Source: an uncultured Bdellovibrionales bacterium | Lineage (GTDB): Bacteria > Bdellovibrionota > Bdellovibrionia > Bdellovibrionales > UBA1609 | Direction: 5' to 3' | DNA length: 64,000 bases | NCBI GenBank assembly: GCA_903833275.1 | Contig: CAILEP010000008.1 | Location: 62,001 to 126,000 of the forward strand | Shown here: positions 1 through 64,000 of the stretch, piece after piece | Position numbering within the stretch: the stretch's first letter is position 1 | How the letters are laid out: every line of letters starts with the position of its first letter | Notes under the pieces: generated by a model | What the model was told of the DNA's origin: nothing | Databases searched by the model: none | What the model saw: only the letters and a program-made list of their open reading frames with translations | Translations under genes and position numbers: made by a program

Positions 1-327
1 AATAATGGCACGATCGAGAACGGGAGACTTCCGAAAATCAGCAAAATTAAATTCAAAGTTTTTCAGAAATAGTGGGATCGAATAATAGACCACTCCGTCT
101 TTTTGGCCCTCAGCTGAGCAATCTTTGGCGATGTCACATTCTATAATCTTTGTGACTTCATGGCTGACCACCAGGTAGAGATGCCGCCCACTTCTGGCGC
201 TCTTTGAGCCGCCCTCGTCTCCATCCGTTGATTGGGCCAGCGCAAATGAGCCAAAGTGCCAAAAAATGGCACTTAACACAAAGACGCGAGACGCTTTACG
301 AAAGAAGAGAGCCACATTCACGTGCAT
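1..327 (-). CDS. secreted protein of unknown function, 3' part cut by window edge
   Basis: An open frame runs from an ATG at 325-327 leftwards off the window (109 codons, no stop). Residues 1-31 read as a Sec signal peptide: basic N-region, hydrophobic core around VFVLSAIFWHFGSFALA, AxA-like cleavage site before QSTDGDEGG. The mature part begins with an acidic Gly/Ser stretch, then a beta-rich segment (HLYLVVSHEV) with two cysteines that could form a disulfide. It lies 47 nt downstream of the serine hydrolase gene on the same strand and may be the last gene of the purine/cell-wall operon. I do not recognise the family. Confidence 0.6.
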   Translation of the reverse strand, partial: MHVNVALFFRKASRVFVLSAIFWHFGSFALAQSTDGDEGGSKSARSGRHLYLVVSHEVTKIIECDIAKDCSAEGQKDGVVYYSIPLFLKNFEFNFADFRKSPVLDRAII

Positions 328-374
328 GGGTTAATAGCGTACAATTGATGTGCCAAAACGAGGGTTTTGGAGAG

Positions 375-1457
375 CTAAAGCGACTCAGCAATTAAGTCGT
401 GCAAACGAGGTCGTAAAGCGACAAAATTTCTGTTGTCGCGGGTGGGGTGAACGCGATTGCTGAGAATCGTCACCAACAGGTCACGCTTCGGGTCAAACCA
501 AAGCGAAGTGCCAGTAAAACCAGTGTGCCCCACTGAACTCGACGAAAAATATCGTCCGCAACTGGCGCTGCCAGAAGTCGGCATCATAAAGCCGAGAGCC
601 CAGTCTCCCCACTTTCGGTCAATGGCGCGACGAACAAAGTGCTGAATGGTCTCTGGCGCGGCCAACGATTGCCTTGCACCATAAAACCCGCGTCGCAAAA
701 GCTGGCCAAAGTGTGTGACGTCATCAATCGAACCAAACAGCCCAGCGTGGCTGCTAACACCGCCAAGCGCCCAAGTGTTATCGTCGTGAACTTCACCGCG
801 CAGAATCTTTTTTCGCCAAGGGCATTTCTCTGTCGGAGCATATTGCTGCCGAGAATGCACCGGGCGATTGTTGACGCAAAAATGCAAGGATGACATTTCG
901 GTCTGCAGCCCAAGATGATGCCAACAGTCTAAAAGGCTTCGGCCAAAACCCTCTTCGATCAAAAACCCTAAGAGCAAAAAATCAAGGTCTGAATAAACGG
1001 CTTTTTTACTGCGAGCGAGCTTTTGTCGGGCCAGAAATTTTTGAAGAAAATCATATTTTGCCGAATGAGATTTCAACCCGCGCTTTCGAATTTCTTTGTA
1101 GATCGGCGCCCAGGCCGAGAGCCCCGCCGAGTGCGACAATACATTCACTGCCGTTGTTTGCCTGTGCGGCCACCATGGCAAATGTTGGCGCACGCGATCG
1201 CCAGCCGCCTTGCCTTTGCCAATGTGAATGCGATTTGTGTCCACCAAACGCATCATCGCTGTGGTGGCAAAAATAACTTTCGTCAGTGATGCCAAATCGT
1301 AATACTGAAAAGTCTCACCCATCTCGAGAGAAACCTTGAGTCGACCACTCTGCACAACCTGAATCTTCAGGCCCGGCGTGAAAGCCGCGAGACCGCCCTT
1401 CGCAGCCACCTCATTTACGATTTTTTCAGTCAGAATTTTTTCGAGCCGTGAGCTCAT
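375..1457 (-). CDS. beta-lactamase-fold serine hydrolase (class C / PBP-like)
   Basis: 360 residues. The three active-site motifs of the class C beta-lactamase / DD-peptidase fold are visible: SLTK at 57-60 (nucleophile and general base), YSD at 155-157 (in place of YxN) and HTG at 311-313 (in place of KTG). No signal peptide is evident, so it is probably cytoplasmic or an atypical esterase/peptidase rather than a secreted beta-lactamase. Its ATG overlaps the stop of ldcA as ATGA, so the two are translationally coupled. Pairing with an LD-carboxypeptidase suggests muropeptide turnover. Substrate is unknown. Confidence 0.8.
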   Translation of the reverse strand: MSSRLEKILTEKIVNEVAAKGGLAAFTPGLKIQVVQSGRLKVSLEMGETFQYYDLASLTKVIFATTAMMRLVDTNRIHIGKGKAAGDRVRQHLPWWPHRQTTAVNVLSHSAGLSAWAPIYKEIRKRGLKSHSAKYDFLQKFLARQKLARSKKAVYSDLDFLLLGFLIEEGFGRSLLDCWHHLGLQTEMSSLHFCVNNRPVHSRQQYAPTEKCPWRKKILRGEVHDDNTWALGGVSSHAGLFGSIDDVTHFGQLLRRGFYGARQSLAAPETIQHFVRRAIDRKWGDWALGFMMPTSGSASCGRYFSSSSVGHTGFTGTSLWFDPKRDLLVTILSNRVHPTRDNRNFVALRPRLHDLIAESL

Positions 1458-2455
1458 TTCTTACGCCTTGCCTTCGGCTTTGCCCCGGTCGTTGATGCCT
1501 GGGCGCCGCTTGCAATTTTAAGCTCGCCGATGTCACCACATCTCAATTCGCAAATGGTGTTAAACGGCACCATTCGCTGACTCTGCCCGTGGCCTGCCTT
1601 AAGCCCTCGAAAAACGGCAAACCCAGCATTATCAGCAAAGCGTTGAATCACTGCTGAAATGCTCTCGCTGCCATCTTTCTCTTCACCGCCAACAAACTCG
1701 CCAAAGACCACGGCGCGGGTTGAAGCAAAATAGCCGGCCTGCTCAAGTTGAACCAATATTCTATCGACGCGATACCCGCGTTCGCCAATGTCTTCAAAAA
1801 CCAAGACAGCCTCTTTCGGAGTCACCTGAAACGCCGTGCCCAAATGCGATTGCGTCACCGTAAGATTGCCACCAAAGACTCGACCGCGCAGCGTGCGCTT
1901 GGCGCGAGCCTTTGCATTCAGCGGCATTAAACCGCTGTGAACAACATTTTCAACGCGACCAAAAACCACGTCGAGAGCTTCATTCACTTGATCGAGCGGC
2001 AAAGTGTGTTGGCCAAGACGATCAAGCAAAGGGCCATGCAAGGTCGCCCAACCCCAATATTGGTTTAGAAAATTGTGAATCGTTGTCGAATCACTGTAGC
2101 CGACAAAAATTTTAGAAAGGGCCGGGGCCTTTAATTTCGAAAGTGGCTCAACAAGTCTTATCGCCCCGTAACCGCCCCGCAAACACCAAACCGCTTTTGA
2201 ATCTTTCGCCACCAAAGCCGCTTTTAAATGCCGCAAGCGAACCGAATCGGCCTGCGCACAAAGCACATCTGGGCCAAATATATCAGCTGGCACTCGTGGC
2301 TTAAGACCTAAATCGACCAAAAACTTTTTCGCCTGCTCGAGGCTTTCATTTGAAATACCAAAGCCTGGGGCCACAACATCAACCACGTCACCAATTTTTA
2401 AAGGCTGCCATCCCAAAGGTTTTCTATTTGAGATCTTCACTGCTTTTCTACTCAC
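1454..2455 (-). CDS. ldcA: muramoyltetrapeptide (LD-) carboxypeptidase, peptidase family S66
   Basis: Removes the terminal D-Ala from murein tetrapeptides during cell-wall recycling in the cytoplasm (known for the family). Visible family features are the N-terminal GDVVDVVAPG segment, CLRGGYGAIRL, the GYSDSTT segment typical of S66 enzymes, and a C-terminal half with FEDIGE and a GHG motif. I place the start at a GTG (2453-2455), preceded by TTTTTGGGG at good spacing and overlapping the purF stop by 8 nt. The frame stays open further upstream but that stretch is antisense-like reading inside purF. Predicted 333 aa, with a basic tail ending in KPKARRKK. Confidence 0.85.
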   Translation of the reverse strand: MSRKAVKISNRKPLGWQPLKIGDVVDVVAPGFGISNESLEQAKKFLVDLGLKPRVPADIFGPDVLCAQADSVRLRHLKAALVAKDSKAVWCLRGGYGAIRLVEPLSKLKAPALSKIFVGYSDSTTIHNFLNQYWGWATLHGPLLDRLGQHTLPLDQVNEALDVVFGRVENVVHSGLMPLNAKARAKRTLRGRVFGGNLTVTQSHLGTAFQVTPKEAVLVFEDIGERGYRVDRILVQLEQAGYFASTRAVVFGEFVGGEEKDGSESISAVIQRFADNAGFAVFRGLKAGHGQSQRMVPFNTICELRCGDIGELKIASGAQASTTGAKPKARRKK

Positions 2456-3854
2456 GATCAGCCCCAAAAAGTTCGGTTGGATATTTTCCGGTAAAACAGG
2501 CGGCGCAGAAGCCGCGCGTCTTTGAAGCATCAACGGCGCGAAGCATACCGTCGGGTGACAAATAGGCCAAAGTGTCGGCACCAATAAATTTACCAATCTC
2601 TTCGATGCTTTTGCTCGCAGCAATTAGTTGCGAACGATGAGGGGTGTCGACCCCGTAAAAGCACGAGCCCACTGTCGGCGGCGAAGCCAGACGAAAATGC
2701 ACTTCTTTGGCCCCAGCGTGGCGAATTAATTGAATCACTTTCTGCGACGTGGTCCCTCGCACGAGCGAATCATCTATGACCACAACTCGTTTGCCGGCCA
2801 AAACCTTTGATTGCGGATTCAATTTAATTTTGACCCCGAAACTTCGAATGCTCTGACTGGGTTGAATAAACGTTCGACCAATGTAGTGATTGCGAATTAT
2901 ACCAAGCTCAAACGGCAAACCACTTTCGCCAGAATAGCCCAGAGCTGCGGGCAGACCGCTGTCTGGCACTGGTATAACCATGTCAGCATCGACAGCACTC
3001 TCTCTGGCCAATTCGCGGCCCATTGATTTTCTGGCCTCATAAACACTCTTGCCGAAAACCACGCTGTCAGGGCGCGAAAAATAAACATGCTCAAAAACAC
3101 AATGGGCGGTGGCCGCTTTTTCGCCTTTTACCGCCAATCGTTCTGAATGCTGACCATCTTTGTCGACCCAAAAAATCTCACCCGGCTCGATTTCGCGAAC
3201 CAGATCGGCTCCGATTAAATCGAGAGCACAGGTCTCAGATGCCAACACGGTGGCGCTCGAACCGTCTTCTAATTTGCGCGAGCCAAGAACCAACGGCCGA
3301 AAGCCGAGAGGGTCGCGCATCGCAATTAAACGATCGTGGGTCATTATGACAAAACTGTAAGCGCCCACCAACTCGTTCGCCGCTTCTTTCAAACAACGAA
3401 TGACGTCAGCGCTGCTATTACGAGAAAGCAAATGCAAAACGACTTCGGTGTCGTTGCTACCTTGAAAAATCGACCCGCGAGTGATCAGCGCTTCGCGCAG
3501 CTGACTGCCGTTGATAATATTGCCGTTGTGAGCAATAGCCACAGGGCCCGAGCGTAAATTCGCAGTCAAAGGCTGAGCATTTGCAATTAAGTTTGCACCC
3601 GTCGTTGAATAGCGATTGTGCCCGATCGCAGCTGAGCCCACAAGACCACTCAGATGCTCTTCTGTATAAACGTCACCCACAAGGCCGAGACCCTTATGCA
3701 CTAAGTGCGTGCCGCCGTCTTCTTTAAGACTGACAATGCCTGATGACTCTTGCCCTCGGTGCTGTTGAGCATAGAGGCCAAGGTAGGTCATTCGACTCGC
3801 TTCGGGGTCACCCCAGATGCCGAAAATCGCACATTCATCACGAAAGCCCGGCAA
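2448..3854 (-). CDS. purF: amidophosphoribosyltransferase (Fe-S, propeptide type)
   Basis: First committed purine step: PRPP plus glutamine to phosphoribosylamine. The Ntn glutaminase domain starts at the Cys of RDECAIFGIWG and the PRTase domain carries VVVIDDSLVRGTTS. Cysteines in AHCVF, GSCFYGVDT and FCAACFTGKYPT match the four [4Fe-4S] ligands of the Bacillus-type enzyme, so a short propeptide should be removed to expose Cys8. I chose a TTG start (3852-3854) because GGGAGGTG lies 6 nt upstream. The ATG at 3896 would add 14 residues with no better site. It overlaps purL by 17 nt, so the two are coupled. Confidence 0.93.
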   Translation of the reverse strand: MPGFRDECAIFGIWGDPEASRMTYLGLYAQQHRGQESSGIVSLKEDGGTHLVHKGLGLVGDVYTEEHLSGLVGSAAIGHNRYSTTGANLIANAQPLTANLRSGPVAIAHNGNIINGSQLREALITRGSIFQGSNDTEVVLHLLSRNSSADVIRCLKEAANELVGAYSFVIMTHDRLIAMRDPLGFRPLVLGSRKLEDGSSATVLASETCALDLIGADLVREIEPGEIFWVDKDGQHSERLAVKGEKAATAHCVFEHVYFSRPDSVVFGKSVYEARKSMGRELARESAVDADMVIPVPDSGLPAALGYSGESGLPFELGIIRNHYIGRTFIQPSQSIRSFGVKIKLNPQSKVLAGKRVVVIDDSLVRGTTSQKVIQLIRHAGAKEVHFRLASPPTVGSCFYGVDTPHRSQLIAASKSIEEIGKFIGADTLAYLSPDGMLRAVDASKTRGFCAACFTGKYPTELFGADRE

Positions 3855-6054
3855 TGAGCACCTCCCAAGAAGTCTGATAGGCCGATTGAATCTCACTCAC
3901 CTTACAGTCGAGGTTGTCACCCAAACTGAATTTGTCTTCGACCACTGTCCCTAAACGCTCAAGTTTGATTGGCGCTTGAGCGCCACCGGCAAGTTCATTG
4001 AATCTTTCGCGCAACTTGAGTGCGTGATCAGAGTTAACCACCAAGATGGCCTGGTAAAGTTTTTCGACAAAAAAATCAGACGATTGAATACCCGAAGATC
4101 GAAGAGCCGCAGTATCGACCGCAAAGCCAAGCCGCCCCTCACACATACGGGCCAGTGCATAACCCAACCCAAATTTACCAACGACGCGAGTGGCCTCAAG
4201 CCGAATCTCACTCACAAGTTTTCGAGTGAGCTCGACAAATCGGGCATGGGATTTAACATCAATATCACCGTGGCCCACCGTCGGCGAACGTGCCACCTCT
4301 GACCATAAACCCGATATTTGCATTTGCACATTCGACAGCAAATACACTTCAGAATTTTTATTTACAAAATGCGACTTCGGAAGATGCTCTACACTATCGC
4401 AAACCCCGACTAGGCCGGTGGTTGGAGTTGAAGTGATATTCTCACCCATCGTCTCATTATAAAAACTCACATTGCCGCTAATAATCGGCGCCCCCAAAGC
4501 TTCACACTGGGCGCTCATGCCCTCAATTGTCGCGACAAACTCGCTCATAATCTCAGGCTGCTCGGGGTTGCCGTAATTTAGACAATCCGTTGCTGCCATG
4601 GTCTCAATACCCTTGGCCGCCAGCTCGAGCGCCGGGTAAGCAATGCTATCAATAGCGCCAACTTTGGCATCAAAGCGCATAAGGTACGGTCGACAGCCGA
4701 GCGTCATACCAAGCCCACGCCCGGTGTCGGGTAAGCGAAGAATGCCCACACTGTCTCGACAATCGTGCGCCGTTTTGGCCCCGACTCTTTGATCGTATTG
4801 CGAAAAAACCCACGAACGCCCATTGCCTCGCACATCGCCCATAACAGTCAAAATTTTCTTAATATCAGGAGTAACTGCCTTCTTAACGTCGCTCTCTTCG
4901 ACACGGTTCTTATTCTTCCAAACATAGAAAGGCCGTTCGTAGCGCGGCGCCTCGTCAACCAAAACCTTTGGATCAAGCCGACAAAGACTTTCAGTTTGCC
5001 AAAAAAGTTCAACCTCGGGCCCCTTCGTCACTTCACCGATTGCTTCTGCATCGAGATCCCATCGGGCAAAAACCGTTTTCAACTTCGCCAAATTTTTCGG
5101 CTCAACAATCAACAACATTCGCTCTTGGCTCTCTGACAACAAAATTTCTTCAGGGGTCATCGAGCTATCACGCAATGGCACGCGATCGAGATGAATATTA
5201 AAACCGACTTCACCGCGAGCCGCCATTTCAAAACTTGAACTCGTAAGGCCGGCGGCACCCATATCCTGCACCGCCACCACAAGTTTTTCGCGCATAACCT
5301 CAAGGCAACTTTCGATTAAAAGTTTCTCATAAAACGGGTCGCCCTTTTGAATCGTCGGCTTCTTTGCCGAATTGTCGTCATCAAAAGCCTCACTCGCCAT
5401 ACTGGCGCCGTGCACTCCGTCCTTGCCAGTTTTCGCGCCAACATAAACGACGAGATTGCCAACACCTTGTGCCTTAGCCGAAAGAATAGGCTCGCCCTCA
5501 CGAAAAAGGCCAAGTGCGAAGGCATTGACCAAAATATTCTTGTTATAAGATTCGTGAAACTCCGTTTGCCCAGTGATCGTCGGCACACCAACGCAATTGC
5601 CGTACCCACCAATACCACGCACAACGCCGTCGACCAGACTGGCCATTCGCGGCGCTGTCGGCTCGCCAAAGCAAAGATAGTTTGCCAGCGCAATGGGCTT
5701 GGCACCCATGGTGAAAATATCGCGCAAAATTCCGCCCACACCGGTGGCGGCCCCTTCGTAGGGCTCGATAAAACTCGGGTGGTTGTGGCTCTCCATTTTA
5801 AACGCGACCTTTTCGCCGCGACCTAGATCAACAACCCCTGCGTTCTCGCCAAAACTCATCAAGACCCGTGGTGATTTATTGAATAGATTCTTGAGATGGA
5901 CTCGCGAGCTCTTATAGCTGCAATGCTCACTCCAAAGTGCGCTAAACAAAGCCCACTCGATGCCTCGCGGTGGCCGCCCGAGTAAGGTCTGAATGCGGTC
6001 GTACTCACCGCTGGATATTCGATAGGCTTTTAATTTTCGGTCCAAATCTTTCAT
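3838..6054 (-). CDS. purL: phosphoribosylformylglycinamidine synthase, large subunit
   Basis: 738 aa, the size of the small PurL that works with separate PurS and PurQ. Converts FGAR to FGAM with ATP and ammonia delivered by PurQ. Family segments include ALWSEHCSYKSS near residue 40, SFGENAGVVDLG, FKMESHNHPS, GVGGILRDIFTMGAKP and DMGAAGLTSSSFEMA (AIRS/PurM fold repeated twice). It lies directly after purQ in transcription order. Its start codon sits inside a 14-nt tandem repeat (see repeat entry), and only a weak GAAAG lies upstream. The ATG is supported by alignment of the N-terminus with the family. Confidence 0.95.
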   Translation of the reverse strand: MKDLDRKLKAYRISSGEYDRIQTLLGRPPRGIEWALFSALWSEHCSYKSSRVHLKNLFNKSPRVLMSFGENAGVVDLGRGEKVAFKMESHNHPSFIEPYEGAATGVGGILRDIFTMGAKPIALANYLCFGEPTAPRMASLVDGVVRGIGGYGNCVGVPTITGQTEFHESYNKNILVNAFALGLFREGEPILSAKAQGVGNLVVYVGAKTGKDGVHGASMASEAFDDDNSAKKPTIQKGDPFYEKLLIESCLEVMREKLVVAVQDMGAAGLTSSSFEMAARGEVGFNIHLDRVPLRDSSMTPEEILLSESQERMLLIVEPKNLAKLKTVFARWDLDAEAIGEVTKGPEVELFWQTESLCRLDPKVLVDEAPRYERPFYVWKNKNRVEESDVKKAVTPDIKKILTVMGDVRGNGRSWVFSQYDQRVGAKTAHDCRDSVGILRLPDTGRGLGMTLGCRPYLMRFDAKVGAIDSIAYPALELAAKGIETMAATDCLNYGNPEQPEIMSEFVATIEGMSAQCEALGAPIISGNVSFYNETMGENITSTPTTGLVGVCDSVEHLPKSHFVNKNSEVYLLSNVQMQISGLWSEVARSPTVGHGDIDVKSHARFVELTRKLVSEIRLEATRVVGKFGLGYALARMCEGRLGFAVDTAALRSSGIQSSDFFVEKLYQAILVVNSDHALKLRERFNELAGGAQAPIKLERLGTVVEDKFSLGDNLDCKVSEIQSAYQTSWEVLIAGLS

Positions 6055-6117
6055 TTAGAGTCTTTCACTTAATGTCTTTTGCTCAATGTCTTTCGCTCAA
6101 TGTCATTCACTCAGCCA
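6048..6117 (-). repeat. five-copy degenerate 14-nt tandem repeat spanning the purL start codon
   Basis: Plus-strand units are 6048-6061, 6062-6075, 6076-6089, 6090-6103 and 6104-6117, consensus CTTTCNCTCAATGT. The purL ATG (6052-6054) falls in the first unit, and the others fill most of the 70-nt purQ-purL gap. The 14-nt period is not a multiple of 3, so copy changes would alter spacing rather than the frame. Confidence 0.85.
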
Positions 6118-6124
6118 ATATAAC

Positions 6125-6769
6125 CTACGTTAATAACGACTCAAAAAAACGTCGCCCGTCTTCACCACCCATAAATTCGGCCATGGCTCGCTCAGGGTGC
6201 GGCATTAATGCTGCCACGTTGTGTTTGTCATTCATCACACCCGCGATATTCTCAAGTGACCCATTGGGGTTTTTCTCATAAACACACCAAACTTGCTCGT
6301 CATCAAAAAGTTGTTTCACTTGGTCTTGCTCGAGATAATAACGGCCTTCGCCATGAGCGATAGGTAAGTGCGCTTTCTTAAGGCCCGCACCGCCGAATCG
6401 AGCATTCGAATTGACGATTTTCAAATCAACCCAATCGTCCTTAAAACGGAGGGTATTGTTTTTTAGTAAAGCGCCCGGCAACAATTGCGCTTCACAAAGA
6501 ATTTGAAAACCATTGCAAATGCCAAGCACGGGCACCCCCGCTTTGGCGGCCTCAGACACGCTTTGCATTACCGGTGAGCGCGCTGCAAGTGCTCCACAAC
6601 GCAAATAATCACCGTAGCTAAACCCACCCGGTATAATAAGAGCGTCGAAATCTTTTCGATCGAAATGATCTTGATGCCAAACCCACTTAGGCTTCAGCCC
6701 CACCTGGTGAACAGCCTCAAAAACATCTTGGTCACAGTTGGTACCAAGAAATCGCACAACGCCAATCAC
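6125..6769 (-). CDS. purQ: phosphoribosylformylglycinamidine synthase, glutaminase subunit
   Basis: Class I glutamine amidotransferase of 214 aa that supplies ammonia to PurL. The triad is visible: Cys85 in GICNGFQIL, His191 and Glu193 in PHPERA. The PurQ-specific IPGGFSYGDYLRCGALAA and HGEGRY segments are also present. It begins with GTG and overlaps the purS stop by 4 nt (GTGA), indicating coupled synthesis of the PurSQL complex. Confidence 0.95.
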   Translation of the reverse strand: MIGVVRFLGTNCDQDVFEAVHQVGLKPKWVWHQDHFDRKDFDALIIPGGFSYGDYLRCGALAARSPVMQSVSEAAKAGVPVLGICNGFQILCEAQLLPGALLKNNTLRFKDDWVDLKIVNSNARFGGAGLKKAHLPIAHGEGRYYLEQDQVKQLFDDEQVWCVYEKNPNGSLENIAGVMNDKHNVAALMPHPERAMAEFMGGEDGRRFFESLLT

Positions 6770-7017
6770 GAGAGAACCTCTATTTCATAAGTCTCGGTCA
6801 ATGGATTATACAAAACAAATTCTGCAATTTCGGTCGCGCGCGCAATGGCCTTCGACTTGTCGGCCTCATCAACTTCAAGCAGAACGTATTTGCCGACTCG
6901 ACAGCCTTTAAGTTTTTCGGCAAAGGCTTTCTTGTTCTGCTTCAACGTGCGCTCAACCGCGCGGCCTTGAGAATCGAGCACTTCATTTTTTGGCATTATT
7001 CTTACACCAATCTTCAT
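6766..7017 (-). CDS. purS: phosphoribosylformylglycinamidine synthase subunit PurS
   Basis: Small 83-aa bridging subunit of the PurSQL complex. It has the typical alternating beta-alpha pattern beginning KIGVRIMPKNEVLDSQG and ending LYNPLTETYEIEVL. The ATG is preceded by a G-run at 7-nt spacing that overlaps the purC stop region, 3 nt away. The order purC-purS-purQ-purL is the common arrangement for separate-subunit organisms. Confidence 0.95.
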   Translation of the reverse strand: MKIGVRIMPKNEVLDSQGRAVERTLKQNKKAFAEKLKGCRVGKYVLLEVDEADKSKAIARATEIAEFVLYNPLTETYEIEVLS

Positions 7018-7020
7018 ACC

Positions 7021-7791
7021 TCAGCCCCCCCACACGGCGCGAATTCGACCCAATACTTCTTGATAACTTTCAGCCACGCGACCTAAATCTCGGCGAAAAC
7101 GATCTTTATCGAGTCGCTCGCCAGTTTTAATATCCCAAAGTCGACAAGAGTCAGGAGTGATCTCATCACCAAGCACAATTTCACTTCGCTCGTTGCGACC
7201 AAATTCAATTTTAAAATCTATTAACTTCACGCCAAGACGTGAAAAGAACTCAATCAGCGCTTGATTAATAACCCGCGCTTTTTCTTTGAGTTCATTTAAA
7301 TCGTTTTGGCCCTCTACACATTTAAGAAAAAGCGCTTGGTCATCGCTTATAAACGGGTCTTCGAGCTTGTCGTTTTTGTAATAAAACTCAACCAGCGGCG
7401 GTTTAATCTCAGCCCCTTCGGCAACGCCGATTTTTTTTGCCAAACTACCCGCGACGCTATTGCGAACTACAACTTCAAGCGGGATCATCGTCAGTTTTTC
7501 GCAAATCATTGCATTGCCGTCGCGATCACCCACCCAGTGGCTCTTTACCCCTCGACGATTTAAGAAACGAAAAATAATTGAGGTGATCTCGCGATTAACC
7601 CCGCCCTTATTCTCGAACGAACCTTTCTTCTGCGCATTGAACGCCGTAAGACTGTCTTTGTAATCAAGCCAAAGCAGATTGTCTTCGCCTTCAATTTTGT
7701 AAACAGTTTTGGCCTTGCCCTCGTAGAGCAACTCAGCTTTGGCAAACTTATTTAAGACGGCCACATCGAGCCTCGCGTCTTGTTTTGTCAT
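7021..7791 (-). CDS. purC: phosphoribosylaminoimidazole-succinocarboxamide synthase
   Basis: SAICAR synthetase, which condenses CAIR and aspartate with ATP. 256 aa. Family motifs are LLYEGKAKTVY, the DYKDSLTAFNAQKK loop, IPLEVVVRNSVAGS, LIDFKIEFGR and GDEITPDSCRLWD. The ATG overlaps the purB stop (ATGA) and has AGGG 7 nt upstream within purB. Confidence 0.95.
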   Translation of the reverse strand: MTKQDARLDVAVLNKFAKAELLYEGKAKTVYKIEGEDNLLWLDYKDSLTAFNAQKKGSFENKGGVNREITSIIFRFLNRRGVKSHWVGDRDGNAMICEKLTMIPLEVVVRNSVAGSLAKKIGVAEGAEIKPPLVEFYYKNDKLEDPFISDDQALFLKCVEGQNDLNELKEKARVINQALIEFFSRLGVKLIDFKIEFGRNERSEIVLGDEITPDSCRLWDIKTGERLDKDRFRRDLGRVAESYQEVLGRIRAVWGG

Positions 7792-9077
7792 CGAGTGACC
7801 CTCTTGATTATTTCTTCAAACCGATCGCGATAATGCGCGCCCTTAAAGAGAGCCTCGACATCCGATTTTTTCACAATTTTTTTAGTGCGCGCATCTCGAA
7901 GTATTTTGTCTTTTAGGTTTTCGCCGACTTTGAGACTGTGACTCAGCTCTTGCACCAAAGTATAGCCCTCATCGCGCGAAAGGCCGCCTTTTACCAATAA
8001 CAGCAAAAGCTGCGAGCTGAATAGCTGGCCGCGCGAGAGATCTATATTTTTCTGCATCTGCTCTTTATCAACATGCAGCTTACCGAGCAATTCGGCCAGC
8101 CGATTAAGAGCATAGTCAGCAACAATAAAAGCGTCGGGCAAGAGAACGCGCTCAACGCTTGAGTGTGAAATATCACGTTCGTGCCAGAGCGCCATATTTT
8201 CTAGGGCCGGCAAACTGTAGCTGCGCAATAAACGAGCAATACCAGTTAGATTTTCGGCCGAGATCGGGTTCTTCTTGTGAGGCATGGCACTCGAACCCTT
8301 TTGGCCCGGGGCAAAGTCTTCAATGACTTCAGAAATTTCAGTGCGCTGCAAATGTCGCAGTTCAACGGCGAGGCGCTCAATAAAACCGCCCAACTGAGCG
8401 AGTGCACAAAAAACTTCGGCCAGCCGATCGCGAGGTACGACTTGGGTCGCCACCGTCTCAGGTTTAATCTTTAAAAGTTTACAAACTTCGTTTTCAACTT
8501 TGGCGGGCAACGTGGTGTAGGTGCCAACGGCCCCACTCAATTTGCCGACGACGGCCTGCTCAAGAGCTCGATTCAATCGCACTTCGTGGCGCTTGAGTTC
8601 GGCCAAGTGACCCGCCATCTTAACGCCAAAACTTGTAACCTCCGCATGCATACCATGGGTGCGACCAGCACATAAGGTCAGCTTGTGCTTTTCGCACAAA
8701 CGCACGAGGGCTTTCTTCACCAAGACCACCCCTTTTGATAGCTCAACCGCGGCGTCGCGCACTTGCAAACCTAAAGCCGTGTCGAGCACGTCGCTTGAAG
8801 TAAGACCAAAATGCACATAGGCCCCATTGACGCCAACATTCTCGGCAACGCACTGAACAAACGCGATCACATCGTGACGGGTGACTTTCTCAATCTCATC
8901 AATACGCTCAACTTTAAAACGGCCCTTACGAGCGATGTCCAGCGCCGCCTTTTTCGGGATCATTTTGTATTTGGCTTCAACTTTGGCCACGGCAATTTCG
9001 ACGTCGAGCATTTTTTGAAAGCGATTTTCTTGCGACCAAATTTTGGCCATGGGTTTACGCGTGTAGCGAGCGATCAT
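7788..9077 (-). CDS. purB: adenylosuccinate lyase
   Basis: Fumarase/aspartase-superfamily lyase of 429 aa. It cleaves SAICAR in purine synthesis and adenylosuccinate on the way to AMP. The superfamily signature GSSAMPHKKNP is at 261-271, GRTHGMHAE at about 138-146 and FGLTSSDVLDT at 90-100. GGAG sits 8 nt before the ATG. The gene overlaps the upstream Rossmann-like gene by 4 nt. Confidence 0.95.
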   Translation of the reverse strand: MIARYTRKPMAKIWSQENRFQKMLDVEIAVAKVEAKYKMIPKKAALDIARKGRFKVERIDEIEKVTRHDVIAFVQCVAENVGVNGAYVHFGLTSSDVLDTALGLQVRDAAVELSKGVVLVKKALVRLCEKHKLTLCAGRTHGMHAEVTSFGVKMAGHLAELKRHEVRLNRALEQAVVGKLSGAVGTYTTLPAKVENEVCKLLKIKPETVATQVVPRDRLAEVFCALAQLGGFIERLAVELRHLQRTEISEVIEDFAPGQKGSSAMPHKKNPISAENLTGIARLLRSYSLPALENMALWHERDISHSSVERVLLPDAFIVADYALNRLAELLGKLHVDKEQMQKNIDLSRGQLFSSQLLLLLVKGGLSRDEGYTLVQELSHSLKVGENLKDKILRDARTKKIVKKSDVEALFKGAHYRDRFEEIIKRVTR

Positions 9078-10384
9078 TTTGCTTTCTCCAATTCTTTAGC
9101 ACGCAATTTCTCAAGCTTGAGATCGCGTTCGACCTTCCAGGCCTTGAGGGCTGTGACAATTTCGTTCTGATGTTGAAACTGACCGGCCCAATCGAGCATC
9201 GGCCACAATTCGGGCCCGTCAAAGCTCACGTTGCGCAATCCGCTTGTTTTGTGCCGGCCGAACTGTTTCGAGTCGTAGGTTTGAAAACGCGCCGGGCCGA
9301 CTAAGGTTTCGTCATATTGATACTCTTGCGGATATTCAGTTACCTTGACTTCAGCGCCCGGCAATCGCGACTGCAACATTTTCTGTGCTTCGACCGACAT
9401 ACTCTCATGATACGATCTTTGAAAACGATGCACGGCCGGCAGTCGCATCCATACATCAAACGTTCCGGCGGTTACGGTTTTTTGCACCCACAGCATATTG
9501 GCATGTGACCAAGGCAAGCATTCATCTTCAAACATTAAAAATTTGGACGGCATGGTGGCTAGTAGTGGCTCGCCCTGAATTTCGAAACGATAGCGCGACC
9601 AAACCCACTCGGGCTTAAGTTCTCCGGACGAAAAGAACAATTCGAGAAATTTAAGCGAAAGACGCGCAGTTTCTTCGCTAGTGAGAGCCCAGACAAAGCG
9701 TTCGGCGCCGACCACGCCCGACCATTCGCTTTGCACTTCGACATTCAGAACTTCGCGGCCTCGAGTTGAAACGTCGGCGATTTTGGCTTTTTTAAAAACC
9801 CGAACACCATTTTCTTCGAGCCAAGCCAAAGACTTATCGGCGCCCATTCGCGATGCACGACGAATTGAGTAAGGCGAAAAAATCGGCAGCGGGCGACCTT
9901 CAGTAAGGGCTTCGACTGACTCAAGTGCCACTGGGCTACCAAGCGAATGCGCCAGCTGCGCAAACCATGTTTCTGAAAACGGCCGTTGCCGAAAGGTCTT
10001 TAATATTTCAGATCGCTGCTTCGGAGTTTTTTGATCGTACTGTTCTAAATAATCTTTCAAATCACCCTGAATATTATGCTGGGCCAACAGGTGATTGGCC
10101 TGCGGCCCACGGGTGTCGATCGGGCCCGATTTTAACCAAACGACAAACCCGTCTTCAACTTTGTCAGCATAGTCTTCGTGTTCAAGTCGAGCTTTTTGAG
10201 AAGTGCTAATCAGAGAACTCTCGAAAAAACCAAAAGGCCCTTCGACATCTTCAGAAGTCTGCCGACCCACGGCCTCAGATACATCGACCAGGCCGACGTT
10301 CATTTTAAGAGCCGTCAACTCTTGGGCCAACCAATTGCCACGCCCGTAACTTGAAACTATGACGACATCAAATTGCGTATCCAA
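9074..10384 (-). CDS. Rossmann-fold (NAD(P)/FAD-binding-like) protein inside the purine operon
   Basis: 436 aa. The N-terminus FDVVIVSSYGRGNWLAQEL followed by GLVDV resembles the dinucleotide-binding start of FAD-dependent amine oxidases, but the canonical GxGxxG is degenerate (SSYGRGN). The rest is Trp/Phe-rich with no motif I recognise and ends in a charged helix rich in K, E and L. It starts with TTG after GAGG at 7 nt, sits 34 nt from purM and overlaps purB, so it is co-transcribed with the purine genes. Either a redox enzyme or a non-catalytic relative is possible. I cannot name a substrate. Confidence 0.6.
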   Translation of the reverse strand: MDTQFDVVIVSSYGRGNWLAQELTALKMNVGLVDVSEAVGRQTSEDVEGPFGFFESSLISTSQKARLEHEDYADKVEDGFVVWLKSGPIDTRGPQANHLLAQHNIQGDLKDYLEQYDQKTPKQRSEILKTFRQRPFSETWFAQLAHSLGSPVALESVEALTEGRPLPIFSPYSIRRASRMGADKSLAWLEENGVRVFKKAKIADVSTRGREVLNVEVQSEWSGVVGAERFVWALTSEETARLSLKFLELFFSSGELKPEWVWSRYRFEIQGEPLLATMPSKFLMFEDECLPWSHANMLWVQKTVTAGTFDVWMRLPAVHRFQRSYHESMSVEAQKMLQSRLPGAEVKVTEYPQEYQYDETLVGPARFQTYDSKQFGRHKTSGLRNVSFDGPELWPMLDWAGQFQHQNEIVTALKAWKVERDLKLEKLRAKELEKAK

Positions 10385-10418
10385 CTCTAAACCTCAGCTC
10401 GAAAATGACTCATTAATA

Positions 10419-11507
10419 TCAGCGGCCCAATTTTTTCGTATCGAGAACCCAAACTGGTTCAGCACTCGCCCCGGCTTTGTTTTTCTCCACAGACCCCAAA
10501 TCAAAAGAGTCGAAACCTTCTTGTTCGACCACTGTACTGACGGCCTTGAAAGCCTTTTCTTCGACAAATAAAACAAAACCAATGCCACAGTTAAGTGTGA
10601 GCAGCAGGTCGCTCCAATTTGTTTTTGATCGCGCTTTTACTTCGAGAAACGGCGCCGGTATCGGCCAGGGGTTCAGAGCCAACTGTGTGCCCTTCGGCAC
10701 TACTCTCAACAAATTATCAAGCCCGCCACCTGTCACGTGGGCGGCGGCACTTAAACTCAGTTTTTTCTTCAAAATCTTTTGCACCATCGGCGAATAGAGA
10801 TGGGTCGGCGTTAGCAATTGATCGGCCCACTTTTTAATATCGCGCGCAAAAACTTTTCTGAGTAACGAGTATCCATTGCTATGAAACCCTGAGCTCGATA
10901 CGCCAATCATTCGGTGCCCAACGCGCACTCGTTGAGCGCCCAAAACAGCTGGCTCATCGACGACGCCGACCGTAAAACCAGCACAATCAAAATCATTTTT
11001 ACGATAGACCCCAGGCATTTCGGCCGTTTCGCCACCAATAAGGGCGCAATCACAAGCCTCACAGGCTGCGCGCACACTTGTTAAAAAAGCCTGGGCCGCT
11101 TTCATTTCGAGTTTGGCACAAGCGTAATAATCGAGAAAGAACAAGGGCTGAGCGCCCACGCAAGCGAGGTCATTTACACACATCGCGACGAGATCTTGGC
11201 CGATGCCCTCGTAACGATTAAACTGGGCGGCCAGCTTTACTTTAGTGCCAACGCCATCGGTTGAACTCACCAGAAGCGGGGCTTTGTAGTCTTGAAATTG
11301 GGCCCTGAAAAGCGCGGCGAACCCGCCGATCCCCGACACCACATTCTGCGCTTGAGCTGTCTTTTTGTTACCACTAATGAGCCAGTCGACAAGGTCATCA
11401 CCCTTTTTGACATCAACGCCGGCCTTTTTATACGAAACTGAAGCTGAGGAGGCGGAACCTTCTCTTTCGATGGCTCTGGTCGAGTGCGACTTGCGCGAGC
11501 TCGGCAC
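10419..11507 (-). CDS. purM: phosphoribosylformylglycinamidine cyclo-ligase
   Basis: AIR synthetase, forms AIR from FGAM with ATP. Recognised by SYKKAGVDVKKGDDLVDWL, SSTDGVGTKVKLA, MCVNDLACVGAQPLFFLDYYA, IGGETAEMPGVY, SSSGFHSNGYSLLR and HVTGGGLDNLLR. I chose a GTG start (11505-11507) with AGGGAG 7 nt upstream, giving 362 aa, about 15 residues longer than typical PurM. The frame stays open to 11849 but that part runs antisense through the next gene and has no PurM homology. It is the promoter-proximal gene of the purine operon. Confidence 0.93.
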   Translation of the reverse strand: MPSSRKSHSTRAIEREGSASSASVSYKKAGVDVKKGDDLVDWLISGNKKTAQAQNVVSGIGGFAALFRAQFQDYKAPLLVSSTDGVGTKVKLAAQFNRYEGIGQDLVAMCVNDLACVGAQPLFFLDYYACAKLEMKAAQAFLTSVRAACEACDCALIGGETAEMPGVYRKNDFDCAGFTVGVVDEPAVLGAQRVRVGHRMIGVSSSGFHSNGYSLLRKVFARDIKKWADQLLTPTHLYSPMVQKILKKKLSLSAAAHVTGGGLDNLLRVVPKGTQLALNPWPIPAPFLEVKARSKTNWSDLLLTLNCGIGFVLFVEEKAFKAVSTVVEQEGFDSFDLGSVEKNKAGASAEPVWVLDTKKLGR

Positions 11508-11603
11508 GGTGGCTCTCCCTTGTAAATTACGAAATCGGTGACTCTTGATTGGGCGACAGCTTCTTCTAGCAAGTTGCTTCAAACTTTTCAACGATTTGCA
11601 CCG

Positions 11604-11627
11604 AGTCAATGAGTTATACGATTGACT
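11604..11627. promoter_or_regulatory. inverted repeat in the divergent purM / outer-membrane protein spacer
   Basis: AGTCAAT (11604-11610) and ATTGACT (11621-11627) form a perfect 7-bp dyad with a 10-nt spacer (GAGTTATACG), about 100 nt upstream of both starts. This is where a purine-operon operator could lie. It does not resemble the E. coli PurR box or the Bacillus PurBox. Function is inferred from position only. Confidence 0.35.
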
Positions 11628-11730
11628 AAAGACTCGCCGTTTTTTCTCATAAACTAAGAGCGCCTGTGCGATAGATTCGCCGCAGGCTGGCCCAGATATT
11701 GAACCTACAAATGCTATGAAAGAAGGCAAA

Positions 11731-12492
11731 ATGAATCTCAATTTGAGACGTTCGACAGTTGGCCCGCTTGCGCTTGTCGCGTCGCTGATACTTTTATTCG
11801 GCTCCCTGACGCTGGCGCCACACCGAGCCTTCGCTGCCGACGACGCCAACGACGCCTACGACCCCTTCATCGATTACAACGAATACGAGGTCGAAGACGA
11901 AGAAGAGGCCGATATTAACTTCTTTCGCAATGGCCGATTATTGACTGCTGGAGTGCTCTTTGGCGACCGTACCTTCACCCAAGGCATGGCCACAATTTAC
12001 GACAGTAACGTCGCCTACGGCCTTTACCTCAGCTACTTTTTTGACCTGCGCTTTGCCCTTCAGTTCACCTTTCTGACGAGTTCGCACCGCATTCATATCC
12101 CGAATGGGGTATCACCCGTCACCGGCACCGCAAGCCTCAATAGTATCGGGGTTGATATAAAGTACTACTTCAACACCCAGAGCCTTACTAAAGGTTTGGC
12201 CACCTTCAACCCCTACGTCATCGGCGGGTTTTCATCGATTCAGCGTCAATCGACCATTGACGGTCAGCCCGAGTTCGGCAAAGACTCCGCCATGGCTTTC
12301 GATATTGGTGCAGGTATAGAAATGCCGATATTGCAGAAAAAGATGTATGTGGGCGCCCAGGCCCTTTACCAGGTCGTAAATTTTCCGGATCAAAACACCG
12401 AAATCGTTTTGAATAACAACACCACGCACACCGGCCTTTACCCCAATGGCAGCTTTATTACCGGGCTTGCGATTATTGGGCTTAATTTCTAA
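11731..12492 (+). CDS. outer-membrane beta-barrel protein
   Basis: 253 aa. The signal peptide ends in APHRAFA before an acidic Asp/Glu/Tyr-rich linker (about residues 36-60). The remainder alternates aromatic and small residues typical of an 8-stranded barrel (AYGLYLSYFFDLRFALQF, GVDIKYYFN, ending ITGLAIIGLNF with a terminal aromatic). I used the ATG at 11731, preceded by AGAAGG, rather than the ATG 15 nt earlier, which lacks a ribosome site. Divergent from purM. Stop interlocks with the convergent HEAT-repeat gene on CTAA. Ligand unknown. Confidence 0.7.
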   Translation: MNLNLRRSTVGPLALVASLILLFGSLTLAPHRAFAADDANDAYDPFIDYNEYEVEDEEEADINFFRNGRLLTAGVLFGDRTFTQGMATIYDSNVAYGLYLSYFFDLRFALQFTFLTSSHRIHIPNGVSPVTGTASLNSIGVDIKYYFNTQSLTKGLATFNPYVIGGFSSIQRQSTIDGQPEFGKDSAMAFDIGAGIEMPILQKKMYVGAQALYQVVNFPDQNTEIVLNNNTTHTGLYPNGSFITGLAIIGLNF

Positions 12493-13196
12493 CGATTTAA
12501 AATATTGTTAGCCGCAGCAGCGGTGCTCGACCCCTGAAATTTTTGATCACGTATTTTCTGTAGGGCTTGGCGGGCCAGCGGGCGCAAGCTCTTATCCTGA
12601 TCGTTCAGCAGGGCCGTGAACTTTGCCTCTTGCTGAGGGGTCGCAAACTGCACAAGGGCCTGCAGAATATGCCGGCGAATCCAAAGCGATTCGCCCGCAC
12701 GATAGTTCTGAGCGTTATAAAGTTTCTCCCACAAAAGATCTTTTGAGCCCACTGCGTTTAGCGCTTTGAGCGACTCAACAGCGGCCGTCCTCACAACCAA
12801 GGCCGAGTCTTCAAGCATGGCGCGCGCCCATTTCTCGGCCCAAGGATGACTGCCATATTGAATCACAATTGTGGCCGCATTTCGCATATACCATTCGGGG
12901 CTCTTCAGGGCCCGCTCAAGAAAAGCCTGTGATTCAGGCCCGTAGGCCCGACCCACTGCCGTCACGGCACGCCAACGATTTTCAAGCGACTCACCCTGAT
13001 CAAATGCCATGCGCTCAAGGGCGGCGCGGCCAACGGGGCCTTGCTTTTCAACCGCCTCAATTCTCTTTGAAATTGGCAATCGCAACGCACGCTCGGCATC
13101 AATTTTCATCGTAATGTCGGTTGCGGCGAAGGCCCGAACCTGAAAAGACAGCGGGATAAAAAACGCGCCGAGAGCAATGAGAGTTGAGCTTTTCAT
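12489..13196 (-). CDS. secreted HEAT-repeat protein
   Basis: 235 aa with a signal peptide (SSTLIALGAFFIPLSFQVRAFA). The mature protein is built of about five helical HEAT-like repeats (RWRAVTAVGRA, YMRNAATIVIQYG, VVRTAAVESLKAL, WIRRHILQALVQFA, SLRPLARQALQKI). Such solenoids bind partner proteins; here the location is probably periplasmic. No catalytic motif is present. Convergent with the barrel gene, sharing four bases, and 27 nt downstream of the coiled-coil membrane gene, so possibly co-transcribed with it. Confidence 0.7.
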   Translation of the reverse strand: MKSSTLIALGAFFIPLSFQVRAFAATDITMKIDAERALRLPISKRIEAVEKQGPVGRAALERMAFDQGESLENRWRAVTAVGRAYGPESQAFLERALKSPEWYMRNAATIVIQYGSHPWAEKWARAMLEDSALVVRTAAVESLKALNAVGSKDLLWEKLYNAQNYRAGESLWIRRHILQALVQFATPQQEAKFTALLNDQDKSLRPLARQALQKIRDQKFQGSSTAAAANNILNR

Positions 13197-13223
13197 GATG
13201 AGACTCCTGATGAATTGCTTAGG

Positions 13224-14303
13224 TTAATTCTTTTTGCCAAGCGTCTGAGCTTCATTGGCCATTTTGTCGATATCAGGGGCCTCTTCAAGAGCCTCAGCGC
13301 CGACACTCATGTCCAAATTTAACTCGTTCAGTTCTTCGAGCATTCGATTTGTATCAATGTCACCAAGCTCAGACATCGGATCTTTATTTTCTTCGCCCGA
13401 ATCTGAAAACTCAGCAAAAATATCGCCTTTAGCTTCAGTAGCTGAGGGCGAAGGGGCCACGGGTGCTGCAGTTGGCGCTGCTGCTGCCTGAGCTGGGGCC
13501 GGGGCTGGGGCCGGCGCTGCCTCAACTTTAGATTCGGCAACAGCGGCGGCTGGGCTTGCTTTTTGCTGAGCCTGCGCGAGAGCCGACTCGAGGGCGGCTT
13601 CGGCAATTTGGCCAGCATTTGGGTCTGAAGTTTTAGCAACTGCCGCCGGTGCCGCAGTTGGTGCTGCTGCTACTGCTGGAGCTGGGGCTGCGGCTGGGGC
13701 TGGGGCCACCGCAGGTGCCGGCGCAGCCGAAGCCGCATCGGCACCAGTCTTCATGGCATCAGCAAACTGATCCACGAGCTCTGGGCCACCGCGCTTGACG
13801 CCTTCAATTTCTTTTTTAAGACGAGCGTTCTCTTCTTTGTAATGCGAAAGATCGGCGATATCGTCTTCGATAATCTCATATTCGGCGAGCTTACCTTCAA
13901 GAGTTTTAATTTTAGACAAGAGCTCGGGCGAGCTGTCGTCACCCTTTGCCGATTCAACCTGACGGGTCAGCGCCTCAATCATTTTAACCCGAGAATCCAA
14001 TTCGGCTTTCAGCGCAGCAACGTCTTCGCTCGACGCCCCAGCTGCTGCCGTGCCGTCTGCATTTGGCGCTTGAGTCGAAACCGTGGCAATCGTGTTATGG
14101 GTTTGGCTCAGAATCTTTTTTAGACTTTCTTCGATTTTAGAAAAGTCAAAATCGGGCTTATCGCCGGTTTCTAACAAGCCCTTTTTGCCAAAGACTTGAA
14201 GGTACACGACGACCATCGACAAAAGACATATCAAGCCCACCGTAACCAGAATCACGGTCTCATTGTGGGCAATCATGAAATGAACGAAACTCTCTAGCTT
14301 CAC
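13224..14303 (-). CDS. single-pass membrane protein with coiled coil and Pro/Ala-rich linkers
   Basis: 359 aa starting at GTG. One transmembrane helix at about residues 16-38 (TVILVTVGLICLLSMVVVYLQVF) is followed by a coiled coil (about 90-170). Two Ala/Pro-rich low-complexity stretches (about 190-225 and 260-290) flank a predicted helix, and the C-terminal segment is acidic (MSELGDIDTNRMLEELNEL). The pattern suggests a membrane-anchored spanning or scaffold protein. No enzyme motif; function unknown. An in-frame ATG at residue 10 is an alternative start but would shorten the N-region. Confidence 0.65.
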   Translation of the reverse strand: MKLESFVHFMIAHNETVILVTVGLICLLSMVVVYLQVFGKKGLLETGDKPDFDFSKIEESLKKILSQTHNTIATVSTQAPNADGTAAAGASSEDVAALKAELDSRVKMIEALTRQVESAKGDDSSPELLSKIKTLEGKLAEYEIIEDDIADLSHYKEENARLKKEIEGVKRGGPELVDQFADAMKTGADAASAAPAPAVAPAPAAAPAPAVAAAPTAAPAAVAKTSDPNAGQIAEAALESALAQAQQKASPAAAVAESKVEAAPAPAPAPAQAAAAPTAAPVAPSPSATEAKGDIFAEFSDSGEENKDPMSELGDIDTNRMLEELNELNLDMSVGAEALEEAPDIDKMANEAQTLGKKN

Positions 14304-14400
14304 TATTTAAATCTTCAACAATGAAAGAAAAATAATCAAGAATTCAAGGCGTTAGCGCGAAGGCCTAGCCTTCGGTCGAGGCTCGTGCTACATACGAAAC

Positions 14401-15762
14401 ATGCCCAATTCACTTGACCTCATCATCAGTGGCGCAGAAGTTGTGGCGCCAGACCCCAAGTCATCTGGCTCACCCGCGCCTTTACGTCGCGAAAAAGCCG
14501 ACATCGGCATTCGCGACGGCCAAATTGTCGCCATTAGCTCGTCAGGGCTCTCGCAACCCACAAAAACTCGTATGAAAGCCGACGGGCTCGTCGCACTACC
14601 CGGCGCAATTGATACTCAGGTTCACTTTCGCGACCCCGGTTTTGCCGAAAAAGAAGATTTGCAAAGTGGCTCTCGCGCCGCTCTCGTCGGCGGAGTCACC
14701 AGCTTCTTCGACATGCCCAACACCAAACCTCCGACCCTTTCTGCGATCGACGTCGCCGACAAATTGTCGCGCGCTGAAAATCGCTGCTGGGTGAATTATG
14801 CTTTTTACGTCGGCGGTTCGCCCGAAAATGCCGCTCGCTTGGGCGAGCTCGAAAAACTACCCGGCGTTTGTGGCGTCAAAATTTTTATGGGTAGCTCGAC
14901 CGGCAAACTGATCATTGGCTCTGACCAAAACCTCGAAATTGCGGTTCAAGCCATTCAACGACGATTTTCGGTGCATTCCGAAGACGAAGAGCGACTGCAA
15001 GCACGCAAACATCTAGTGACCGATCAGCCCGGCCACGTTGAACGTCACCCGCTTTGGCGCGACGAAGAAACCGCCTTGATCGCCACCAAAAAACTAATTG
15101 CCCTTGCCGAAAAATATCAAAAGCGTGCCCATGTTCTGCATGTCACGACAGCCGAAGAGGCCGCTCTTTTGTCACAACACAAAAAATATGTCAGTTTCGA
15201 AGTAACCCCCCAACATCTGACTCTTGCCGCCCCCGAGTGCTACGAGCGCCTCGGCACTCTCGCCCAAATGAACCCGCCGATTCGCGAGCAGCGCCACCAA
15301 GACGCCCTTTGGCAGGCCGTGCAAAAAGGCTGGGCTGATGTTATTGGCTCAGATCACGCCCCACATACGTTAGCTGAAAAACGCGGAGTGTACCCAAATA
15401 CTCCGTCGGGTCTGACCGGCGTCCAAACACTTCTGCCGCTCATGCTTCATCACTCCGTCAGCGGGCGACTTTCGCTCGAACGAGTCGTTGAAATGACGGC
15501 GCAGAAACCAGCCGAGCTTTTTCAAATTAAAAATAAGGGCGCGCTTCGCCCCGGTTACGATGCCGACATCACCTTGGTCGATCTAAAATCAGAACGCGTT
15601 ATTAAAAATTCGTGGATCGAAAGCAAATGTGGCTGGACACCTTATGACGGCATGACCATAAAAGCTTGGGTTGCGGCCACCGTCGTGCGCGGCCAAATCG
15701 CAATGCGCGAAGGTGAAATTATCGGCCGCCCATTAGGCCGCCCACTTCAATTTAGTTATTAA
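14401..15762 (+). CDS. pyrC: dihydroorotase (amidohydrolase superfamily, type I-like)
   Basis: 453 aa, pyrimidine synthesis: cyclises carbamoyl-aspartate. The TIM-barrel metal centre is recognisable: H75 in DTQVHFRDPG, carboxylatable K160 in GVKIFMGSSTG, H192 (VHSEDEE), H247 (HVLHVTT) and D318 in GSDHAPH. The first ligand of the usual HxH is Gln73. I recall the DxQVHFR form in a subgroup of dihydroorotases, so it is probably a subfamily trait. Hydantoinase or allantoinase activity is less likely. It stands alone, with no other pyr gene nearby. Confidence 0.85.
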   Translation: MPNSLDLIISGAEVVAPDPKSSGSPAPLRREKADIGIRDGQIVAISSSGLSQPTKTRMKADGLVALPGAIDTQVHFRDPGFAEKEDLQSGSRAALVGGVTSFFDMPNTKPPTLSAIDVADKLSRAENRCWVNYAFYVGGSPENAARLGELEKLPGVCGVKIFMGSSTGKLIIGSDQNLEIAVQAIQRRFSVHSEDEERLQARKHLVTDQPGHVERHPLWRDEETALIATKKLIALAEKYQKRAHVLHVTTAEEAALLSQHKKYVSFEVTPQHLTLAAPECYERLGTLAQMNPPIREQRHQDALWQAVQKGWADVIGSDHAPHTLAEKRGVYPNTPSGLTGVQTLLPLMLHHSVSGRLSLERVVEMTAQKPAELFQIKNKGALRPGYDADITLVDLKSERVIKNSWIESKCGWTPYDGMTIKAWVAATVVRGQIAMREGEIIGRPLGRPLQFSY

Positions 15763-15786
15763 TTTAATTGCGATATTTTATGTAAA

Positions 15787-16344
15787 TCAATCTGCAGCCG
15801 GCTCAGTGACTTCGCTTGAATGGCAATCAAGCTGCAAAAATGTCGTCGCAAAGTGGCTTGGTTCGCCAACCCGTGCGGCCCGAACTTCATAGCGATCTTC
15901 GCACTTTTTCAAATTTAATTTGGCCACAGGCAACTCGAAGCCACCAAGCCTGCACTCAACCTGCCCCGCGTTCACCAGTTTTGGAGTATCTCGCATATCA
16001 ATGACCTGATAATCGATAACTTGCTGATCGCGGCCACCAACACAAAGACCCTGCACGGCCATCGGCCCATCACCCGGAGGCGAAACCAATTGGGGGTTGG
16101 CAACAAAGGTAATAGGCGCGTTATTGAAATTATCAACGATACCTACAACTCCACTGCCGCCCCCTGAACCGGAGCTACCTGAACCTGAACCACCCGAACC
16201 TGAGCCGTCCGATATCGAACCACCCGGCACCCCTGTGGTCGTAAACATTTCTGGCGACTGAGCGCAGTTTTCAAACTTAAATAGCACCACCAAAAGCAGA
16301 GATGAAATTGGTAAAATTCGAGATATGAATAATCGCCACGACAT
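15787..16344 (-). CDS. secreted or lipid-anchored protein with Gly/Ser linker
   Basis: 185 aa. Hydrophobic leader RILPISSLLLVVLFKFENC, where the Cys in FENCAQ could be an atypical lipobox. A Gly/Ser low-complexity linker follows (about residues 42-65). The globular C-terminal half contains several Cys (CVGG, VECRLGG, KKCED, LDCHS) consistent with periplasmic disulfides. Family not recognised. Convergent with pyrC, 24 nt between stops and no obvious terminator. Confidence 0.55.
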   Translation of the reverse strand: MSWRLFISRILPISSLLLVVLFKFENCAQSPEMFTTTGVPGGSISDGSGSGGSGSGSSGSGGGSGVVGIVDNFNNAPITFVANPQLVSPPGDGPMAVQGLCVGGRDQQVIDYQVIDMRDTPKLVNAGQVECRLGGFELPVAKLNLKKCEDRYEVRAARVGEPSHFATTFLQLDCHSSEVTEPAAD

Positions 16345-16464
16345 AGTTCAATTCTATTCGTAACTATGGCGAAATACCTGAGGGTTTTCTTGATTCGAAT
16401 TAACTTGAGACAGAGATCGCTGTCTCAAATTGCGAACAGTAAAAAAGTTCGACACATTAAGTGG

Positions 16465-17661
16465 CTATAAAGATTTTCGACGCAACCGTGCGGCATAAAA
16501 GCCATCGAAATCGGTGTCGAGCGGCGACACGTGAAGCTCTTCTTCGAGTTCAAAGCGCGCAAGGCCGGCCCCTGTATTGGCCTCTAAAAACTCACGCACC
16601 CGCCCCGAATTTTCGGAGGGCAAAATGCTACAAGTGGCATAGACCACTGAGCCGCCAACCTTGGCCATCAAAGAATAACGACTGAGAATATCACGCTGAG
16701 TATCGGCTAAACGATCGAGCTCTGCGGCCTTGAACTTAAACTTGGTGTCAGGGTAACGACGAAGTACACCGAGCCCAGAACAGGGCACATCTAGCAAAAC
16801 GTGATCGGCCGATTCGTGCAGTCGCTTTATAACCTTGGTGCTTTCGATCAGACGAGGCTCGATAATTGAAGCGCCGGCTCGTCGTGAGCGCAAGGTCAGC
16901 TCGTCTAATTTTCGCTGGTGGATATCCATGGCGATAACTCGGCCCTGATTCTTCATCAACATCGCCAGTTGCAACGTTTTACCGCCGGCACCCGCACAAG
17001 CATCGATGACCCGATCACCCGGTTTGACGCCCAATAACGGCGCGATCAGTTGCGAGCCGGCGTCTTGCATTTCAAAAAAGCCTTGCTTAAAGGCCCCAGT
17101 TATAAAAACATTTTTACGCTCAGCCAGCCGCAGAGCGGTTGCAACACTTTCGACGGCCGCGGTTTGAATTTCTTCAGCTCTTAATTTCACACCAAGGCTG
17201 TCACGAGTGGCCTTTAAGGTATTGACGCGCAAAAACTGCGGGGCGCGTTGATTAAGGCGAGTTAAAATTTTGCCTACATCGGCGCCAAGCTCTGACTTCA
17301 AAAGGTCAAATAATTCGTCGGGTATCGACTGCCGAATGGCTTCGGTAGTGGCTTTTGCTTGCAAACTGGGCAGATCAAACCCGTTGAGATATGAGCTAAC
17401 GAGCTGTTCGCAATCGGTTAACGAAATATCACTTGAAAGATCGGCCTTAAGAACCGTCACCAATAGAAGCCGCCACCAGCGCACAATATCATACACAATC
17501 TCGGCAAATTGCCGACGGTCACGCGAACCCCACTTGCGATTTTGCCGCATACAACGCTCGATCACTTTGTCGGCATGGGCACCACCGACAAATATCTCAA
17601 GCAACGCTGCCGCCGCTTCTTTGACAATTGGCTTATGAACCGCTGGTTTTTGATTATTCAT
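16465..17661 (-). CDS. rsmB: 16S rRNA m5C methyltransferase, RsmB/Sun family
   Basis: 398 aa. An N-terminal NusB-like helical domain (about 10-150) is followed by a SAM-dependent RNA m5C methyltransferase domain. Motif I is DACAGAGGKTLQLA, motif IV VLLDVPCSGLGVLRR with one catalytic Cys, and motif VI ATCSILPSEN with the second Cys. FLRVNTLK is the usual substrate-recognition segment. Expected to methylate C967 of 16S rRNA; specificity is inferred from domain architecture. Confidence 0.88.
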   Translation of the reverse strand: MNNQKPAVHKPIVKEAAAALLEIFVGGAHADKVIERCMRQNRKWGSRDRRQFAEIVYDIVRWWRLLLVTVLKADLSSDISLTDCEQLVSSYLNGFDLPSLQAKATTEAIRQSIPDELFDLLKSELGADVGKILTRLNQRAPQFLRVNTLKATRDSLGVKLRAEEIQTAAVESVATALRLAERKNVFITGAFKQGFFEMQDAGSQLIAPLLGVKPGDRVIDACAGAGGKTLQLAMLMKNQGRVIAMDIHQRKLDELTLRSRRAGASIIEPRLIESTKVIKRLHESADHVLLDVPCSGLGVLRRYPDTKFKFKAAELDRLADTQRDILSRYSLMAKVGGSVVYATCSILPSENSGRVREFLEANTGAGLARFELEEELHVSPLDTDFDGFYAARLRRKSL

Positions 17662-17796
17662 GTTCGTCTAGACTTGTACTCTGCTTTCTCCAACTCTAGT
17701 AGCAGAAATCACGAACGAAATCTTTACCGCTAGACAATCAACAATCGCCTTGAGAACATTTCTCCGACCGCCCCAACCCAAACAAAGGTCAAAGCT

Positions 17797-18540
17797 TTGT
17801 ATTTTTTCGAGGCAAAGAGCGAAATTAAATCTCCAAAACACGCCTATATATTAGCGACCGCGGGCCTAATAATCGTTTTAACTTATAAACTTTGGAAGTA
17901 TTTTTTACGTATAGGCATTGACCCGATCATTGATTATTACGCCTACGAAGCTGGCGCCACTTGCTTCAGAGTGCTTGGCACCTTAATGGGCCTATTTCTC
18001 ATTCGATGGGCCTACACAAAACCCCGGGCCCAGCTTAAAATTGGCAATCACCTTATAGGTTTCGTTAATATCCTAATCATCATCCCATTGTTCTTTTTAT
18101 TTAGGAGCCAATATTTTGTTTTTGCCCTGAACACATGGCATTTTGGTATAGAGCTTTTCTTTAATTTTTTTGTCGGCACCTTTGAAGAACTTATGTTTAG
18201 AGGGGCTCTTTTCGCTTCGCTTTTCTATTTTTTAGGCGTTGCCCGTGCTGCCCTCCTCTCATCGCTTATCTTTTCGCTGTGGCATCTCGATGTCACAACC
18301 GATGTGAGCAGTTTATTCTTTATGTTTCTTTACGGAGTTTTCGATTGCTATTGCTATTATCTAGGGGCCACCCTTTTATCCTTGAGTATATTTCATTTTT
18401 TGTGGGATCAAGTGCGATACGGCATCCAATGGCAGGGGTATTTCGAGTCAAATGAAGTCACTCAAATGATGGGCCTCTACAGTCTAGTCGCCGTTATTAT
18501 AATTTTGCTGATTACAAAGAAATTAGAGAAGCGAAGTTAG
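17797..18540 (+). CDS. CPBP-family intramembrane metalloprotease (CAAX/bacteriocin-processing type)
   Basis: 247 aa, about seven membrane helices. The three ABI/CPBP motifs are present: EExxxR at 130-135 (FEELMFRG), H163 in SLWHLD, and HxxxD at 200-204 (the family usually has HxxxN/D). It starts at TTG (17797) with AAAGG upstream. Role unknown; relatives act in bacteriocin self-immunity or membrane-protein processing. Its base composition is more AT-rich than its neighbours, so recent acquisition is possible. Stop interlocks on TTAG with the convergent gene. Confidence 0.75.
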   Translation: MYFFEAKSEIKSPKHAYILATAGLIIVLTYKLWKYFLRIGIDPIIDYYAYEAGATCFRVLGTLMGLFLIRWAYTKPRAQLKIGNHLIGFVNILIIIPLFFLFRSQYFVFALNTWHFGIELFFNFFVGTFEELMFRGALFASLFYFLGVARAALLSSLIFSLWHLDVTTDVSSLFFMFLYGVFDCYCYYLGATLLSLSIFHFLWDQVRYGIQWQGYFESNEVTQMMGLYSLVAVIIILLITKKLEKRS

Positions 18541-19289
18541 AATACGAACACGCCGCCGGCGAGCAAATACACGCCCTGCTGTTGGCCTTCGCTCAGCAGA
18601 AAGAATTGGCCCTTAATACCGGTTTCAATAAATAACCCGGCATCGCCAAATAAATTCGGAAAGCGCGAGCCCATTACGACTGCATAATCCAGCGACAGGT
18701 CGCTCGAACCGCTGACCTGTTTAAAAAAGACCCCGGCGCCGGCCCCCACCCCAAAGTACAACGGAAAGTCGCTGCGACTGTCTGGGAAGGCAATTATCGG
18801 CATAAAACTCAATTTTGTCGGACGCTCGCCATCAATTTTATAGGATAAAATCTCAGCCCGAAGCAGAAGGTCCATTGAACTCTTCCACTCCCCCACTCGA
18901 TAGGTGACGCCAAACATACCCGAACCAACGTTCGAATCGCTCGAATTATTGCCCCAGCGATAAGCCTTATCGCTCAAAAAAGTACCCATATGGAGTGTTA
19001 AATAGCGGTCCACCCCATGGTTTGCCGCCGGCCTGCGATCCGAAGCGTCCTTGGCCTCGGCCGCACTTGCCGTATCGCGGTGCCCGCGAGCCTTAAAATA
19101 ATCTGCCGCCGCGCCCTTGCCGACCTTGGGCCGCGCTGATGGCTGAGAAGCCGGCATTTCGTTGGTCTCATCGATCAGAATTTGGGCCTGAGCTGTTTGG
19201 CCAAGAGGCCCAACTAGCATTAGAATTGCGAACAGACCCAGCGAGAAGGCGGCGAATACGATTTTTATTTGATTTTTTAGCATCCCCAA
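18537..19289 (-). CDS. exported outer-membrane-type beta-barrel protein
   Basis: 250 aa. Signal peptide KIVFAAFSLGLFAILMLV ends in AQA before QILIDETN. A hydrophilic linker (about 45-90) precedes an aromatic-alternating C-terminal domain (YLTLHMGTFLSDKAYRWG, PLYFGVGAGAGVFF, GVYLLAGGVFVF) ending in Phe, the outer-membrane insertion signature. Start is TTG at 19289 or the ATG at 19283. Neither has a well-spaced ribosome site, so the exact start is open. Family not recognised. Confidence 0.6.
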   Translation of the reverse strand: MGMLKNQIKIVFAAFSLGLFAILMLVGPLGQTAQAQILIDETNEMPASQPSARPKVGKGAAADYFKARGHRDTASAAEAKDASDRRPAANHGVDRYLTLHMGTFLSDKAYRWGNNSSDSNVGSGMFGVTYRVGEWKSSMDLLLRAEILSYKIDGERPTKLSFMPIIAFPDSRSDFPLYFGVGAGAGVFFKQVSGSSDLSLDYAVVMGSRFPNLFGDAGLFIETGIKGQFFLLSEGQQQGVYLLAGGVFVF

Positions 19290-19385
19290 ATAGTGCTATG
19301 TGACATCTAAAATCTCAAGAAAAAAGAAATGCCGCCGACGCACATTTGACTTGTCGAACTCAGAGTCACCGCCTAAAACTAATGG

Positions 19386-19859
19386 GTGATTTGCCCAAAC
19401 TGTAAAAGCCCAAACAATCGCGTACTTGAAACACGTCAACATGGCGAAGGCGAACTGCGCCGTCGACGCGAATGCCTTGAGTGCAAACAGCGCTTCACCA
19501 CCATTGAAACCTGGCTTATTAAAATGCCGTACGTCATTAAAAAAGACGGCGCGCGCGAACCCTTCGACGCCCAGAAATTAAGACGGGGCCTACAGTTGGC
19601 TTGCCTTAAACGCCCTGTTAGCTTGCCGCAAGTTGAAGATATGGTGCGCCGAATTGTTTCAAAAGTCAGCGGCTCGAACGAGCGTGAAATTCTCTCGATT
19701 GCGATTGGCCACTGGGTCATGCAAGAACTCAAAACACTTGATCACGTAGCCTATGTTCGCTTTGCGAGCGTCTACCGCACGTTTGAAGATGTAAACGAAT
19801 TCGTACAATCCCTTCAAAACGAAATAGAAACCGACGTAAAAAGCGAGGCTCACACTTGA
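19386..19859 (+). CDS. nrdR: transcriptional repressor NrdR
   Basis: 157 aa. Zinc ribbon with C3, C6, C30, C33 followed by an ATP-cone domain (PYVIKKDGAREPFDAQKLRRGL through DHVAYVRFASVYRTFED). NrdR senses dATP/ATP and represses ribonucleotide reductase genes at NrdR boxes. Starts with GTG (GTG-ATT-TGC). Overlaps nusB by 4 nt; the riboflavin genes often found between them elsewhere are absent. Confidence 0.93.
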   Translation: MICPNCKSPNNRVLETRQHGEGELRRRRECLECKQRFTTIETWLIKMPYVIKKDGAREPFDAQKLRRGLQLACLKRPVSLPQVEDMVRRIVSKVSGSNEREILSIAIGHWVMQELKTLDHVAYVRFASVYRTFEDVNEFVQSLQNEIETDVKSEAHT

Positions 19860-20314
19860 GCAAAACGAATTTAGAGCCCGAATCGATTGCCACCTTTCGA
19901 CGCAAGGCTCGAGAAATTGCCCTCCAAGTGCTTTTTCAACGCGAATTTGTTTCGGATGTCGACGTTATGGTGAGTCTTGATTACTTTCGCGGCAACGTGA
20001 CCGCTTCTGCTGCTACCTGGGCCTACGCCGAAACCCTCTTAAACGGAGTCATCAAGAATAAAGCCGAAATCGACGGCGCCCTGTCTGAAAAAAGCAAAAG
20101 CTGGAAGATCGAGCGTATGTCACCTGTCGACCTTTCTATTATGCGCGTCGCCACTTTCGAAATTCTTTTCGGGCGAGCCGAAGCGCCGCCCAAAGCCGCA
20201 ATCAATGAAGCCGTTGAAATTGCGAAGCGCTATGGCGGCAACGATTCGTCGGCCTTTATTAACGGCATTCTAGATGCGGTATTAACTGACAGCCTCAAAC
20301 ACGAACCCAGTTAA
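19856..20314 (+). CDS. nusB: transcription antitermination factor NusB
   Basis: 152 aa, all-helical NusB fold recognised by FRRKAREIALQVLFQ at the N-terminus, RMSPVDLSIMRVATFEIL and the AINEAVEIAKRYGG segment. Acts with NusE (S10) in rRNA antitermination. Starts with TTG overlapping the nrdR stop (TTGA), so the two are translationally coupled. Confidence 0.93.
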   Translation: MSKTNLEPESIATFRRKAREIALQVLFQREFVSDVDVMVSLDYFRGNVTASAATWAYAETLLNGVIKNKAEIDGALSEKSKSWKIERMSPVDLSIMRVATFEILFGRAEAPPKAAINEAVEIAKRYGGNDSSAFINGILDAVLTDSLKHEPS

Positions 20315-20325
20315 GGTAAAGCATA

Positions 20326-20793
20326 ATGGCGGTTCAGATTCTCAATCACGCACAGTCTTTCGGTTCTGGCAGCCAATTGTGGGTGATGTCTGACGATCTC
20401 TCGGCCCCGCTTAACAGAAAAATCGATTGGTATCTTAATTTTCAAGTCACCCGCGCCCGCCAACACAAGAGCAAGGGCTTATCTCCTCAGCTAAAAACCG
20501 TGCTGAATGAAAATTCGCTGACCCTTTCAGATTACGAAATAGACACCAATAGCCCGACCCTGATTCTTGCCGGCCGCCAATTGCCAGCTCAATTTTTGTT
20601 GGTAGTCCCCTTGGTCGAAGGCCAGAGCGATTCTAAGAAATGGTCAAAGACCATACACGAGCGCTGGCTGGCGATGAACAAACCCGCCGCCCGAGTCTTT
20701 TTGCCAAGTTCAATCAGCGCGGCTCAATTTAAGCAGGGCTGGAGCGACACCGAGCTTGAACAACTCACTCTCGTGCCCGGCTCGAATGTCTGA
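20326..20793 (+). CDS. conserved-looking protein of unknown function between nusB and ppsR
   Basis: 155 aa, no signal peptide or membrane helix. Mixed alpha/beta pattern (SGSQLWVMSDDLSAPLNRKIDWYLN, PTLILAGRQLPAQFLLVVPL). It follows nusB by 11 nt and overlaps ppsR by 8 nt, so it is part of the nrdR-nusB-orphan-ppsR operon. Family not recognised. Tight coupling to ppsR is the only functional hint. Confidence 0.6.
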   Translation: MAVQILNHAQSFGSGSQLWVMSDDLSAPLNRKIDWYLNFQVTRARQHKSKGLSPQLKTVLNENSLTLSDYEIDTNSPTLILAGRQLPAQFLLVVPLVEGQSDSKKWSKTIHERWLAMNKPAARVFLPSSISAAQFKQGWSDTELEQLTLVPGSNV

Positions 20794-21628
20794 CAAAAAA
20801 TATTCACTTTATATAATATCAGATGGCACAGGCGAAACAGCGAGCCAAATGGTTCGCGCCGGCCTCGTTCAGCACGCTAACAAAGACATTAATATAGTTA
20901 AGTGCAAAAACGTTCGAACAGAAAGTCAGGTTGAGCCCCTTCTGGCTGATGTGGCCCAAACCGGCGGGCTCATTGTGTTCACCGTCGTCAGCCGCATGTT
21001 GCGAAAATATATTATCGAATCAGCCGCCAGCCGAAATATTTTGGCCGTCGATTTACTGGGCCCCTTGCTCGTGGGCCTTGAAAATTACTTTGGCGGCGGT
21101 CAGATCGACACCCAGGCCGGCCTGCTGCGCACTGTTGACGAAAAATACTTTAAACGCATCGAAGCCATCGAATACACCGTAAAACACGACGACGGCAAAA
21201 CGATGTCGGGGCTTGATGACGCCGACATTGTGCTGGTAGGCATAAGCCGCACAAGCAAAACTCCGCTTTCAATTTTTTTAAGCCATAAGGGTTTTAAAGT
21301 CGCCAATGTGCCACTGGTGATTAACACCCCGTTGCCCGAGGAACTTTTCAAAGTTGACCAAAAGAAAGTGGTCGGCCTATTGATCGATGCCGACACGCTT
21401 TTACGCATTCGTCGCAAGCGGCTTGAAAAATTTGGTCAAGACCCCGGCAGCGAATACGCTAGCCGAGAACATATTTTTAAAGAAATTGAATACGCCAATA
21501 ATTTATTTAAACAAAATCGCAGGTGGCCGGTATTTAATGTCACCGACCGTGCGCTTGAAGAAACGGCGGCCGAAATCGTCAGACTCGTCGCTACGCGAAT
21601 GAACTGGCCCTTCGATTCTCTTCTTTAG
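20786..21628 (+). CDS. ppsR: pyruvate, phosphate dikinase / PEP synthase regulatory protein (PPSR family)
   Basis: 280 aa. Bifunctional ADP-dependent kinase/Pi-dependent phosphotransferase that switches PEP synthase or PPDK on and off. Diagnostic segments are IISDGTGETASQMVRAGL at the N-terminus and GISRTSKTPLSIFLS, the P-loop-like nucleotide site, near residue 150. I start at ATG 20786 (MSDKKYS), overlapping the previous gene by 8 nt, because ISDGTGE normally lies within the first 15 residues. Stop interlocks on TTAG with the convergent lysR. Confidence 0.9.
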   Translation: MSDKKYSLYIISDGTGETASQMVRAGLVQHANKDINIVKCKNVRTESQVEPLLADVAQTGGLIVFTVVSRMLRKYIIESAASRNILAVDLLGPLLVGLENYFGGGQIDTQAGLLRTVDEKYFKRIEAIEYTVKHDDGKTMSGLDDADIVLVGISRTSKTPLSIFLSHKGFKVANVPLVINTPLPEELFKVDQKKVVGLLIDADTLLRIRRKRLEKFGQDPGSEYASREHIFKEIEYANNLFKQNRRWPVFNVTDRALEETAAEIVRLVATRMNWPFDSLL

Positions 21629-22527
21629 TTCATAACCTGCTGTTGAATCGCCCGAAAAAACGTATCGGCCACGGCCTTTACACCCGGTGAACGCAACGAG
21701 TACAAATTGACGTTCACTGAGTACTTCAATTCGTCGACGTGCACTCGCGCCAGCCGACGGGTCTTAACTTGTTTACGAATACTGTGTGACGGCATAAAGC
21801 CCCAACCCACTCCCGATTCAATCACTCGCTTCAAAGTACCAACGTTGTCACACTCGAAGGTCGGTTTAATTTTAACTTTGTTACTATCAAGTAAATTTTG
21901 AAGTTGGCGTTTAAACCCGGGGTAAAGAGAGGCGTCGACGACCCAGGGGCGACTGTTTAGCTCATTTATTTTTGCGGTTTCAGGTATTGAGGCATCTTTT
22001 GACGCCCCTACAAGCCACATCTCATCGAGTAGAACAAAGCGCTCTTCATAGCGATCAAATTCGATACCGTATTCATTCTTCAGATCGGGCAAGATCGCCA
22101 TATCTATAGCCGCTTTTTTCATCTCTGAAATAATTTGGTCGGCATTGCCATAAACAAGCTTAAGGCTGAGATTCGTGTTGTGCTTGAGAAAAAGACCAAC
22201 GACTGGGCTGATCAAATGCAAACCAAAAGCACTCGTTGTGCCAATGCGAATTTCACCTGACAGTTCTTGCGAGAAAGTGTGAATCGCCGCTTCAGCCTGT
22301 TGTGTAAGGTGTAATATTTTTTTCGCATAATCGAATAGCAATTGCCCCTGAATCGAGGGCTTCACTTGCCGCACACCACGCACTAAAAGTGCGACGCCCA
22401 ATTCATCTTCGAGCGCACGAATTTGTTGGCTGACGGCGGGTTGAGTGAGATTTAATTTTTCTGCTGCGGCGGTCATGCTGCCTTCGCTAATGACCTTACA
22501 GAATGTGGCAAGTTGCTGAAGATTCAT
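21625..22527 (-). CDS. LysR-family transcriptional regulator
   Basis: 300 aa. N-terminal winged HTH (LQQLATFCKVISEGSMTAAAEKLNLTQPAVSQQIRALE) and a C-terminal periplasmic-binding-like effector domain (GEIRIGTTSAFGLHLI, DMAILPD, GVGWGFMPSHSI). GGAGG precedes the ATG. Its own promoter and a dyad operator are visible just upstream (separate entries), implying autoregulation. Targets could include the divergent subtilase gene. Effector unknown. Confidence 0.9.
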   Translation of the reverse strand: MNLQQLATFCKVISEGSMTAAAEKLNLTQPAVSQQIRALEDELGVALLVRGVRQVKPSIQGQLLFDYAKKILHLTQQAEAAIHTFSQELSGEIRIGTTSAFGLHLISPVVGLFLKHNTNLSLKLVYGNADQIISEMKKAAIDMAILPDLKNEYGIEFDRYEERFVLLDEMWLVGASKDASIPETAKINELNSRPWVVDASLYPGFKRQLQNLLDSNKVKIKPTFECDNVGTLKRVIESGVGWGFMPSHSIRKQVKTRRLARVHVDELKYSVNVNLYSLRSPGVKAVADTFFRAIQQQVMN

Positions 22528-22550
22528 GTGGCCTCCAGGGCTAACACTTC

Positions 22551-22565
22551 ATAAGTGATACTTAT
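22551..22565. promoter_or_regulatory. LysR-type operator (perfect dyad, T-N11-A)
   Basis: ATAAGTGATACTTAT is a perfect 6-bp inverted repeat with a 3-nt centre and fits the ATAAG-N5-CTTAT / T-N11-A pattern of LysR-type regulator boxes. It lies 24 nt upstream of the lysR start and covers the -10 element of its promoter, which fits autorepression. Confidence 0.7.
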
Positions 22566-22589
22566 AAGGCTTTTGCCGGAGTGTGTAAA
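22561..22589 (-). promoter_or_regulatory. sigma-70-type promoter of the lysR gene
   Basis: On the minus strand TTTACA (22584-22589) is followed by exactly 17 nt and TATAAG (22561-22566). The -10 hexamer overlaps the dyad operator at 22551-22565. Spacing and hexamers are close to consensus. Confidence 0.6.
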
Positions 22590-22860
22590 ATTATGGCACG
22601 CCCAAGGCCGACTATGGTTGGATTGAATAATTTCTACCTGGTTTTTTACTAACTAACTGAAATCACACAATCTCCTAAGAGTTGAGGTTTGCAGGATTTA
22701 CACGTTGCGAAACAGATACTTTTGTTAAATCGACCCTAAGCAACTGAAATTACTCAGCATTAGTTGAATTATAAATATCTCTAATTCATCGACTAAATAT
22801 CACTTAGATTGCAAAAAATTTTCAGAAAGTTGATTGTGCTGCCAACTCCGGGGGGGGTAC
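22590..22860. other. AT-rich intergenic region between lysR and the subtilase gene
   Basis: About 270 nt without a convincing gene. It contains several TA-rich stretches (for example around 22768-22800) that could hold the subtilase promoter, but I cannot single out a -35/-10 pair. It ends in a run of eight G before TAC-ATG, which serves as the ribosome-binding site of the subtilase. Confidence 0.4.
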
Positions 22861-24717
22861 ATGGACACACAAAAAAGCACACACATAACAACAAGCCGCA
22901 CTCAACAACCTCTTAGTTCAACCCGATCTTTAAAGATGGCCCTTGCCGCAATTAGCAGCCTCTGGCTAATCGGTTGCGGCTCGAGCATCCCTGAAGCCCT
23001 GAAGGTTCACCGTGCTCCATCGAGCGAGAGTGAAGCTGGCAGCGTTGTGGTCGGGCCAACCGAAAGTGACATGGCAAAAATTCTGAACGCCGACTCTCGC
23101 CTCACGGTTCGCGTGGTAAATCAAAATCACAATGTCTATGAAGTTTACGGAGTGAAAACGACTGAGCTTTCAAAAGTTGTCGATCAGCACGCCAACTCTC
23201 TGAGCGTAAGCCGCGATCAAATCACTGTTGAACAAAATGTTTTCATAAAATTAAAAGATCAAACTCCGCAGGCCCTTCAACAACCGCAAGCCGATGCCGC
23301 CGAAAAAGCCAAGAGCCCGTTGGTTGCGGCGATCGAAGAGAACCAAGGCGTCACAATTGAAGGCGCGCCCCTTGAATACTTAAACTCATGCCATTTAAGC
23401 CGACTCGTCGCCCCCGATATCTCGGTTAAAGACAATCAAGGTCGCGACAAACAGAACGCCGGCATTTATTTCGACATTGGCCAAACACTGACCCTTGATG
23501 GCAGTGGCACCAAAGCCAAGGGCAAATCGAAAGCCCCCACTTTGTTGTGGGTGGTTTCACCCTCTGACGATTCGAAATTAACTGCCACAATAAGCATGGG
23601 TAACAATGTTAGTTTTACTCCTGATTCAACAGGCCTTCATATTTACTCAGTAGTGGCAAAAGACGACAGCGGGAATTGCGCAATTCAGATGAAACCATTT
23701 TACGTTACGGCCAATGATCATTTCGCCCCGGCGAGCCCACTCGACGAATCGTGGGCCTCACGAATTGATCCAAAAACTTTTTGGCACGTATTTCATGTTG
23801 GCGCGCGCGACGGCTGGCAAACAGCCGCCGGTGAAGGAATGACTGTTGCCATCATCGACACCGGCGTAAACTACAATCACACGGCACTTTCTTCGAACGT
23901 GCGAGTGAACACTAATGAAATCCCCGAAAATCATGTTGATGACGATAAGAATGGCTTTGTAGATGACGTCACTGGCTACGATTTCGGCAATGACGATGCT
24001 TACCCGTTCGATGATTATGGTCACGGCAGCCACGTAGCTGGTATAGCCGCAAGCCAAGTTTTCGGCGCCGCTCGCAAAGCTAAAATTTTACCGGTTAAAT
24101 TCGGCGCCGGAGTGGGCTTCGATATTGCCTCGGTTGTTGGAGCGATCCACTATAGCGTCGACAACGGAGCTAAAGTTTTAAACATGTCATTCGGTTGGAA
24201 AGAAGACCTCGCGGTTGTTCGTGACGTCATCAATTACACTGAAAAGAAGAATGTGCTCGTTGTGGTAGCGGCAGGCAATGACAGTAAGCCAGGTGCAGTG
24301 GCGGACAATGATACGACGCCGTCGTACCCGTGCAATTACCCCAACGCAAATTTGATTTCAGTTGCGGCTACTGACGAAAACGATGTGCCTACGTTTTACT
24401 CGAATCTCGGCCTCAAGACAGTTCACTTGGCAGCCCCTGGCGGCACTCCGGCGCTACCAATCATTTCGAGCTACAAGAAAAACCCTCGAGATGCACAGTT
24501 TGTTGGTCTCATGGGCACGTCAATGGCCACACCACTTATCGTCGGCGTAGCGGCTCAGGTCTGGAGTGCGAAACCAAGCATGACAGCCCCCGAGCTCAAA
24601 ACTCTGCTAATGCAAACGGGCAAAAAATCTGCGGCACTTCAAGGCAAAATAGCCTCTGGCGCCGTGGTTGATGCCCAAGCGGCACTGGCTGCCATCACTG
24701 GCTCTAGACTTCAGTAG
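22861..24717 (+). CDS. lipoprotein subtilisin-like serine protease (S8)
   Basis: 618 aa from the ATG after the G-run. Lipobox LIGC with Cys39, after an unusually long hydrophilic N-region. An in-frame ATG at residue 26 would give a more normal signal. A prodomain-like region (about 55-180) precedes an Ig-like segment (about 185-285). The subtilase domain has D333 in AIIDTGVNYNH, H388 in DYGHGSHVAG and S554 in GLMGTSMATP. Expected to be an envelope-anchored endopeptidase. Its 3' end is followed by a strong hairpin. Confidence 0.88.
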   Translation: MDTQKSTHITTSRTQQPLSSTRSLKMALAAISSLWLIGCGSSIPEALKVHRAPSSESEAGSVVVGPTESDMAKILNADSRLTVRVVNQNHNVYEVYGVKTTELSKVVDQHANSLSVSRDQITVEQNVFIKLKDQTPQALQQPQADAAEKAKSPLVAAIEENQGVTIEGAPLEYLNSCHLSRLVAPDISVKDNQGRDKQNAGIYFDIGQTLTLDGSGTKAKGKSKAPTLLWVVSPSDDSKLTATISMGNNVSFTPDSTGLHIYSVVAKDDSGNCAIQMKPFYVTANDHFAPASPLDESWASRIDPKTFWHVFHVGARDGWQTAAGEGMTVAIIDTGVNYNHTALSSNVRVNTNEIPENHVDDDKNGFVDDVTGYDFGNDDAYPFDDYGHGSHVAGIAASQVFGAARKAKILPVKFGAGVGFDIASVVGAIHYSVDNGAKVLNMSFGWKEDLAVVRDVINYTEKKNVLVVVAAGNDSKPGAVADNDTTPSYPCNYPNANLISVAATDENDVPTFYSNLGLKTVHLAAPGGTPALPIISSYKKNPRDAQFVGLMGTSMATPLIVGVAAQVWSAKPSMTAPELKTLLMQTGKKSAALQGKIASGAVVDAQAALAAITGSRLQ

Positions 24718-24766
24718 AGGCCAAACTCAAAAAGAGCTACTGGCTCGTAAAATTATGAATGATACT

Positions 24767-24801
24767 AGAAGCACCTTCTGAGAGGTGCTTCTATGTTTTT
24801 T
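24767..24801 (+). terminator. hairpin plus T-run overlapping the next gene's start
   Basis: AGAAGCACCT (24767-24776) and AGGTGCTTCT (24783-24792) form a perfect 10-bp stem with a 6-nt loop. The next gene's ATG follows immediately, then six T (24796-24801). It looks like the intrinsic terminator of the subtilase gene, yet the only ribosome-binding-like sequence of the next gene (AGAGG) is inside the stem. Confidence 0.7.
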
Positions 24802-25530
24802 CGGGCAACAGGCCTTACTGCGTTAACTATTGGTGCTGCTTTAAGTTTTTCGCTTCTATTGCCACCAGTCGCCAATGCCACACTTTTTCAAAACTCGTAC
24901 GTTAGTTTCGAGTTGCCCCCCTCATGGGATTGTAAACTTGATGGCACAGAATGGATTTGCGTTAGTCAGTATGCCAAGCAAGCAAAAGAAGCCATCATCG
25001 TCCTTACGGCCAAAGAAATGGGCCCCAATGACAACCTCCTTAATTACGAAACAAAACTAAAAGCGCCACGACTGCTTGCAGATAAGGGCGGCAAAATGGT
25101 GCCCTCTAAAGTTTTACAAGTGAAACAGAGATTGATTAATAACCATCCCTGGGTTGACTCGCTTCACCTCGGCTCAGAAATTGCGTCTTACTACACGCGC
25201 TACCTCGCGACAGTAAAAGATAAAATCGCCATTCTCATTACGTTCAGTGCCCATCAAGAGCATTACACCAAATACAGCGCCGATTTTCTAAAGGCCGTCG
25301 AGAGCCTTCGCGTGGTTGCGGCCAAAGATATACTTGAGGCGAAGCCCTCGGCCATCCCCCAAAAATCGAATGAGACGATTGGCGCGGCTATCACAGAGCC
25401 CTCGGCGTTTGATGGTGGAGATGCGCCGCCCGAACCCGCAGCTTCAGGTGATTTAAAAACGAAATTAATGGCATTGGCGTTGTTACTTGCTGCAGTCGGT
25501 TTTTATATTTGGCGAAAAAAGAAAAAGTGA
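24793..25530 (+). CDS. secreted protein with C-terminal membrane anchor, paralogue A
   Basis: 245 aa. Signal peptide ending in VANA (about residue 29), a mature domain starting FQNSYVSFELPPSWDC, then a Pro/Ala-rich linker (about 190-220), a C-terminal membrane helix (MALALLLAAVGFYIW) and a RKKKK stop-transfer tail. Shares MGPxDxL, the xWVxSxHLxSEI core and YYTxY with the next gene, so the two arose by tandem duplication. Function unknown; the topology puts the domain in the periplasm or outside. Its start lies in the hairpin described above. Confidence 0.65.
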   Translation: MFFRATGLTALTIGAALSFSLLLPPVANATLFQNSYVSFELPPSWDCKLDGTEWICVSQYAKQAKEAIIVLTAKEMGPNDNLLNYETKLKAPRLLADKGGKMVPSKVLQVKQRLINNHPWVDSLHLGSEIASYYTRYLATVKDKIAILITFSAHQEHYTKYSADFLKAVESLRVVAAKDILEAKPSAIPQKSNETIGAAITEPSAFDGGDAPPEPAASGDLKTKLMALALLLAAVGFYIWRKKKK

Positions 25531-26261
25531 ACAGTTCGAAGAATCGGAAATCTCATATGCTCGCAATAGTCGCAAATTTAATACTTCTCTCATCGCTCTC
25601 TTGGGCCCACCCGCAAACCTTTGGGCCACTTGAATTTGACCTTCCTGAGGGTTGGATGTGCCGCGCTTCAGACGACCACAGCAGTCTTGTTTGCCAAGAT
25701 CAAAAAGAAGGCCCCGAAACATCGGCCATGGTCGTCAATTACAAAGATATGGGCCCCGACGACAAACTCGACATCTATAAGAATCAGCTCGCCCAACCCC
25801 GAATGCTCAAAGATGGCGAGATCACGCAGCCCTCCGAAGTGCGAAGCGTTCGCGAAATCGAACTGAATGGCGTAAAATGGGTTGAAGGCGTCCATCTCTC
25901 ATCTGAGATCACCGACTACTACACCCATTACTTTGTAACGGCAGTCGACCCGTATGCTTTTCTAATATCAATTTCGGTTCACAAAACGGCGTATCCAACA
26001 GATTTTGCCAAACTGAAGCCGACGCTCGATTCGATTCGAATTCTCACTCCGCCGAAAACACCCGCCATTGTAGGCCAGGCCCCGACAGTGGCAACAAGCG
26101 CAGGCCCCGAACCCATTAGCACCGATGACCTTTTAATAAAGCCAAGAGACGATAAAAAATATTTCACTATCGGCGGCTACAGAATTTTGAAGCCCTACGC
26201 GCTACTTGGTATTATTTTTGTGCTAGTGGTATTACTTCTCGGCTACGCCATTCTGGCGTAA
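25527..26261 (+). CDS. secreted protein with C-terminal membrane anchor, paralogue B
   Basis: 244 aa from a GTG overlapping the stop of paralogue A (GTGA); an ATG at 25557 is an alternative. Signal peptide LAIVANLILLSSLSWA, then FGPLEFDLPEGWMC, MGPDDKLDIY, WVEGVHLSSEITDYYTHY matching paralogue A, and a C-terminal hydrophobic helix (LLGIIFVLVVLLLGYAILA) without a polybasic tail. Two Cys near the N-terminus are conserved in both copies. Probably works with paralogue A. Family not recognised. Confidence 0.65.
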   Translation: MNSSKNRKSHMLAIVANLILLSSLSWAHPQTFGPLEFDLPEGWMCRASDDHSSLVCQDQKEGPETSAMVVNYKDMGPDDKLDIYKNQLAQPRMLKDGEITQPSEVRSVREIELNGVKWVEGVHLSSEITDYYTHYFVTAVDPYAFLISISVHKTAYPTDFAKLKPTLDSIRILTPPKTPAIVGQAPTVATSAGPEPISTDDLLIKPRDDKKYFTIGGYRILKPYALLGIIFVLVVLLLGYAILA

Positions 26262-26279
26262 CCGCTAAAACACATCGAT

Positions 26280-27731
26280 TTAAATACCGGTCAAAAGTTC
26301 TTTGTAAGAACGAACTTCAACCGCACCCACCGGGCGCAATTGATCAAGCAATTGTTCTTTGGGGCCGTAGACCAGAACTTTCAATTGCTCAGGGTGATAG
26401 TACTTTTTAATAACGGCATTTACATCTTTGGCCGATATCGAATCCAGTTTGTCGATATAGGTTTGCAAATACGATTCGTCGAGACCGTAAAAACGCAGGC
26501 CCATAATTAAACCAGCCAATTGATCGGCCGTTTCAATCTTTCTCGGAAAGGCGCCGCGCAAATACCCCTTGGCCTCGTCCACTTCTTTATCAGTGACACC
26601 CTTTGCGACAAAATCATTAACAGCTTTTAAAGTTTCGCGAACGAGCTCGCCGACTTTTTCGTGCCGAGTGTTCGAAGCGATATAAAAGGGGCCATAATCT
26701 TTTCGGGCATCAAATTCAGAGCTAATACCGTAGGTAAGGCCCCGCTTAACTCGAATTTCACTCATCAGTCGACTTGAAAACCCGTCAGACAAAATAACAT
26801 CTGAAACAATAATCGTTTGATAATCATCGTTCTTGCGCCGAACACCGAAATGCCCCAAACGAACTTCAGTTTGTTTTAGGTCTGAGCGATCGACCAGCAA
26901 CACTTGGCCGGCTACAGCCTTTGGTAGAACCGGGTAACTCACCTCCGCTGCCGCTTGAGGCTGCCAATCTGCCAAAAGCGTCTCGAGGCTTGAAATAAGC
27001 TCAGGATGTATATCGCCCACCAAAACGAGGCTCGCATTATTCGGCCGATAGTAGCGCGTATAGAAATCTTTTATGTCCTGAACTTTAATGCTATCGAGAT
27101 CGCGCGGAGTGCCCGACGCCGAACGCCCGTAAGGGTGAGCCCCATACAGGTATTGCGAAAAGAGCCGACTCGCAACGAAGGCGGGCTGATCGTAACTACG
27201 CTTGATCTCGGCCTTTGACTCTGAAAGAGATCGCTCAACTTCGGCCTTATCAAACACCGGCTGATTTAGCACTTCGAAAAAGAGTTTGATAATCGCACTT
27301 TGATCTTTCGCAAGGGCCGAAGTCGAAAAATAACTAAAATCGTAATTGGCCGAATTGGTAAACGACGTACCGTAGCTCGCAAAAAGGTCGGCAATTTGAC
27401 TGGCCGAGTGATTTTTCGACCCGCGATCAAGAAGGTCAGACGTAATGTTCGCTAAACCAGTTTTGCCGAGAGGGTCAGAGCTCGAGCCTGTTCTGACCAT
27501 AAGCCCCATACTTAAATACGGTAATGTGTGATCTTCAATAAGCAAAATTTTAAGGCCATTCTTAAGAGTGTAATCCTTAGGTTTTGGAATCTGAATGCTC
27601 GAGTGGTTGGTCGTCGCGCACCCCAACAAGATTAACAGCGGCAACACAATGGCCGCCGAAAGCCCTCTGCCACTGACTCTCGAAAGATTAGCAAATAGAT
27701 TTATCATCGCATTTATCATCACATTTATCAT
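26280..27731 (-). CDS. M16-family lipoprotein, non-catalytic subunit
   Basis: 483 aa. Lipobox LLGC near residue 38, then the M16 fold (NGLKILLIEDHTLPYLSMGLMVRTGSS). The zinc motif HxxEH is replaced by NITSD in KTGLANITSDLLDRGSKN, while the R/Y-type C-terminal motif is kept in KRGLTYG. This is the pattern of the partner subunit in heterodimeric M16B peptidases. Overlaps the catalytic gene by 4 nt (ATGA). The N-terminus is encoded by a 12-nt tandem repeat giving three in-frame ATGs (residues 1, 5, 9). Confidence 0.88.
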   Translation of the reverse strand: MINVMINAMINLFANLSRVSGRGLSAAIVLPLLILLGCATTNHSSIQIPKPKDYTLKNGLKILLIEDHTLPYLSMGLMVRTGSSSDPLGKTGLANITSDLLDRGSKNHSASQIADLFASYGTSFTNSANYDFSYFSTSALAKDQSAIIKLFFEVLNQPVFDKAEVERSLSESKAEIKRSYDQPAFVASRLFSQYLYGAHPYGRSASGTPRDLDSIKVQDIKDFYTRYYRPNNASLVLVGDIHPELISSLETLLADWQPQAAAEVSYPVLPKAVAGQVLLVDRSDLKQTEVRLGHFGVRRKNDDYQTIIVSDVILSDGFSSRLMSEIRVKRGLTYGISSEFDARKDYGPFYIASNTRHEKVGELVRETLKAVNDFVAKGVTDKEVDEAKGYLRGAFPRKIETADQLAGLIMGLRFYGLDESYLQTYIDKLDSISAKDVNAVIKKYYHPEQLKVLVYGPKEQLLDQLRPVGAVEVRSYKELLTGI

Positions 27732-27734
27732 CGC
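27699..27734 (-). repeat. three-copy 12-nt tandem repeat carrying three in-frame start codons
   Basis: Units 27699-27710, 27711-27722 and 27723-27734 (plus strand ATTTATCATCGC/ATTTATCATCAC). On the minus strand each unit contains ATGATAAAT, so the M16 partner gene has alternative ATGs at 27731, 27719 and 27707, and the first overlaps the previous stop. Confidence 0.85.
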
Positions 27735-29164
27735 ACGACCCCACTAGCCGCTTTTGGCACGACCTTCACTATGTTCAGTTTATCAGCAACAAAATATTTC
27801 TTAGCCGCATCACGAATTTGCTCAGCCGTCACCTGCGACATTTTGTCGAGCGAAGTAAATAGATAGCTATAATCGTTATGAGTGATTTCATTATAAGCCA
27901 TACTGTGCGCCTTGCTCGACACGGTTTGAAGGCCTTTGATGGTGCCCAACAAGATTGCGTTACGCACCTTCTCGATTTCTTCGGACGTAACAAGTTCCGT
28001 TTTCAAACGGTCAATCTCTTGCTGAAGAAGCGAAAGGCCCTTTGGCACATCGGCGTTAGGCTTGAAGCCAATAAAAAACGTAATCTCACCCGCGAGTAGG
28101 TTATTCTCCGAACCCATTGAAACTTGGGTCGCCAGTTGATTCTTGTACACCAGATCTTTATAAAGTCGGCTCGAGGCGCCCGAAGACATAATTTCACTCA
28201 ACATTGAAAGCGCATAAGAGTCGGGGTCGTCGGCTTTCACACCAGGATAGGCCACAATTAAAGTCACGCCTTGAACGTCGCGTTCGAGCACGGCTGTGCG
28301 CGGCGCCTTCTGCTCAACTTCTGGTGCCGGGTTGAACGGCGGCAACACCTTTGCTGGTATAGCGCCGTAGAATTTCTCCATCAGCTGCTTTACTTCGTCT
28401 GTTTTGACGTCACCCGCGATCACGACAACGGCATCATTTGGAGCATAATTCAAATTATAGAACTCGCGAAATTCGTCGATCTTGGTGGCATTTAAGTCGG
28501 CCATGTAGCCGATCACCGGCCAACGGTAAGTGTTCGTTTTGTACATTGTTGAGCGAAAGAGCTCCCAAAGAGAACCGGTCACGCTATTTTCATACCGCAA
28601 TCGACGCTCTTCTTTCACAACCTCTCGCTCACTGTTGATCGAAGTCTCATCAAGAATCAGATTGCGCATCCGATCCGATTCGATGTCCATCACCAAGTTG
28701 AGCTGGCTGCTCGGCAAATTTGTATAATAACCGGTGTAATCTTCGGTCGTAAACGCGTTGAAATTACCGCCATTTTTTTGAATCAAGCGATCAATCTCGC
28801 CCTCTGGATATTTCTTCGTGCCCTTAAACATTAGATGTTCGAAAAAATGGGCAAGCCCGGTTCGTGTCGGCCGCTCATGGCTTGAGCCGACTCGAAACCA
28901 CTGCTGATAGCTGAGTAACGGCATTTTATGATCTTCGTGAATAAGCACCGTCAGACCATTGGCCATTTTATATTTCTCGACTTTGAATTTGATTTGCTCA
29001 GAAATAAGTGGCCGAACTACCGCAGGTGCTGCTGGCGCCGTTGCTTGAGGCGATGCGGGTACCGGCGGTGGGCCCGAAACCAAAGCCCCGAAGGCCACGG
29101 TATTCAGACAAAAGCTCAAGCCGATTGCGAAGCCGATTGCGAATTGTTTTATTGAAAATGTCAT
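27728..29164 (-). CDS. M16-family zinc peptidase, catalytic subunit
   Basis: 478 aa. A signal peptide (KQFAIGFAIGLSFCLNTVAFG) and Pro/Ala linker precede the peptidase domain. The inverted zinc motif H106-F-F-E109-H110 is in TGLAHFFEHLMFKGT, with the third ligand probably E186 in REVVKEERR. NFNAFTTEDYTGYY is the usual substrate-cleft segment. Start ATG 29164 has GAGGGG upstream; a GTG at 29179 is less likely. Likely forms a periplasmic heterodimer with the lipoprotein partner. Substrate unknown. Confidence 0.9.
   Translation of the reverse strand: MTFSIKQFAIGFAIGLSFCLNTVAFGALVSGPPPVPASPQATAPAAPAVVRPLISEQIKFKVEKYKMANGLTVLIHEDHKMPLLSYQQWFRVGSSHERPTRTGLAHFFEHLMFKGTKKYPEGEIDRLIQKNGGNFNAFTTEDYTGYYTNLPSSQLNLVMDIESDRMRNLILDETSINSEREVVKEERRLRYENSVTGSLWELFRSTMYKTNTYRWPVIGYMADLNATKIDEFREFYNLNYAPNDAVVVIAGDVKTDEVKQLMEKFYGAIPAKVLPPFNPAPEVEQKAPRTAVLERDVQGVTLIVAYPGVKADDPDSYALSMLSEIMSSGASSRLYKDLVYKNQLATQVSMGSENNLLAGEITFFIGFKPNADVPKGLSLLQQEIDRLKTELVTSEEIEKVRNAILLGTIKGLQTVSSKAHSMAYNEITHNDYSYLFTSLDKMSQVTAEQIRDAAKKYFVADKLNIVKVVPKAASGVVR
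29118..29141 (-). repeat. two-copy 12-nt tandem repeat in the M16 signal peptide
   Basis: AAGCCGATTGCG occurs twice back to back (29118-29129, 29130-29141) and encodes the repeated FAIG of the signal peptide. In-frame duplication. Confidence 0.75.
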
Positions 29165-29301
29165 ACCACCCCTCACCACGTCATAACGACGCGAATGACG
29201 AACTTACGCTAATATTGGCGTACCCTAAATTGTGGGGGTTGGTGGGGTGACAGTCAACGCTGCCAGTTGTTAAGAAGCCGAGACGTGAAACTTAACAGAA
29301 A

Positions 29302-29802
29302 CTACTGAACTTGAAACTTTGTGAAGTAGACATTCTTAACCACGCCTCTTTTGAGTGCGTCATTCAGGTAGGCAATGATGTCATTTTTTAAATGTAGCTT
29401 ACCCTGCACAGTTTCAACTTGGTCGAAATGTTTCGAGTTCAGAATGCGCATAATCGAATCTCGCGCATGCCCGCCCAAAGTAACAAGCTCTTCAAAGCCT
29501 TCTTTGTCGTACATTTCAACGCTCACTTCGACTCGAATAAAGCGCCGCGGTAAACCCTCAAGGTTGGTGTTAAAGGGGTCCATCGTATAATAAATCGTTG
29601 GCTCTTCGAGAGTTTTTCGAAAATCGACCATTTCTTTATTCAGCTCATCTTCATTTAATTTTGGCGATTTGAAACCAAGCGTAGAAGCGTAAACCATATA
29701 GGCCCCGCCACCCACGGTGAACGTATTAGCCACGACAAAGATCATGGCTAGGATCTTCTTCATATCGACTTTAGGTTTAGGTTTTTCTTCTGCTTCTGCC
29801 AT
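29302..29802 (-). CDS. fliL: FliL-like flagellar basal-body protein
   Basis: 166 aa from ATG 29802 (the frame is open to an upstream start at 29862). Cytoplasmic Lys/Glu-rich N-terminus, one membrane helix (KKILAMIFVVANTFTVGGGAYMVYA), then the FliL periplasmic domain: RRFIRVEVSVEMYDKEGFEEL, RDSIMRILNSKHFDQVETVQGK and the C-terminal VKNVYFTKFQVQ, which matches the family's closing motif. FliL supports stator function. It stands alone without other flagellar genes, so it may be one of several copies. Confidence 0.85.
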   Translation of the reverse strand: MAEAEEKPKPKVDMKKILAMIFVVANTFTVGGGAYMVYASTLGFKSPKLNEDELNKEMVDFRKTLEEPTIYYTMDPFNTNLEGLPRRFIRVEVSVEMYDKEGFEELVTLGGHARDSIMRILNSKHFDQVETVQGKLHLKNDIIAYLNDALKRGVVKNVYFTKFQVQ

Positions 29803-29890
29803 ATCTAATAGCGTATCGGCAGGATGGACCAAGGTCTTAACTAGGCTAAGGGCTTGACTCAAAAGGCCGCGATGATTCTAATAGGCTCCT

Positions 29891-30889
29891 ATGATTAAAA
29901 GGTTCTGGCCGTGTCTTATTTTGATCGCCTCAATATTGCACAATGCTCAAGCCTCACTTGCTGCAGATGAGGCGAATAAAACAAATGACCCGGTGGCGAT
30001 CACTCCCCCGAGCGAGATGGTCCCTGATAACCTTATTTGGCTGGATAACGGCGCCAAAGACCCACGCTATATATTTATTGCCGATAAAGAGAACCGAACC
30101 CTCACCGTTTGGGAGCACGATTCGCGCGACTTCAAACTTTACGGCGCCTACCCCATGGACATTGGCAAAAACGTTGGCGACAAAGTGGCCCCCGGTGATG
30201 CGAAAACGCCCGAAGGCACCTATTTTGTGCAAGAGCGCCTCGAAGGTGCGAGCCTTAATTTTAGCGACTATGGCACCCTCGCCTTCACCCTCGATTACCC
30301 AAATTATTTCGATAAACTCGCCCGAAAAAGTGGGTCTGGCATTTGGCTTCACGCCATACCCGAATCGAAATCACTTCTGCGTGGCTCACGCGGCTGTGTT
30401 GTTGTTCGAAATGAAATTATTCAAAAATTAGCGCCGCTCATTACACCCAAAAAAACGCCGGTGATTATAGTCAACAAGGTCAACTACGTTACCAAAGAAC
30501 AGCTCGAGGCCTCTCGCAATCTTTTCGCCGATTGGATCAACGACTGGAAGGTCGCATGGCAATCCAAAAACATTGATGCCTACATTGGCCACTACGCCGA
30601 CTCTTTTAAGACCGAGCTTAAAGCGCTCAAGATGAACAAATCAAAATGGCGCGAATATAAAAACTTTTTGAATAAAAAATATGCGCACATTGCAGTCGAA
30701 GTAAACGAACCGGTGATTTTGGCGCGTAAAGATGAAGCCATTATTCGCTTCAGACAAAATTACGAATCTGACGGGTTGAAGGATGTCGGCGAGAAGACCC
30801 TTTTTCTGAAAAAGGGCGCTAACAACAAATATGAAATTTTAACTGAAATTTGGCAGCCCGAGGCCACCGACACGAAGGCTAAAAACTAA
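29891..30889 (+). CDS. L,D-transpeptidase with C-terminal NTF2-like domain
   Basis: 332 aa with a signal peptide (ends near LAADE). YkuD catalytic domain about 55-190: H154 in GIWLHAIPE and catalytic C169 in RGSRGCVVV, plus PGDAKTPEGTYFV. The C-terminal about 200-325 region (FADWINDWKVAWQSKNIDAYIGHYA) looks like an NTF2/SnoaL-like domain, as in Cds6-type transpeptidases. Acts in the periplasm on meso-DAP cross-links or lipoprotein anchoring. Divergent from fliL. Confidence 0.88.
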   Translation: MIKRFWPCLILIASILHNAQASLAADEANKTNDPVAITPPSEMVPDNLIWLDNGAKDPRYIFIADKENRTLTVWEHDSRDFKLYGAYPMDIGKNVGDKVAPGDAKTPEGTYFVQERLEGASLNFSDYGTLAFTLDYPNYFDKLARKSGSGIWLHAIPESKSLLRGSRGCVVVRNEIIQKLAPLITPKKTPVIIVNKVNYVTKEQLEASRNLFADWINDWKVAWQSKNIDAYIGHYADSFKTELKALKMNKSKWREYKNFLNKKYAHIAVEVNEPVILARKDEAIIRFRQNYESDGLKDVGEKTLFLKKGANNKYEILTEIWQPEATDTKAKN

Positions 30890-30911
30890 AGCCTCGTAAT
30901 AGTGCTAAAAA

Positions 30912-31103
30912 CTAGTTTTCGTCGTCGCCCAACATATCGTGGCTATCGTTATCAAACTCGACAGGCTCGCTGTTTGAGGCCAAGTCTGGCAATTTATCAA
31001 GGTGCGCTTTTCGTTCAGCCTGCGTCAAAAGTGACGCCTTCAAATTGATGTCGACCATTCGCGCGTCGTATTTAAGGTTTTCAATTGAATTCTTAAGGCT
31101 CAT
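30912..31103 (-). CDS. small acidic protein of unknown function
   Basis: 63 aa from an ATG with AGGG 7 nt upstream. The N-terminal half is an amphipathic helix (LKNSIENLKYDARMVDINLKA) and the C-terminal half is acidic and probably disordered (DNDSHDMLGDDEN). It follows the rhomboid gene by 26 nt on the same strand and is likely co-transcribed. No family recognised. Confidence 0.55.
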   Translation of the reverse strand: MSLKNSIENLKYDARMVDINLKASLLTQAERKAHLDKLPDLASNSEPVEFDNDSHDMLGDDEN

Positions 31104-31129
31104 AGAACATCCCTCGCAATTTGAAGTCA

Positions 31130-31879
31130 CTAGTTCCAGTAACGTGGTCCACCAGTTTTTTGATCCTTGTTGTCTACCACCAATTTAAGGCGACGTCCAT
31201 GGGCCTTTGTTTGCCGGCGGATCATAAAGTCACGCAGTCGGGGCCCGATCTTAATCAGCAGATAACCCGTTATAATCCCGCCCAAATGAGCCAGGTTCGA
31301 AACTTGGCTTGAAAAGCCCTGTGAGAGAAGGTTCATGACCTCAATCCCGCCGATAATCATAACGAAATACTTCGCTTTCATCGGAAAGATCATCAAAAAG
31401 TACACCACGCGCTCACCGAAAAACAGGCCGTAGGCCAAAATCAGCCCAAAAATGGCCCCTGAAGCGCCCACCACCGGAAAGGTCAGTGGGCCAAAATTAC
31501 CAGTCGCCGCGTAGTACAAAAGAACGCAAACAAGATAGACGAGCGACGCGCCCACACCACAGGCGAGGTAATAGAACAGAAAATATCGACGCCCCCAATA
31601 AATCTCGAGTTCGGCGCCCAGCCACCATAAAAGCAGCATATTGAAAAGAATATGAAACACATTTTCTGAATGAATAAACATGTAGGTAAATGGCTGCCAG
31701 AGCCAAAAATCACGAAAAAAATGAACCGGCATAAAACCAAACCATTCAAAAACATCAGAGCCCTTTAAGAAAAAATTCTGAATAATCAATACAAGCACAA
31801 ACCAAATAGAAACATTGGCGATGATGAGCTTTTTTATGACTGGAGTGACCGGCATCACCCCTTGAAAGTCAGTCTTCAT
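31130..31879 (-). CDS. rhomboid-family intramembrane serine protease
   Basis: 249 aa with six or so membrane helices. Catalytic Ser140 in GASGAIFG and His198 in NLAHLGG, with the HxxxN pair H76/N80 in HILFN forming the oxyanion site. A basic cytoplasmic tail follows. Cleaves transmembrane segments of unknown substrates. GGAG precedes the ATG, which overlaps the mce stop by 4 nt. Confidence 0.88.
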   Translation of the reverse strand: MKTDFQGVMPVTPVIKKLIIANVSIWFVLVLIIQNFFLKGSDVFEWFGFMPVHFFRDFWLWQPFTYMFIHSENVFHILFNMLLLWWLGAELEIYWGRRYFLFYYLACGVGASLVYLVCVLLYYAATGNFGPLTFPVVGASGAIFGLILAYGLFFGERVVYFLMIFPMKAKYFVMIIGGIEVMNLLSQGFSSQVSNLAHLGGIITGYLLIKIGPRLRDFMIRRQTKAHGRRLKLVVDNKDQKTGGPRYWN

Positions 31880-32298
31880 TTTGAACTCCGCTTTTGACTA
31901 AGCTCAACTAGAACCCCACCCGCCGCTGAAGGGTGAATAAACGCAACTTCACAACCGCCAGCGCCTTGTATTGGCTCTTCGTTGATCACTCGAATGTTTG
32001 CCGCCTTTAGGCCCAACAAACTCTTTCGAATGTCTTTCACCCGCAAACAAATATGATGAATGCCCGGGCCGCGTTTTTCAAGAAATCTCGCAACTGGGCT
32101 CTCGGGGCTAGTCGCCTCGAGAAGTTCAATGCGTGCGTTATTACCGAGCTCAAACATTCGTACCCGCACCTTTTCGCTAGGCACCTCTTCAGTATGGCCG
32201 GCTTTAAACCCCATGGCTAGATAGACCTTCTCACCCTCGCCGAGTGATTTAACCGCGATCCCAACATGGTCGAATTCGTAATCGATGGGCAGATTCAT
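31876..32298 (-). CDS. mce: methylmalonyl-CoA epimerase
   Basis: 140 aa glyoxalase/VOC-fold protein with two repeats. HVGIAV at the N-terminus and GIHHICLRV carry metal-binding His, FELGNNARIELLEATSPESPV is the diagnostic substrate loop, and HPSAAGGVLVELSQ closes the family. Interconverts R- and S-methylmalonyl-CoA in propionate or branched-chain breakdown. The mutase is not in this window. Overlaps both neighbours by 4 nt. Confidence 0.88.
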   Translation of the reverse strand: MNLPIDYEFDHVGIAVKSLGEGEKVYLAMGFKAGHTEEVPSEKVRVRMFELGNNARIELLEATSPESPVARFLEKRGPGIHHICLRVKDIRKSLLGLKAANIRVINEEPIQGAGGCEVAFIHPSAAGGVLVELSQKRSSK

Positions 32299-32987
32299 TT
32301 TAGCTCTCGGCCCGAATTGAGGTGGTGAAAGTAGCGCTCATAAGTCTGCTGCAAAGTTTCGGGTATGACCTTGGTTTCAGCTATCAACGGAAAGAAATTC
32401 GTATCGCCAGCCCAGCGCGGGATCACATGCCAATGCAAATGCCCAGGTATCCCCGCCCCGGCCACGGCGCCCATATTTAAGCCAATATTAATGCCCGAAA
32501 CGCCGTACTCCTTTTTAACAATCGTGACGACTTTTTTTAGCAGGGTTTGCAACTCGAGATATTCGCTTTCGTTGAGCTCCGTCAAATCGCCACAATGGCG
32601 GGTGGGCAAAACCATAACGTGCCCCGAATTATACGGGTATTTGTTGAGGCAAACCATGGCCCATTCGTTCTTGTAAACACATAACGATTCGGGCCCGCCT
32701 TCATGGTCTCGAGCGGTGCAAAAAACACAGCCCTTGGTTTCAACCATTTTTCTAACGTACTTTAATCGCTCAGGGCGCGAAAGCCAGTCTCTCTCTTGTG
32801 GCCAAATTTCGGTAAACACTGCGGCCAGCGATTTTGCTGATTTCGCCCTCGGTGATTTCGCCCTCGGTGATTTCGCCCTCGATAATTTTGCCCTCGCCAA
32901 TTTCGAGCCCGAAAATTTGGAGCTGGTCGATTTTAAATTACGCGGTTTACTCGCAAGCTTTTTCTTTTTAGCGATTTTGGCCATCAA
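32295..32987 (-). CDS. HIT-family nucleotide hydrolase/transferase with Lys/Arg-rich repeat tail
   Basis: About 230 aa. C-terminal HIT domain: CVFC near residue 96, LNKYPYNSGHVMVLPTRH and the HIT triad HLHWHVIPRW. Resembles Ap4A-phosphorylase-like HIT enzymes acting on dinucleoside polyphosphates. The first 60 residues are a basic Ala/Lys/Ser/Arg tail with pentapeptide repeats (ARAKLSRAKSPRAKSPRAKS). Start is TTG 32987 (G-run 7 nt upstream) or ATG 32984. It directly abuts sppA. Confidence 0.8.
   Translation of the reverse strand: MMAKIAKKKKLASKPRNLKSTSSKFSGSKLARAKLSRAKSPRAKSPRAKSAKSLAAVFTEIWPQERDWLSRPERLKYVRKMVETKGCVFCTARDHEGGPESLCVYKNEWAMVCLNKYPYNSGHVMVLPTRHCGDLTELNESEYLELQTLLKKVVTIVKKEYGVSGINIGLNMGAVAGAGIPGHLHWHVIPRWAGDTNFFPLIAETKVIPETLQQTYERYFHHLNSGRELK
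32839..32913 (-). repeat. 15-nt tandem repeat encoding basic pentapeptides in the HIT protein tail
   Basis: Units 32839-32853 and 32854-32868 are identical (GATTTCGCCCTCGGT), 32869-32883 differs by one base, and 32884-32898 and 32899-32913 are more diverged. The minus-strand product is repeated RAK-S/L-P/S. In-frame, so copy number can change without frameshift. Confidence 0.85.
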
Positions 32988-33929
32988 TTAAGCGCCCCCA
33001 GCACTCAAAGCCGAGGGCAAGATCAGTAGTGGCTGCCCCCAAAACTGGCTATGCAAAAGTTGCTTCAGCGCCCGATCGACTGACCGCTCAAGCGGCGGCA
33101 TTGAAGTTTTCGAATCAAAAAGATCTCGTAAGAATTCGGCCTTTTTCGGCGGGGGCGAAAACAGCTCCGGGTCGGGCCCGATGCCTGACAATTGGCCAAT
33201 CAGCTTGGTCGCATCACTTAAGGTGCCAATCTTATCGGCCAAACCCATTGCAACAGCCTTCTCGCCGGTAAAAACTCGGCCGTCAGCAATTTTGCTGATG
33301 GTTTCAAGCGGCAACTTTCGCCCCTGAGCAACGGCCGTCTTAAATTGCGTAAGCACTTCATTGGCGAGCTCTTGAAAAAGTAATTTCTCGTCATCCCGCA
33401 TGTCACGATACTCGGCGCCTGAATCTTTATAGGCCCCCGTCTTAATTACGTACCTTTTGATCTTTGCAAACTCATAAAGCTTTTCGAGGTTTGCGAACTC
33501 CATAATCACGCCGATAGAACCGATCATGCTCCCAGGGTTAGTGACGATCTTGTCGGCAGCGACGGCCGAGTAGAACGCGCCGCTTGCCGCGAGCGACGAC
33601 ACCGACACCACAACCGGTTTTTTAAGCTCATCGCGCACGCGTTTAATTTCGGCGTATATTTCTTGGCTCGGGCCAACGACCCCGCCGGGCGAATTAATTT
33701 GAATTAACACTCCCTTGATTTCGTCTTCTTTAGAGTATTTTTTTAAGTCCTCAAGAAATTCTTTTCCGTCAATAATGACGCCCTCAAGCTCAAGAAAAAG
33801 AACTGAGGATTTGGCGATTTTTGGCTCTTCAAGGTGAAGCTGATTCATCACCGTGCGGGCCGCCATAAAACACCCCGCGAAGAAAAGGACAATCAGAACA
33901 ATAAACACGGTGCCTAAAAATTTTCGCAT
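32988..33929 (-). CDS. sppA: signal peptide peptidase SppA, short 36K type (S49)
   Basis: 313 aa. N-terminal membrane anchor (FLGTVFIVLIVLFFAGCFMA), then the S49 fold. Catalytic dyad Ser116 in SSLAASGAFYSA and Lys168 in KTGAYKDSG; their 52-residue spacing is as expected for the short enzymes. QINSPGG is the oxyanion segment. Degrades cleaved signal peptides in the membrane. AGGT precedes the ATG. Confidence 0.92.
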   Translation of the reverse strand: MRKFLGTVFIVLIVLFFAGCFMAARTVMNQLHLEEPKIAKSSVLFLELEGVIIDGKEFLEDLKKYSKEDEIKGVLIQINSPGGVVGPSQEIYAEIKRVRDELKKPVVVSVSSLAASGAFYSAVAADKIVTNPGSMIGSIGVIMEFANLEKLYEFAKIKRYVIKTGAYKDSGAEYRDMRDDEKLLFQELANEVLTQFKTAVAQGRKLPLETISKIADGRVFTGEKAVAMGLADKIGTLSDATKLIGQLSGIGPDPELFSPPPKKAEFLRDLFDSKTSMPPLERSVDRALKQLLHSQFWGQPLLILPSALSAGGA

Positions 33930-34032
33930 GTTTCACCTATAATTGATTCAACAGTAGTGAACCATCATGCTACGGAATTTCGCGCTTGTAGGCAATGGCC
34001 GGCGCGAACCAAAAATGCCACTGACGCCAATA

Positions 34033-34060
34033 AAAAACCCAGCTCGCTGGCTGGGTTTTT
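34033..34060 (-). terminator. intrinsic terminator of rpsA
   Basis: An 11-bp perfect stem (AAAAACCCAGC / GCTGGGTTTTT) with a 6-nt loop. On the minus strand the stem is followed by a T-run (GGGTTTTTTATT). It lies 78 nt beyond the rpsA stop and separates rpsA from the sppA transcription unit. Confidence 0.85.
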
Positions 34061-34137
34061 ATCAGTACCTTTCTGTTTTTAGTCTTTCTTTACGCGAACA
34101 CCACTAACGCGGTGTCCACCAGAAAAGGCGCCGGGTA

Positions 34138-35961
34138 TTAATTCTTCTTCGGGGCTGTTGCTTCTTTTAGAGCATCGCCGAAAACGTCGCCGAAGCTAGT
34201 TTTTGCGTTAGCGGTAGCTTTCTTTGCGTAATCAGCCACATCTGCTTTTTGCTCGCGAAGTTTCACAAGTTTAACGCTCAATGCAATTTTACGTGCATCT
34301 TTGTCAATCGAGATCACTTCAGCTTTTACAACATCGCCCACTGCCACAACGTCTTCGGGCTTTTCAACTCGTTTAGTTGAGAGCTCAGAGATGTGAATGA
34401 GACCTTCGATGCTTTCAGCAAGTTCAACAAACACGCCGAAATCAGCTGTTTTCACAACTTTTACGTCGTGCTGAGTGCCGATACCGAACTTCTGATCAAC
34501 AACAGTCCATGGATCAGATTCAAGTTGCTTGATGCCAAGGCTGAAACGTTCGTTCTGAATGTCGACGCCCAAGACCACTGCGCGAAGTTTCTGACCCTTC
34601 GTAAACATTTCTGAAGGATGATTGATTCGGCGAGTCCATGAGAAGTCTGACACGTGAACAAGACCGTCAATACCGTCTTCAATACCAACGAAGATACCGA
34701 AGTCAGTAACTGACTTGATTTCACCTTCGATGATTGTGCCCGGAGCATATGACTCTTTAAGCTCAACCCATGGGTTTGGCTCAAGTTGTTTCATGCCGAG
34801 GCTGATACGACGATTTGAGGGGTCAACTTCAAGAACTTGAACATCGACTTCATCGTCAACTTTCAAGATTTGGTTCGGGTGCTTCACTCGTTTAGTCCAG
34901 CTCATTTCTGAAACGTGGATAAGGCCTTCAACGCCATTTGCGAGTTCAACGAAAGCACCGTACTCAGTCAAGCTGACAACTTTGCCTTTCACTTTCTTGC
35001 CCGGTACAAATTCAGCAGCCACAGCAACCCATGGATCCGCTTTCAATTGTTTCAAGCCAAGACTTACGCGCTCTTTCGAATTGTCATATTTAAGCACTGT
35101 CACTTCAAGCTCGTCGCCTACATTGACCATTTCGCTTGGGTGCTTAATGCGACCCCAGCTCATGTCTGTAATATGTAGAAGACCGTCCATACCGCCCAAA
35201 TCAATGAACACGCCGTAATCGGTGATGTTCTTAACGAGGCCACGTACGATCGAACCCTCTTTCATAGCGTCAAGAGTTTGTGAGCGGAGGCTTTCGCGCT
35301 CTTGCTCAAGCAATGCACGGCGAGACAAAACGATGTTGCCGCGACGTTTGTTGAATTTAATAACTTTAAATTTATAAGTTTTGCCGATGTATTGATCCAT
35401 GTTGCGAACGGGTCGCAGATCAATTTGGCTGCCAGGCAAAAATGCTTTTACGCCGATATCGACGCTTAGGCCGCCTTTAACTTTGGCAATAATCGTGCCT
35501 TCGATGACTTCTTCGTTCTCTGCAGCACGAGAAATATCATCCCAAGCGCGCAACATGTCGGCTTTGTCTTTCGACAAAACAACCATGCCGTTTTCGTTTT
35601 CAATTTTATCAATGTAAACTTGAAATTCTTGGCCGACTTTGATGTCTCGAACGCCTTCGACAATGCGAAATTCGCCGATCGGGATCAAGCCTTCGCTCTT
35701 ATAATTGATGTCTACAAGCACGTAATCGTCTTGTACTTCGACCACGCGACCAGTCACTACGTCACCTACATTGAAGTCCTTTTGACTCAGCGACTCGCTG
35801 AAGAGTTTTTCAAAAGTGTCTCCGAGACGTTTTTTCTCGAATGTAAATAGACTTGGGTTCGCGGGTACTTTCTCGTCGTTCTCGTCAAGCGCAGCTAGCA
35901 CCTGTTCTCGGGCCGCCTTCGCTTTCGATTTTTGTGCCTGTTTAGTTTCAGTCATGTGCAA
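34138..35961 (-). CDS. rpsA: 30S ribosomal protein S1
   Basis: About 607 aa with six S1 RNA-binding repeats. The first begins FNVGDVVTGRVVEVQDDYVLVD; the later ones show GVFIDLGGMDGLLHITDMSW, GAFVELANGVEGLIHVSEMSW, GIFVGIEDGIDGLVHVSDFSW and similar. Recruits mRNA to the ribosome. A strong AGGAGGT lies before two in-frame starts: TTG (35961) at ideal spacing and ATG (35955) about 11 nt away. I give the longer form. Downstream of cmk, as in many bacteria. Confidence 0.95.
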   Translation of the reverse strand: MHMTETKQAQKSKAKAAREQVLAALDENDEKVPANPSLFTFEKKRLGDTFEKLFSESLSQKDFNVGDVVTGRVVEVQDDYVLVDINYKSEGLIPIGEFRIVEGVRDIKVGQEFQVYIDKIENENGMVVLSKDKADMLRAWDDISRAAENEEVIEGTIIAKVKGGLSVDIGVKAFLPGSQIDLRPVRNMDQYIGKTYKFKVIKFNKRRGNIVLSRRALLEQERESLRSQTLDAMKEGSIVRGLVKNITDYGVFIDLGGMDGLLHITDMSWGRIKHPSEMVNVGDELEVTVLKYDNSKERVSLGLKQLKADPWVAVAAEFVPGKKVKGKVVSLTEYGAFVELANGVEGLIHVSEMSWTKRVKHPNQILKVDDEVDVQVLEVDPSNRRISLGMKQLEPNPWVELKESYAPGTIIEGEIKSVTDFGIFVGIEDGIDGLVHVSDFSWTRRINHPSEMFTKGQKLRAVVLGVDIQNERFSLGIKQLESDPWTVVDQKFGIGTQHDVKVVKTADFGVFVELAESIEGLIHISELSTKRVEKPEDVVAVGDVVKAEVISIDKDARKIALSVKLVKLREQKADVADYAKKATANAKTSFGDVFGDALKEATAPKKN

Positions 35962-36018
35962 TTGTTACCTCCTGATGGGAATTCAGCTCTAGGCCTCAGA
36001 CCCTCGATATTTGCATCA

Positions 36019-36073
36019 CTCAGACTGTTTTAACGCAGCCTGAGCAATCGGTTATAGAGGTGTGGTCTCTATA
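36019..36073 (-). promoter_or_regulatory. two hairpins in the cmk-rpsA junction / rpsA leader
   Basis: Read on the minus strand, TATAGAG-ACCACAC-CTCTATA (36053-36073) is a perfect 7-bp stem containing the cmk stop. It is followed by CTCAGGCTG-(8 nt)-CAGTCTGAG (36019-36044), a 9-bp stem with one G-U pair. Neither is followed by a T-run, so they are more likely leader structure or processing sites than terminators. S1 is known to control its own synthesis through its leader in other bacteria; that link is inference here. Confidence 0.45.
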
Positions 36074-36737
36074 TCTCAAGCTCTTTTCGGAGAATTTGGT
36101 CGAGAAATTCGACGACGGCGTCCAAGGATAGGTCAGATGTGTCAATAACATGGGCGTTTGGGGGCACCTGCATGGGGGCGGTTTGGCGCGAGCTATCTTG
36201 GGTATCTCTTATAACTTGCGCGGCCCGGGTCTCTTCGACATCCTTGCCCTGCTCTTTCGCGCGGCGGGCCGCCCGGCTTGCACTTCCGGCGGTGATGTAA
36301 AATTTAACATGGGCGTCCGGAAAGACCACTGTCCCACAATCACGGCCCTCGGCGACTAGCCCTCGCACACTTTCGGCACATTTTCTTTGAGCCGCCAGCA
36401 AATTGGCGCGAACCTTCGGGTACTGACTGATTCGACTCGCGACCGAGCCGTTTTCTTCACGGTAGATTTCATTTGTCACGTCTTGATCGCGCAACCAGAC
36501 TTCGGTTTGATCATGGCCCATCTTAACTTGCCAAACATTTGAAACACAGAGCTTGGCAAGCGCCTCTTCATCATCTAAAGAAACCCCTTCTGATGTGGCT
36601 ACGTATGCGAGGCCACGATAGAACGCGCCCGTCGACACCCAAGACCATTGGTGTCGTAGCGCGAGGGACCTGCTTACAGATGTTTTACCTGAAGCAGCAG
36701 GACCATCGATAGTAATGACAATCGAAGCTGACCGCAT
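36069..36737 (-). CDS. cmk: cytidylate kinase
   Basis: 222 aa. P-loop GPAASGKTS at 12-20, STGAFYRGLAYVA nucleotide-binding segment, EGRDCGTVVFPDAHVKFYITA and RAARRAKEQGKD lid region. Phosphorylates CMP/dCMP. Only 25 nt separate its start from the divergent hydantoinase gene, so its promoter must overlap that gene or the spacer. Confidence 0.93.
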   Translation of the reverse strand: MRSASIVITIDGPAASGKTSVSRSLALRHQWSWVSTGAFYRGLAYVATSEGVSLDDEEALAKLCVSNVWQVKMGHDQTEVWLRDQDVTNEIYREENGSVASRISQYPKVRANLLAAQRKCAESVRGLVAEGRDCGTVVFPDAHVKFYITAGSASRAARRAKEQGKDVEETRAAQVIRDTQDSSRQTAPMQVPPNAHVIDTSDLSLDAVVEFLDQILRKELEI

Positions 36738-36762
36738 AGAGAAAACAAAATAGGATTAATGG

Positions 36763-38184
36763 ATGGCCTGGTCAATCGGATTACACCTCGGTGAACACTT
36801 CTCAGAAGTTGTCGCCCAATTCAACGGCGAAGCCGTTAGCCCTGACGGCCCGGGCCGCCTCGTTAAAAAAAGATTCTTCACCCCGCAAATGGCCCCAGAA
36901 GCTGGGCTCAGCCAATTTTTAACCGAGAATTCGATTCAAAAAATAGACCGTGCCCAATTGGCCACCAGTTGGCCTCAACGAATTATTGAGGCTCGACACG
37001 GGTCATCGATCGCGGTCCTGACCACCTCTGGATTTGAAAGTTGGCTTGAACTCACCCAACCCCTCAAGACCCAATTTTTCTCGCCGCACCCCGAGCGACC
37101 CACGCCTCTTTTCGATTCGGAGTTCGTTTTTGGGGTCAACGAGCGCGTCAACGCCCAAGGCCATATTGAAAAACTGCTTGAAGAGACCGAACTTGAGTTT
37201 TTGTGTTCGAAACTAGAATTAAATCAGATTAAAAATATCGCCGTTTGTTTTTTGCACTCATACAAGAATAGCACCAACGAAAATTTGGCTCGTAAATATC
37301 TCGAGGCCAAAGGCTACCAGGTTTACATCAGCTCTCAATGGGCCCCATCACCGGGGCCCGTGCCCGATCACTCGCAAAATGAAAAGACTCGCTTTTGGCA
37401 GACGATTCGCAATGCTTATTGCCGACCACTCTTTGCAGAACGTTTACAAAAAATCAGTGACCTTTTGACCCCGCTGCTGAGTGACCCTTCTCAGCTTAAA
37501 ATGGGCAAAGATGATCTTAGCCAATCTATAAGTGGTCTGACCGCCCCACTTGCCGATTCGAATTCGGTAACTGATTTTATAACGCAGAAATTTGCGCCGG
37601 CGACCCCGCTACTCTACTGTGGCCTTGAAGAATTCGTATTGCTCGACGGCTCACGCCGCAAATCGACGCCGATATCGAACGAAAAATTGAGGCTGCAACC
37701 GCTGACAACTTTGGGGCGTACATTTTTAAGCCCCATTTCATTTCGCCCTGAGACCGCATCTTACGACCCGGGCCCGATCACTTTTGGGCGCGGGCATACT
37801 CCGACGCTTTTTGACCTAGTGGTATCGGCAAAAGATTTTGTGCCGCCTATGGGTGCCGCCGAGAAAGTGACGGACCGCGGCCGCAATCGTCTCAATGAAC
37901 ACATGGTGGCTTACGCGCGAAGCTCGTCAGATAAAATGAATGTACCGGCCGATCAGTTGATCAAAGCCCTTTTGCAAATGGCCGGCGAAATTTTAAGAGA
38001 TGATATTCGAAATAAATTAGTGACTCAGAACGCGGCAAAAAACGTTATTGAGCTTCGTATTGCGGGCCCGTTGGCCGCTATCATTGCGCCGTTACTAAGA
38101 GCGCCGCTTTTTAAGGTCACGGCCCTCGATGATGAGTTCTTGGCCGCCAAAGCCCTTTTGCTTTCAGCTGGGGGTGTGGCATGA
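36763..38184 (+). CDS. reduced hydantoinase/oxoprolinase A-like protein (HyuA family)
   Basis: 473 aa, about 200 shorter than typical HyuA. The N-terminal IGLHLGEHFSEVVAQF corresponds to the family's IGIDVGGTFTDVV phosphate loop but lacks the Asp and Gly-Gly. The mid-protein Asp/Gly-rich ATPase signature is missing. NIAVCFLHSYKNSTNENLARKYLEAKGY and the C-terminal IAGPLAAIIAPLL are family-like. I infer a degenerate subunit that no longer binds ATP normally. AGGA sits 7 nt upstream. Overlaps the B subunit (ATGA). Confidence 0.65.
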   Translation: MAWSIGLHLGEHFSEVVAQFNGEAVSPDGPGRLVKKRFFTPQMAPEAGLSQFLTENSIQKIDRAQLATSWPQRIIEARHGSSIAVLTTSGFESWLELTQPLKTQFFSPHPERPTPLFDSEFVFGVNERVNAQGHIEKLLEETELEFLCSKLELNQIKNIAVCFLHSYKNSTNENLARKYLEAKGYQVYISSQWAPSPGPVPDHSQNEKTRFWQTIRNAYCRPLFAERLQKISDLLTPLLSDPSQLKMGKDDLSQSISGLTAPLADSNSVTDFITQKFAPATPLLYCGLEEFVLLDGSRRKSTPISNEKLRLQPLTTLGRTFLSPISFRPETASYDPGPITFGRGHTPTLFDLVVSAKDFVPPMGAAEKVTDRGRNRLNEHMVAYARSSSDKMNVPADQLIKALLQMAGEILRDDIRNKLVTQNAAKNVIELRIAGPLAAIIAPLLRAPLFKVTALDDEFLAAKALLLSAGGVA

Positions 38185-39638
38185 GACCCATAGATAATTT
38201 GCGGCTGTTCGAGAAAATGTCGGCCTTGTTCGAGTGCTACGATCGCTTGGCGCTTTTGACCACTGACAATGAAGTGCTGTTCATGAAATATGCCACCCTC
38301 GCCGACATCGGCACCCTGCCCCAGTGCGCCGAGGTCAGCCATAAATATTTGCAAATTCAAGATGGCGATATCGTTCTAACCAACGACCCCTACTCGGGCG
38401 GCACAATTCTTTCATCACCAACGCTTGTGATGGGCGTCGGCACGCGCAATGTAAAAGGCAATGTCCCCGCTGAGTTTCTCGTGGTTTTTCGATTGACCCT
38501 AACTCCGAAGGTCGCCCCTGCGAAAACAATTGACGACGAAGGGTTGCGAATACCGCCAAGCCCACTTTACGCTCGTGGCGTCGCCAATCAGGCGATACTG
38601 GATGCGCTAAAAGCCCACCCGATGACTCCTGGTAATTTATTGCCGTTGATTGAGAAATGGGCCAAACGCCTGCTTGAAACTCGAGAGCGTTTTAAGCGCG
38701 AATACAATAGTAGCGATCTCAATTTGACCAAGGGTCAAATCAAAAACTATTTGCAAGACACCGAGCATGAATTTTCAAAACGCATCGACGAGTTTCGTGA
38801 AGGCACGGGGGCCATCGAGCTGCAGATTTCACCGACAGAGGCAATCAAGCTCAGAGCTGAACACCGCGAGAGCCATTGGCTTTTCGATTTTGCTGGCACC
38901 ACACCCGGCGCGACACTTTTTATGACGGATTCAGCCACTATGGGGGCGGCCGTCGGCACAGTCTTAGGTATTATGAATCTTGATGCCCCGATCAACACCG
39001 GCCTTCTCAATCGTTTTGAAATCAAAGCGCCACGGGGCAGTATGGTGAATGCGGCATTCCCGCGGCCTCTGTATTTGGGGCATACCGACGGTCTCAATTT
39101 AATAGCCAATGCCGTTGCGCTCGCACTTGGGCAAATAGACACGCGCTTGGCCTGGGCCTCGAGTGGGCCTTCGTATTGCTCGTACGAATTGCGTTTTCAA
39201 GATGGACGCAGTTTTTTTGATTCGCTACCCGTCGGCGGCGGCGCTTCGAAAAAATCGAAGGGCTCTGATGGGGTCTATATTTGGCGACGATTGCCTGTCA
39301 ACGATTCGATCGAAGTCTGTGAATCTGAATATCCGCTGCAAATTGTGAGCGCGGGCTTTCGCGCCAGCTCGGGTGGCGCCGGCCTACATATAGGAGGCCG
39401 CGGAGTCGCAAAAACCGTTCGCCTTATCGAAGCCGCTGAATTGGCCTGGCAGTTTGTCTCCCCAATTCACAAACCCGAAGGCGTCAACGGCGGCAAATCA
39501 GCCCTCGGCCCCGAAATGATCGTGCACTTCGCAGACGGCCGCGAACAAACCCTAGCCCATAGCGGCCGCATCCAACTTGCCCGCGGCGATCAATTCACCG
39601 TTTTAGGCCCCGGCGGCGGCGGCTTCGGCCCCGCCTAA
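38181..39638 (+). CDS. hydantoinase/oxoprolinase B subunit (HyuB family)
   Basis: 485 aa. Family segments are GDIVLTNDPYSGGT near residue 73, HWLFDFAGTTPGA, NTGLLNRFEIKAPRGSMVNAAFPRP, a Gly-rich loop (LPVGGGASKKSKGSDG), SAGFRASSGGAGLHIGGRG and the C-terminal TVLGPGGGGFG. Cleaves cyclic amides (hydantoins, 5-oxoproline) with HyuA. The N-terminus is shorter than usual. Since the A subunit looks degenerate, the real substrate is uncertain. G-run ribosome site inside the upstream gene. Confidence 0.82.
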   Translation: MRPIDNLRLFEKMSALFECYDRLALLTTDNEVLFMKYATLADIGTLPQCAEVSHKYLQIQDGDIVLTNDPYSGGTILSSPTLVMGVGTRNVKGNVPAEFLVVFRLTLTPKVAPAKTIDDEGLRIPPSPLYARGVANQAILDALKAHPMTPGNLLPLIEKWAKRLLETRERFKREYNSSDLNLTKGQIKNYLQDTEHEFSKRIDEFREGTGAIELQISPTEAIKLRAEHRESHWLFDFAGTTPGATLFMTDSATMGAAVGTVLGIMNLDAPINTGLLNRFEIKAPRGSMVNAAFPRPLYLGHTDGLNLIANAVALALGQIDTRLAWASSGPSYCSYELRFQDGRSFFDSLPVGGGASKKSKGSDGVYIWRRLPVNDSIEVCESEYPLQIVSAGFRASSGGAGLHIGGRGVAKTVRLIEAAELAWQFVSPIHKPEGVNGGKSALGPEMIVHFADGREQTLAHSGRIQLARGDQFTVLGPGGGGFGPA

Positions 39639-39659
39639 AAGGTACGCCGTACCTTTTTT
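39637..39659 (+). terminator. intrinsic terminator of the hydantoinase pair
   Basis: AAAAGGTAC (39637-39645), 3-nt loop GCC, GTACCTTTT (39649-39657) followed by more T. The stem starts inside the stop codon. Confidence 0.8.
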
Positions 39660-39816
39660 CCACCTGTCTCATTTCAGGATTTTGGCCGTCGAACAATTCG
39701 ACGTGTTACAGGGGGGTGTTCGATTAATAGACGCCCAGTTCACCTTTAGGCCCCTCCCGCTTGGTCTGAGGCTTGCAAAAGTAATTAGTAGAAACTGATC
39801 GAAACTAGGGGGCCCT

Positions 39817-40323
39817 GTGAAAATTTTAAATTTCATCTTTGTAGCCGCACTTCTTGCAACCGCTGCCTTGGCAATCGGTTGCTCAAATAACACAGCCTTC
39901 TCATCGATCGGAGTGACCTCATTAAAAAGTTCCTCAGGTGGCGGTGGCGTAACAACCACTACAACCACGACCCCTCCCACAATTGTACCGGTCGAAAATG
40001 TACCACCCTCAATTGTGCCGGTGCTATCAGATGCGTACCCCTGCACTGATGCCGATACCGATAAAGACGAAGGCGACTTAGATGTCGCCGATGCTCAAGA
40101 GGTGGCCACAACTTACGACCTCTCTGCCGGAACCAAAAAAGTTGATATTTGCCACGTGCCCAAAGGCAACCCTAGCAATCAACATAATATATGCGTATCG
40201 GTTAATTCGTTTCCGGCTCGAGCTGCCAAAGCGGGAATGGTGAATGAAGACTACTTTGGCCCGTGCAAAACCCCAGCGCCGACACCATCGCCAACACCGA
40301 CCCTGCCCCCGACAACGATCTAA
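39817..40323 (+). CDS. surface lipoprotein with Thr/Pro stalks and a CHxPxGNP motif
   Basis: 168 aa from GTG with AGGGGG upstream. Lipobox AIGC near residue 22. A Gly then Thr/Pro-rich linker (about 43-65) leads into an acidic Asp/Thr stretch. The compact cysteine motif VDICHVPKGNPSNQHNICVS ends at YFGPCK and matches the small ICHxPPGNPxNxxTICVS repeat seen in many bacterial surface proteins. A TPSPTPTLPPTT tail follows. Function of the motif is unknown. Convergent with ilvA, 6 nt apart. Confidence 0.7.
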   Translation: MKILNFIFVAALLATAALAIGCSNNTAFSSIGVTSLKSSSGGGGVTTTTTTTPPTIVPVENVPPSIVPVLSDAYPCTDADTDKDEGDLDVADAQEVATTYDLSAGTKKVDICHVPKGNPSNQHNICVSVNSFPARAAKAGMVNEDYFGPCKTPAPTPSPTPTLPPTTI

Positions 40324-40329
40324 TTCGAT

Positions 40330-41535
40330 TTATTTAATGATTCTCACGCCCGCACCCTTTAATGCGGACCGTATCTGAACGATATGGTTCGCATCTTTCG
40401 TTTCGAGCACGAAAGAAATTCGGGTCTCGCGAATATGAAGGCTTGGATCAGTACGATCGTGTTCAACTTCAAGAATATTGGCGGCACTTTCTGCGATAAT
40501 GGCTGTGAGTTTTTGCAATGAGCCCGGGCGATCATCAACGACCACTTCGATGCGTGCGACGCGGCCGTTACGCGATAAACCGCGATCTAATATTTCGCCG
40601 ACGAGGTTGAGATCAATATTACCGCCGCCGAGCACGAGGCAGGTTTTGGCTCCCAATTTCAATTTCTTTTGAAAAGCCGCAGCCAACGTAATGGCACCCG
40701 AACCCTCAACCACCATTTTTGAGCGCTCGAGCAACACGGCAATCGCCTCGGCAATTTCATCTTCAGAAACAGTGACAATGTCATCGACCAAACGTGAGAG
40801 AAAGCTTTCGAACATCATCTCACTCGGCTTTTTAACCGCTATACCATCCGCAATTGAGAGATAGGATGGGGCTTGCGGGGGCACCGTTTTTTTAAATAGT
40901 CCGTAAACCGCTGGAGCATTTTCAGCGACGACCCCGTAAACTTTAATTTTAGGATTGAGCGCCTTGAGAGCCGTAGCTGTACCGGAAATGAGGCCGCCGC
41001 CGCCAATAGCAACGACCACCGACTCAACGTCGGGCATTGCCTCGAAAATTTCGAGGCCCACGGTGCCCTGACCTGCAATCACCATCGGGTCTTCATAGGG
41101 GTGAATAAACACTGCGCCCTTTTGCTTCTCGATTTCGCGCGCGTGTTGATAGGCATCGTCGTAAACCTCGCCGTACAAAACAACATCGGCGCCGTAATTT
41201 TTGGTGGCCATCTGTTTTATGATCGACGCATTCTTTGGCATAACTATGGTCGACTTCACGCCCAATTTTGACGAGCTCAGTGCGACGCCTTGGGCGTGGT
41301 TGCCGGCTGAAGAGGCGATGACTCCACGTTTTTTTTCTTCAGGGGTGAGTGTCGAAATTTTATTGTAGGCACCGCGAATTTTAAAGCTGCCCGTTAACTG
41401 AAGGTTTTCACACTTTAAAAAAACTTCGGTGTCGAGAAACCGCCCTGCAGCTGATGAAGGCTCGATCGGCGTATTTCGTACTACTTTTCTAATGCGTTCG
41501 TGGGCCGCACGAATATCTTCAAGACTGACTTTCAT
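40330..41535 (-). CDS. ilvA: threonine ammonia-lyase with C-terminal ACT domain
   Basis: 401 aa PLP enzyme (fold type II). PLP lysine K52 in LTGSFKIRGA, the glycine loop AIGGGGLISG, and the SAGNHAQGVA substrate segment. A single ACT domain occupies about 325-401 (IEVVVDDRPGSLQKLTAIIAE), typical of the 400-aa catabolic/regulated form rather than the 510-aa E. coli IlvA. Converts threonine to 2-oxobutyrate, a route to isoleucine or propionyl-CoA (compare mce in this window). No leader or T-box seen. Confidence 0.9.
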   Translation of the reverse strand: MKVSLEDIRAAHERIRKVVRNTPIEPSSAAGRFLDTEVFLKCENLQLTGSFKIRGAYNKISTLTPEEKKRGVIASSAGNHAQGVALSSSKLGVKSTIVMPKNASIIKQMATKNYGADVVLYGEVYDDAYQHAREIEKQKGAVFIHPYEDPMVIAGQGTVGLEIFEAMPDVESVVVAIGGGGLISGTATALKALNPKIKVYGVVAENAPAVYGLFKKTVPPQAPSYLSIADGIAVKKPSEMMFESFLSRLVDDIVTVSEDEIAEAIAVLLERSKMVVEGSGAITLAAAFQKKLKLGAKTCLVLGGGNIDLNLVGEILDRGLSRNGRVARIEVVVDDRPGSLQKLTAIIAESAANILEVEHDRTDPSLHIRETRISFVLETKDANHIVQIRSALKGAGVRIIK

Positions 41536-41613
41536 AGCTCGATTGTTAACTGATTTTTGGGATTAGTCGAGTCGAACGCGAGCCTATTGATGGTCTAGAA
41601 TTCTGCCAATATG

Positions 41614-41844
41614 CTAAAAGGTCTCCCAATATACAGAGAGCCCCTGAATAGGTGGGTACTCGCCTTCAAGCATTGGCGGTCTTAGGGTCCGGTCGCTTTG
41701 GATGGGGGTATAACGGTCATCAAAGAAATGAAATTTCGAGATGGGCTTGCTGCAATCATCACAGCGCTCGATTTGGGCCGAGTCTGCGGTGTGGTTTAGA
41801 GCCCCACATACGTGGCAGCGACGAAAATATAACGGTTTGTCCAT
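41614..41844 (-). CDS. small zinc-ribbon-like protein
   Basis: 76 aa. Two CxxC pairs, C10/C13 (RRCHVCGALN) and C28/C31 (ERCDDCSKP), spaced for one zinc site, followed by FHFFDDRYTPIQ and a Pro-rich C-terminus. Family not recognised. AAAGG lies 9 nt before the ATG, and a hairpin (next entry) lies in its 5' leader. Confidence 0.6.
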   Translation of the reverse strand: MDKPLYFRRCHVCGALNHTADSAQIERCDDCSKPISKFHFFDDRYTPIQSDRTLRPPMLEGEYPPIQGLSVYWETF

Positions 41845-41866
41845 AACAACACGCCTTTCAGCACAG

Positions 41867-41882
41867 TGACCCTCGCGGGTCA
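41867..41882. promoter_or_regulatory. perfect hairpin upstream of the zinc-ribbon gene
   Basis: TGACCC-TCGC-GGGTCA is a 6-bp perfect dyad with a 4-nt loop, 22 nt upstream of the zinc-ribbon start. On the plus strand it is followed by GTTATTTTTAGG. It could be an operator or a leader hairpin; there is no plus-strand gene before it that needs a terminator. Confidence 0.4.
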
Positions 41883-42200
41883 GTTATTTTTAGGAGTTGA
41901 GGTTACGGACAGACAGAACTCACACTATTTCTAACTTACAAACACACTCTTGAGCCGATTTATAAAGCTTAGCAAAGGCCTCGATTTTGGTCGAGCAATA
42001 TTAATTAAATATATAATATCACTTTGAAATACTGTCTAATGACATTACGCATCATGCAACGCATGGCGAATCATGTGATGAATCAAGCACGTTCTGTGTC
42101 TCGTCATTTGACGGCTGTCGATGTCCCTAAAACGCACACATGGCGCCTTGCATAAGAGCGTGAAAACGAGACGAGCCTCATTCACATTAACGTCACTCAC
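41883..42200. other. AT-rich intergenic region upstream of the glycan locus
   Basis: About 320 nt without a convincing gene. A very AT-rich core at 41997-42020 contains TATAAT (42013-42018), a possible -10 for rightward transcription, but no good -35 at 17 nt. The rest holds only a 33-codon frame starting at 42056 that I do not consider real. Confidence 0.4.
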
Positions 42201-43586
42201 ATGAGAAACCCGATTGCCCTCGCTAGCTTATTCATTCTGCTGCTTTTTTGTGGGGCGAGCTTTTATTGCTATCCACAATACGATGATTTCTCTTACGCCT
42301 ATAAGGTGCTTCACCAAGGTTTTTGGGCCACCCAGCTCAGCGAATACTGCGGCTGGAATGGGCGCTACCTGGCCACAGCCCTGCTGACGGCGGGGCCGAT
42401 GGTATGGGGCACTCTCGCCTGGTATCGCGCTATACCTATAGCACTTATCGTTGGGCTCGTGCTGTCGCTCTTCTTAGTGTTTCGAGTTTTGCGAACGCGT
42501 CTATCGTTACCCGCCGGTCAACTGCAACCGCTACCCTGGGCTTTAATTTTTTCGGCTATGTTTGCGCTTTCTGTGCCCGATGTTGCGCAGGCCTTTTATT
42601 GGTCTGCGGCTTCGCTCACTTACACACTGCCTTTGATATTTTGTAATCTGGCCATAGCGCTTTATTTCAGCCGTTGGCCACAATGGGCGGCCCCCTCTAC
42701 GCTCGCGCCGCTCACCACGTGGGTTCGCTTCGCCGTGCTAGCGTTTTTGCTCGTCGGCACTATCGGCTGCGACGAAACAATTATGTTTATTGTTAATTAC
42801 GTTTTGGTCACGGCGCTGGCGTTTCGCTACTGGCGCGAACGAAAAGTTGACAGGTTCTTATTGGCACTTCTTGTCGTAGCGATTTCGTCGAGCCTGGTCG
42901 TGGTCTTAGCGCCCGGCAATAGTGTGCGTGGTGCCTACTTTGAAAATGGCCACAAAATTGTGCGCACCGCCGGCAATTTGATTCAGTTTACATTGCTCTA
43001 TCCGTTTCAATTTATAACAATCCCCCTGGCTGCTGTGGTGATTCGCTATTTTAGCTCAGACGCTCGCGAGGGTAACGTTGGCGTGAGTGACCTTGGCGCG
43101 GGTGAGGTTGGTGCAACAAACTCGGTGGCCCCCGCATGGTTGAACCAATTGCGAGCGCACCGCTGGTATGTGTTGGCGTTTTGGCTCGGCATCACGTTTG
43201 TCGCCTGCTTTCCGTCTTCATGGGCCATGGGCGGGCAGCCCAATAGCCGTACACGCAACCTTATCGTTTACTTTTTTGTCCTTGGCCTATTGCCCGTGAC
43301 ACTCGCGTTTTTTCGCCGCATTCAAATTAAGTCTTGGCGAGCTCGACTCTCGACTCTCGCTGTGGCCGTCGCCTTCTTTATCGGGCTTAACATGTTCAAT
43401 CTGGCCAAAGATTATGCTTTGAAATTTAATAATTACTCTGCCAATTGGCAAAAGATGCTCGCCGGCCAGCACGATCAATTGCTCGAAAAGGATAAACCAA
43501 AGACCTTGTTTGTGGATGACCTTGGCAATGTCGCCCCCGAGACCCTGAACTATTTTAAAGCTCAGCGCCCAGAATTTTTTCGTTAG
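42201..43586 (+). CDS. polytopic membrane protein, DUF6056/GT-C-like
   Basis: 461 aa with about ten membrane helices. A first external loop with acidic YPQYDDFSYAY, as in GT-C glycosyltransferases, and LAPGNSVRGAYF, typical of the DUF6056 group found beside polysaccharide genes. GCDETIMF lies in a middle loop. A short hydrophilic insertion (about 290-305) is encoded by a 15-nt repeat. Probably uses a lipid-linked sugar donor at the outer face of the inner membrane; inferred from fold and context. Confidence 0.7.
   Translation: MRNPIALASLFILLLFCGASFYCYPQYDDFSYAYKVLHQGFWATQLSEYCGWNGRYLATALLTAGPMVWGTLAWYRAIPIALIVGLVLSLFLVFRVLRTRLSLPAGQLQPLPWALIFSAMFALSVPDVAQAFYWSAASLTYTLPLIFCNLAIALYFSRWPQWAAPSTLAPLTTWVRFAVLAFLLVGTIGCDETIMFIVNYVLVTALAFRYWRERKVDRFLLALLVVAISSSLVVVLAPGNSVRGAYFENGHKIVRTAGNLIQFTLLYPFQFITIPLAAVVIRYFSSDAREGNVGVSDLGAGEVGATNSVAPAWLNQLRAHRWYVLAFWLGITFVACFPSSWAMGGQPNSRTRNLIVYFFVLGLLPVTLAFFRRIQIKSWRARLSTLAVAVAFFIGLNMFNLAKDYALKFNNYSANWQKMLAGQHDQLLEKDKPKTLFVDDLGNVAPETLNYFKAQRPEFFR
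43068..43112 (+). repeat. three-copy imperfect 15-nt tandem repeat inside the GT-C-like gene
   Basis: Units 43068-43082, 43083-43097 and 43098-43112 share the pattern G-G-GT-A/T-TTGG and encode EGNVG/VSDLG/AGEVG in a loop between membrane helices. In-frame. Confidence 0.6.
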
Positions 43587-43601
43587 AACCGGCCTTATTG
43601 T

Positions 43602-44450
43602 TTAGATTCTCTTTTTAAGAGATTTATAGGCTTTACGGATAACCTTTTTGAGCGCGCCAAACCCGGCGCCAGAATCGTCGTAGCCCCTCAAAAACTTTGG
43701 CAACAATTGCAAATTCTTTTCTTTAAATGGCAGCCCATGCAAATCGAGTTGACCAAAACCACGCACAAAAACAGTGCCGTCATAGCCACTAAAAACATAA
43801 GTAACGCGCGACTGGTCCGTGCGCAATTTATCAATCGAATTGTCGGCCATTTTGAAAAGACCAAAATACTCTTTTGAGACAAAAAAAGCGTTATTCAGAG
43901 TCGTCGCGACGAGTTCGTAGTTTTTATCGCGAGCAAGGCGCACCAATGCCAACAGGCTACAACCATGATTTAAATGCGAAACCGGCTCTTGGATAAATTC
44001 AACTTCGCTCGGGATTGTCGGGTTGAACTCAATAACGACCAATTTGGGTCGATACTTTTTAACCGCGGCCCAGGCATGATAATCGTTACCGTCGATATCA
44101 ATTGAAAGCACATCAAAGTTCTTCGGTATTGGGGTTTTTTCTAAAATCACATCCAAACTGTCCTTGTCGGTAAAACCAACAAACGACCTAATCGACGTGA
44201 CCTTATAAGGATTCATATTCTCGCGAAGCTCGAGAAACTTTCGCTCAGAACCTTCGATCAAAACCGCACTATAGTCGCGATTTTTAATTAGATTGAAAGT
44301 GTTGCTATTGTATTTGCCATCCCAAGCACCAAACTCAACGCACCAGCGATCATTGTCGCCGATGACTTCGAGAATTTTTGCGATTTTGCCGTCCTCACCG
44401 CGCTGAGAACAGACTTTTGCTTCAAAAGCATCCAGCCAGTTAACTTCCAT
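43602..44450 (-). CDS. FkbM-like SAM-dependent methyltransferase
   Basis: 282 aa. The SAM-binding motif I region is WCVEFGAWDGKYNSNTFNL near residues 36-54, followed by AVLIEGSERK. FDVLSIDIDGNDYHAW near 113-128 and LVVIEFNP are typical of FkbM-type O-methyltransferases in glycan clusters. Ends with a basic tail. Likely methylates a surface sugar. Convergent with the GT-C-like gene, 15 nt between stops. Confidence 0.75.
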   Translation of the reverse strand: MEVNWLDAFEAKVCSQRGEDGKIAKILEVIGDNDRWCVEFGAWDGKYNSNTFNLIKNRDYSAVLIEGSERKFLELRENMNPYKVTSIRSFVGFTDKDSLDVILEKTPIPKNFDVLSIDIDGNDYHAWAAVKKYRPKLVVIEFNPTIPSEVEFIQEPVSHLNHGCSLLALVRLARDKNYELVATTLNNAFFVSKEYFGLFKMADNSIDKLRTDQSRVTYVFSGYDGTVFVRGFGQLDLHGLPFKEKNLQLLPKFLRGYDDSGAGFGALKKVIRKAYKSLKKRI

Positions 44451-44552
44451 GGCTATAACACTCCGCTCTGAATAAGCGGGAGGTCAACTATATTCTAGTG
44501 AGCACACTGGGTGAATCGAGAGAACGAATTAAGGGCCCCCGTGGAAACCAGA

Positions 44553-45269
44553 TCAATACTTGCTGCGAATTCGAAAAATATCGCGCCAAACCCGAAACAT
44601 TTCACGAAAAATTTTAATTTTACTGCCGGGCACGTCGGTCCATTTTAACAAAGGGAATTCAACTATTTTAGCCGAACCCAAACGTAAAAGAATTTCGACA
44701 TCAAAGATCCACCGGCTGACAAAATTTTCGCCAAAGGCGACTCGAGCAGCCTCCGGGCGAAAGAGTTTAGCCCCGCACTGAGAATCGTAGGCTTTAACGC
44801 CCAGCAATACAGACACCACAGTCACAAAAATTCGCCCGAGGTAATGGCGGTGGGCATGGCGGCGAATATCGCTGCCGAGGCGAGAAATGCGCGAGCCCCA
44901 GATGGCAGCGACGTCTTCGCTCGCGTAAAACGCCGAACGATATTTGAGCATATCGTCAACAGCGCTAAGGGGCGTCGCGAGGTCGGCATCCCAATAGCCA
45001 ATCCAATCAAATTGCTCGCTCGGAGCTCGCTTTTGCCAATCTTGATAGGCTGCTTGTATCACATCGCCTTTGCCCATGTTTTGCGGGGCATGATAAGCAC
45101 GAAATTTCGCGGCCTCTTGAGTCAGCTGATCAAGTACGAGCCTTGTGCCATCGCTCGAACCATCGTTGGCAAATAAAAACGAAAGATGCTCGGGCGCTGC
45201 TCGAAAGGTCGCGAGGTCGAGGCGCTTTTCTTCGTTGTAGCAAGGGACAATTAATAGAACTTTCGACAT
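44553..45269 (-). CDS. GT2 glycosyltransferase, polyprenyl-phosphate-glucose synthase-like (ALG5 type)
   Basis: 238 aa, GT-A fold. VLLIVPCYNEEKRLD, FANDGSSDGT, metal-binding YWDADLATP near residue 94, and DSQCGAKLFRPEAA with RWIFDVEILLR, which are the ALG5/DPG-synthase-type motifs. Probably loads a sugar onto polyprenyl phosphate for the GT-C enzymes nearby. No C-terminal membrane helices. Confidence 0.8.
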   Translation of the reverse strand: MSKVLLIVPCYNEEKRLDLATFRAAPEHLSFLFANDGSSDGTRLVLDQLTQEAAKFRAYHAPQNMGKGDVIQAAYQDWQKRAPSEQFDWIGYWDADLATPLSAVDDMLKYRSAFYASEDVAAIWGSRISRLGSDIRRHAHRHYLGRIFVTVVSVLLGVKAYDSQCGAKLFRPEAARVAFGENFVSRWIFDVEILLRLGSAKIVEFPLLKWTDVPGSKIKIFREMFRVWRDIFRIRSKY

Positions 45270-45281
45270 TCAAACCTTTTT

Positions 45282-46031
45282 CTAAAATCGATAATGTTTA
45301 AGCAGACCATGAAATGCGTAGCGTGCGAATAGAAAACTCGATTTCGCAAGCGACAATTTTTCAACTTTACGAAGAGTGTCCCACCGCAAGCGTGCCGCAA
45401 ACAATTTATTATTTGAACGCGAACCTTTCACAATTCTGTAAAGCCCGAGTGGCTCATCCAAACCATAACCAACATCACCCGTGCGAAGTATGCTGAGCCA
45501 CGCCGACATGTCTTCCCAACCCACCTCTGAAAAACGCAGTCGCGGATAAGCCGAGCGACGAACCATAGCGGTTAGAGTGCCGACTACATTGTCATTGAGA
45601 AGATCTTCATAACTCACTCGTTCGGGCACCCGCAGTGTCAAACCCGTGTTCGAGCCGTCTTCAGAGATGCGAGTGAACGCAGTAAACGAAAAATTAGCCT
45701 TTTGGGTCGCCATAAAGGCCAATTGCCGCTCAAGCTTCTGCGGCAACCACAAATCGTCGGCATCGATAAACGCCAAGTACTCACCTTGAGCACGATCGAC
45801 ACCGATATTTCGGTTAGCTGCGGCGCCCTTGGCCATGGGGTCGGTGATGACCTTCACGCGGGGGTCGCGTGCGGCGAGCTCGCGCGCAAGTCTCTCTGAG
45901 CCGTCTTTGCTGTTGGCATCGATGACCAAAAGCATCTCGAGGTCATTTACCGTTTGATTTAGCACTGACTCAACGGTCGCCTTTAAAAATCTTTCGGCGT
46001 TATAAACTGGAGTGATGACCGTGACTAAACC
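45282..46031 (-). CDS. GT2 family glycosyltransferase
   Basis: 249 aa. VTVITPVYNAERFLKATVESVLNQ nucleotide-sugar fold start, DANSKDGSERLA and the FIDADDLWLPQKLERQ DxD motif. GWEDMSAWLSIL is the usual ED catalytic-base segment. Start ATG 46031 chosen because the GT2 fold begins three residues later; the TTG at 46088 would add an unlikely leader. 12 nt upstream of the ALG5-like gene, same operon. Confidence 0.82.
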   Translation of the reverse strand, partial: GLVTVITPVYNAERFLKATVESVLNQTVNDLEMLLVIDANSKDGSERLARELAARDPRVKVITDPMAKGAAANRNIGVDRAQGEYLAFIDADDLWLPQKLERQLAFMATQKANFSFTAFTRISEDGSNTGLTLRVPERVSYEDLLNDNVVGTLTAMVRRSAYPRLRFSEVGWEDMSAWLSILRTGDVGYGLDEPLGLYRIVKGSRSNNKLFAARLRWDTLRKVEKLSLAKSSFLFARYAFHGLLKHYRF

Positions 46032-46142
46032 CATGCTGCTATTTTTTAGAACCTCGTCTTGAAAATTGCCAATGCTCAGAAGCCGCAAGGCGTTACAGCG
46101 CCCTGCCGATAACCTTGAATTAGCCCCGCAGTCTTGCTTAAT

Positions 46143-46904
46143 ATGACCAACATGTCAAAAATTTGGATAGTTTTACCGGCCTATAACGAAGAAGAAGCAT
46201 TACCGCCGCTCTTTGAGTCACTAAATGAAGTGCTCTCTGAGGAGAAAAAAGACTTTTCAATCATCGTCGTTAACGACGGCAGCACCGATAATACGGCGCA
46301 GGTTCTTGCTGATTATGGCAAGAAATTGCCGGTCATTGCAGTACATAATGACGGCAATAAAGGGCTGGCAGAAACCATTCGGCACGGGCTTCTCGAGGCC
46401 ATCGAACGCACCGCCGACAAAGACATAATTATCACAATGGATGCGGACAACACGCATCCTGCCGGCCTCGTACTTCGAATGGTTCGCGTTTTGAAAGAAG
46501 GCAATGACGTCGTTATTGCCAGCCGTTATCGTGAGGGCAGTTACGTCAAAGGCCTATCTCTGTTTCGACGCTTCTTAAGCAAGGGCGTTTCGTGGCTGTT
46601 TCAGTTTTTCTTTCCGATTCACGGAGTGCGCGACTACACGTGCGGCTACCGAGCCTATCACGCCGGTATGATGAAAAAAGTGATGAAAAAATATGGCGAC
46701 CAGTTCATTTCTGAACGCGGGTTCTCTTGCATGGTCGATATTTTGCTGCGACTTCGTGAAAACGATTTGGTGTTTGCCGAAGTCCCAATGGTTCTGCGTT
46801 ACGATCAAAAGCCAGGCGCCAGTAAAATGAACGTAATGCAGACTATTTTTGATACCTTCTGGCTTTTGATTCGCCGACGCTTTTTCGAAAGGCGAATTCG
46901 CTGA
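46143..46904 (+). CDS. GT2 glycosyltransferase, dolichol/polyprenyl-phosphate mannose synthase-like
   Basis: About 253 aa. KIWIVLPAYNEEEALPPLFESL, VVNDGSTDNTAQVL, TMDADNTHPAGLV (metal site) and RDYTCGYRAYHAGM, the DPM1-type acceptor segment; soluble, no membrane domain. Starts compete among TTG 46134, ATG 46143 and ATG 46152. Makes a polyprenyl-P-sugar donor, plausibly for the ArnT-like gene two positions downstream. Confidence 0.82.
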   Translation: MTNMSKIWIVLPAYNEEEALPPLFESLNEVLSEEKKDFSIIVVNDGSTDNTAQVLADYGKKLPVIAVHNDGNKGLAETIRHGLLEAIERTADKDIIITMDADNTHPAGLVLRMVRVLKEGNDVVIASRYREGSYVKGLSLFRRFLSKGVSWLFQFFFPIHGVRDYTCGYRAYHAGMMKKVMKKYGDQFISERGFSCMVDILLRLRENDLVFAEVPMVLRYDQKPGASKMNVMQTIFDTFWLLIRRRFFERRIR

Positions 46905-47548
46905 TGGACCCTTTAGCAACTGGCCAAGAGTATTATAGCGAAAATTACGCAAACTATGAGGCCCAAACACCGCGCGAAAAATTGGATTTTTACTTGAAGC
47001 TCCTCGGTCGGCACGTGCCAAATGGCCGAACCATTTTCGAATTAGGCGTTGCCATGGGCCACTTTCTTGAGCGCGCCTCGCTCACCTACAATTGTCAGGG
47101 CAGTGACATCAATTCATTCGGCGTCGAAACCGCCAAAAAAAAATGCCCCACTGCCACGCTGGCCGTGGGCTCATTTGAACAAATCCCGACTGGAACAGAT
47201 TTAAGCGCGGTCGTTTCATGGGATGTCTTGAAGCACTTACCCGATATTCGCATGGGGCTTTCGACAATTTATACCCGTTTACCAAAGGGCGGCTTACTAG
47301 TCGGGGTCGTACCCATTTACGACGGCGCGCTCGGCTGGCTCGTCCGTCGACTCGACACCGACCCGACCCACGTGATCAAGGTGGGCCGCGGCGACTGGCA
47401 CATGCTTTTAAAAGAGCAGGGCTTTGAAGTGATCGAATCTGGCGGGATTTTAAGAAAACTTCTGGGCCAAAAATACTTTCATTTTACAAAACCACAGCCC
47501 ATCCTTCGACACTGCTGTAGCGCCCTTTATTTCGTCGCTAAAAAATGA
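46904..47548 (+). CDS. class I SAM-dependent methyltransferase
   Basis: 214 aa. Motif I is FELGVAMGHFLERA near residue 45, then GSDINSFGVETAKK and VVSWDVLKHLPD, a Methyltransf_11/23-type core. It overlaps the upstream stop by one base (TGATG) and the downstream gene by 4 nt, so GT2, methyltransferase and GT-C form a coupled trio. Substrate is probably a glycan or its carrier. Confidence 0.75.
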   Translation: MDPLATGQEYYSENYANYEAQTPREKLDFYLKLLGRHVPNGRTIFELGVAMGHFLERASLTYNCQGSDINSFGVETAKKKCPTATLAVGSFEQIPTGTDLSAVVSWDVLKHLPDIRMGLSTIYTRLPKGGLLVGVVPIYDGALGWLVRRLDTDPTHVIKVGRGDWHMLLKEQGFEVIESGGILRKLLGQKYFHFTKPQPILRHCCSALYFVAKK

Positions 47549-48999
47549 AATTACTAGCAAAGCGCGAAACACTCTACCTGGCCCTCATTACGTTGGCCGC
47601 TGGATTATTTAGGTTCTATAAACTCGATTTTCATTCGCTATGGAGTGACGAACTCACAATCTGGGCTGACACTCAAATTCACCCCTTTTCGGCGATGTTG
47701 AAGTATTTAACTCAAGAAGAGTTGAGCCCACCCGCCTATTGGATTCTTCAATACCCTTTTACTCTTTTTTTAGTACAGAGCGAGTTCGGGGTACGCTTTC
47801 TGGTGGCTCTTCTCGGCACGTTGTCAGTGCCCGCATTGTATTTTACCTCGAGAGAAATCTATTCTAAAGGCGTAAGCTTACTCGCTGCCATTCTGCTGGC
47901 CGTGTCTTTTCAGGGCATCTATTTTAGTCAAGAGGCACGCGCTTATTCTTTAATGATTTTTCTCACCATCGTTTCGACGGGCTTTTGGCTACGCTTGATG
48001 CGCAATCGAGAAACTGCGAAAGGTTCGCTCGCTTGGCTGCCGCTGCTCGGCTACATCATTAGCGCGTCGGTTCTAATGTACACCCATATTTACGGGCTTC
48101 TACTTGTTGGCGCGCAGGGCCTACTCTACCTAACCCAGATTCGAAATCGACACGCACTAAAAGAATGCGCAATCGCCGGTGTCGCCTTGACCGTCCTCTA
48201 TTTGCCCTGGGTGCCTGTAATCCTATCGCAAATGAAACCAATTTCTGTGTGGTTTGGCCCACCAGAATGGATGGACATCTTCTCATACCACAAATTTCTA
48301 TTTGATCGATCGAGCGCATACGCCATAGTTGCAACCCTGCTTATCATTATCTATTTTATTAAAAATCGACGCCATCTTCGATACGAACTTTTACTGCTGG
48401 GTCTCGGAGTCATCCCGTTCGCCATTGCTTTCTGGCGATCGCGAGTGGCTTCGCCAATGCTTTTTGATCGCTACATGCTGATCGCCTTGCCGAGCACCAT
48501 TCTTCTCACGGCACGTGCAACTCTAGCGCTCAGCGAATATTTTGAAGACACACCGGCAAATGCTCGCATAAGACGATGGCTTTCGCTCACGTTTGCCACC
48601 TTATTTGTGGGCATTTGCCTTCACAGCACGATTATCAGAAATAGCTACTACACTGAGCAGCAAAAAGATCAAAACCGCGAGGCCTCTCTCGTATCAATTG
48701 AAATTCGCGACAAATACAAGACCAAGATGTTCGTGGTCGGAAAGTCGGAGCCCATTGTTTCCTACTACTTCCACCGACAAAGTGCGGATACTTCGAAAAA
48801 TATATACCTCCGATATGACTATAAAGATGCCGACCTTGCGAAATTGATATCCGAGTTGCCGTCAGATCATTTCGTTTACCTCTCCTATTCAATGCACATA
48901 GCGCCCAGCAGTCGGCAATGGCTCGAGCAGCACTATAAGCTCGTCGAAGAAAAATTGATCCCACGCTCAAATCATATTTTGGTATTTAAGAAAAACTAA
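47545..48999 (+). CDS. GT-C family glycosyltransferase (ArnT/PMT-like, GT39/GT83)
   Basis: 484 aa with about eleven membrane helices. The first external loop carries the acidic catalytic pair in HSLWSDELTIWAD, then SPPAYWILQYPF and FGVRFLVALLGTLSVPALYF as in ArnT/PMT proteins; YFSQEARAYSL is also typical. A C-terminal soluble domain follows (about 380-484). Transfers a sugar from a polyprenyl-phosphate donor on the periplasmic side. Stop interlocks on CTAA with wecB. Confidence 0.82.
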   Translation: MKLLAKRETLYLALITLAAGLFRFYKLDFHSLWSDELTIWADTQIHPFSAMLKYLTQEELSPPAYWILQYPFTLFLVQSEFGVRFLVALLGTLSVPALYFTSREIYSKGVSLLAAILLAVSFQGIYFSQEARAYSLMIFLTIVSTGFWLRLMRNRETAKGSLAWLPLLGYIISASVLMYTHIYGLLLVGAQGLLYLTQIRNRHALKECAIAGVALTVLYLPWVPVILSQMKPISVWFGPPEWMDIFSYHKFLFDRSSAYAIVATLLIIIYFIKNRRHLRYELLLLGLGVIPFAIAFWRSRVASPMLFDRYMLIALPSTILLTARATLALSEYFEDTPANARIRRWLSLTFATLFVGICLHSTIIRNSYYTEQQKDQNREASLVSIEIRDKYKTKMFVVGKSEPIVSYYFHRQSADTSKNIYLRYDYKDADLAKLISELPSDHFVYLSYSMHIAPSSRQWLEQHYKLVEEKLIPRSNHILVFKKN

Positions 49000-50150
49000 A
49001 CCTGCGCAAGAATATCTAATATTCTTTCACAGGCATGGCCATCACCGAACGGATTGTTGGCATGGGCCATGGCCTCATAACGCTGCTGATTCTCAAGCAA
49101 GGCGCGCGCCGATTTCACAATCCCCGCTCGATCAAAACCCACGAGGATAGATGTGCCCGCAGCAATCGCCTCGGGGCGCTCAGTGACTTCTCGCAAAACC
49201 AAAACGGGCTTACCGAGGGCCGGGGCCTCTTCTTGCACTCCACCCGAGTCTGAGAGGATAAAATAACATCGCTTCATCAAATATATAAAATCAAGGTAGG
49301 GCAATGGATCACACAAGTTTATATTTGCAGGGTCGAACCCGTCCTTAACCCATACCCCTTTTGCCCCTAATATCTGAGCGACGCGTTTGCGCACCTTGGG
49401 GTTGAAATGAACCGCGAACAAAATTTGGACGTCCTCAAGTTCAGAAATATCGCCCAGCGCCTGCAAAATCGACTCGAGACCGCCCGAAAAACTTTCGCGC
49501 CGATGGCTGGTAACTAATAGCAGACGTTTTTTAGAGTCCAAGAATTTATATTTTTCAGCAAATGCCTGTGCGAGCCCCTTGTCTTGATCAAGCCGAGCTG
49601 AGACATCCAAAAGGGCATCGATCACGGTATTGCCCGTCATATGAAGCCTCGATTTATCTACGCCTTCTTTTTGAAGATTTTCGAGCGACGCCGGGGTCGG
49701 AGCAAAATGCTGAGACGCCATCAATGTCACGAATCGGCGATTAAGCTCTTCAGGCCACGGCGAATAAAGATCGCCGGAGCGCAAACCAGCCTCTACATGG
49801 GCCACGGGTTTTCGTTCGTGAAACGCCGCGAGCGCTGCGGCCATACAAGTTGAGGTGTCACCTTGAACAATCGTAAAATCAGGATTCTCTTGGCGTAAAA
49901 TATCACGTACGCCCGTCATGGCGCCCGCGACAAGTTCTGTTAGATCTGGCTTCGGCCGCATTAGGGCCAAATCATATTTGGGACAAATTTTGAAAAACTC
50001 GAGTAAAGGGGCGAGCATCTCGCGATGTTGGCCAGTCGAACAAACCGCTACCTGAAACCGCGGGTCTTTCTCAGCACGCAGTATGAGCGGCGCAAGCTTA
50101 ATTGCCTCAGGTCGGGTGCCGAATACGAAAAGCAGCTTTTTTTGCATCAT
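48996..50150 (-). CDS. wecB: UDP-N-acetylglucosamine 2-epimerase, non-hydrolysing
   Basis: 384 aa GT-B-fold epimerase giving UDP-ManNAc. VFGTRPEAIKLAPLI, VCSTGQHREML, VQGDTSTCMAAALAAF, HVEAGLRSGDLYSPWPEELNR, VTSHRRESF and LSDSGGVQEEAPALGKPVL all match. Two adjacent ATGs (50150, 50147); the frame reaches a start at 50177 but that adds an unlikely leader. Supplies a ManNAc-type sugar for the glycan. Sits 34 nt downstream of pseI on the same strand. Confidence 0.92.
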   Translation of the reverse strand: MMQKKLLFVFGTRPEAIKLAPLILRAEKDPRFQVAVCSTGQHREMLAPLLEFFKICPKYDLALMRPKPDLTELVAGAMTGVRDILRQENPDFTIVQGDTSTCMAAALAAFHERKPVAHVEAGLRSGDLYSPWPEELNRRFVTLMASQHFAPTPASLENLQKEGVDKSRLHMTGNTVIDALLDVSARLDQDKGLAQAFAEKYKFLDSKKRLLLVTSHRRESFSGGLESILQALGDISELEDVQILFAVHFNPKVRKRVAQILGAKGVWVKDGFDPANINLCDPLPYLDFIYLMKRCYFILSDSGGVQEEAPALGKPVLVLREVTERPEAIAAGTSILVGFDRAGIVKSARALLENQQRYEAMAHANNPFGDGHACERILDILAQV

Positions 50151-50184
50151 AGTGTTGCTTTCATGTGCGCCTATCATAGCTTGG

Positions 50185-51285
50185 TCAGCGCGAGGTTTTC
50201 AGATCTTCGAAGCGCAGCGCATGCCCGCGCTTTAGGTCAAGACTCGAAACCGAAGACATTACTCGCGTTATATGTTTAGGCTCAAGCCCTAGCCCGGGTC
50301 GAATTATTCTCACATTATCGTTCGTAAAACGCTCACCGGCGCGAATGTCTTTCACCACGTAGATTGAACGCCGAAACTGTAAAGACTTTTTTTCATTTGC
50401 TGTTGGCCGGTAGTTGACTTGCCCTAACGCCTGCCAAACCTTCTCAGATTCACTGACGAGAAGACTCATTTCATCGGGCTCCATCGAAAAAGCTGAATCC
50501 ACTCCGCCATCAGCTCGCTTCAACGTGAAATGCTTTTCGACCACCGTGGCGCCAAGCGCAACAGCCCCGAGAGCAACACCGACGCCCATGGTGTGATCTG
50601 AAAGACCCACCTGCACATCAAACATATCGCGCATGTGAGGGATTGTGAGAATGTTTGAATCCATTGGTGTCGCCGGGTAGGTACTTGTGCACTTCAATAG
50701 CACCAGTTGTTCGTTGCCTGCATTGCGAACCGTATTCACAAGATCATCAAGAACAGAAAGCGTGGCCATACCTGTCGACGCAATTATCGGCTTGCCCGTC
50801 CGCGCCATTTTATCAATCAGCGGCAAATGAGTATTTTCAAATGAGGCCACTTTATAGCAAGGCACATCTAGCGACTCGAGAAAATCGACGGCGGTTTCAT
50901 CAAATGGAGTGCTGAAACATAGCATACCCAATTCTCGACAACGTTTCATAATCGGCTCATGCCAGTCATAAGGGGTCGCGGCTTGCTGATAGAGTTTGTA
51001 GAGCGAGTTGCCCTGCCAAAGACTCTTTTCGTCGTTAATATAGAACTCGCCTTGAGCCGCATCAATTGTCATCGTGTCGGCCGTATAGGTTTGAAGCTTC
51101 AACGCAGCGACCCCCGTTTTGGCTGCGGCTTCAACGATCTGGAGGGCTCTCTCGAGAGATTGGTTATGGTTTCCCGACATTTCGGCAATGATAAACGGCT
51201 TGTGGTCACGGCCCACAAGACATTGGATTTTTTCATATTTAAGCCCGCCACCAATTCGAATTTCACCATTCATTTTATTTCGCAT
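50185..51285 (-). CDS. pseI: pseudaminic acid synthase (NeuB family)
   Basis: 366 aa. Condenses a 6-deoxy-diacetamido-hexose with PEP. TIM barrel with IIAEMSGNHNQSLERAL, KLQTYTADTMTID, FSTPFDETAVDFLE, VPCYKVASFE, GKPIIASTGMAT and GLSDHTMGVGVALGA, closest to PseI among NeuB-type enzymes. C-terminal SAF/antifreeze-like domain about 300-366 (RRSIYVVKDIRAGERFTNDNVRIIRPG). The ATG at 51283-51285 has GAGGT 7 nt upstream. The longer open frame to 51390 overlaps the divergent pseG gene. Confidence 0.9.
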   Translation of the reverse strand: MRNKMNGEIRIGGGLKYEKIQCLVGRDHKPFIIAEMSGNHNQSLERALQIVEAAAKTGVAALKLQTYTADTMTIDAAQGEFYINDEKSLWQGNSLYKLYQQAATPYDWHEPIMKRCRELGMLCFSTPFDETAVDFLESLDVPCYKVASFENTHLPLIDKMARTGKPIIASTGMATLSVLDDLVNTVRNAGNEQLVLLKCTSTYPATPMDSNILTIPHMRDMFDVQVGLSDHTMGVGVALGAVALGATVVEKHFTLKRADGGVDSAFSMEPDEMSLLVSESEKVWQALGQVNYRPTANEKKSLQFRRSIYVVKDIRAGERFTNDNVRIIRPGLGLEPKHITRVMSSVSSLDLKRGHALRFEDLKTSR

Positions 51286-51367
51286 GTGCATGACCTCAAT
51301 AGCGTCATAATGTAATTGAAAAAACCTGGTTTTTGAACTCAAATCGTAACAATCACGAGGGCTACTG

Positions 51368-52840
51368 ATGAAACCGAGCCAAATCTTCATTCGTTGCGAT
51401 TCTTCTTATGAGATCGGCGGCGGCCATATGGTGCGCTGCCTGGCGCTGGCAGAACAGTTTCGGGAGGCTGGGCTCGAATCGCACTTTCTCTGCAAAGACT
51501 TCGCTGGGAGTGCCCATTCATTGGCAATAGAACAAGGTTTTGAACTATCTTTGATGCCCCCCGACCTCAGCGAAGACCTCGACGCACAGTTTTGTCAGAG
51601 GGCCATTGGCGACTGCCAAAACCCCTTTATTATTGTTGACCACTACTCACTCAACAATAGATGGGAGAATTTTTTCGCCGCAACCGGCTTCGTAATGGTC
51701 ATCGACGACCTCGGCCGCCGGCATAGCGGGCATCTTCTGCTCGATGCCAATTTTCACCGCAGTCCGACTCGGCTTTATGAAAGCAAATTGCCAAAACAAA
51801 TGACAAAATTTTTTGGCCCCCAATATGCTCTGTTGCGAAAAGATTTTCGCACGCTCGTGGGTCAATTGCCCCGCAATGGGGTATTGGCTTTCTTCGGCTC
51901 TGGCGACCCTACCGGCGAAAGCCTGAAGTTTGTTAAAGCCGTTTCGAATCATCGATCAAACACTTTGTTTAAGTTACTACTCTCTAATTCAAACCAGCAC
52001 GCTCAAGAATTTGACAAGCTGGTATTACCGAAGAATCTAACCGTTTACCGCAACCCTCCCTTTATCGCAGAACTTATGGCGCACTCTGAACTCTACATTG
52101 GCAGCGGTGGCACGATTACCTGGGAACGCATGCGCCTAGGCCTACCGGGTATTGTCGTCGCCGTAGCCGAAAACCAGGAAGACATTTCTCGCGATTTGGC
52201 CGAGGCCGATGAACAGATCTATCTCGGCCGCGCCGAGGCCATCGACTATTCAAAGGCTCTGATACTTTGTGAAGAAAAACTAAAAGATAAGAATTGGCGA
52301 GAGGCGACCGCCGAAAGAAATAGCCAGTTAGTTCGGCCACTTAAAATTGAAGATATTCTCGCTTGCTACGATGGCCTTCGAGCCCGCCTGTCAACAATGG
52401 CGGATGCGCAGTTCTTGTATGAATTGCGAAATGATCCCGCGACGAATAAGGGCATGTTCAATCAGGGCCAATTCAGCTTTGAAAGTCATAGGAATTGGCT
52501 GGCTGAAAAAATCAAAGCGACGGAGACCACACTTTGCACAATTGTTTTAAAAGGCCGACCCATTGGGCAGGTTCGCATTGACCCCGATTTGAGCGTCAGC
52601 CTAAGCCTCGTCAGCGAAGTTCGCGGCAAGGGGCTCTCGAGCATCGCGCTTGCAGTTGGCCTCGATCTAGATCGCCAAAAAAGAGCTGCGCCTACGACCT
52701 ATATAGCCAAAATAAAGCCCAATAATGCCGCCTCGCGAAAAGCCTTTGAAAATGTTGGATTTCGCTTTAGTGGCCAAGAAAAAGTTGATAACGAATTGTG
52801 CGACTTATTGCTACTCGAATCTGAGCTATCTCAGGTATAA
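51368..52840 (+). CDS. pseG: PseG-PseH fusion: UDP-sugar hydrolase plus N-acetyltransferase of pseudaminate synthesis
   Basis: 490 aa. Residues 1 to about 320 are the GT-B-like PseG hydrolase: FIRCDSSYEIGGGHMVRCLALA with catalytic His20, VIDDLGRRHSGHLLLDAN, and ELYIGSGGTITWERMRLGLPGIVV, which bind UDP. Residues about 335-490 are a GNAT acetyltransferase (AQFLYELRNDPATNKGMF, IGQVRIDP, VRGKGLSSIALAVGLD) corresponding to PseH, which acts on the preceding intermediate. Two consecutive steps are thus in one chain. Divergent from pseI. Confidence 0.88.
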   Translation: MKPSQIFIRCDSSYEIGGGHMVRCLALAEQFREAGLESHFLCKDFAGSAHSLAIEQGFELSLMPPDLSEDLDAQFCQRAIGDCQNPFIIVDHYSLNNRWENFFAATGFVMVIDDLGRRHSGHLLLDANFHRSPTRLYESKLPKQMTKFFGPQYALLRKDFRTLVGQLPRNGVLAFFGSGDPTGESLKFVKAVSNHRSNTLFKLLLSNSNQHAQEFDKLVLPKNLTVYRNPPFIAELMAHSELYIGSGGTITWERMRLGLPGIVVAVAENQEDISRDLAEADEQIYLGRAEAIDYSKALILCEEKLKDKNWREATAERNSQLVRPLKIEDILACYDGLRARLSTMADAQFLYELRNDPATNKGMFNQGQFSFESHRNWLAEKIKATETTLCTIVLKGRPIGQVRIDPDLSVSLSLVSEVRGKGLSSIALAVGLDLDRQKRAAPTTYIAKIKPNNAASRKAFENVGFRFSGQEKVDNELCDLLLLESELSQV

Positions 52841-52848
52841 GTTTAAAA

Positions 52849-54357
52849 ATGAACATTCTGGTTTATGCCCCGCTCGCCGTATTGGGGCACCATTTCGAAA
52901 CCGACCTTGAAATCATTCAAAATCATCTTGATCAGGGCGATGACGTTACCGTTGTTACCTGTGATGCCTACCTCTCCGACCTGAAGTTTATGGCCTGCAA
53001 AGGCGTTTTGCGATGCGAATATTGCCAATCCCGATGCCAACAGGGCTTGAGCTTACTTAGAAACACCCAAAAATTGACCCACCTCAGCCTTGGCAAGCTC
53101 TTGCCCGTCGATTGCACTACTGGCAAAATTGACCTCACCTCGAACGACCAAGTAAAGAGTCTGAATTACAAAGGCGCCGACATCGGCAGCACCTACATTT
53201 CATCTTTGATTAGTGATCTCCGCAACCCCATGGTTGATCTCGGCTCACGCGTTAAGCAAACCCGCACCTCTCTTCACCTATTGGCCGCCATGACGGATCG
53301 ATTTGAGCAATTGCTCGACGAAAATCAGCCAAAGAAAGTCTATTTCTTCAACGGCCGATTTTCGCTCTATCGGCCGCTGCTCAGAATGTGCCAACAAAAA
53401 AAAATTGAATTCTTCGTGCATGAACGCGGCGGCTCAAACCTGCTGTACTCTTTGACCCTAAACAATATGCCCCACGATATTGCAACGAAAGAAAGAGAGA
53501 TGAGTACTCTTTGGCAAGACCCCCGACGTAACGAAGAAGAAAAAGTTGGGATGAGCTCTGATTGGTTTGAAAAGCGAGCCATGGGCAAAGGCACGGCCTG
53601 GTATTCTTTCACTGATAAGCAAGATCTTACTGAATTGCCACCATGTTGGAATAGTAAAAATCAAAACATCAGCATCTTCGTCTCTTCTGATGACGAATTC
53701 GCTGAAGTACCAGGGTGGGAGATCGGGATGTTTGATACCCAAGCCCATGCCGTATCGCACATCTTAAACTCATTCTCGACTCAGCCGGAATTTCGATTTT
53801 ACATTAGAATGCACCCCAATTTACGCGGGCTTCGCAATAGAGACATTGACGCCTTACGCCGACTCGGCGACCAAAACCCCAATTGCGTTGTCATACCGCC
53901 GGAAAGCACCGTCAGTAGTTACACACTTTTACGCCGATCAAACAAGGTTATTTGTTTCGGCAGCACCACGGGTATCGAAGCCGCCTACATGGGCACACCA
54001 TCGATTCTTGTCGGCAAATCTTTCTATATGAACTTAGGTTCTACCTATAAACCCGAATCGCCCGAGGCACTCGAAAAATTGGTTGGCAGTAAACAATTGG
54101 CACCCTTACCGCGCGAAGGCGCTCTGAAGTACGGATATTGGGCCAAAACCGTAGGCGAACCCTTCCGGCATTACAGACCAATTAGCCTCACCACTGGCGA
54201 ATTTAACGGGCAAATGATTGTAGGCAAGCGCCGTTACATGTTTGCCAACTATCTTTCTGTCGCCCTATTGGATATTAAAAAAATAATTAAAGGCGAATAC
54301 GGGCTTTCGCATCTTATTGCCAAAGTTAAAGCCAAGACTAAACTGCTGCGTGCTTAA
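52849..54357 (+). CDS. capsule-type GT-B glycosyltransferase-like protein
   Basis: 502 aa. Begins MNILVYAPLAVLGHHFETDLEIIQ with a CxxC pair in LRCEYCQSRCQ. The C-terminal half has RFYIRMHPNLRGL and ICFGSTTGIEAAYMGTPSILV, resembling the capsule synthesis / CDP-glycerol transferase-type GT-B domain. Likely adds or handles the nonulosonate or another residue. 8 nt after pseG-H, so co-transcribed. Exact donor unknown. Confidence 0.65.
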   Translation: MNILVYAPLAVLGHHFETDLEIIQNHLDQGDDVTVVTCDAYLSDLKFMACKGVLRCEYCQSRCQQGLSLLRNTQKLTHLSLGKLLPVDCTTGKIDLTSNDQVKSLNYKGADIGSTYISSLISDLRNPMVDLGSRVKQTRTSLHLLAAMTDRFEQLLDENQPKKVYFFNGRFSLYRPLLRMCQQKKIEFFVHERGGSNLLYSLTLNNMPHDIATKEREMSTLWQDPRRNEEEKVGMSSDWFEKRAMGKGTAWYSFTDKQDLTELPPCWNSKNQNISIFVSSDDEFAEVPGWEIGMFDTQAHAVSHILNSFSTQPEFRFYIRMHPNLRGLRNRDIDALRRLGDQNPNCVVIPPESTVSSYTLLRRSNKVICFGSTTGIEAAYMGTPSILVGKSFYMNLGSTYKPESPEALEKLVGSKQLAPLPREGALKYGYWAKTVGEPFRHYRPISLTTGEFNGQMIVGKRRYMFANYLSVALLDIKKIIKGEYGLSHLIAKVKAKTKLLRA

Positions 54358-54399
54358 TAAACAACTAAATGTCTGACGACCACCGGTGCGTGAAACACA

Positions 54400-55698
54400 A
54401 TGCGAAAAATACTTTCAACTAAGCTCTTCAAAAATACCGCATGGACAGCTGGCGGTAACGGCCTCATGGCGGCAATTTCATTCTTTTCTTCAATATTTGT
54501 TGTGCGCAACCTCGGCCCAGCCGAGTACGGCATCTTACAAGAGATGACAGCCTATTTTGCAGTTATTCTCAATATCGAAAACATGTTAAACCCAAATGTC
54601 TTCAAAAAGCGACTGCTCGAGCACCCTGAAGAATCTGATGATATCGTTTTTACTTTTGGAGCCGCAATTGGCATTACCGGCCTGGTTTTATCGGCGCTGG
54701 TCACTGCTTCCTATTTTATTTTCGGATTGCCACAGAAGTTTCTAATACTCTCTCTGCTTTTATTCGGAATGATATTTCGGTTTTCAAATGGCATTTCATT
54801 CTATTTCGACGCCCATCTTGAATCGGTAAAAGGACAAATTTCACTGAATGTTGGCAATACAATTTCTTCGGCCTACAAGGTTTTGATGAGCTTTCTTTCG
54901 CCGATCGCGTTACTTCAGGCCGTCGCCGTGCCGATCCAGTATTTTTGCACTGCCTTTGTACATCTTTACCAATATTCGCGACGGCCCAATAAAGCCGGCC
55001 TGACCAAACTAAGAATTCACAAATTATTCCTAATGGTGACCACCAGCCTACCGCTTTTCTTTTCAAGCTTCGTTGATCTTTTCAAAGATCGCTTTCCGAT
55101 CATGTTTCTTGGTCGCGTCGCCACACCAAGCGATTTGGGCTTCTATGGCGCCGGTGTTAAGCTGACCGAACCCTGGCTCTTCGTGGCCTCTGCTTTGACA
55201 ATTTCCTTTTGGCCCAAACTTGTACATAGCAAAAAAGAGGGGCCACCCTTTTATGAAAGAGCGCTCACGCTTTACTTTGCATCGGTGCTCTATATTTTCC
55301 TAAGCGTGGCTCTTTCTGGTTTCTTTTTAAGTGGGTTTCTTATCCACAATGTATTGGGGCCCAAATATTCAGGCTCGCTTGGGGTATTTCAAATTCAAAC
55401 ATTTGCACTAGTCGCCCAAAGCTTAAGCGCCACCTTCGCGATCGTTGAAATAAACGAAGGTCTAACTAAAATCTCACTGATTCGCAATTTCGCCTCTCTG
55501 ATCATTTGCATCGTGGCGCTCTATCTACTTGTACCCCTTTACCACATCGAAGGCGCATCAATTGCCGTTCTGATAGCTAATACTTTCTCGTGTCTAATTT
55601 TTCCGCTTTTTGTTTATCGCATCCGCTGGATATGGGTGTGCTTAGTTAAATCGCCATTTAAATTTTGGGGACTTGTCCGCCAGAAAATGAAAGAGTAA
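54400..55698 (+). CDS. polysaccharide flippase (Wzx/MVF-like)
   Basis: 432 aa with about twelve membrane helices. The N-terminus TAWTAGGNGLMAAISFFSSIFVVRNLGPAEYGILQ is the signature of the polysaccharide-synthesis flippase family, and LGFYGAGVKLTEPW is a mid-protein match. Moves lipid-linked glycan units across the inner membrane. No Wzy polymerase is obvious next to it. The downstream formyltransferase follows closely. Confidence 0.82.
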   Translation: MRKILSTKLFKNTAWTAGGNGLMAAISFFSSIFVVRNLGPAEYGILQEMTAYFAVILNIENMLNPNVFKKRLLEHPEESDDIVFTFGAAIGITGLVLSALVTASYFIFGLPQKFLILSLLLFGMIFRFSNGISFYFDAHLESVKGQISLNVGNTISSAYKVLMSFLSPIALLQAVAVPIQYFCTAFVHLYQYSRRPNKAGLTKLRIHKLFLMVTTSLPLFFSSFVDLFKDRFPIMFLGRVATPSDLGFYGAGVKLTEPWLFVASALTISFWPKLVHSKKEGPPFYERALTLYFASVLYIFLSVALSGFFLSGFLIHNVLGPKYSGSLGVFQIQTFALVAQSLSATFAIVEINEGLTKISLIRNFASLIICIVALYLLVPLYHIEGASIAVLIANTFSCLIFPLFVYRIRWIWVCLVKSPFKFWGLVRQKMKE

Positions 55699-55703
55699 TT
55701 GTG

Positions 55704-56396
55704 ATGCCCGTGTTAAATAATATTATAGTTTCAGACCGCCCCTGGCATAAGAATTTGGCTAACCAACTTTCTAAAAGCACCGATCAGCGCTTTTTTCTCA
55801 TCACCAAAAAAGACGAATTATCAATCGATCATCTTACATCGATAAAACCCCGCTATATTTTCTTTACCCATTGGTCCCATATAATCCCCCCAGAAATCTA
55901 TAATACTTTTGATTGCGTCATATTTCATATGACTGACCTGCCTTTTGGCCGAGGCGGGAGCCCTTTGCAGAATCTTATCGTCAAAGGCATATATCAAACA
56001 AAAATATCGGCCCTCAAATGCGTGGCCGAATTGGATGCCGGCCCCATTTATTTCAAAGAGGATTTTTCTTTAGCTGAGGGCTCCGCCCATGAGATATTTG
56101 AAAGATGCACGCGTGTTATTTGCACAATGATCTTGCGAATGGCTAAAGAGAATATTACTCCAAAACCACAAACAGGCGAGGTTGTCGTGTTTAAAAGACG
56201 TAAGCCCGAGCAGAGCGAATTGAGTGAGGCAAAGACCGTCCTTGCAGCTCATGATTTTATAAGAATGCTAGACGCTCCCGGCTACCCAAAGGCGTTTCTC
56301 ACGACTGATAACTTGCGCATCGAGTTTAGTAATTCAAAACTTATTGACGGCGAATTAATGGCCACCGTAAAGATAGAATTGAAACCAAATACCTGA
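55704..56396 (+). CDS. sugar N-formyltransferase-like protein
   Basis: 230 aa from ATG 55704 (the frame is open upstream into the flippase 3' end). IFFTHWSHIIPPEIYNTFDCVIFHMTDLPFGRGGSP matches the methionyl-tRNA formyltransferase-like enzymes found in nonulosonate and amino-sugar clusters; His in FHMTD and the Arg-Gly-Gly loop suit the 10-formyl-THF site. GPIYFKEDFSL is the usual closing strand. Expected to formylate an amino group of the glycan sugar. Confidence 0.78.
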   Translation: MPVLNNIIVSDRPWHKNLANQLSKSTDQRFFLITKKDELSIDHLTSIKPRYIFFTHWSHIIPPEIYNTFDCVIFHMTDLPFGRGGSPLQNLIVKGIYQTKISALKCVAELDAGPIYFKEDFSLAEGSAHEIFERCTRVICTMILRMAKENITPKPQTGEVVVFKRRKPEQSELSEAKTVLAAHDFIRMLDAPGYPKAFLTTDNLRIEFSNSKLIDGELMATVKIELKPNT

Positions 56397-56419
56397 ATTT
56401 ATTTGAATTGGGGCCGATA

Positions 56420-57112
56420 ATGAAAAAGCGTAATAATCGAATATTAGTGATAGCTGCGCACCCCGACGACGAGGTCCTTGGTTGCGGTGCCACGATAGCC
56501 AAGCATGCCGCTGCAGGCGATGATGTTTTTGTTGCTATTCTCGCCGAAGGTATTCGAAGCCGGGCCAAAAACGGATCGAAAGTTGAAGCTCGAATTGCAG
56601 AACTCAATAAATGTGCCGAGAAGGCCAATAGAATTTTGGGTGTAAAGAAATTGGTGCTAAAGGGCTTCCCTGACAATGAGATGGACACTGTTTCTCAGCT
56701 TGAAATAAATAGAGAGATCGAAGGCCTTTTAAAAGAGTTCGAACCCGAAATTATTTACACTCATCACGCCAGTGATGTGAATGTAGATCACCGACGGATT
56801 TTTGAATCTGTGGTCGTCGCAGCGCGACCTCAACCCGGTGTGGGCATAGAACGGATAATGTCGTTCGAAGTGGCCTCAAGCACAGAATGGCAACTTGCCT
56901 CGCTTCGACCATTTGAACCCAATTGGTTTGTCGACGTTAGCCTAACCTGGGAGAAAAAGCTTAAGGCCCTTGAATGCTATGAATCTGAAATGCGACCTTG
57001 GCCTCACGCTAGATCACTCGCGGCTATCAAAGCCCAACTGCACTGGCGGGGCGCAAATGTTGGCTTAGAGGCGGCCGAAGCCTTTATGATGTTAAGAAAT
57101 ATACAATATTAA
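56420..57112 (+). CDS. PIG-L/LmbE-family N-deacetylase
   Basis: 230 aa. Zinc motif AAHPDDEVLGCG (H14, D16, D17) and the distal HHASDVNVDHR segment with HxxDVNxDH, both diagnostic of PIG-L deacetylases. ATG 56420 has a G-run 6 nt upstream. Removes N-acetyl groups from a sugar, here probably preparing the amine for the neighbouring formyltransferase (inference). The 3' end overlaps the convergent gene by 21 nt. Confidence 0.88.
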   Translation: MKKRNNRILVIAAHPDDEVLGCGATIAKHAAAGDDVFVAILAEGIRSRAKNGSKVEARIAELNKCAEKANRILGVKKLVLKGFPDNEMDTVSQLEINREIEGLLKEFEPEIIYTHHASDVNVDHRRIFESVVVAARPQPGVGIERIMSFEVASSTEWQLASLRPFEPNWFVDVSLTWEKKLKALECYESEMRPWPHARSLAAIKAQLHWRGANVGLEAAEAFMMLRNIQY

Positions 57113-58111
57113 TTCATCCTCCTTGAACTCTTGCAATGTCATCTCATGCGCGCTTTGAAGAAAATCAAGAACGGCCTCGATGTCAAAGCGGCCAGTAGTC
57201 AACGTAAGAATATTCTTTCGATTGTCGGTGACCAACGAACTCGTTTTTCGGTTGGGCTGAAAGCTAATAACCGGTACGCCCAATTGTGCCGCTTCGAAAA
57301 GAATCATAGACCTCATGCCGACCACGATGTGGGCGCGTTCGAAAATTTGATCTCTATTTAAGTCCGTATATTCTATCTGAGAACTATTTTTATAATAATG
57401 TTTGAGTGAACCGCCAAATCGATTTTCACTGTCGCGCGGGTGCAACTTCACGTAGAGTCGCCATGGCTCACCGGTTTTACCCCTTACCTGTTTAACCAAT
57501 TGTGAGGCCATCAAATACGAGTCCAGATCGTCAAACCCATTTACCCGGCGATATTCAGATATTTCGCGCTCAAGAATCGAACTGTCATCTAGAGTTGTCG
57601 GCTCGGTCGCAAAATAGACTGAGAATTTATCGACCGTTCTCTTTAAACTTTTCTGAAGAGTGCGAAGATGGGGTGACCCGATGAATTTGACTGTCGCCGC
57701 TAAGCCCATAGACTTCAATGCCTTGCAGGTTTCAACATCATTTGCCAAGATAAGGCCGGGCAAACTTTCTTCGGCCCCATGAAACCGCTCTTTTAAATTT
57801 ATCGGTTGATCAACCCAAGCGATAGATTTGATTTTGCTCTGCTTAGCGAAATGCCAAAATTTCTGATCGTCCGGGGCTTCGATTGAAGTGCCCGTCAACA
57901 AGAGGTCTGGGGGAGCATGACTTTTACCTTGATAATCTTCAAAAGAAGATATCAACAATGGCGAGAGGTCGGCCTTTGTAAAAATATTCTCCGAATGTTG
58001 GTATGCGAAACACTGAATCTGCCAACCATTTCGACGTAAAATAAGGGCCAAATCGACCAATGGGTAAGCGCTGCCCGATTGCCGCGAAACAACGTGAGCC
58101 AAACGCTTCAT
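57092..58111 (-). CDS. GT-B-like glycosyltransferase, probably polysaccharide-specific
   Basis: 339 aa. LAHVVSRQSGSAYPLVDLALILRRNGWQ start, WRLYVKLHPRDSENRFGGS and VVGMRSMILFEAAQLGVPVISFQPN, the GT-B donor-site pattern similar to polysialyltransferase/LpxB-like enzymes. Tail-to-tail overlap of 21 nt with the deacetylase. Overlaps the aminotransferase by 4 nt. Could be the nonulosonate transferase; not provable from sequence. Confidence 0.6.
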   Translation of the reverse strand: MKRLAHVVSRQSGSAYPLVDLALILRRNGWQIQCFAYQHSENIFTKADLSPLLISSFEDYQGKSHAPPDLLLTGTSIEAPDDQKFWHFAKQSKIKSIAWVDQPINLKERFHGAEESLPGLILANDVETCKALKSMGLAATVKFIGSPHLRTLQKSLKRTVDKFSVYFATEPTTLDDSSILEREISEYRRVNGFDDLDSYLMASQLVKQVRGKTGEPWRLYVKLHPRDSENRFGGSLKHYYKNSSQIEYTDLNRDQIFERAHIVVGMRSMILFEAAQLGVPVISFQPNRKTSSLVTDNRKNILTLTTGRFDIEAVLDFLQSAHEMTLQEFKEDELILYIS

Positions 58112-59424
58112 TTTAGTTTAGCGTCTCGAAGCTCAACGATGCCCGAAATCACTTTTTCAATAGCACGCGCTAAATCCTCAATATCTTCGAGAGTGATCGC
58201 CTCTCGAATCAAGGGGCTGTACAGCACCTCTTTCAAATGCATTCGCTCTGCCGTCGGACAAAGGCCGCGAGGGTATTCGTATTTTACCGTCGGGTTCTGA
58301 TTCCAGGGGAACCCCTTCTTACCCAGGGCAATTTTCTGTTGATACACTGGGCTCCAATACAATGGCTTCGAGTACCCCTGGACGAGAATCTCTTGCTCCC
58401 AATTTTCGGGCGTCGGCATTTCGGCACTAATGGCCCTGGCGATAAGGTCTCGTGGCACGCCATAAACCGATTCGTCGTATTTCATTGCGTAAACATAAAA
58501 CGAGTGGACGCAACCCGGCTTTATTGCCGGGGCCGTGAAACCCTTAAATGCACCGAGTCTCTTAGAGAGGTGGCTAGCTAGCTCGTTACGATGTGAAACG
58601 TATCCCTCTACATTATCCATTTGAACTTGCCCCATCGCTGCCTGCAGTTCAGTCATTCGATAGTTTGCCCCGATAACGTTAGATATATCCTTGAGGTTAA
58701 ACTCTTCAATGGCATTTTCACCATGATTTCTAATCATCTGGCAACGCAGGGCCAACGCATCATCGTTGGTGACGATCAACCCACCTTCACCGGTATGTAT
58801 ATGCTTATGATAATTAAAACTAAATCCGCCAATATCAGCAAGCGCACCCACGTACCTATCTTTGTATTTGGCTCCGGGTGATTGAGCCCCATCTTCAATG
58901 ATTTTAAGATTATGTTTCTGAGCGACTTTAATAATGCCATCCATGTCGGCAGAATGACCAAAAATATGAGCCACCATTATGGCTTTAGTTCGAGCCGTAA
59001 TTTTCTCTTCAATCTTTGCCGGATCTAAATTAAAAGTCTCATCTTCAATGTCAGCGAATATCGGGATACCACCGTAAAACAGAATCGACGTGGCCGATGC
59101 CGACATAGTATACGGTGTACAAATAACCTCATCACCCGGCTCGACACCTACTGCTCCAACGGCAGTCATCAGGCCCGTTGTCCACGAATTCGTAGATATA
59201 CAATGCTTGAAACCGTACTTTTGGGCCCACTTCTTTTCGAATTTCTTTACCGCCGGGCCGCCCAAAAAAAAATCGCCGGGGCTACCAAAAAATAACGAAA
59301 TGTTCCCGCTTTCCATAACTTCGTTAACCGCTGCTATTTCTTTGGCTCCAACGGTTTTGCGAAGCGCAAATGGTTTTTTTCGAATGGGGTCGCCACCCAA
59401 TATAGCTAATTTAATTATTGACAT
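58108..59424 (-). CDS. DegT/DnrJ/EryC1-family PLP sugar aminotransferase
   Basis: 438 aa. PLP lysine K207 in FSFNYHKHIHTGEGG, D178 in IIEDGAQSPGA, and HIFGHSADMDGI. Transfers an amino group to a keto-sugar nucleotide. It carries a long C-terminal extension relative to PseC and a Phe-rich segment SLFFGSPGDFFLGG, so I do not assign it as PseC. GAGGT 6 nt upstream. Overlaps the oxidoreductase gene by 10 nt. Confidence 0.85.
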   Translation of the reverse strand: MSIIKLAILGGDPIRKKPFALRKTVGAKEIAAVNEVMESGNISLFFGSPGDFFLGGPAVKKFEKKWAQKYGFKHCISTNSWTTGLMTAVGAVGVEPGDEVICTPYTMSASATSILFYGGIPIFADIEDETFNLDPAKIEEKITARTKAIMVAHIFGHSADMDGIIKVAQKHNLKIIEDGAQSPGAKYKDRYVGALADIGGFSFNYHKHIHTGEGGLIVTNDDALALRCQMIRNHGENAIEEFNLKDISNVIGANYRMTELQAAMGQVQMDNVEGYVSHRNELASHLSKRLGAFKGFTAPAIKPGCVHSFYVYAMKYDESVYGVPRDLIARAISAEMPTPENWEQEILVQGYSKPLYWSPVYQQKIALGKKGFPWNQNPTVKYEYPRGLCPTAERMHLKEVLYSPLIREAITLEDIEDLARAIEKVISGIVELRDAKLK

Positions 59425-60443
59425 CGGGCTACCTCATTGCGCTCTTTAGATTTCTTTATTGCCTCAATTATTCTGTGAATTGCGATAGAATCCTGCACCG
59501 GGCTCGTCGGAGCGACCTTTTGGTCACGCCACAATTCGTACATCTCGCCGCAGCCGAGAGCCAAAACGTGCTTCAGGCCGCCCTGCAGGTGCGCAACCAG
59601 GCCCAGTGATTTGTAGTCCGGGTAGTCGCGATCCGTGACGGCCCGAAATTTCAAAATTTCTCGGCCAGAATCTAATATTTGAGTTCGGCCCTCTCTCATA
59701 AAAATGTCCATTTCTAAATTTGAAAAATTTCGATGGTCCTGGGCGGTTAGGTATACCGAAAAGGCCGCCGGGCCCTCGTAATAGAAAACCGCACTCATCG
59801 AAGGGTCATCCGAATCTTCTCGGTCATCTTTACAAGTGTCAATATATCGAACTCGACTTGGCAAACCGAAAAAGTACACCAACAGATCAATTAAATGCGA
59901 ACCATTGTTGAGCAAACCTTTGCCGTAGTGACAAACTACCTTTTGCACATCCAAACATTTTTCTAATATTTCTTTCTTGATGGCAACAATTTCACTGTCG
60001 TATCGTCGAATATAATTGACTGCTACGATGCTGGCAGAGCGCTCAACAACCTTTAGAATCTGCTCGGCCTCGACCAAATTTCTGCCTAAGGGTTTTTCAC
60101 AAAAAACCACCTTCACCTTGTGCTCAAGAATTTTCTTCAGAAGCTCGAGCTGCATCTCGACCGGCGTACAAAGACTGACAATATCAAGGTTTTGCGCTAA
60201 AAATTCTTCAATGCGAGTTGTGGCAAACTTCACCGACCAGGCCTGCTGAGCCGTCAAAAGTCGTGAATCATTTAGATCGCAAAGAGCGGCGAGATCGAAC
60301 CTTAGGTCTTGCCTGTAGGCCTTTGCGTGGGTCTTTGCAAAGTCACTGGCCGAGCTTTTCTCGTCGAGAATACTGGCAATGTTACCGCAGCCGATTATTC
60401 CGACGCGAGCAATTGGTTTTTTATTGCCAAGTAAATCGGCCAT
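59415..60443 (-). CDS. Gfo/Idh/MocA-family oxidoreductase
   Basis: 342 aa. NAD(P)-binding ARVGIIGCGNIASI, DIVSLCTPVEMQLELLKKIL and the catalytic EKPLGRNLVEAEQI. NNGSHLIDLLVYFFG supplies the active-site His. Oxidises or reduces a sugar hydroxyl. Together with the aminotransferase it is the usual two-step route to an amino sugar. Start overlaps the upstream GNAT gene by 49 nt. Confidence 0.85.
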   Translation of the reverse strand: MADLLGNKKPIARVGIIGCGNIASILDEKSSASDFAKTHAKAYRQDLRFDLAALCDLNDSRLLTAQQAWSVKFATTRIEEFLAQNLDIVSLCTPVEMQLELLKKILEHKVKVVFCEKPLGRNLVEAEQILKVVERSASIVAVNYIRRYDSEIVAIKKEILEKCLDVQKVVCHYGKGLLNNGSHLIDLLVYFFGLPSRVRYIDTCKDDREDSDDPSMSAVFYYEGPAAFSVYLTAQDHRNFSNLEMDIFMREGRTQILDSGREILKFRAVTDRDYPDYKSLGLVAHLQGGLKHVLALGCGEMYELWRDQKVAPTSPVQDSIAIHRIIEAIKKSKERNEVARCQ

Positions 60444-60994
60444 GATTTTTTAACTTCCTCATATTCACGTTTTAAAATACTCATTCTGAAAACATTGTAA
60501 TATCGACCGTTTCGAAAAAATTCGTCTCTGAGCTCGCCTTCGTTTGTAAAGTTTGACTTGAGGTACGTCTCAACTGCGCTTTTATTCTCGACATTAACTC
60601 CAAGCCAAACCCGATTTAGATTCAGCCGCTCAAACCCGTAGGCCACTAAAAGCATTGTCGCCTCTTTGCCACAGCCCTTACCCCAATACTCTTTCTCGCC
60701 GAGCAAGATTCTTAGTTCAGCATGTCGAGATATCCAATTGATACCGTAGAGCCCACCAGTTCCGATCAAACGATCACTCTTCTTGTCACAAAGTGAAAAA
60801 GTCAGGCTATCTTTATCGTTTGGTAAATTTTCGAATTCTTTTAGAGACTCTTCTACGGTGGCCGGGGTGATCCCACGGTAAAGAAACTTTGTGACCTCGC
60901 TATCGTTGATCCAACGCGGGATCGCGCCGGTATAGTCTTCACGCTCAGCCTGCCGAAAACCGACTTGATTGCCCTGCAGAAAATATTTATTCAT
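60395..60994 (-). CDS. GNAT-family N-acetyltransferase
   Basis: 199 aa. VGFRQAEREDYTGAIPRWINDSEVTKFL, RLIGTGGLYGINWISRHAELRILLGEKEYWGKGCGKEATMLL (acetyl-CoA loop) and VENKSAVETYLKSNFTNEGELRD as in RimJ-like and PseH/sugar acetyltransferases. Acylates an amino sugar or its precursor. Its 3' end overlaps the oxidoreductase start by 49 nt, a strong overlap, so the two are translationally coupled. Confidence 0.82.
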   Translation of the reverse strand: MNKYFLQGNQVGFRQAEREDYTGAIPRWINDSEVTKFLYRGITPATVEESLKEFENLPNDKDSLTFSLCDKKSDRLIGTGGLYGINWISRHAELRILLGEKEYWGKGCGKEATMLLVAYGFERLNLNRVWLGVNVENKSAVETYLKSNFTNEGELRDEFFRNGRYYNVFRMSILKREYEEVKKSWPIYLAIKNQLLASE

Positions 60995-61000
60995 CGAACT

Positions 61001-61741
61001 TTATCCCTTTATGCTGTTTAGGTAACGGTTGTATTCAATATTTCGTTCAGCCTTTGAAAACTCGCTCGCAAGGGCCGGCATTTGCCTAAATAAATGCACC
61101 AGATCATTGTAAGTAAATATAGGGCCAACGCTCTCCAGAAGGCTATAAATTTTTTCAGCCGCAACCAGATCTTCGAGATAATCGATTGTCAGATGAGCGC
61201 CAGGTATCATTTCTTTAGGCCGATAGGTGCCGCGTTTCGCCGAACTAAGTTTGACAAATTCGACCGGAAACTCTCTTTGCTTTAGGTCCCGAACCTCAGC
61301 GTTCATTCTATTCAAAAGATCGCGGGAGTATATCTCGACATCTAAACCACCCGGATAGTTCTCGTTGTTCAGAAATTCAAAATGATGCTCGACAAAATGT
61401 AGAATCATTTCATCGATAACATCGGGGCAAATGAACGCACAATCGCCCCAAATTCGCACCAAAACGTCACAATCTGTCTCTTGGGCGGCAACAAAAAGCC
61501 GACCCACAATATCATCCACCGCACCTACATGCGTCGATAACCCCAGACCCCTTGCCTTCGCAATAAGTTCCTTCTCTTGTGGGCTGTCACTAGTGGCCAG
61601 GGCAAGATGAGTTACTAGCTTAGCCCCTTTCACCTGGCCAACAATGCACTCTAAGAGCGTTCTTCGATTGATCAGTCTCAGCGCCTTCTGGGGTAGCCGA
61701 CTGGAGCCCATTCGGGCCTGTAACGCTAAAGTGGTTTTCAT
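61001..61741 (-). CDS. cytidylyltransferase, SpsF/PseF-like
   Basis: 246 aa. N-terminal nucleotide-binding LQARMGSSRLPQKAL, LALATSDSPQEKELI, VDDIVGRLFVAA and RIWGDCAFICPDVID, as in SpsF/PseF-type acylneuraminate cytidylyltransferases. Expected to make CMP-nonulosonate for the transferases in the locus. Lies 6 nt upstream of the GNAT gene. Exact sugar unproven. Confidence 0.82.
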   Translation of the reverse strand: MKTTLALQARMGSSRLPQKALRLINRRTLLECIVGQVKGAKLVTHLALATSDSPQEKELIAKARGLGLSTHVGAVDDIVGRLFVAAQETDCDVLVRIWGDCAFICPDVIDEMILHFVEHHFEFLNNENYPGGLDVEIYSRDLLNRMNAEVRDLKQREFPVEFVKLSSAKRGTYRPKEMIPGAHLTIDYLEDLVAAEKIYSLLESVGPIFTYNDLVHLFRQMPALASEFSKAERNIEYNRYLNSIKG

Positions 61742-61838
61742 TCGTTAAGCGACCTCAACGCAAATATTATTGCAAATTTCCTTCACCATCATATAAGGTA
61801 ACCTCGACTTTGTAAAAGGTAATGCTGAAAGGCAACCA

Positions 61839-62786
61839 GTGAGAATTTGGCGCTATTTAAATCGTAAAATTGATTCGCTTGGCTTCTGGCTTAGACACCC
61901 GGCCTCAATAAGGGTCGAGACCCTCAATTCTTCTTCGATTCGCATGGGCTCAGGCACTAGAGTCGGTCTTTTTGGGCGAATTTACGTCAATGACCCCAAC
62001 CTGGGCAGTCGAGTCGAACTGGCTGACAGTGTTTGGCTTGGCCGAAACGTTGAATTGCAAGTGTGGGGTGGACAGAAGGTTCGTCTAATGCGCAAAGTGA
62101 CTGTGCAAGATACAACTAAAATACTTGGTGATGTTGAGATCGGCGCTTATTCAACTCTGGCCTCAAATATTTTTATTTCCTCCGGCAATCATCAGTTTAA
62201 AGCTGAACCCGCGTTACTAATTAAGACTCAAGATAAAAAGTATTCATTTAAATCTGAGCCTATTTATATTGGAGAAGACGTTTGGATCGGCGCCAATGTT
62301 TATATAAATCACGGCGTCACGATTGGCCGAGGGGCCGTAGTCGGCGCCAATGCGGTCGTCAATTCTAACATCGAGCCTTATACAATTTACGGCGGGGTCC
62401 CAGCGAAGAAAATTGGCTCGCGTCTTATTTTTAACCCGACGTCTCAAATATCGGCGGAAAGAAAATCTGATCGAATATTTTTCTATAAAGGCTTCGACCA
62501 CGAAAATGATTTTGAACATGGAATGCTCATTTTGTCATCGCCCTGCACGGTCGTTCTAGCGAACAGACAAGAAGCTAACCAGGTCGCCTTCAAGATCTAC
62601 AGTGAAAACAAAAATGAAGTTGAGTTTAGAGTCGGAGAATCTATAATGACCAAAGAATTGAGGCCGGGCCTAAACGACATTCGTTGCAATGCCCAAATTG
62701 AGATCGGCCGCGAACTTAACATTGCATTATCTGTTCGAGATATGCAGAAAGGTGCCCTCTATGTCCAATCTGTCAACATCGCCTGA
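61839..62786 (+). CDS. left-handed beta-helix (hexapeptide-repeat) acyltransferase with extra C-terminal domain
   Basis: 315 aa from GTG. Residues about 30-200 show the hexapeptide pattern (GDVEIGAYSTLASNIFISSGNHQF, EPIYIGEDVWIGANVYINHGVTIGRGAVVGANAVVNS, then YGGVPAKKIG), including the catalytic-type His in SGNHQF. Residues about 210-315 are an additional beta-rich domain not typical of small acetyltransferases. Probably O-acetylates the glycan. Overlaps the dioxygenase gene by 26 nt. Confidence 0.8.
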   Translation: MRIWRYLNRKIDSLGFWLRHPASIRVETLNSSSIRMGSGTRVGLFGRIYVNDPNLGSRVELADSVWLGRNVELQVWGGQKVRLMRKVTVQDTTKILGDVEIGAYSTLASNIFISSGNHQFKAEPALLIKTQDKKYSFKSEPIYIGEDVWIGANVYINHGVTIGRGAVVGANAVVNSNIEPYTIYGGVPAKKIGSRLIFNPTSQISAERKSDRIFFYKGFDHENDFEHGMLILSSPCTVVLANRQEANQVAFKIYSENKNEVEFRVGESIMTKELRPGLNDIRCNAQIEIGRELNIALSVRDMQKGALYVQSVNIA

Positions 62787-63774
62787 GACTACAGGCAGAC
62801 TCGGATCTATTAAAATTAGAACACTGAGCTTTAAGACCCCTCGAAAACTTTACGCACTCCACCGGTTTTTATTTCGCCTCACAAATGGCCGGTGGAATGA
62901 CACCGTTCACTCAGTTTTAAAGGTGGTTAACGGACGGTACCCTGAGATTGAGCCTAAGACCTCGCAATTTAAATACAACCCTGTTGCTGTCGCGAAAGTG
63001 GTTGAGACACTTGATCGCGACGGCTTCTGCATTCTCGAGCAGAAACTCAGTGATGATACTGTTGAGAGACTTTTGAGCTTTAGCCAAAAAACACCAGTCA
63101 AGTGCGTCTTGCCGGGCGATTACGGTCAGGCCGGCAGTCAATTTGCGAATGAAGATATTTTGATCGCTGACGCCAAGAATCGGTCGGCGCGATGCCTACA
63201 TGATACAGCTGACATTCTCAAAAATTCTGAGGTGCAAAGCCTTGCACTTGACCCCTTACTTCTAAATATTGCACAGGACTACCTCGATGTTAAACCGCTG
63301 CTCAGCTCGGTGGTGATGTGGTGGAGCCTGCCGGTAGAAGATAAAGAAAAGTTCGCTGGAGCCGCAGCGCAAGAGTACCATTTTGACATGGATCGTTTGA
63401 AATTTTTTAATTTTTTTATATATCTCACCGATGTCGATACCAACAATGGGCCCCATTGCTACGTACGCGGCTCGCACAAAAAACTACCGCCGCAATTTCG
63501 GCGTCGCGGGCGTTTTTCGGACAAAGATGTTAAAGCTCATTACGGTCATGACGTTTTAGAGCTGACAGGCAAAAAGGGCACGATTATGGCGGTCGACACA
63601 CGCGGCCTGCACAAAGGTAAGGTGCTCACCGAGGGCTCGCGTTTGATAATGCAAATTGGTTTTGCCGACTCACTATTTGGTGAATATTACCCACGTGTTG
63701 CTTTTCAAAATTTGAGCGAAGAACGGCAAAAATTTGCCTCAGATCATTTTGAATCTTACTTTAATTTTCTATAG
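62761..63774 (+). CDS. phytanoyl-CoA dioxygenase-like (PhyH) Fe(II)/2-oxoglutarate oxygenase
   Basis: 337 aa from ATG 62761 with AAAGGTG 6 nt upstream. Iron triad visible: H207-x-D209 in EYHFDMDRL and distal H284 in TRGLHKG, with R294 in GSRLIMQI for 2-oxoglutarate. TNNGPHCYVRGSHKKLP is the PhyH family core. Hydroxylates an unknown substrate; within this locus a sugar, lipid carrier or amino acid of the glycan is plausible. Overlaps the LbH acyltransferase by 26 nt. Confidence 0.85.
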   Translation: MSNLSTSPETTGRLGSIKIRTLSFKTPRKLYALHRFLFRLTNGRWNDTVHSVLKVVNGRYPEIEPKTSQFKYNPVAVAKVVETLDRDGFCILEQKLSDDTVERLLSFSQKTPVKCVLPGDYGQAGSQFANEDILIADAKNRSARCLHDTADILKNSEVQSLALDPLLLNIAQDYLDVKPLLSSVVMWWSLPVEDKEKFAGAAAQEYHFDMDRLKFFNFFIYLTDVDTNNGPHCYVRGSHKKLPPQFRRRGRFSDKDVKAHYGHDVLELTGKKGTIMAVDTRGLHKGKVLTEGSRLIMQIGFADSLFGEYYPRVAFQNLSEERQKFASDHFESYFNFL

Positions 63775-63779
63775 AAATC

Positions 63780-64000
63780 ATGCCTTACACCTTTGTCCCG
63801 TGGCAGAATCAGAGTGAAGATAGAGTCCCTAGCGAGGTAGTTGGCTCAGCCCACTATCTCGCATCTCAACGGGGCTTTCTATATCATCAGGCCTATTCGA
63901 AATATAACCAGGCGTACTTTGATAGAGCTCGTGACTTCTCGTTTTTGGTTTACGAAGGCGAAAGCCTCGCGGCTATAGTCTTCGCAAATACCGTAAGAAA
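63780..64000 (+). CDS. partial protein, possibly FemAB/GNAT-like, cut by right edge
   Basis: An ATG at 63780 opens a frame that stays open to the window end (73 codons). Product begins MPYTFVPWQNQSEDRVPSE and continues AHYLASQRGFLYHQAYSKYNQ, DFSFLVYEGESLAAIVFANTV. The SFLVYEGESLAAIV segment resembles the start of GNAT/FemAB-like acyl-transfer domains in polysaccharide loci, but this is weak. It follows the dioxygenase by 5 nt, so it belongs to the same operon. Confidence 0.5.
   Translation, partial: MPYTFVPWQNQSEDRVPSEVVGSAHYLASQRGFLYHQAYSKYNQAYFDRARDFSFLVYEGESLAAIVFANTVR

Follow-up and report, generated by a model that had tools for sequence, protein, structure and literature searches.

Does a hairpin at the start of a gene end the message of the preceding gene, regulate the gene that it covers, or keep that gene from being translated on RNA that runs in from upstream? 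This question is raised by a locus of an uncultured Bdellovibrionales species, a relative of the predatory Bdellovibrio, within the window (the whole stretch of DNA analysed, 64,000 nucleotides). Four genes follow one another there: a LysR gene on the reverse strand, the subtilase gene S, gene A and gene B. S is co-directional with A and lies 75 nt upstream, which makes it a possible source of read-through RNA. A and B both resemble exported proteins that are anchored in a membrane at the C-terminus, and neither has a match in Pfam. The features of the locus are collected in Table 1.

Table 1. Features at the junction of genes S and A, in window coordinates.
Feature	Position	Strand	Basis or remark
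Subtilase gene S	22861..24717	+	Pfam PF00082, E 1e-49; kept upstream of A in the genus
Alternative −10-like box TAAAAT; RNA from it would keep the whole hairpin	24748..24753	+	Matrix score
8-codon ORF MNDTRSTF, stop within the hairpin loop	24755..24781	+	Direct reading
Candidate promoter of A, with the −10-like box GATACT	24761..24766	+	Kept in 4/4 species of the genus
Hairpin, left arm	24766..24777	+	Direct reading, fold, list of terminator-like sites
Hairpin, right arm, with GAGGTG (24782–24787) and the A of the gene A start codon	24782..24793	+	Fold, opening energies
Gene A, 245 aa, predicted signal peptide and C-terminal membrane anchor	24793..25530	+	Translation
T6 run within the coding sequence of A (two Phe codons), which may serve as a terminator tail	24796..24801	+	T6 in the window species (G000) only
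Gene B, paralogue of A, downstream of A	25557..26261	+	36% identity to A, residues 37–176

The hairpin at the start of gene A

Read directly, positions 24766–24801 are TAGAAGCACCTTCTGAGAGGTGCTTCTATGTTTTTT. They form a stem of 12 pairs, 11 of them Watson–Crick and one U–G, around the 4-nt loop CTGA. The original prediction had described a perfect 10-bp stem ending one base before the start codon, with six T directly after it. The hairpin is genuine and the observation is confirmed, with two amendments: the stem is slightly longer than claimed and includes a U–G pair, and its right arm pairs the A of the ATG (24793–24795), so that it overlaps the start codon itself. The six T stand where they were placed.

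The structure is both stable and rare. Folding of positions 24740–24830 gives −27.6 kcal/mol (z = −3.6), a value equalled in none of 200 shuffles. The window holds two perfect stems of 10 bp or longer with loop lengths of 3–8, compared with a mean of 0.4 (range 0–2) in 10 dinucleotide shuffles. Terminator-like sites as a whole show no excess across the region (23 against 22.7 by chance), and among those listed the gene A hairpin ties for the most pairs.

Opening the ribosome site of gene A is computed to cost 12.8 kcal/mol, compared with 5.1 in shuffles (p about 0.02). Among 151 gene starts sampled on the same 239-kb contig, all with a ribosome site, this is the second highest value (median 4.0); a single start lies above it (13.9) and two come near (12.7 and 12.5). 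The stable stem over the ribosome site that a T4-type silencer shows on its long transcript is thus found here by computation. That the hairpin sequesters the ribosome site, as originally proposed, is well supported by the comparison with shuffles, by the rank of the opening energy and its dependence on the 5′ end, and by the enrichment of hidden sites at S-preceded loci described below. A translation start well downstream had been named as counter-evidence and is not supported; the sole in-frame start found there is a TTG whose use would remove the signal peptide.

The second of the two perfect stems, at 34033–34060 (AAAAACCCAGC/GCTGGGTTTTT), resembles an ordinary bidirectional terminator. 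Strongly paired ribosome sites were also seen at other starts of the same contig (C8): at 39817 of the window (plus strand), at 48579 (minus strand; L135) and at 16548 (minus strand; L133). All three have a co-directional gene upstream and may be further cases of the gene A design.

Conservation within the genus

Six genomes of the genus were compared. Four contain the S–A junction; the other two (G002 and G004) are incomplete and have no match to A. The stem is found at the gene A start codon in three of the four species, namely the window species (G000), G005 and G001, whose proteins share 56–64% identity. In G005 every pair is kept and one C–G pair has become U–G. The stem of G001 is weaker, with one compensatory change (C–G to U–A) and one U–U mismatch, and its hairpin is no better than shuffles (p = 0.27). 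G003 has no hairpin. A degenerate motif of the hairpin matches once in each carrier genome, at gene A alone, which rules out a repeated hairpin family.

The bases after the ATG behave differently: T6 in G000 is TTTTTG in G001 and TTTCGG in G005. Since the T-run is not kept with the stem (G005 has TTT only), the conserved feature is the covered start site and not a terminator tail.

Predicted promoter of gene A and proposed escape from the hairpin

Most of the S–A gap is unalignable in the genus, unlike one short box. GATACT in G000 and G001 corresponds to GATAAT in G005 and G003, 22–26 nt before the ATG, and it is present even in hairpin-less G003 (MAFFT alignment combined with direct reading, since MAFFT offset G001 by ten columns). 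From this box we predict a transcription start about seven bases further on, at about 24771–24775, inside the left arm; such RNA would be missing half of that arm. The original prediction had listed a start within the stem among the results that would count against it. The conserved box predicts just such a start, which speaks against a simple switch and is at the same time part of the mechanism that we favour.

By computation, how costly the ribosome site is to open depends on where the RNA begins. With 5′ ends at −40 to −26 it is about 14 kcal/mol and with 5′ ends at −21 to −16 it is 5.3–5.8 kcal/mol, so that about 5 kcal/mol of pairing is left after truncation, slightly above the contig median. 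These observations, of which those on promoter and RNA are all computed, suggest that the hairpin is a read-through silencer of the kind known from phage T4, built around the promoter of A, a reading to which we give a probability of roughly 0.55. RNA running in from S would carry both arms, and the ribosome site and start codon would be locked in the 12-bp stem; A would not be translated from this RNA. RNA from the promoter of A itself would begin inside the left arm, where about 5 bp could still form, and its ribosome site would open. The protein would then be made only when this promoter fires, whatever the state of S. In the window species, the stem and the six U may in addition end part of the S transcripts.

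Several results argue for the silencer: the rarity and significance of the stem and the rank of its opening energy, its recurrence at the same place in three of four species with a compensatory change in G001, the retention of the box in all four species independently of the hairpin, and the fall in opening energy for 5′ ends inside the left arm. It is weakened by the pairing that persists after truncation, by the missing hairpin in G003 and the weak one in G001, and by the promoter evidence itself. No good −35 element was found upstream of the GATACT box, and TAAAAT, further upstream, outscores it in a −10 matrix. For attack-phase promoters of B. bacteriovorus a FliA-like consensus has been published, TTAAG-N16-CCGATA (PMC3627812). 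The GATA core of the box fits this consensus as well as it fits a sigma-70 −10 element; no TTAAG at the right distance from GATACT was found by eye in G000.

The competing box leads to the first alternative. If transcription began at TAAAAT, or came only from S, the hairpin would lie in the leader of A, always whole, and translation would be low or regulated, for instance through a small RNA, a protein or ribosomes that read the 8-codon ORF. The higher score of TAAAAT and its distance to the ATG, which is within the usual range of relatives, agree with this, as does the termination of the ORF in the loop. The sister species do not have TAAAAT at this position, however, whereas GATA(A/C)T is kept. 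The ORF lacks a ribosome site and does not occur in G001; it is probably fortuitous, and a leader peptide was rejected. Positions 24600–24950 gave no hit to any Rfam model, those of known riboswitches and leaders included, at E values of 1 or below. Between 10 and 55 °C the opening energy declines from 16.1 to 10.5 kcal/mol, and the ribosome site is too stably paired at all these temperatures for an RNA thermometer. We regard a permanently intact leader hairpin as rather unlikely.

Possible termination of the upstream transcript

Intrinsic terminators and attenuators consist of a stable stem followed by a T-run. The window species has both, and the hairpin might be a plain terminator of S that overlaps the start of A by chance, with the hidden ribosome site as a side effect. 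The d'Aubenton-Carafa score is borderline positive in G000 (+0.5, at the threshold), and a scan of the 75-bp S–A gap found no other terminator. In the two sisters that keep the stem, by contrast, the T-run is lost (G005) or shorter (G001) and the scores are −25.5 and −34.6; a conserved U-run after the stem is therefore missing from the genus. Similarly placed hairpins of other genera likewise have no T-run, and several of them have long loops. The overlap with the next start codon also sets the structure apart from known terminators. We consider a plain terminator unlikely.

The proposal that the hairpin stops the subtilase transcript is accordingly weakly supported. The same holds for attenuation: the T-run varies between the sisters and the fold of 24740–24830 showed no competing antiterminator structure, so that an attenuator was rejected. 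Of the attenuation or translational switch that was first suggested, the hiding of the ribosome site is the part that is well supported.

Relation to known regulatory hairpins

Silencing of read-through RNA by a hairpin, with escape through the gene's own promoter, is best documented in T4-like phages. In T4 gene e (lysozyme), the inhibitory structure of the long early transcripts lowers synthesis of lysozyme 100-fold, and late transcripts are made without its 5′ part (PMC3014915). Nested late promoters in gene e and related late genes thereby escape a stem that is present on early read-through RNA (PMC3014915, PMC2988022). Comparable hairpins occur at the T4 genes for I-TevI, I-TevII, I-TevIII and SegB and at MobE of phage Aeh1, where RNA from upstream promoters has its ribosome site hidden and RNA from a gene-adjacent promoter is readable (PMC2988022).

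Gene A shares with gene e a ribosome site in the right arm and an upstream transcript that would contain the whole stem; with its predicted promoter at or within the left arm, RNA begun there should be without the stem's 5′ part. Given this promoter, the layout is also that of the I-TevI, I-TevII, I-TevIII, SegB and MobE hairpins. Unlike gene e, A lies on a bacterial chromosome without a known timing cascade, and in the window species a T-run follows the stem. Unlike the homing endonuclease genes, A encodes a widely conserved, predicted exported protein. A would on this analysis work like the T4-type silencers; membership of the class hinges on the transcription starts, which are here predicted. 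In the papers covered, our literature search found no chromosomal case of a hairpin built around a promoter in this way, and one may nevertheless exist. If the silencer reading is right, expression of A would be overestimated from RNA-seq coverage.

Gene A starts across the order

Orthologues of A are present in 123 of the 127 Bdellovibrionales genomes searched. Many genomes, the Bdellovibrio-like ones among them, have no S at this place, and LysR is directly divergent from A. For 101 A loci, the opening cost in an RNA from −70 to +20 was set against that of 100 controls in which the upstream part had been dinucleotide-shuffled. Neighbours were classed strictly, on the presence of a LysR or subtilase motif. 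The start codons and ribosome sites of the relatives were set by rule and partly by hand.

A hidden ribosome site (p ≤ 0.05) was found at 7 of the 19 S-preceded loci with a recognisable ribosome site and at 1 of 45 LysR-divergent loci. The mean excess opening energy is +2.8 kcal/mol in the former and −0.6 kcal/mol in the latter (Mann–Whitney p = 3e-4 by locus, 0.006 averaged by genus). The excess of pairing peaks at the ribosome site, as computed with older neighbour classes in which L025 and L009 are misplaced and L007 and L023 stand as 'other'. The seven hidden-site loci span six genera, and outside the window genus their hairpins are unrelated in sequence. Five of the seven (L005, L024, L077, L011 and L008) carry a −10 box, placed between the arms or at the left arm's inner end, and it is a perfect TATAAT in L077; a terminator scan found no T-run terminator in these five. 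As a general feature, strong −10 boxes are enriched upstream of A: among co-directional loci that have a ribosome site, 14 of 22 carry one, where 3.8 were expected.

The contrast between the classes, the boxes between the arms and the peak at the ribosome site all support the silencer reading. Against it, sister species in the genera g10 and g23 do not have the hairpin in common, and the neighbour classes largely coincide with clades, the LysR-divergent loci belonging mostly to another clade; the evidence for selection on the design is suggestive and not strong. A structure that is neutral or arose by chance, and does nothing to expression, would fit the fast turnover between sister species and the rivalling starts of the same contig, but a rare stem at the same place in three species of such protein divergence, together with the contrast between S-preceded and LysR-divergent loci, makes it improbable.

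S-preceded loci that have no ribosome site offer a second arrangement. A −10 box exactly six bases before the ATG occurs at 8 of 13 such loci and at none of the 19 with a ribosome site, and many of these relatives look leaderless at A. A tentative extension, which we hold to be possible and no more, is that Bdellovibrionales repeatedly evolved translation of A below S from its own promoter only, either with arms flanking the −10 box or with a leaderless start and the −10 box 6 nt before the ATG. If this were true, a bacterial core gene would have been insulated convergently from read-through, and the hairpin of the window species would also end the upstream message. Recurrence of read-through silencing in a bacterial order, in dependence on the upstream gene, would provide a natural experiment on the independence of adjacent transcription units.

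Individual loci show further arrangements. In L024, the gap before the ATG of MRTHII contains a 14-bp perfect inverted repeat, TTCTCCATAATGTG/CACATTATGGAGAA, with the ribosome site in its right arm; the six bases of the loop are the −10-like TAAAAT. In L014, L015, L018, L038, L039, L040, L085 and L088 a −10-like hexamer ends exactly 6 nt ahead of the A start codon and a ribosome site is lacking; their A mRNA is probably leaderless. In genus g38 (L102–L105, L107, L109, L111, L117, L118 and L120) a conserved TTATTATA, mostly ACT, stands about 25–40 nt before A; with LysR divergent, it is likely to be the promoter of A in Bdellovibrio. Finally, in genus g19 (L074, L075 and L078) A follows a different gene, of which about 149 codons were seen. 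With its stop codon abutting or overlapping the ATG, and no ribosome site present, A is likely to be translationally coupled to this preceding gene.
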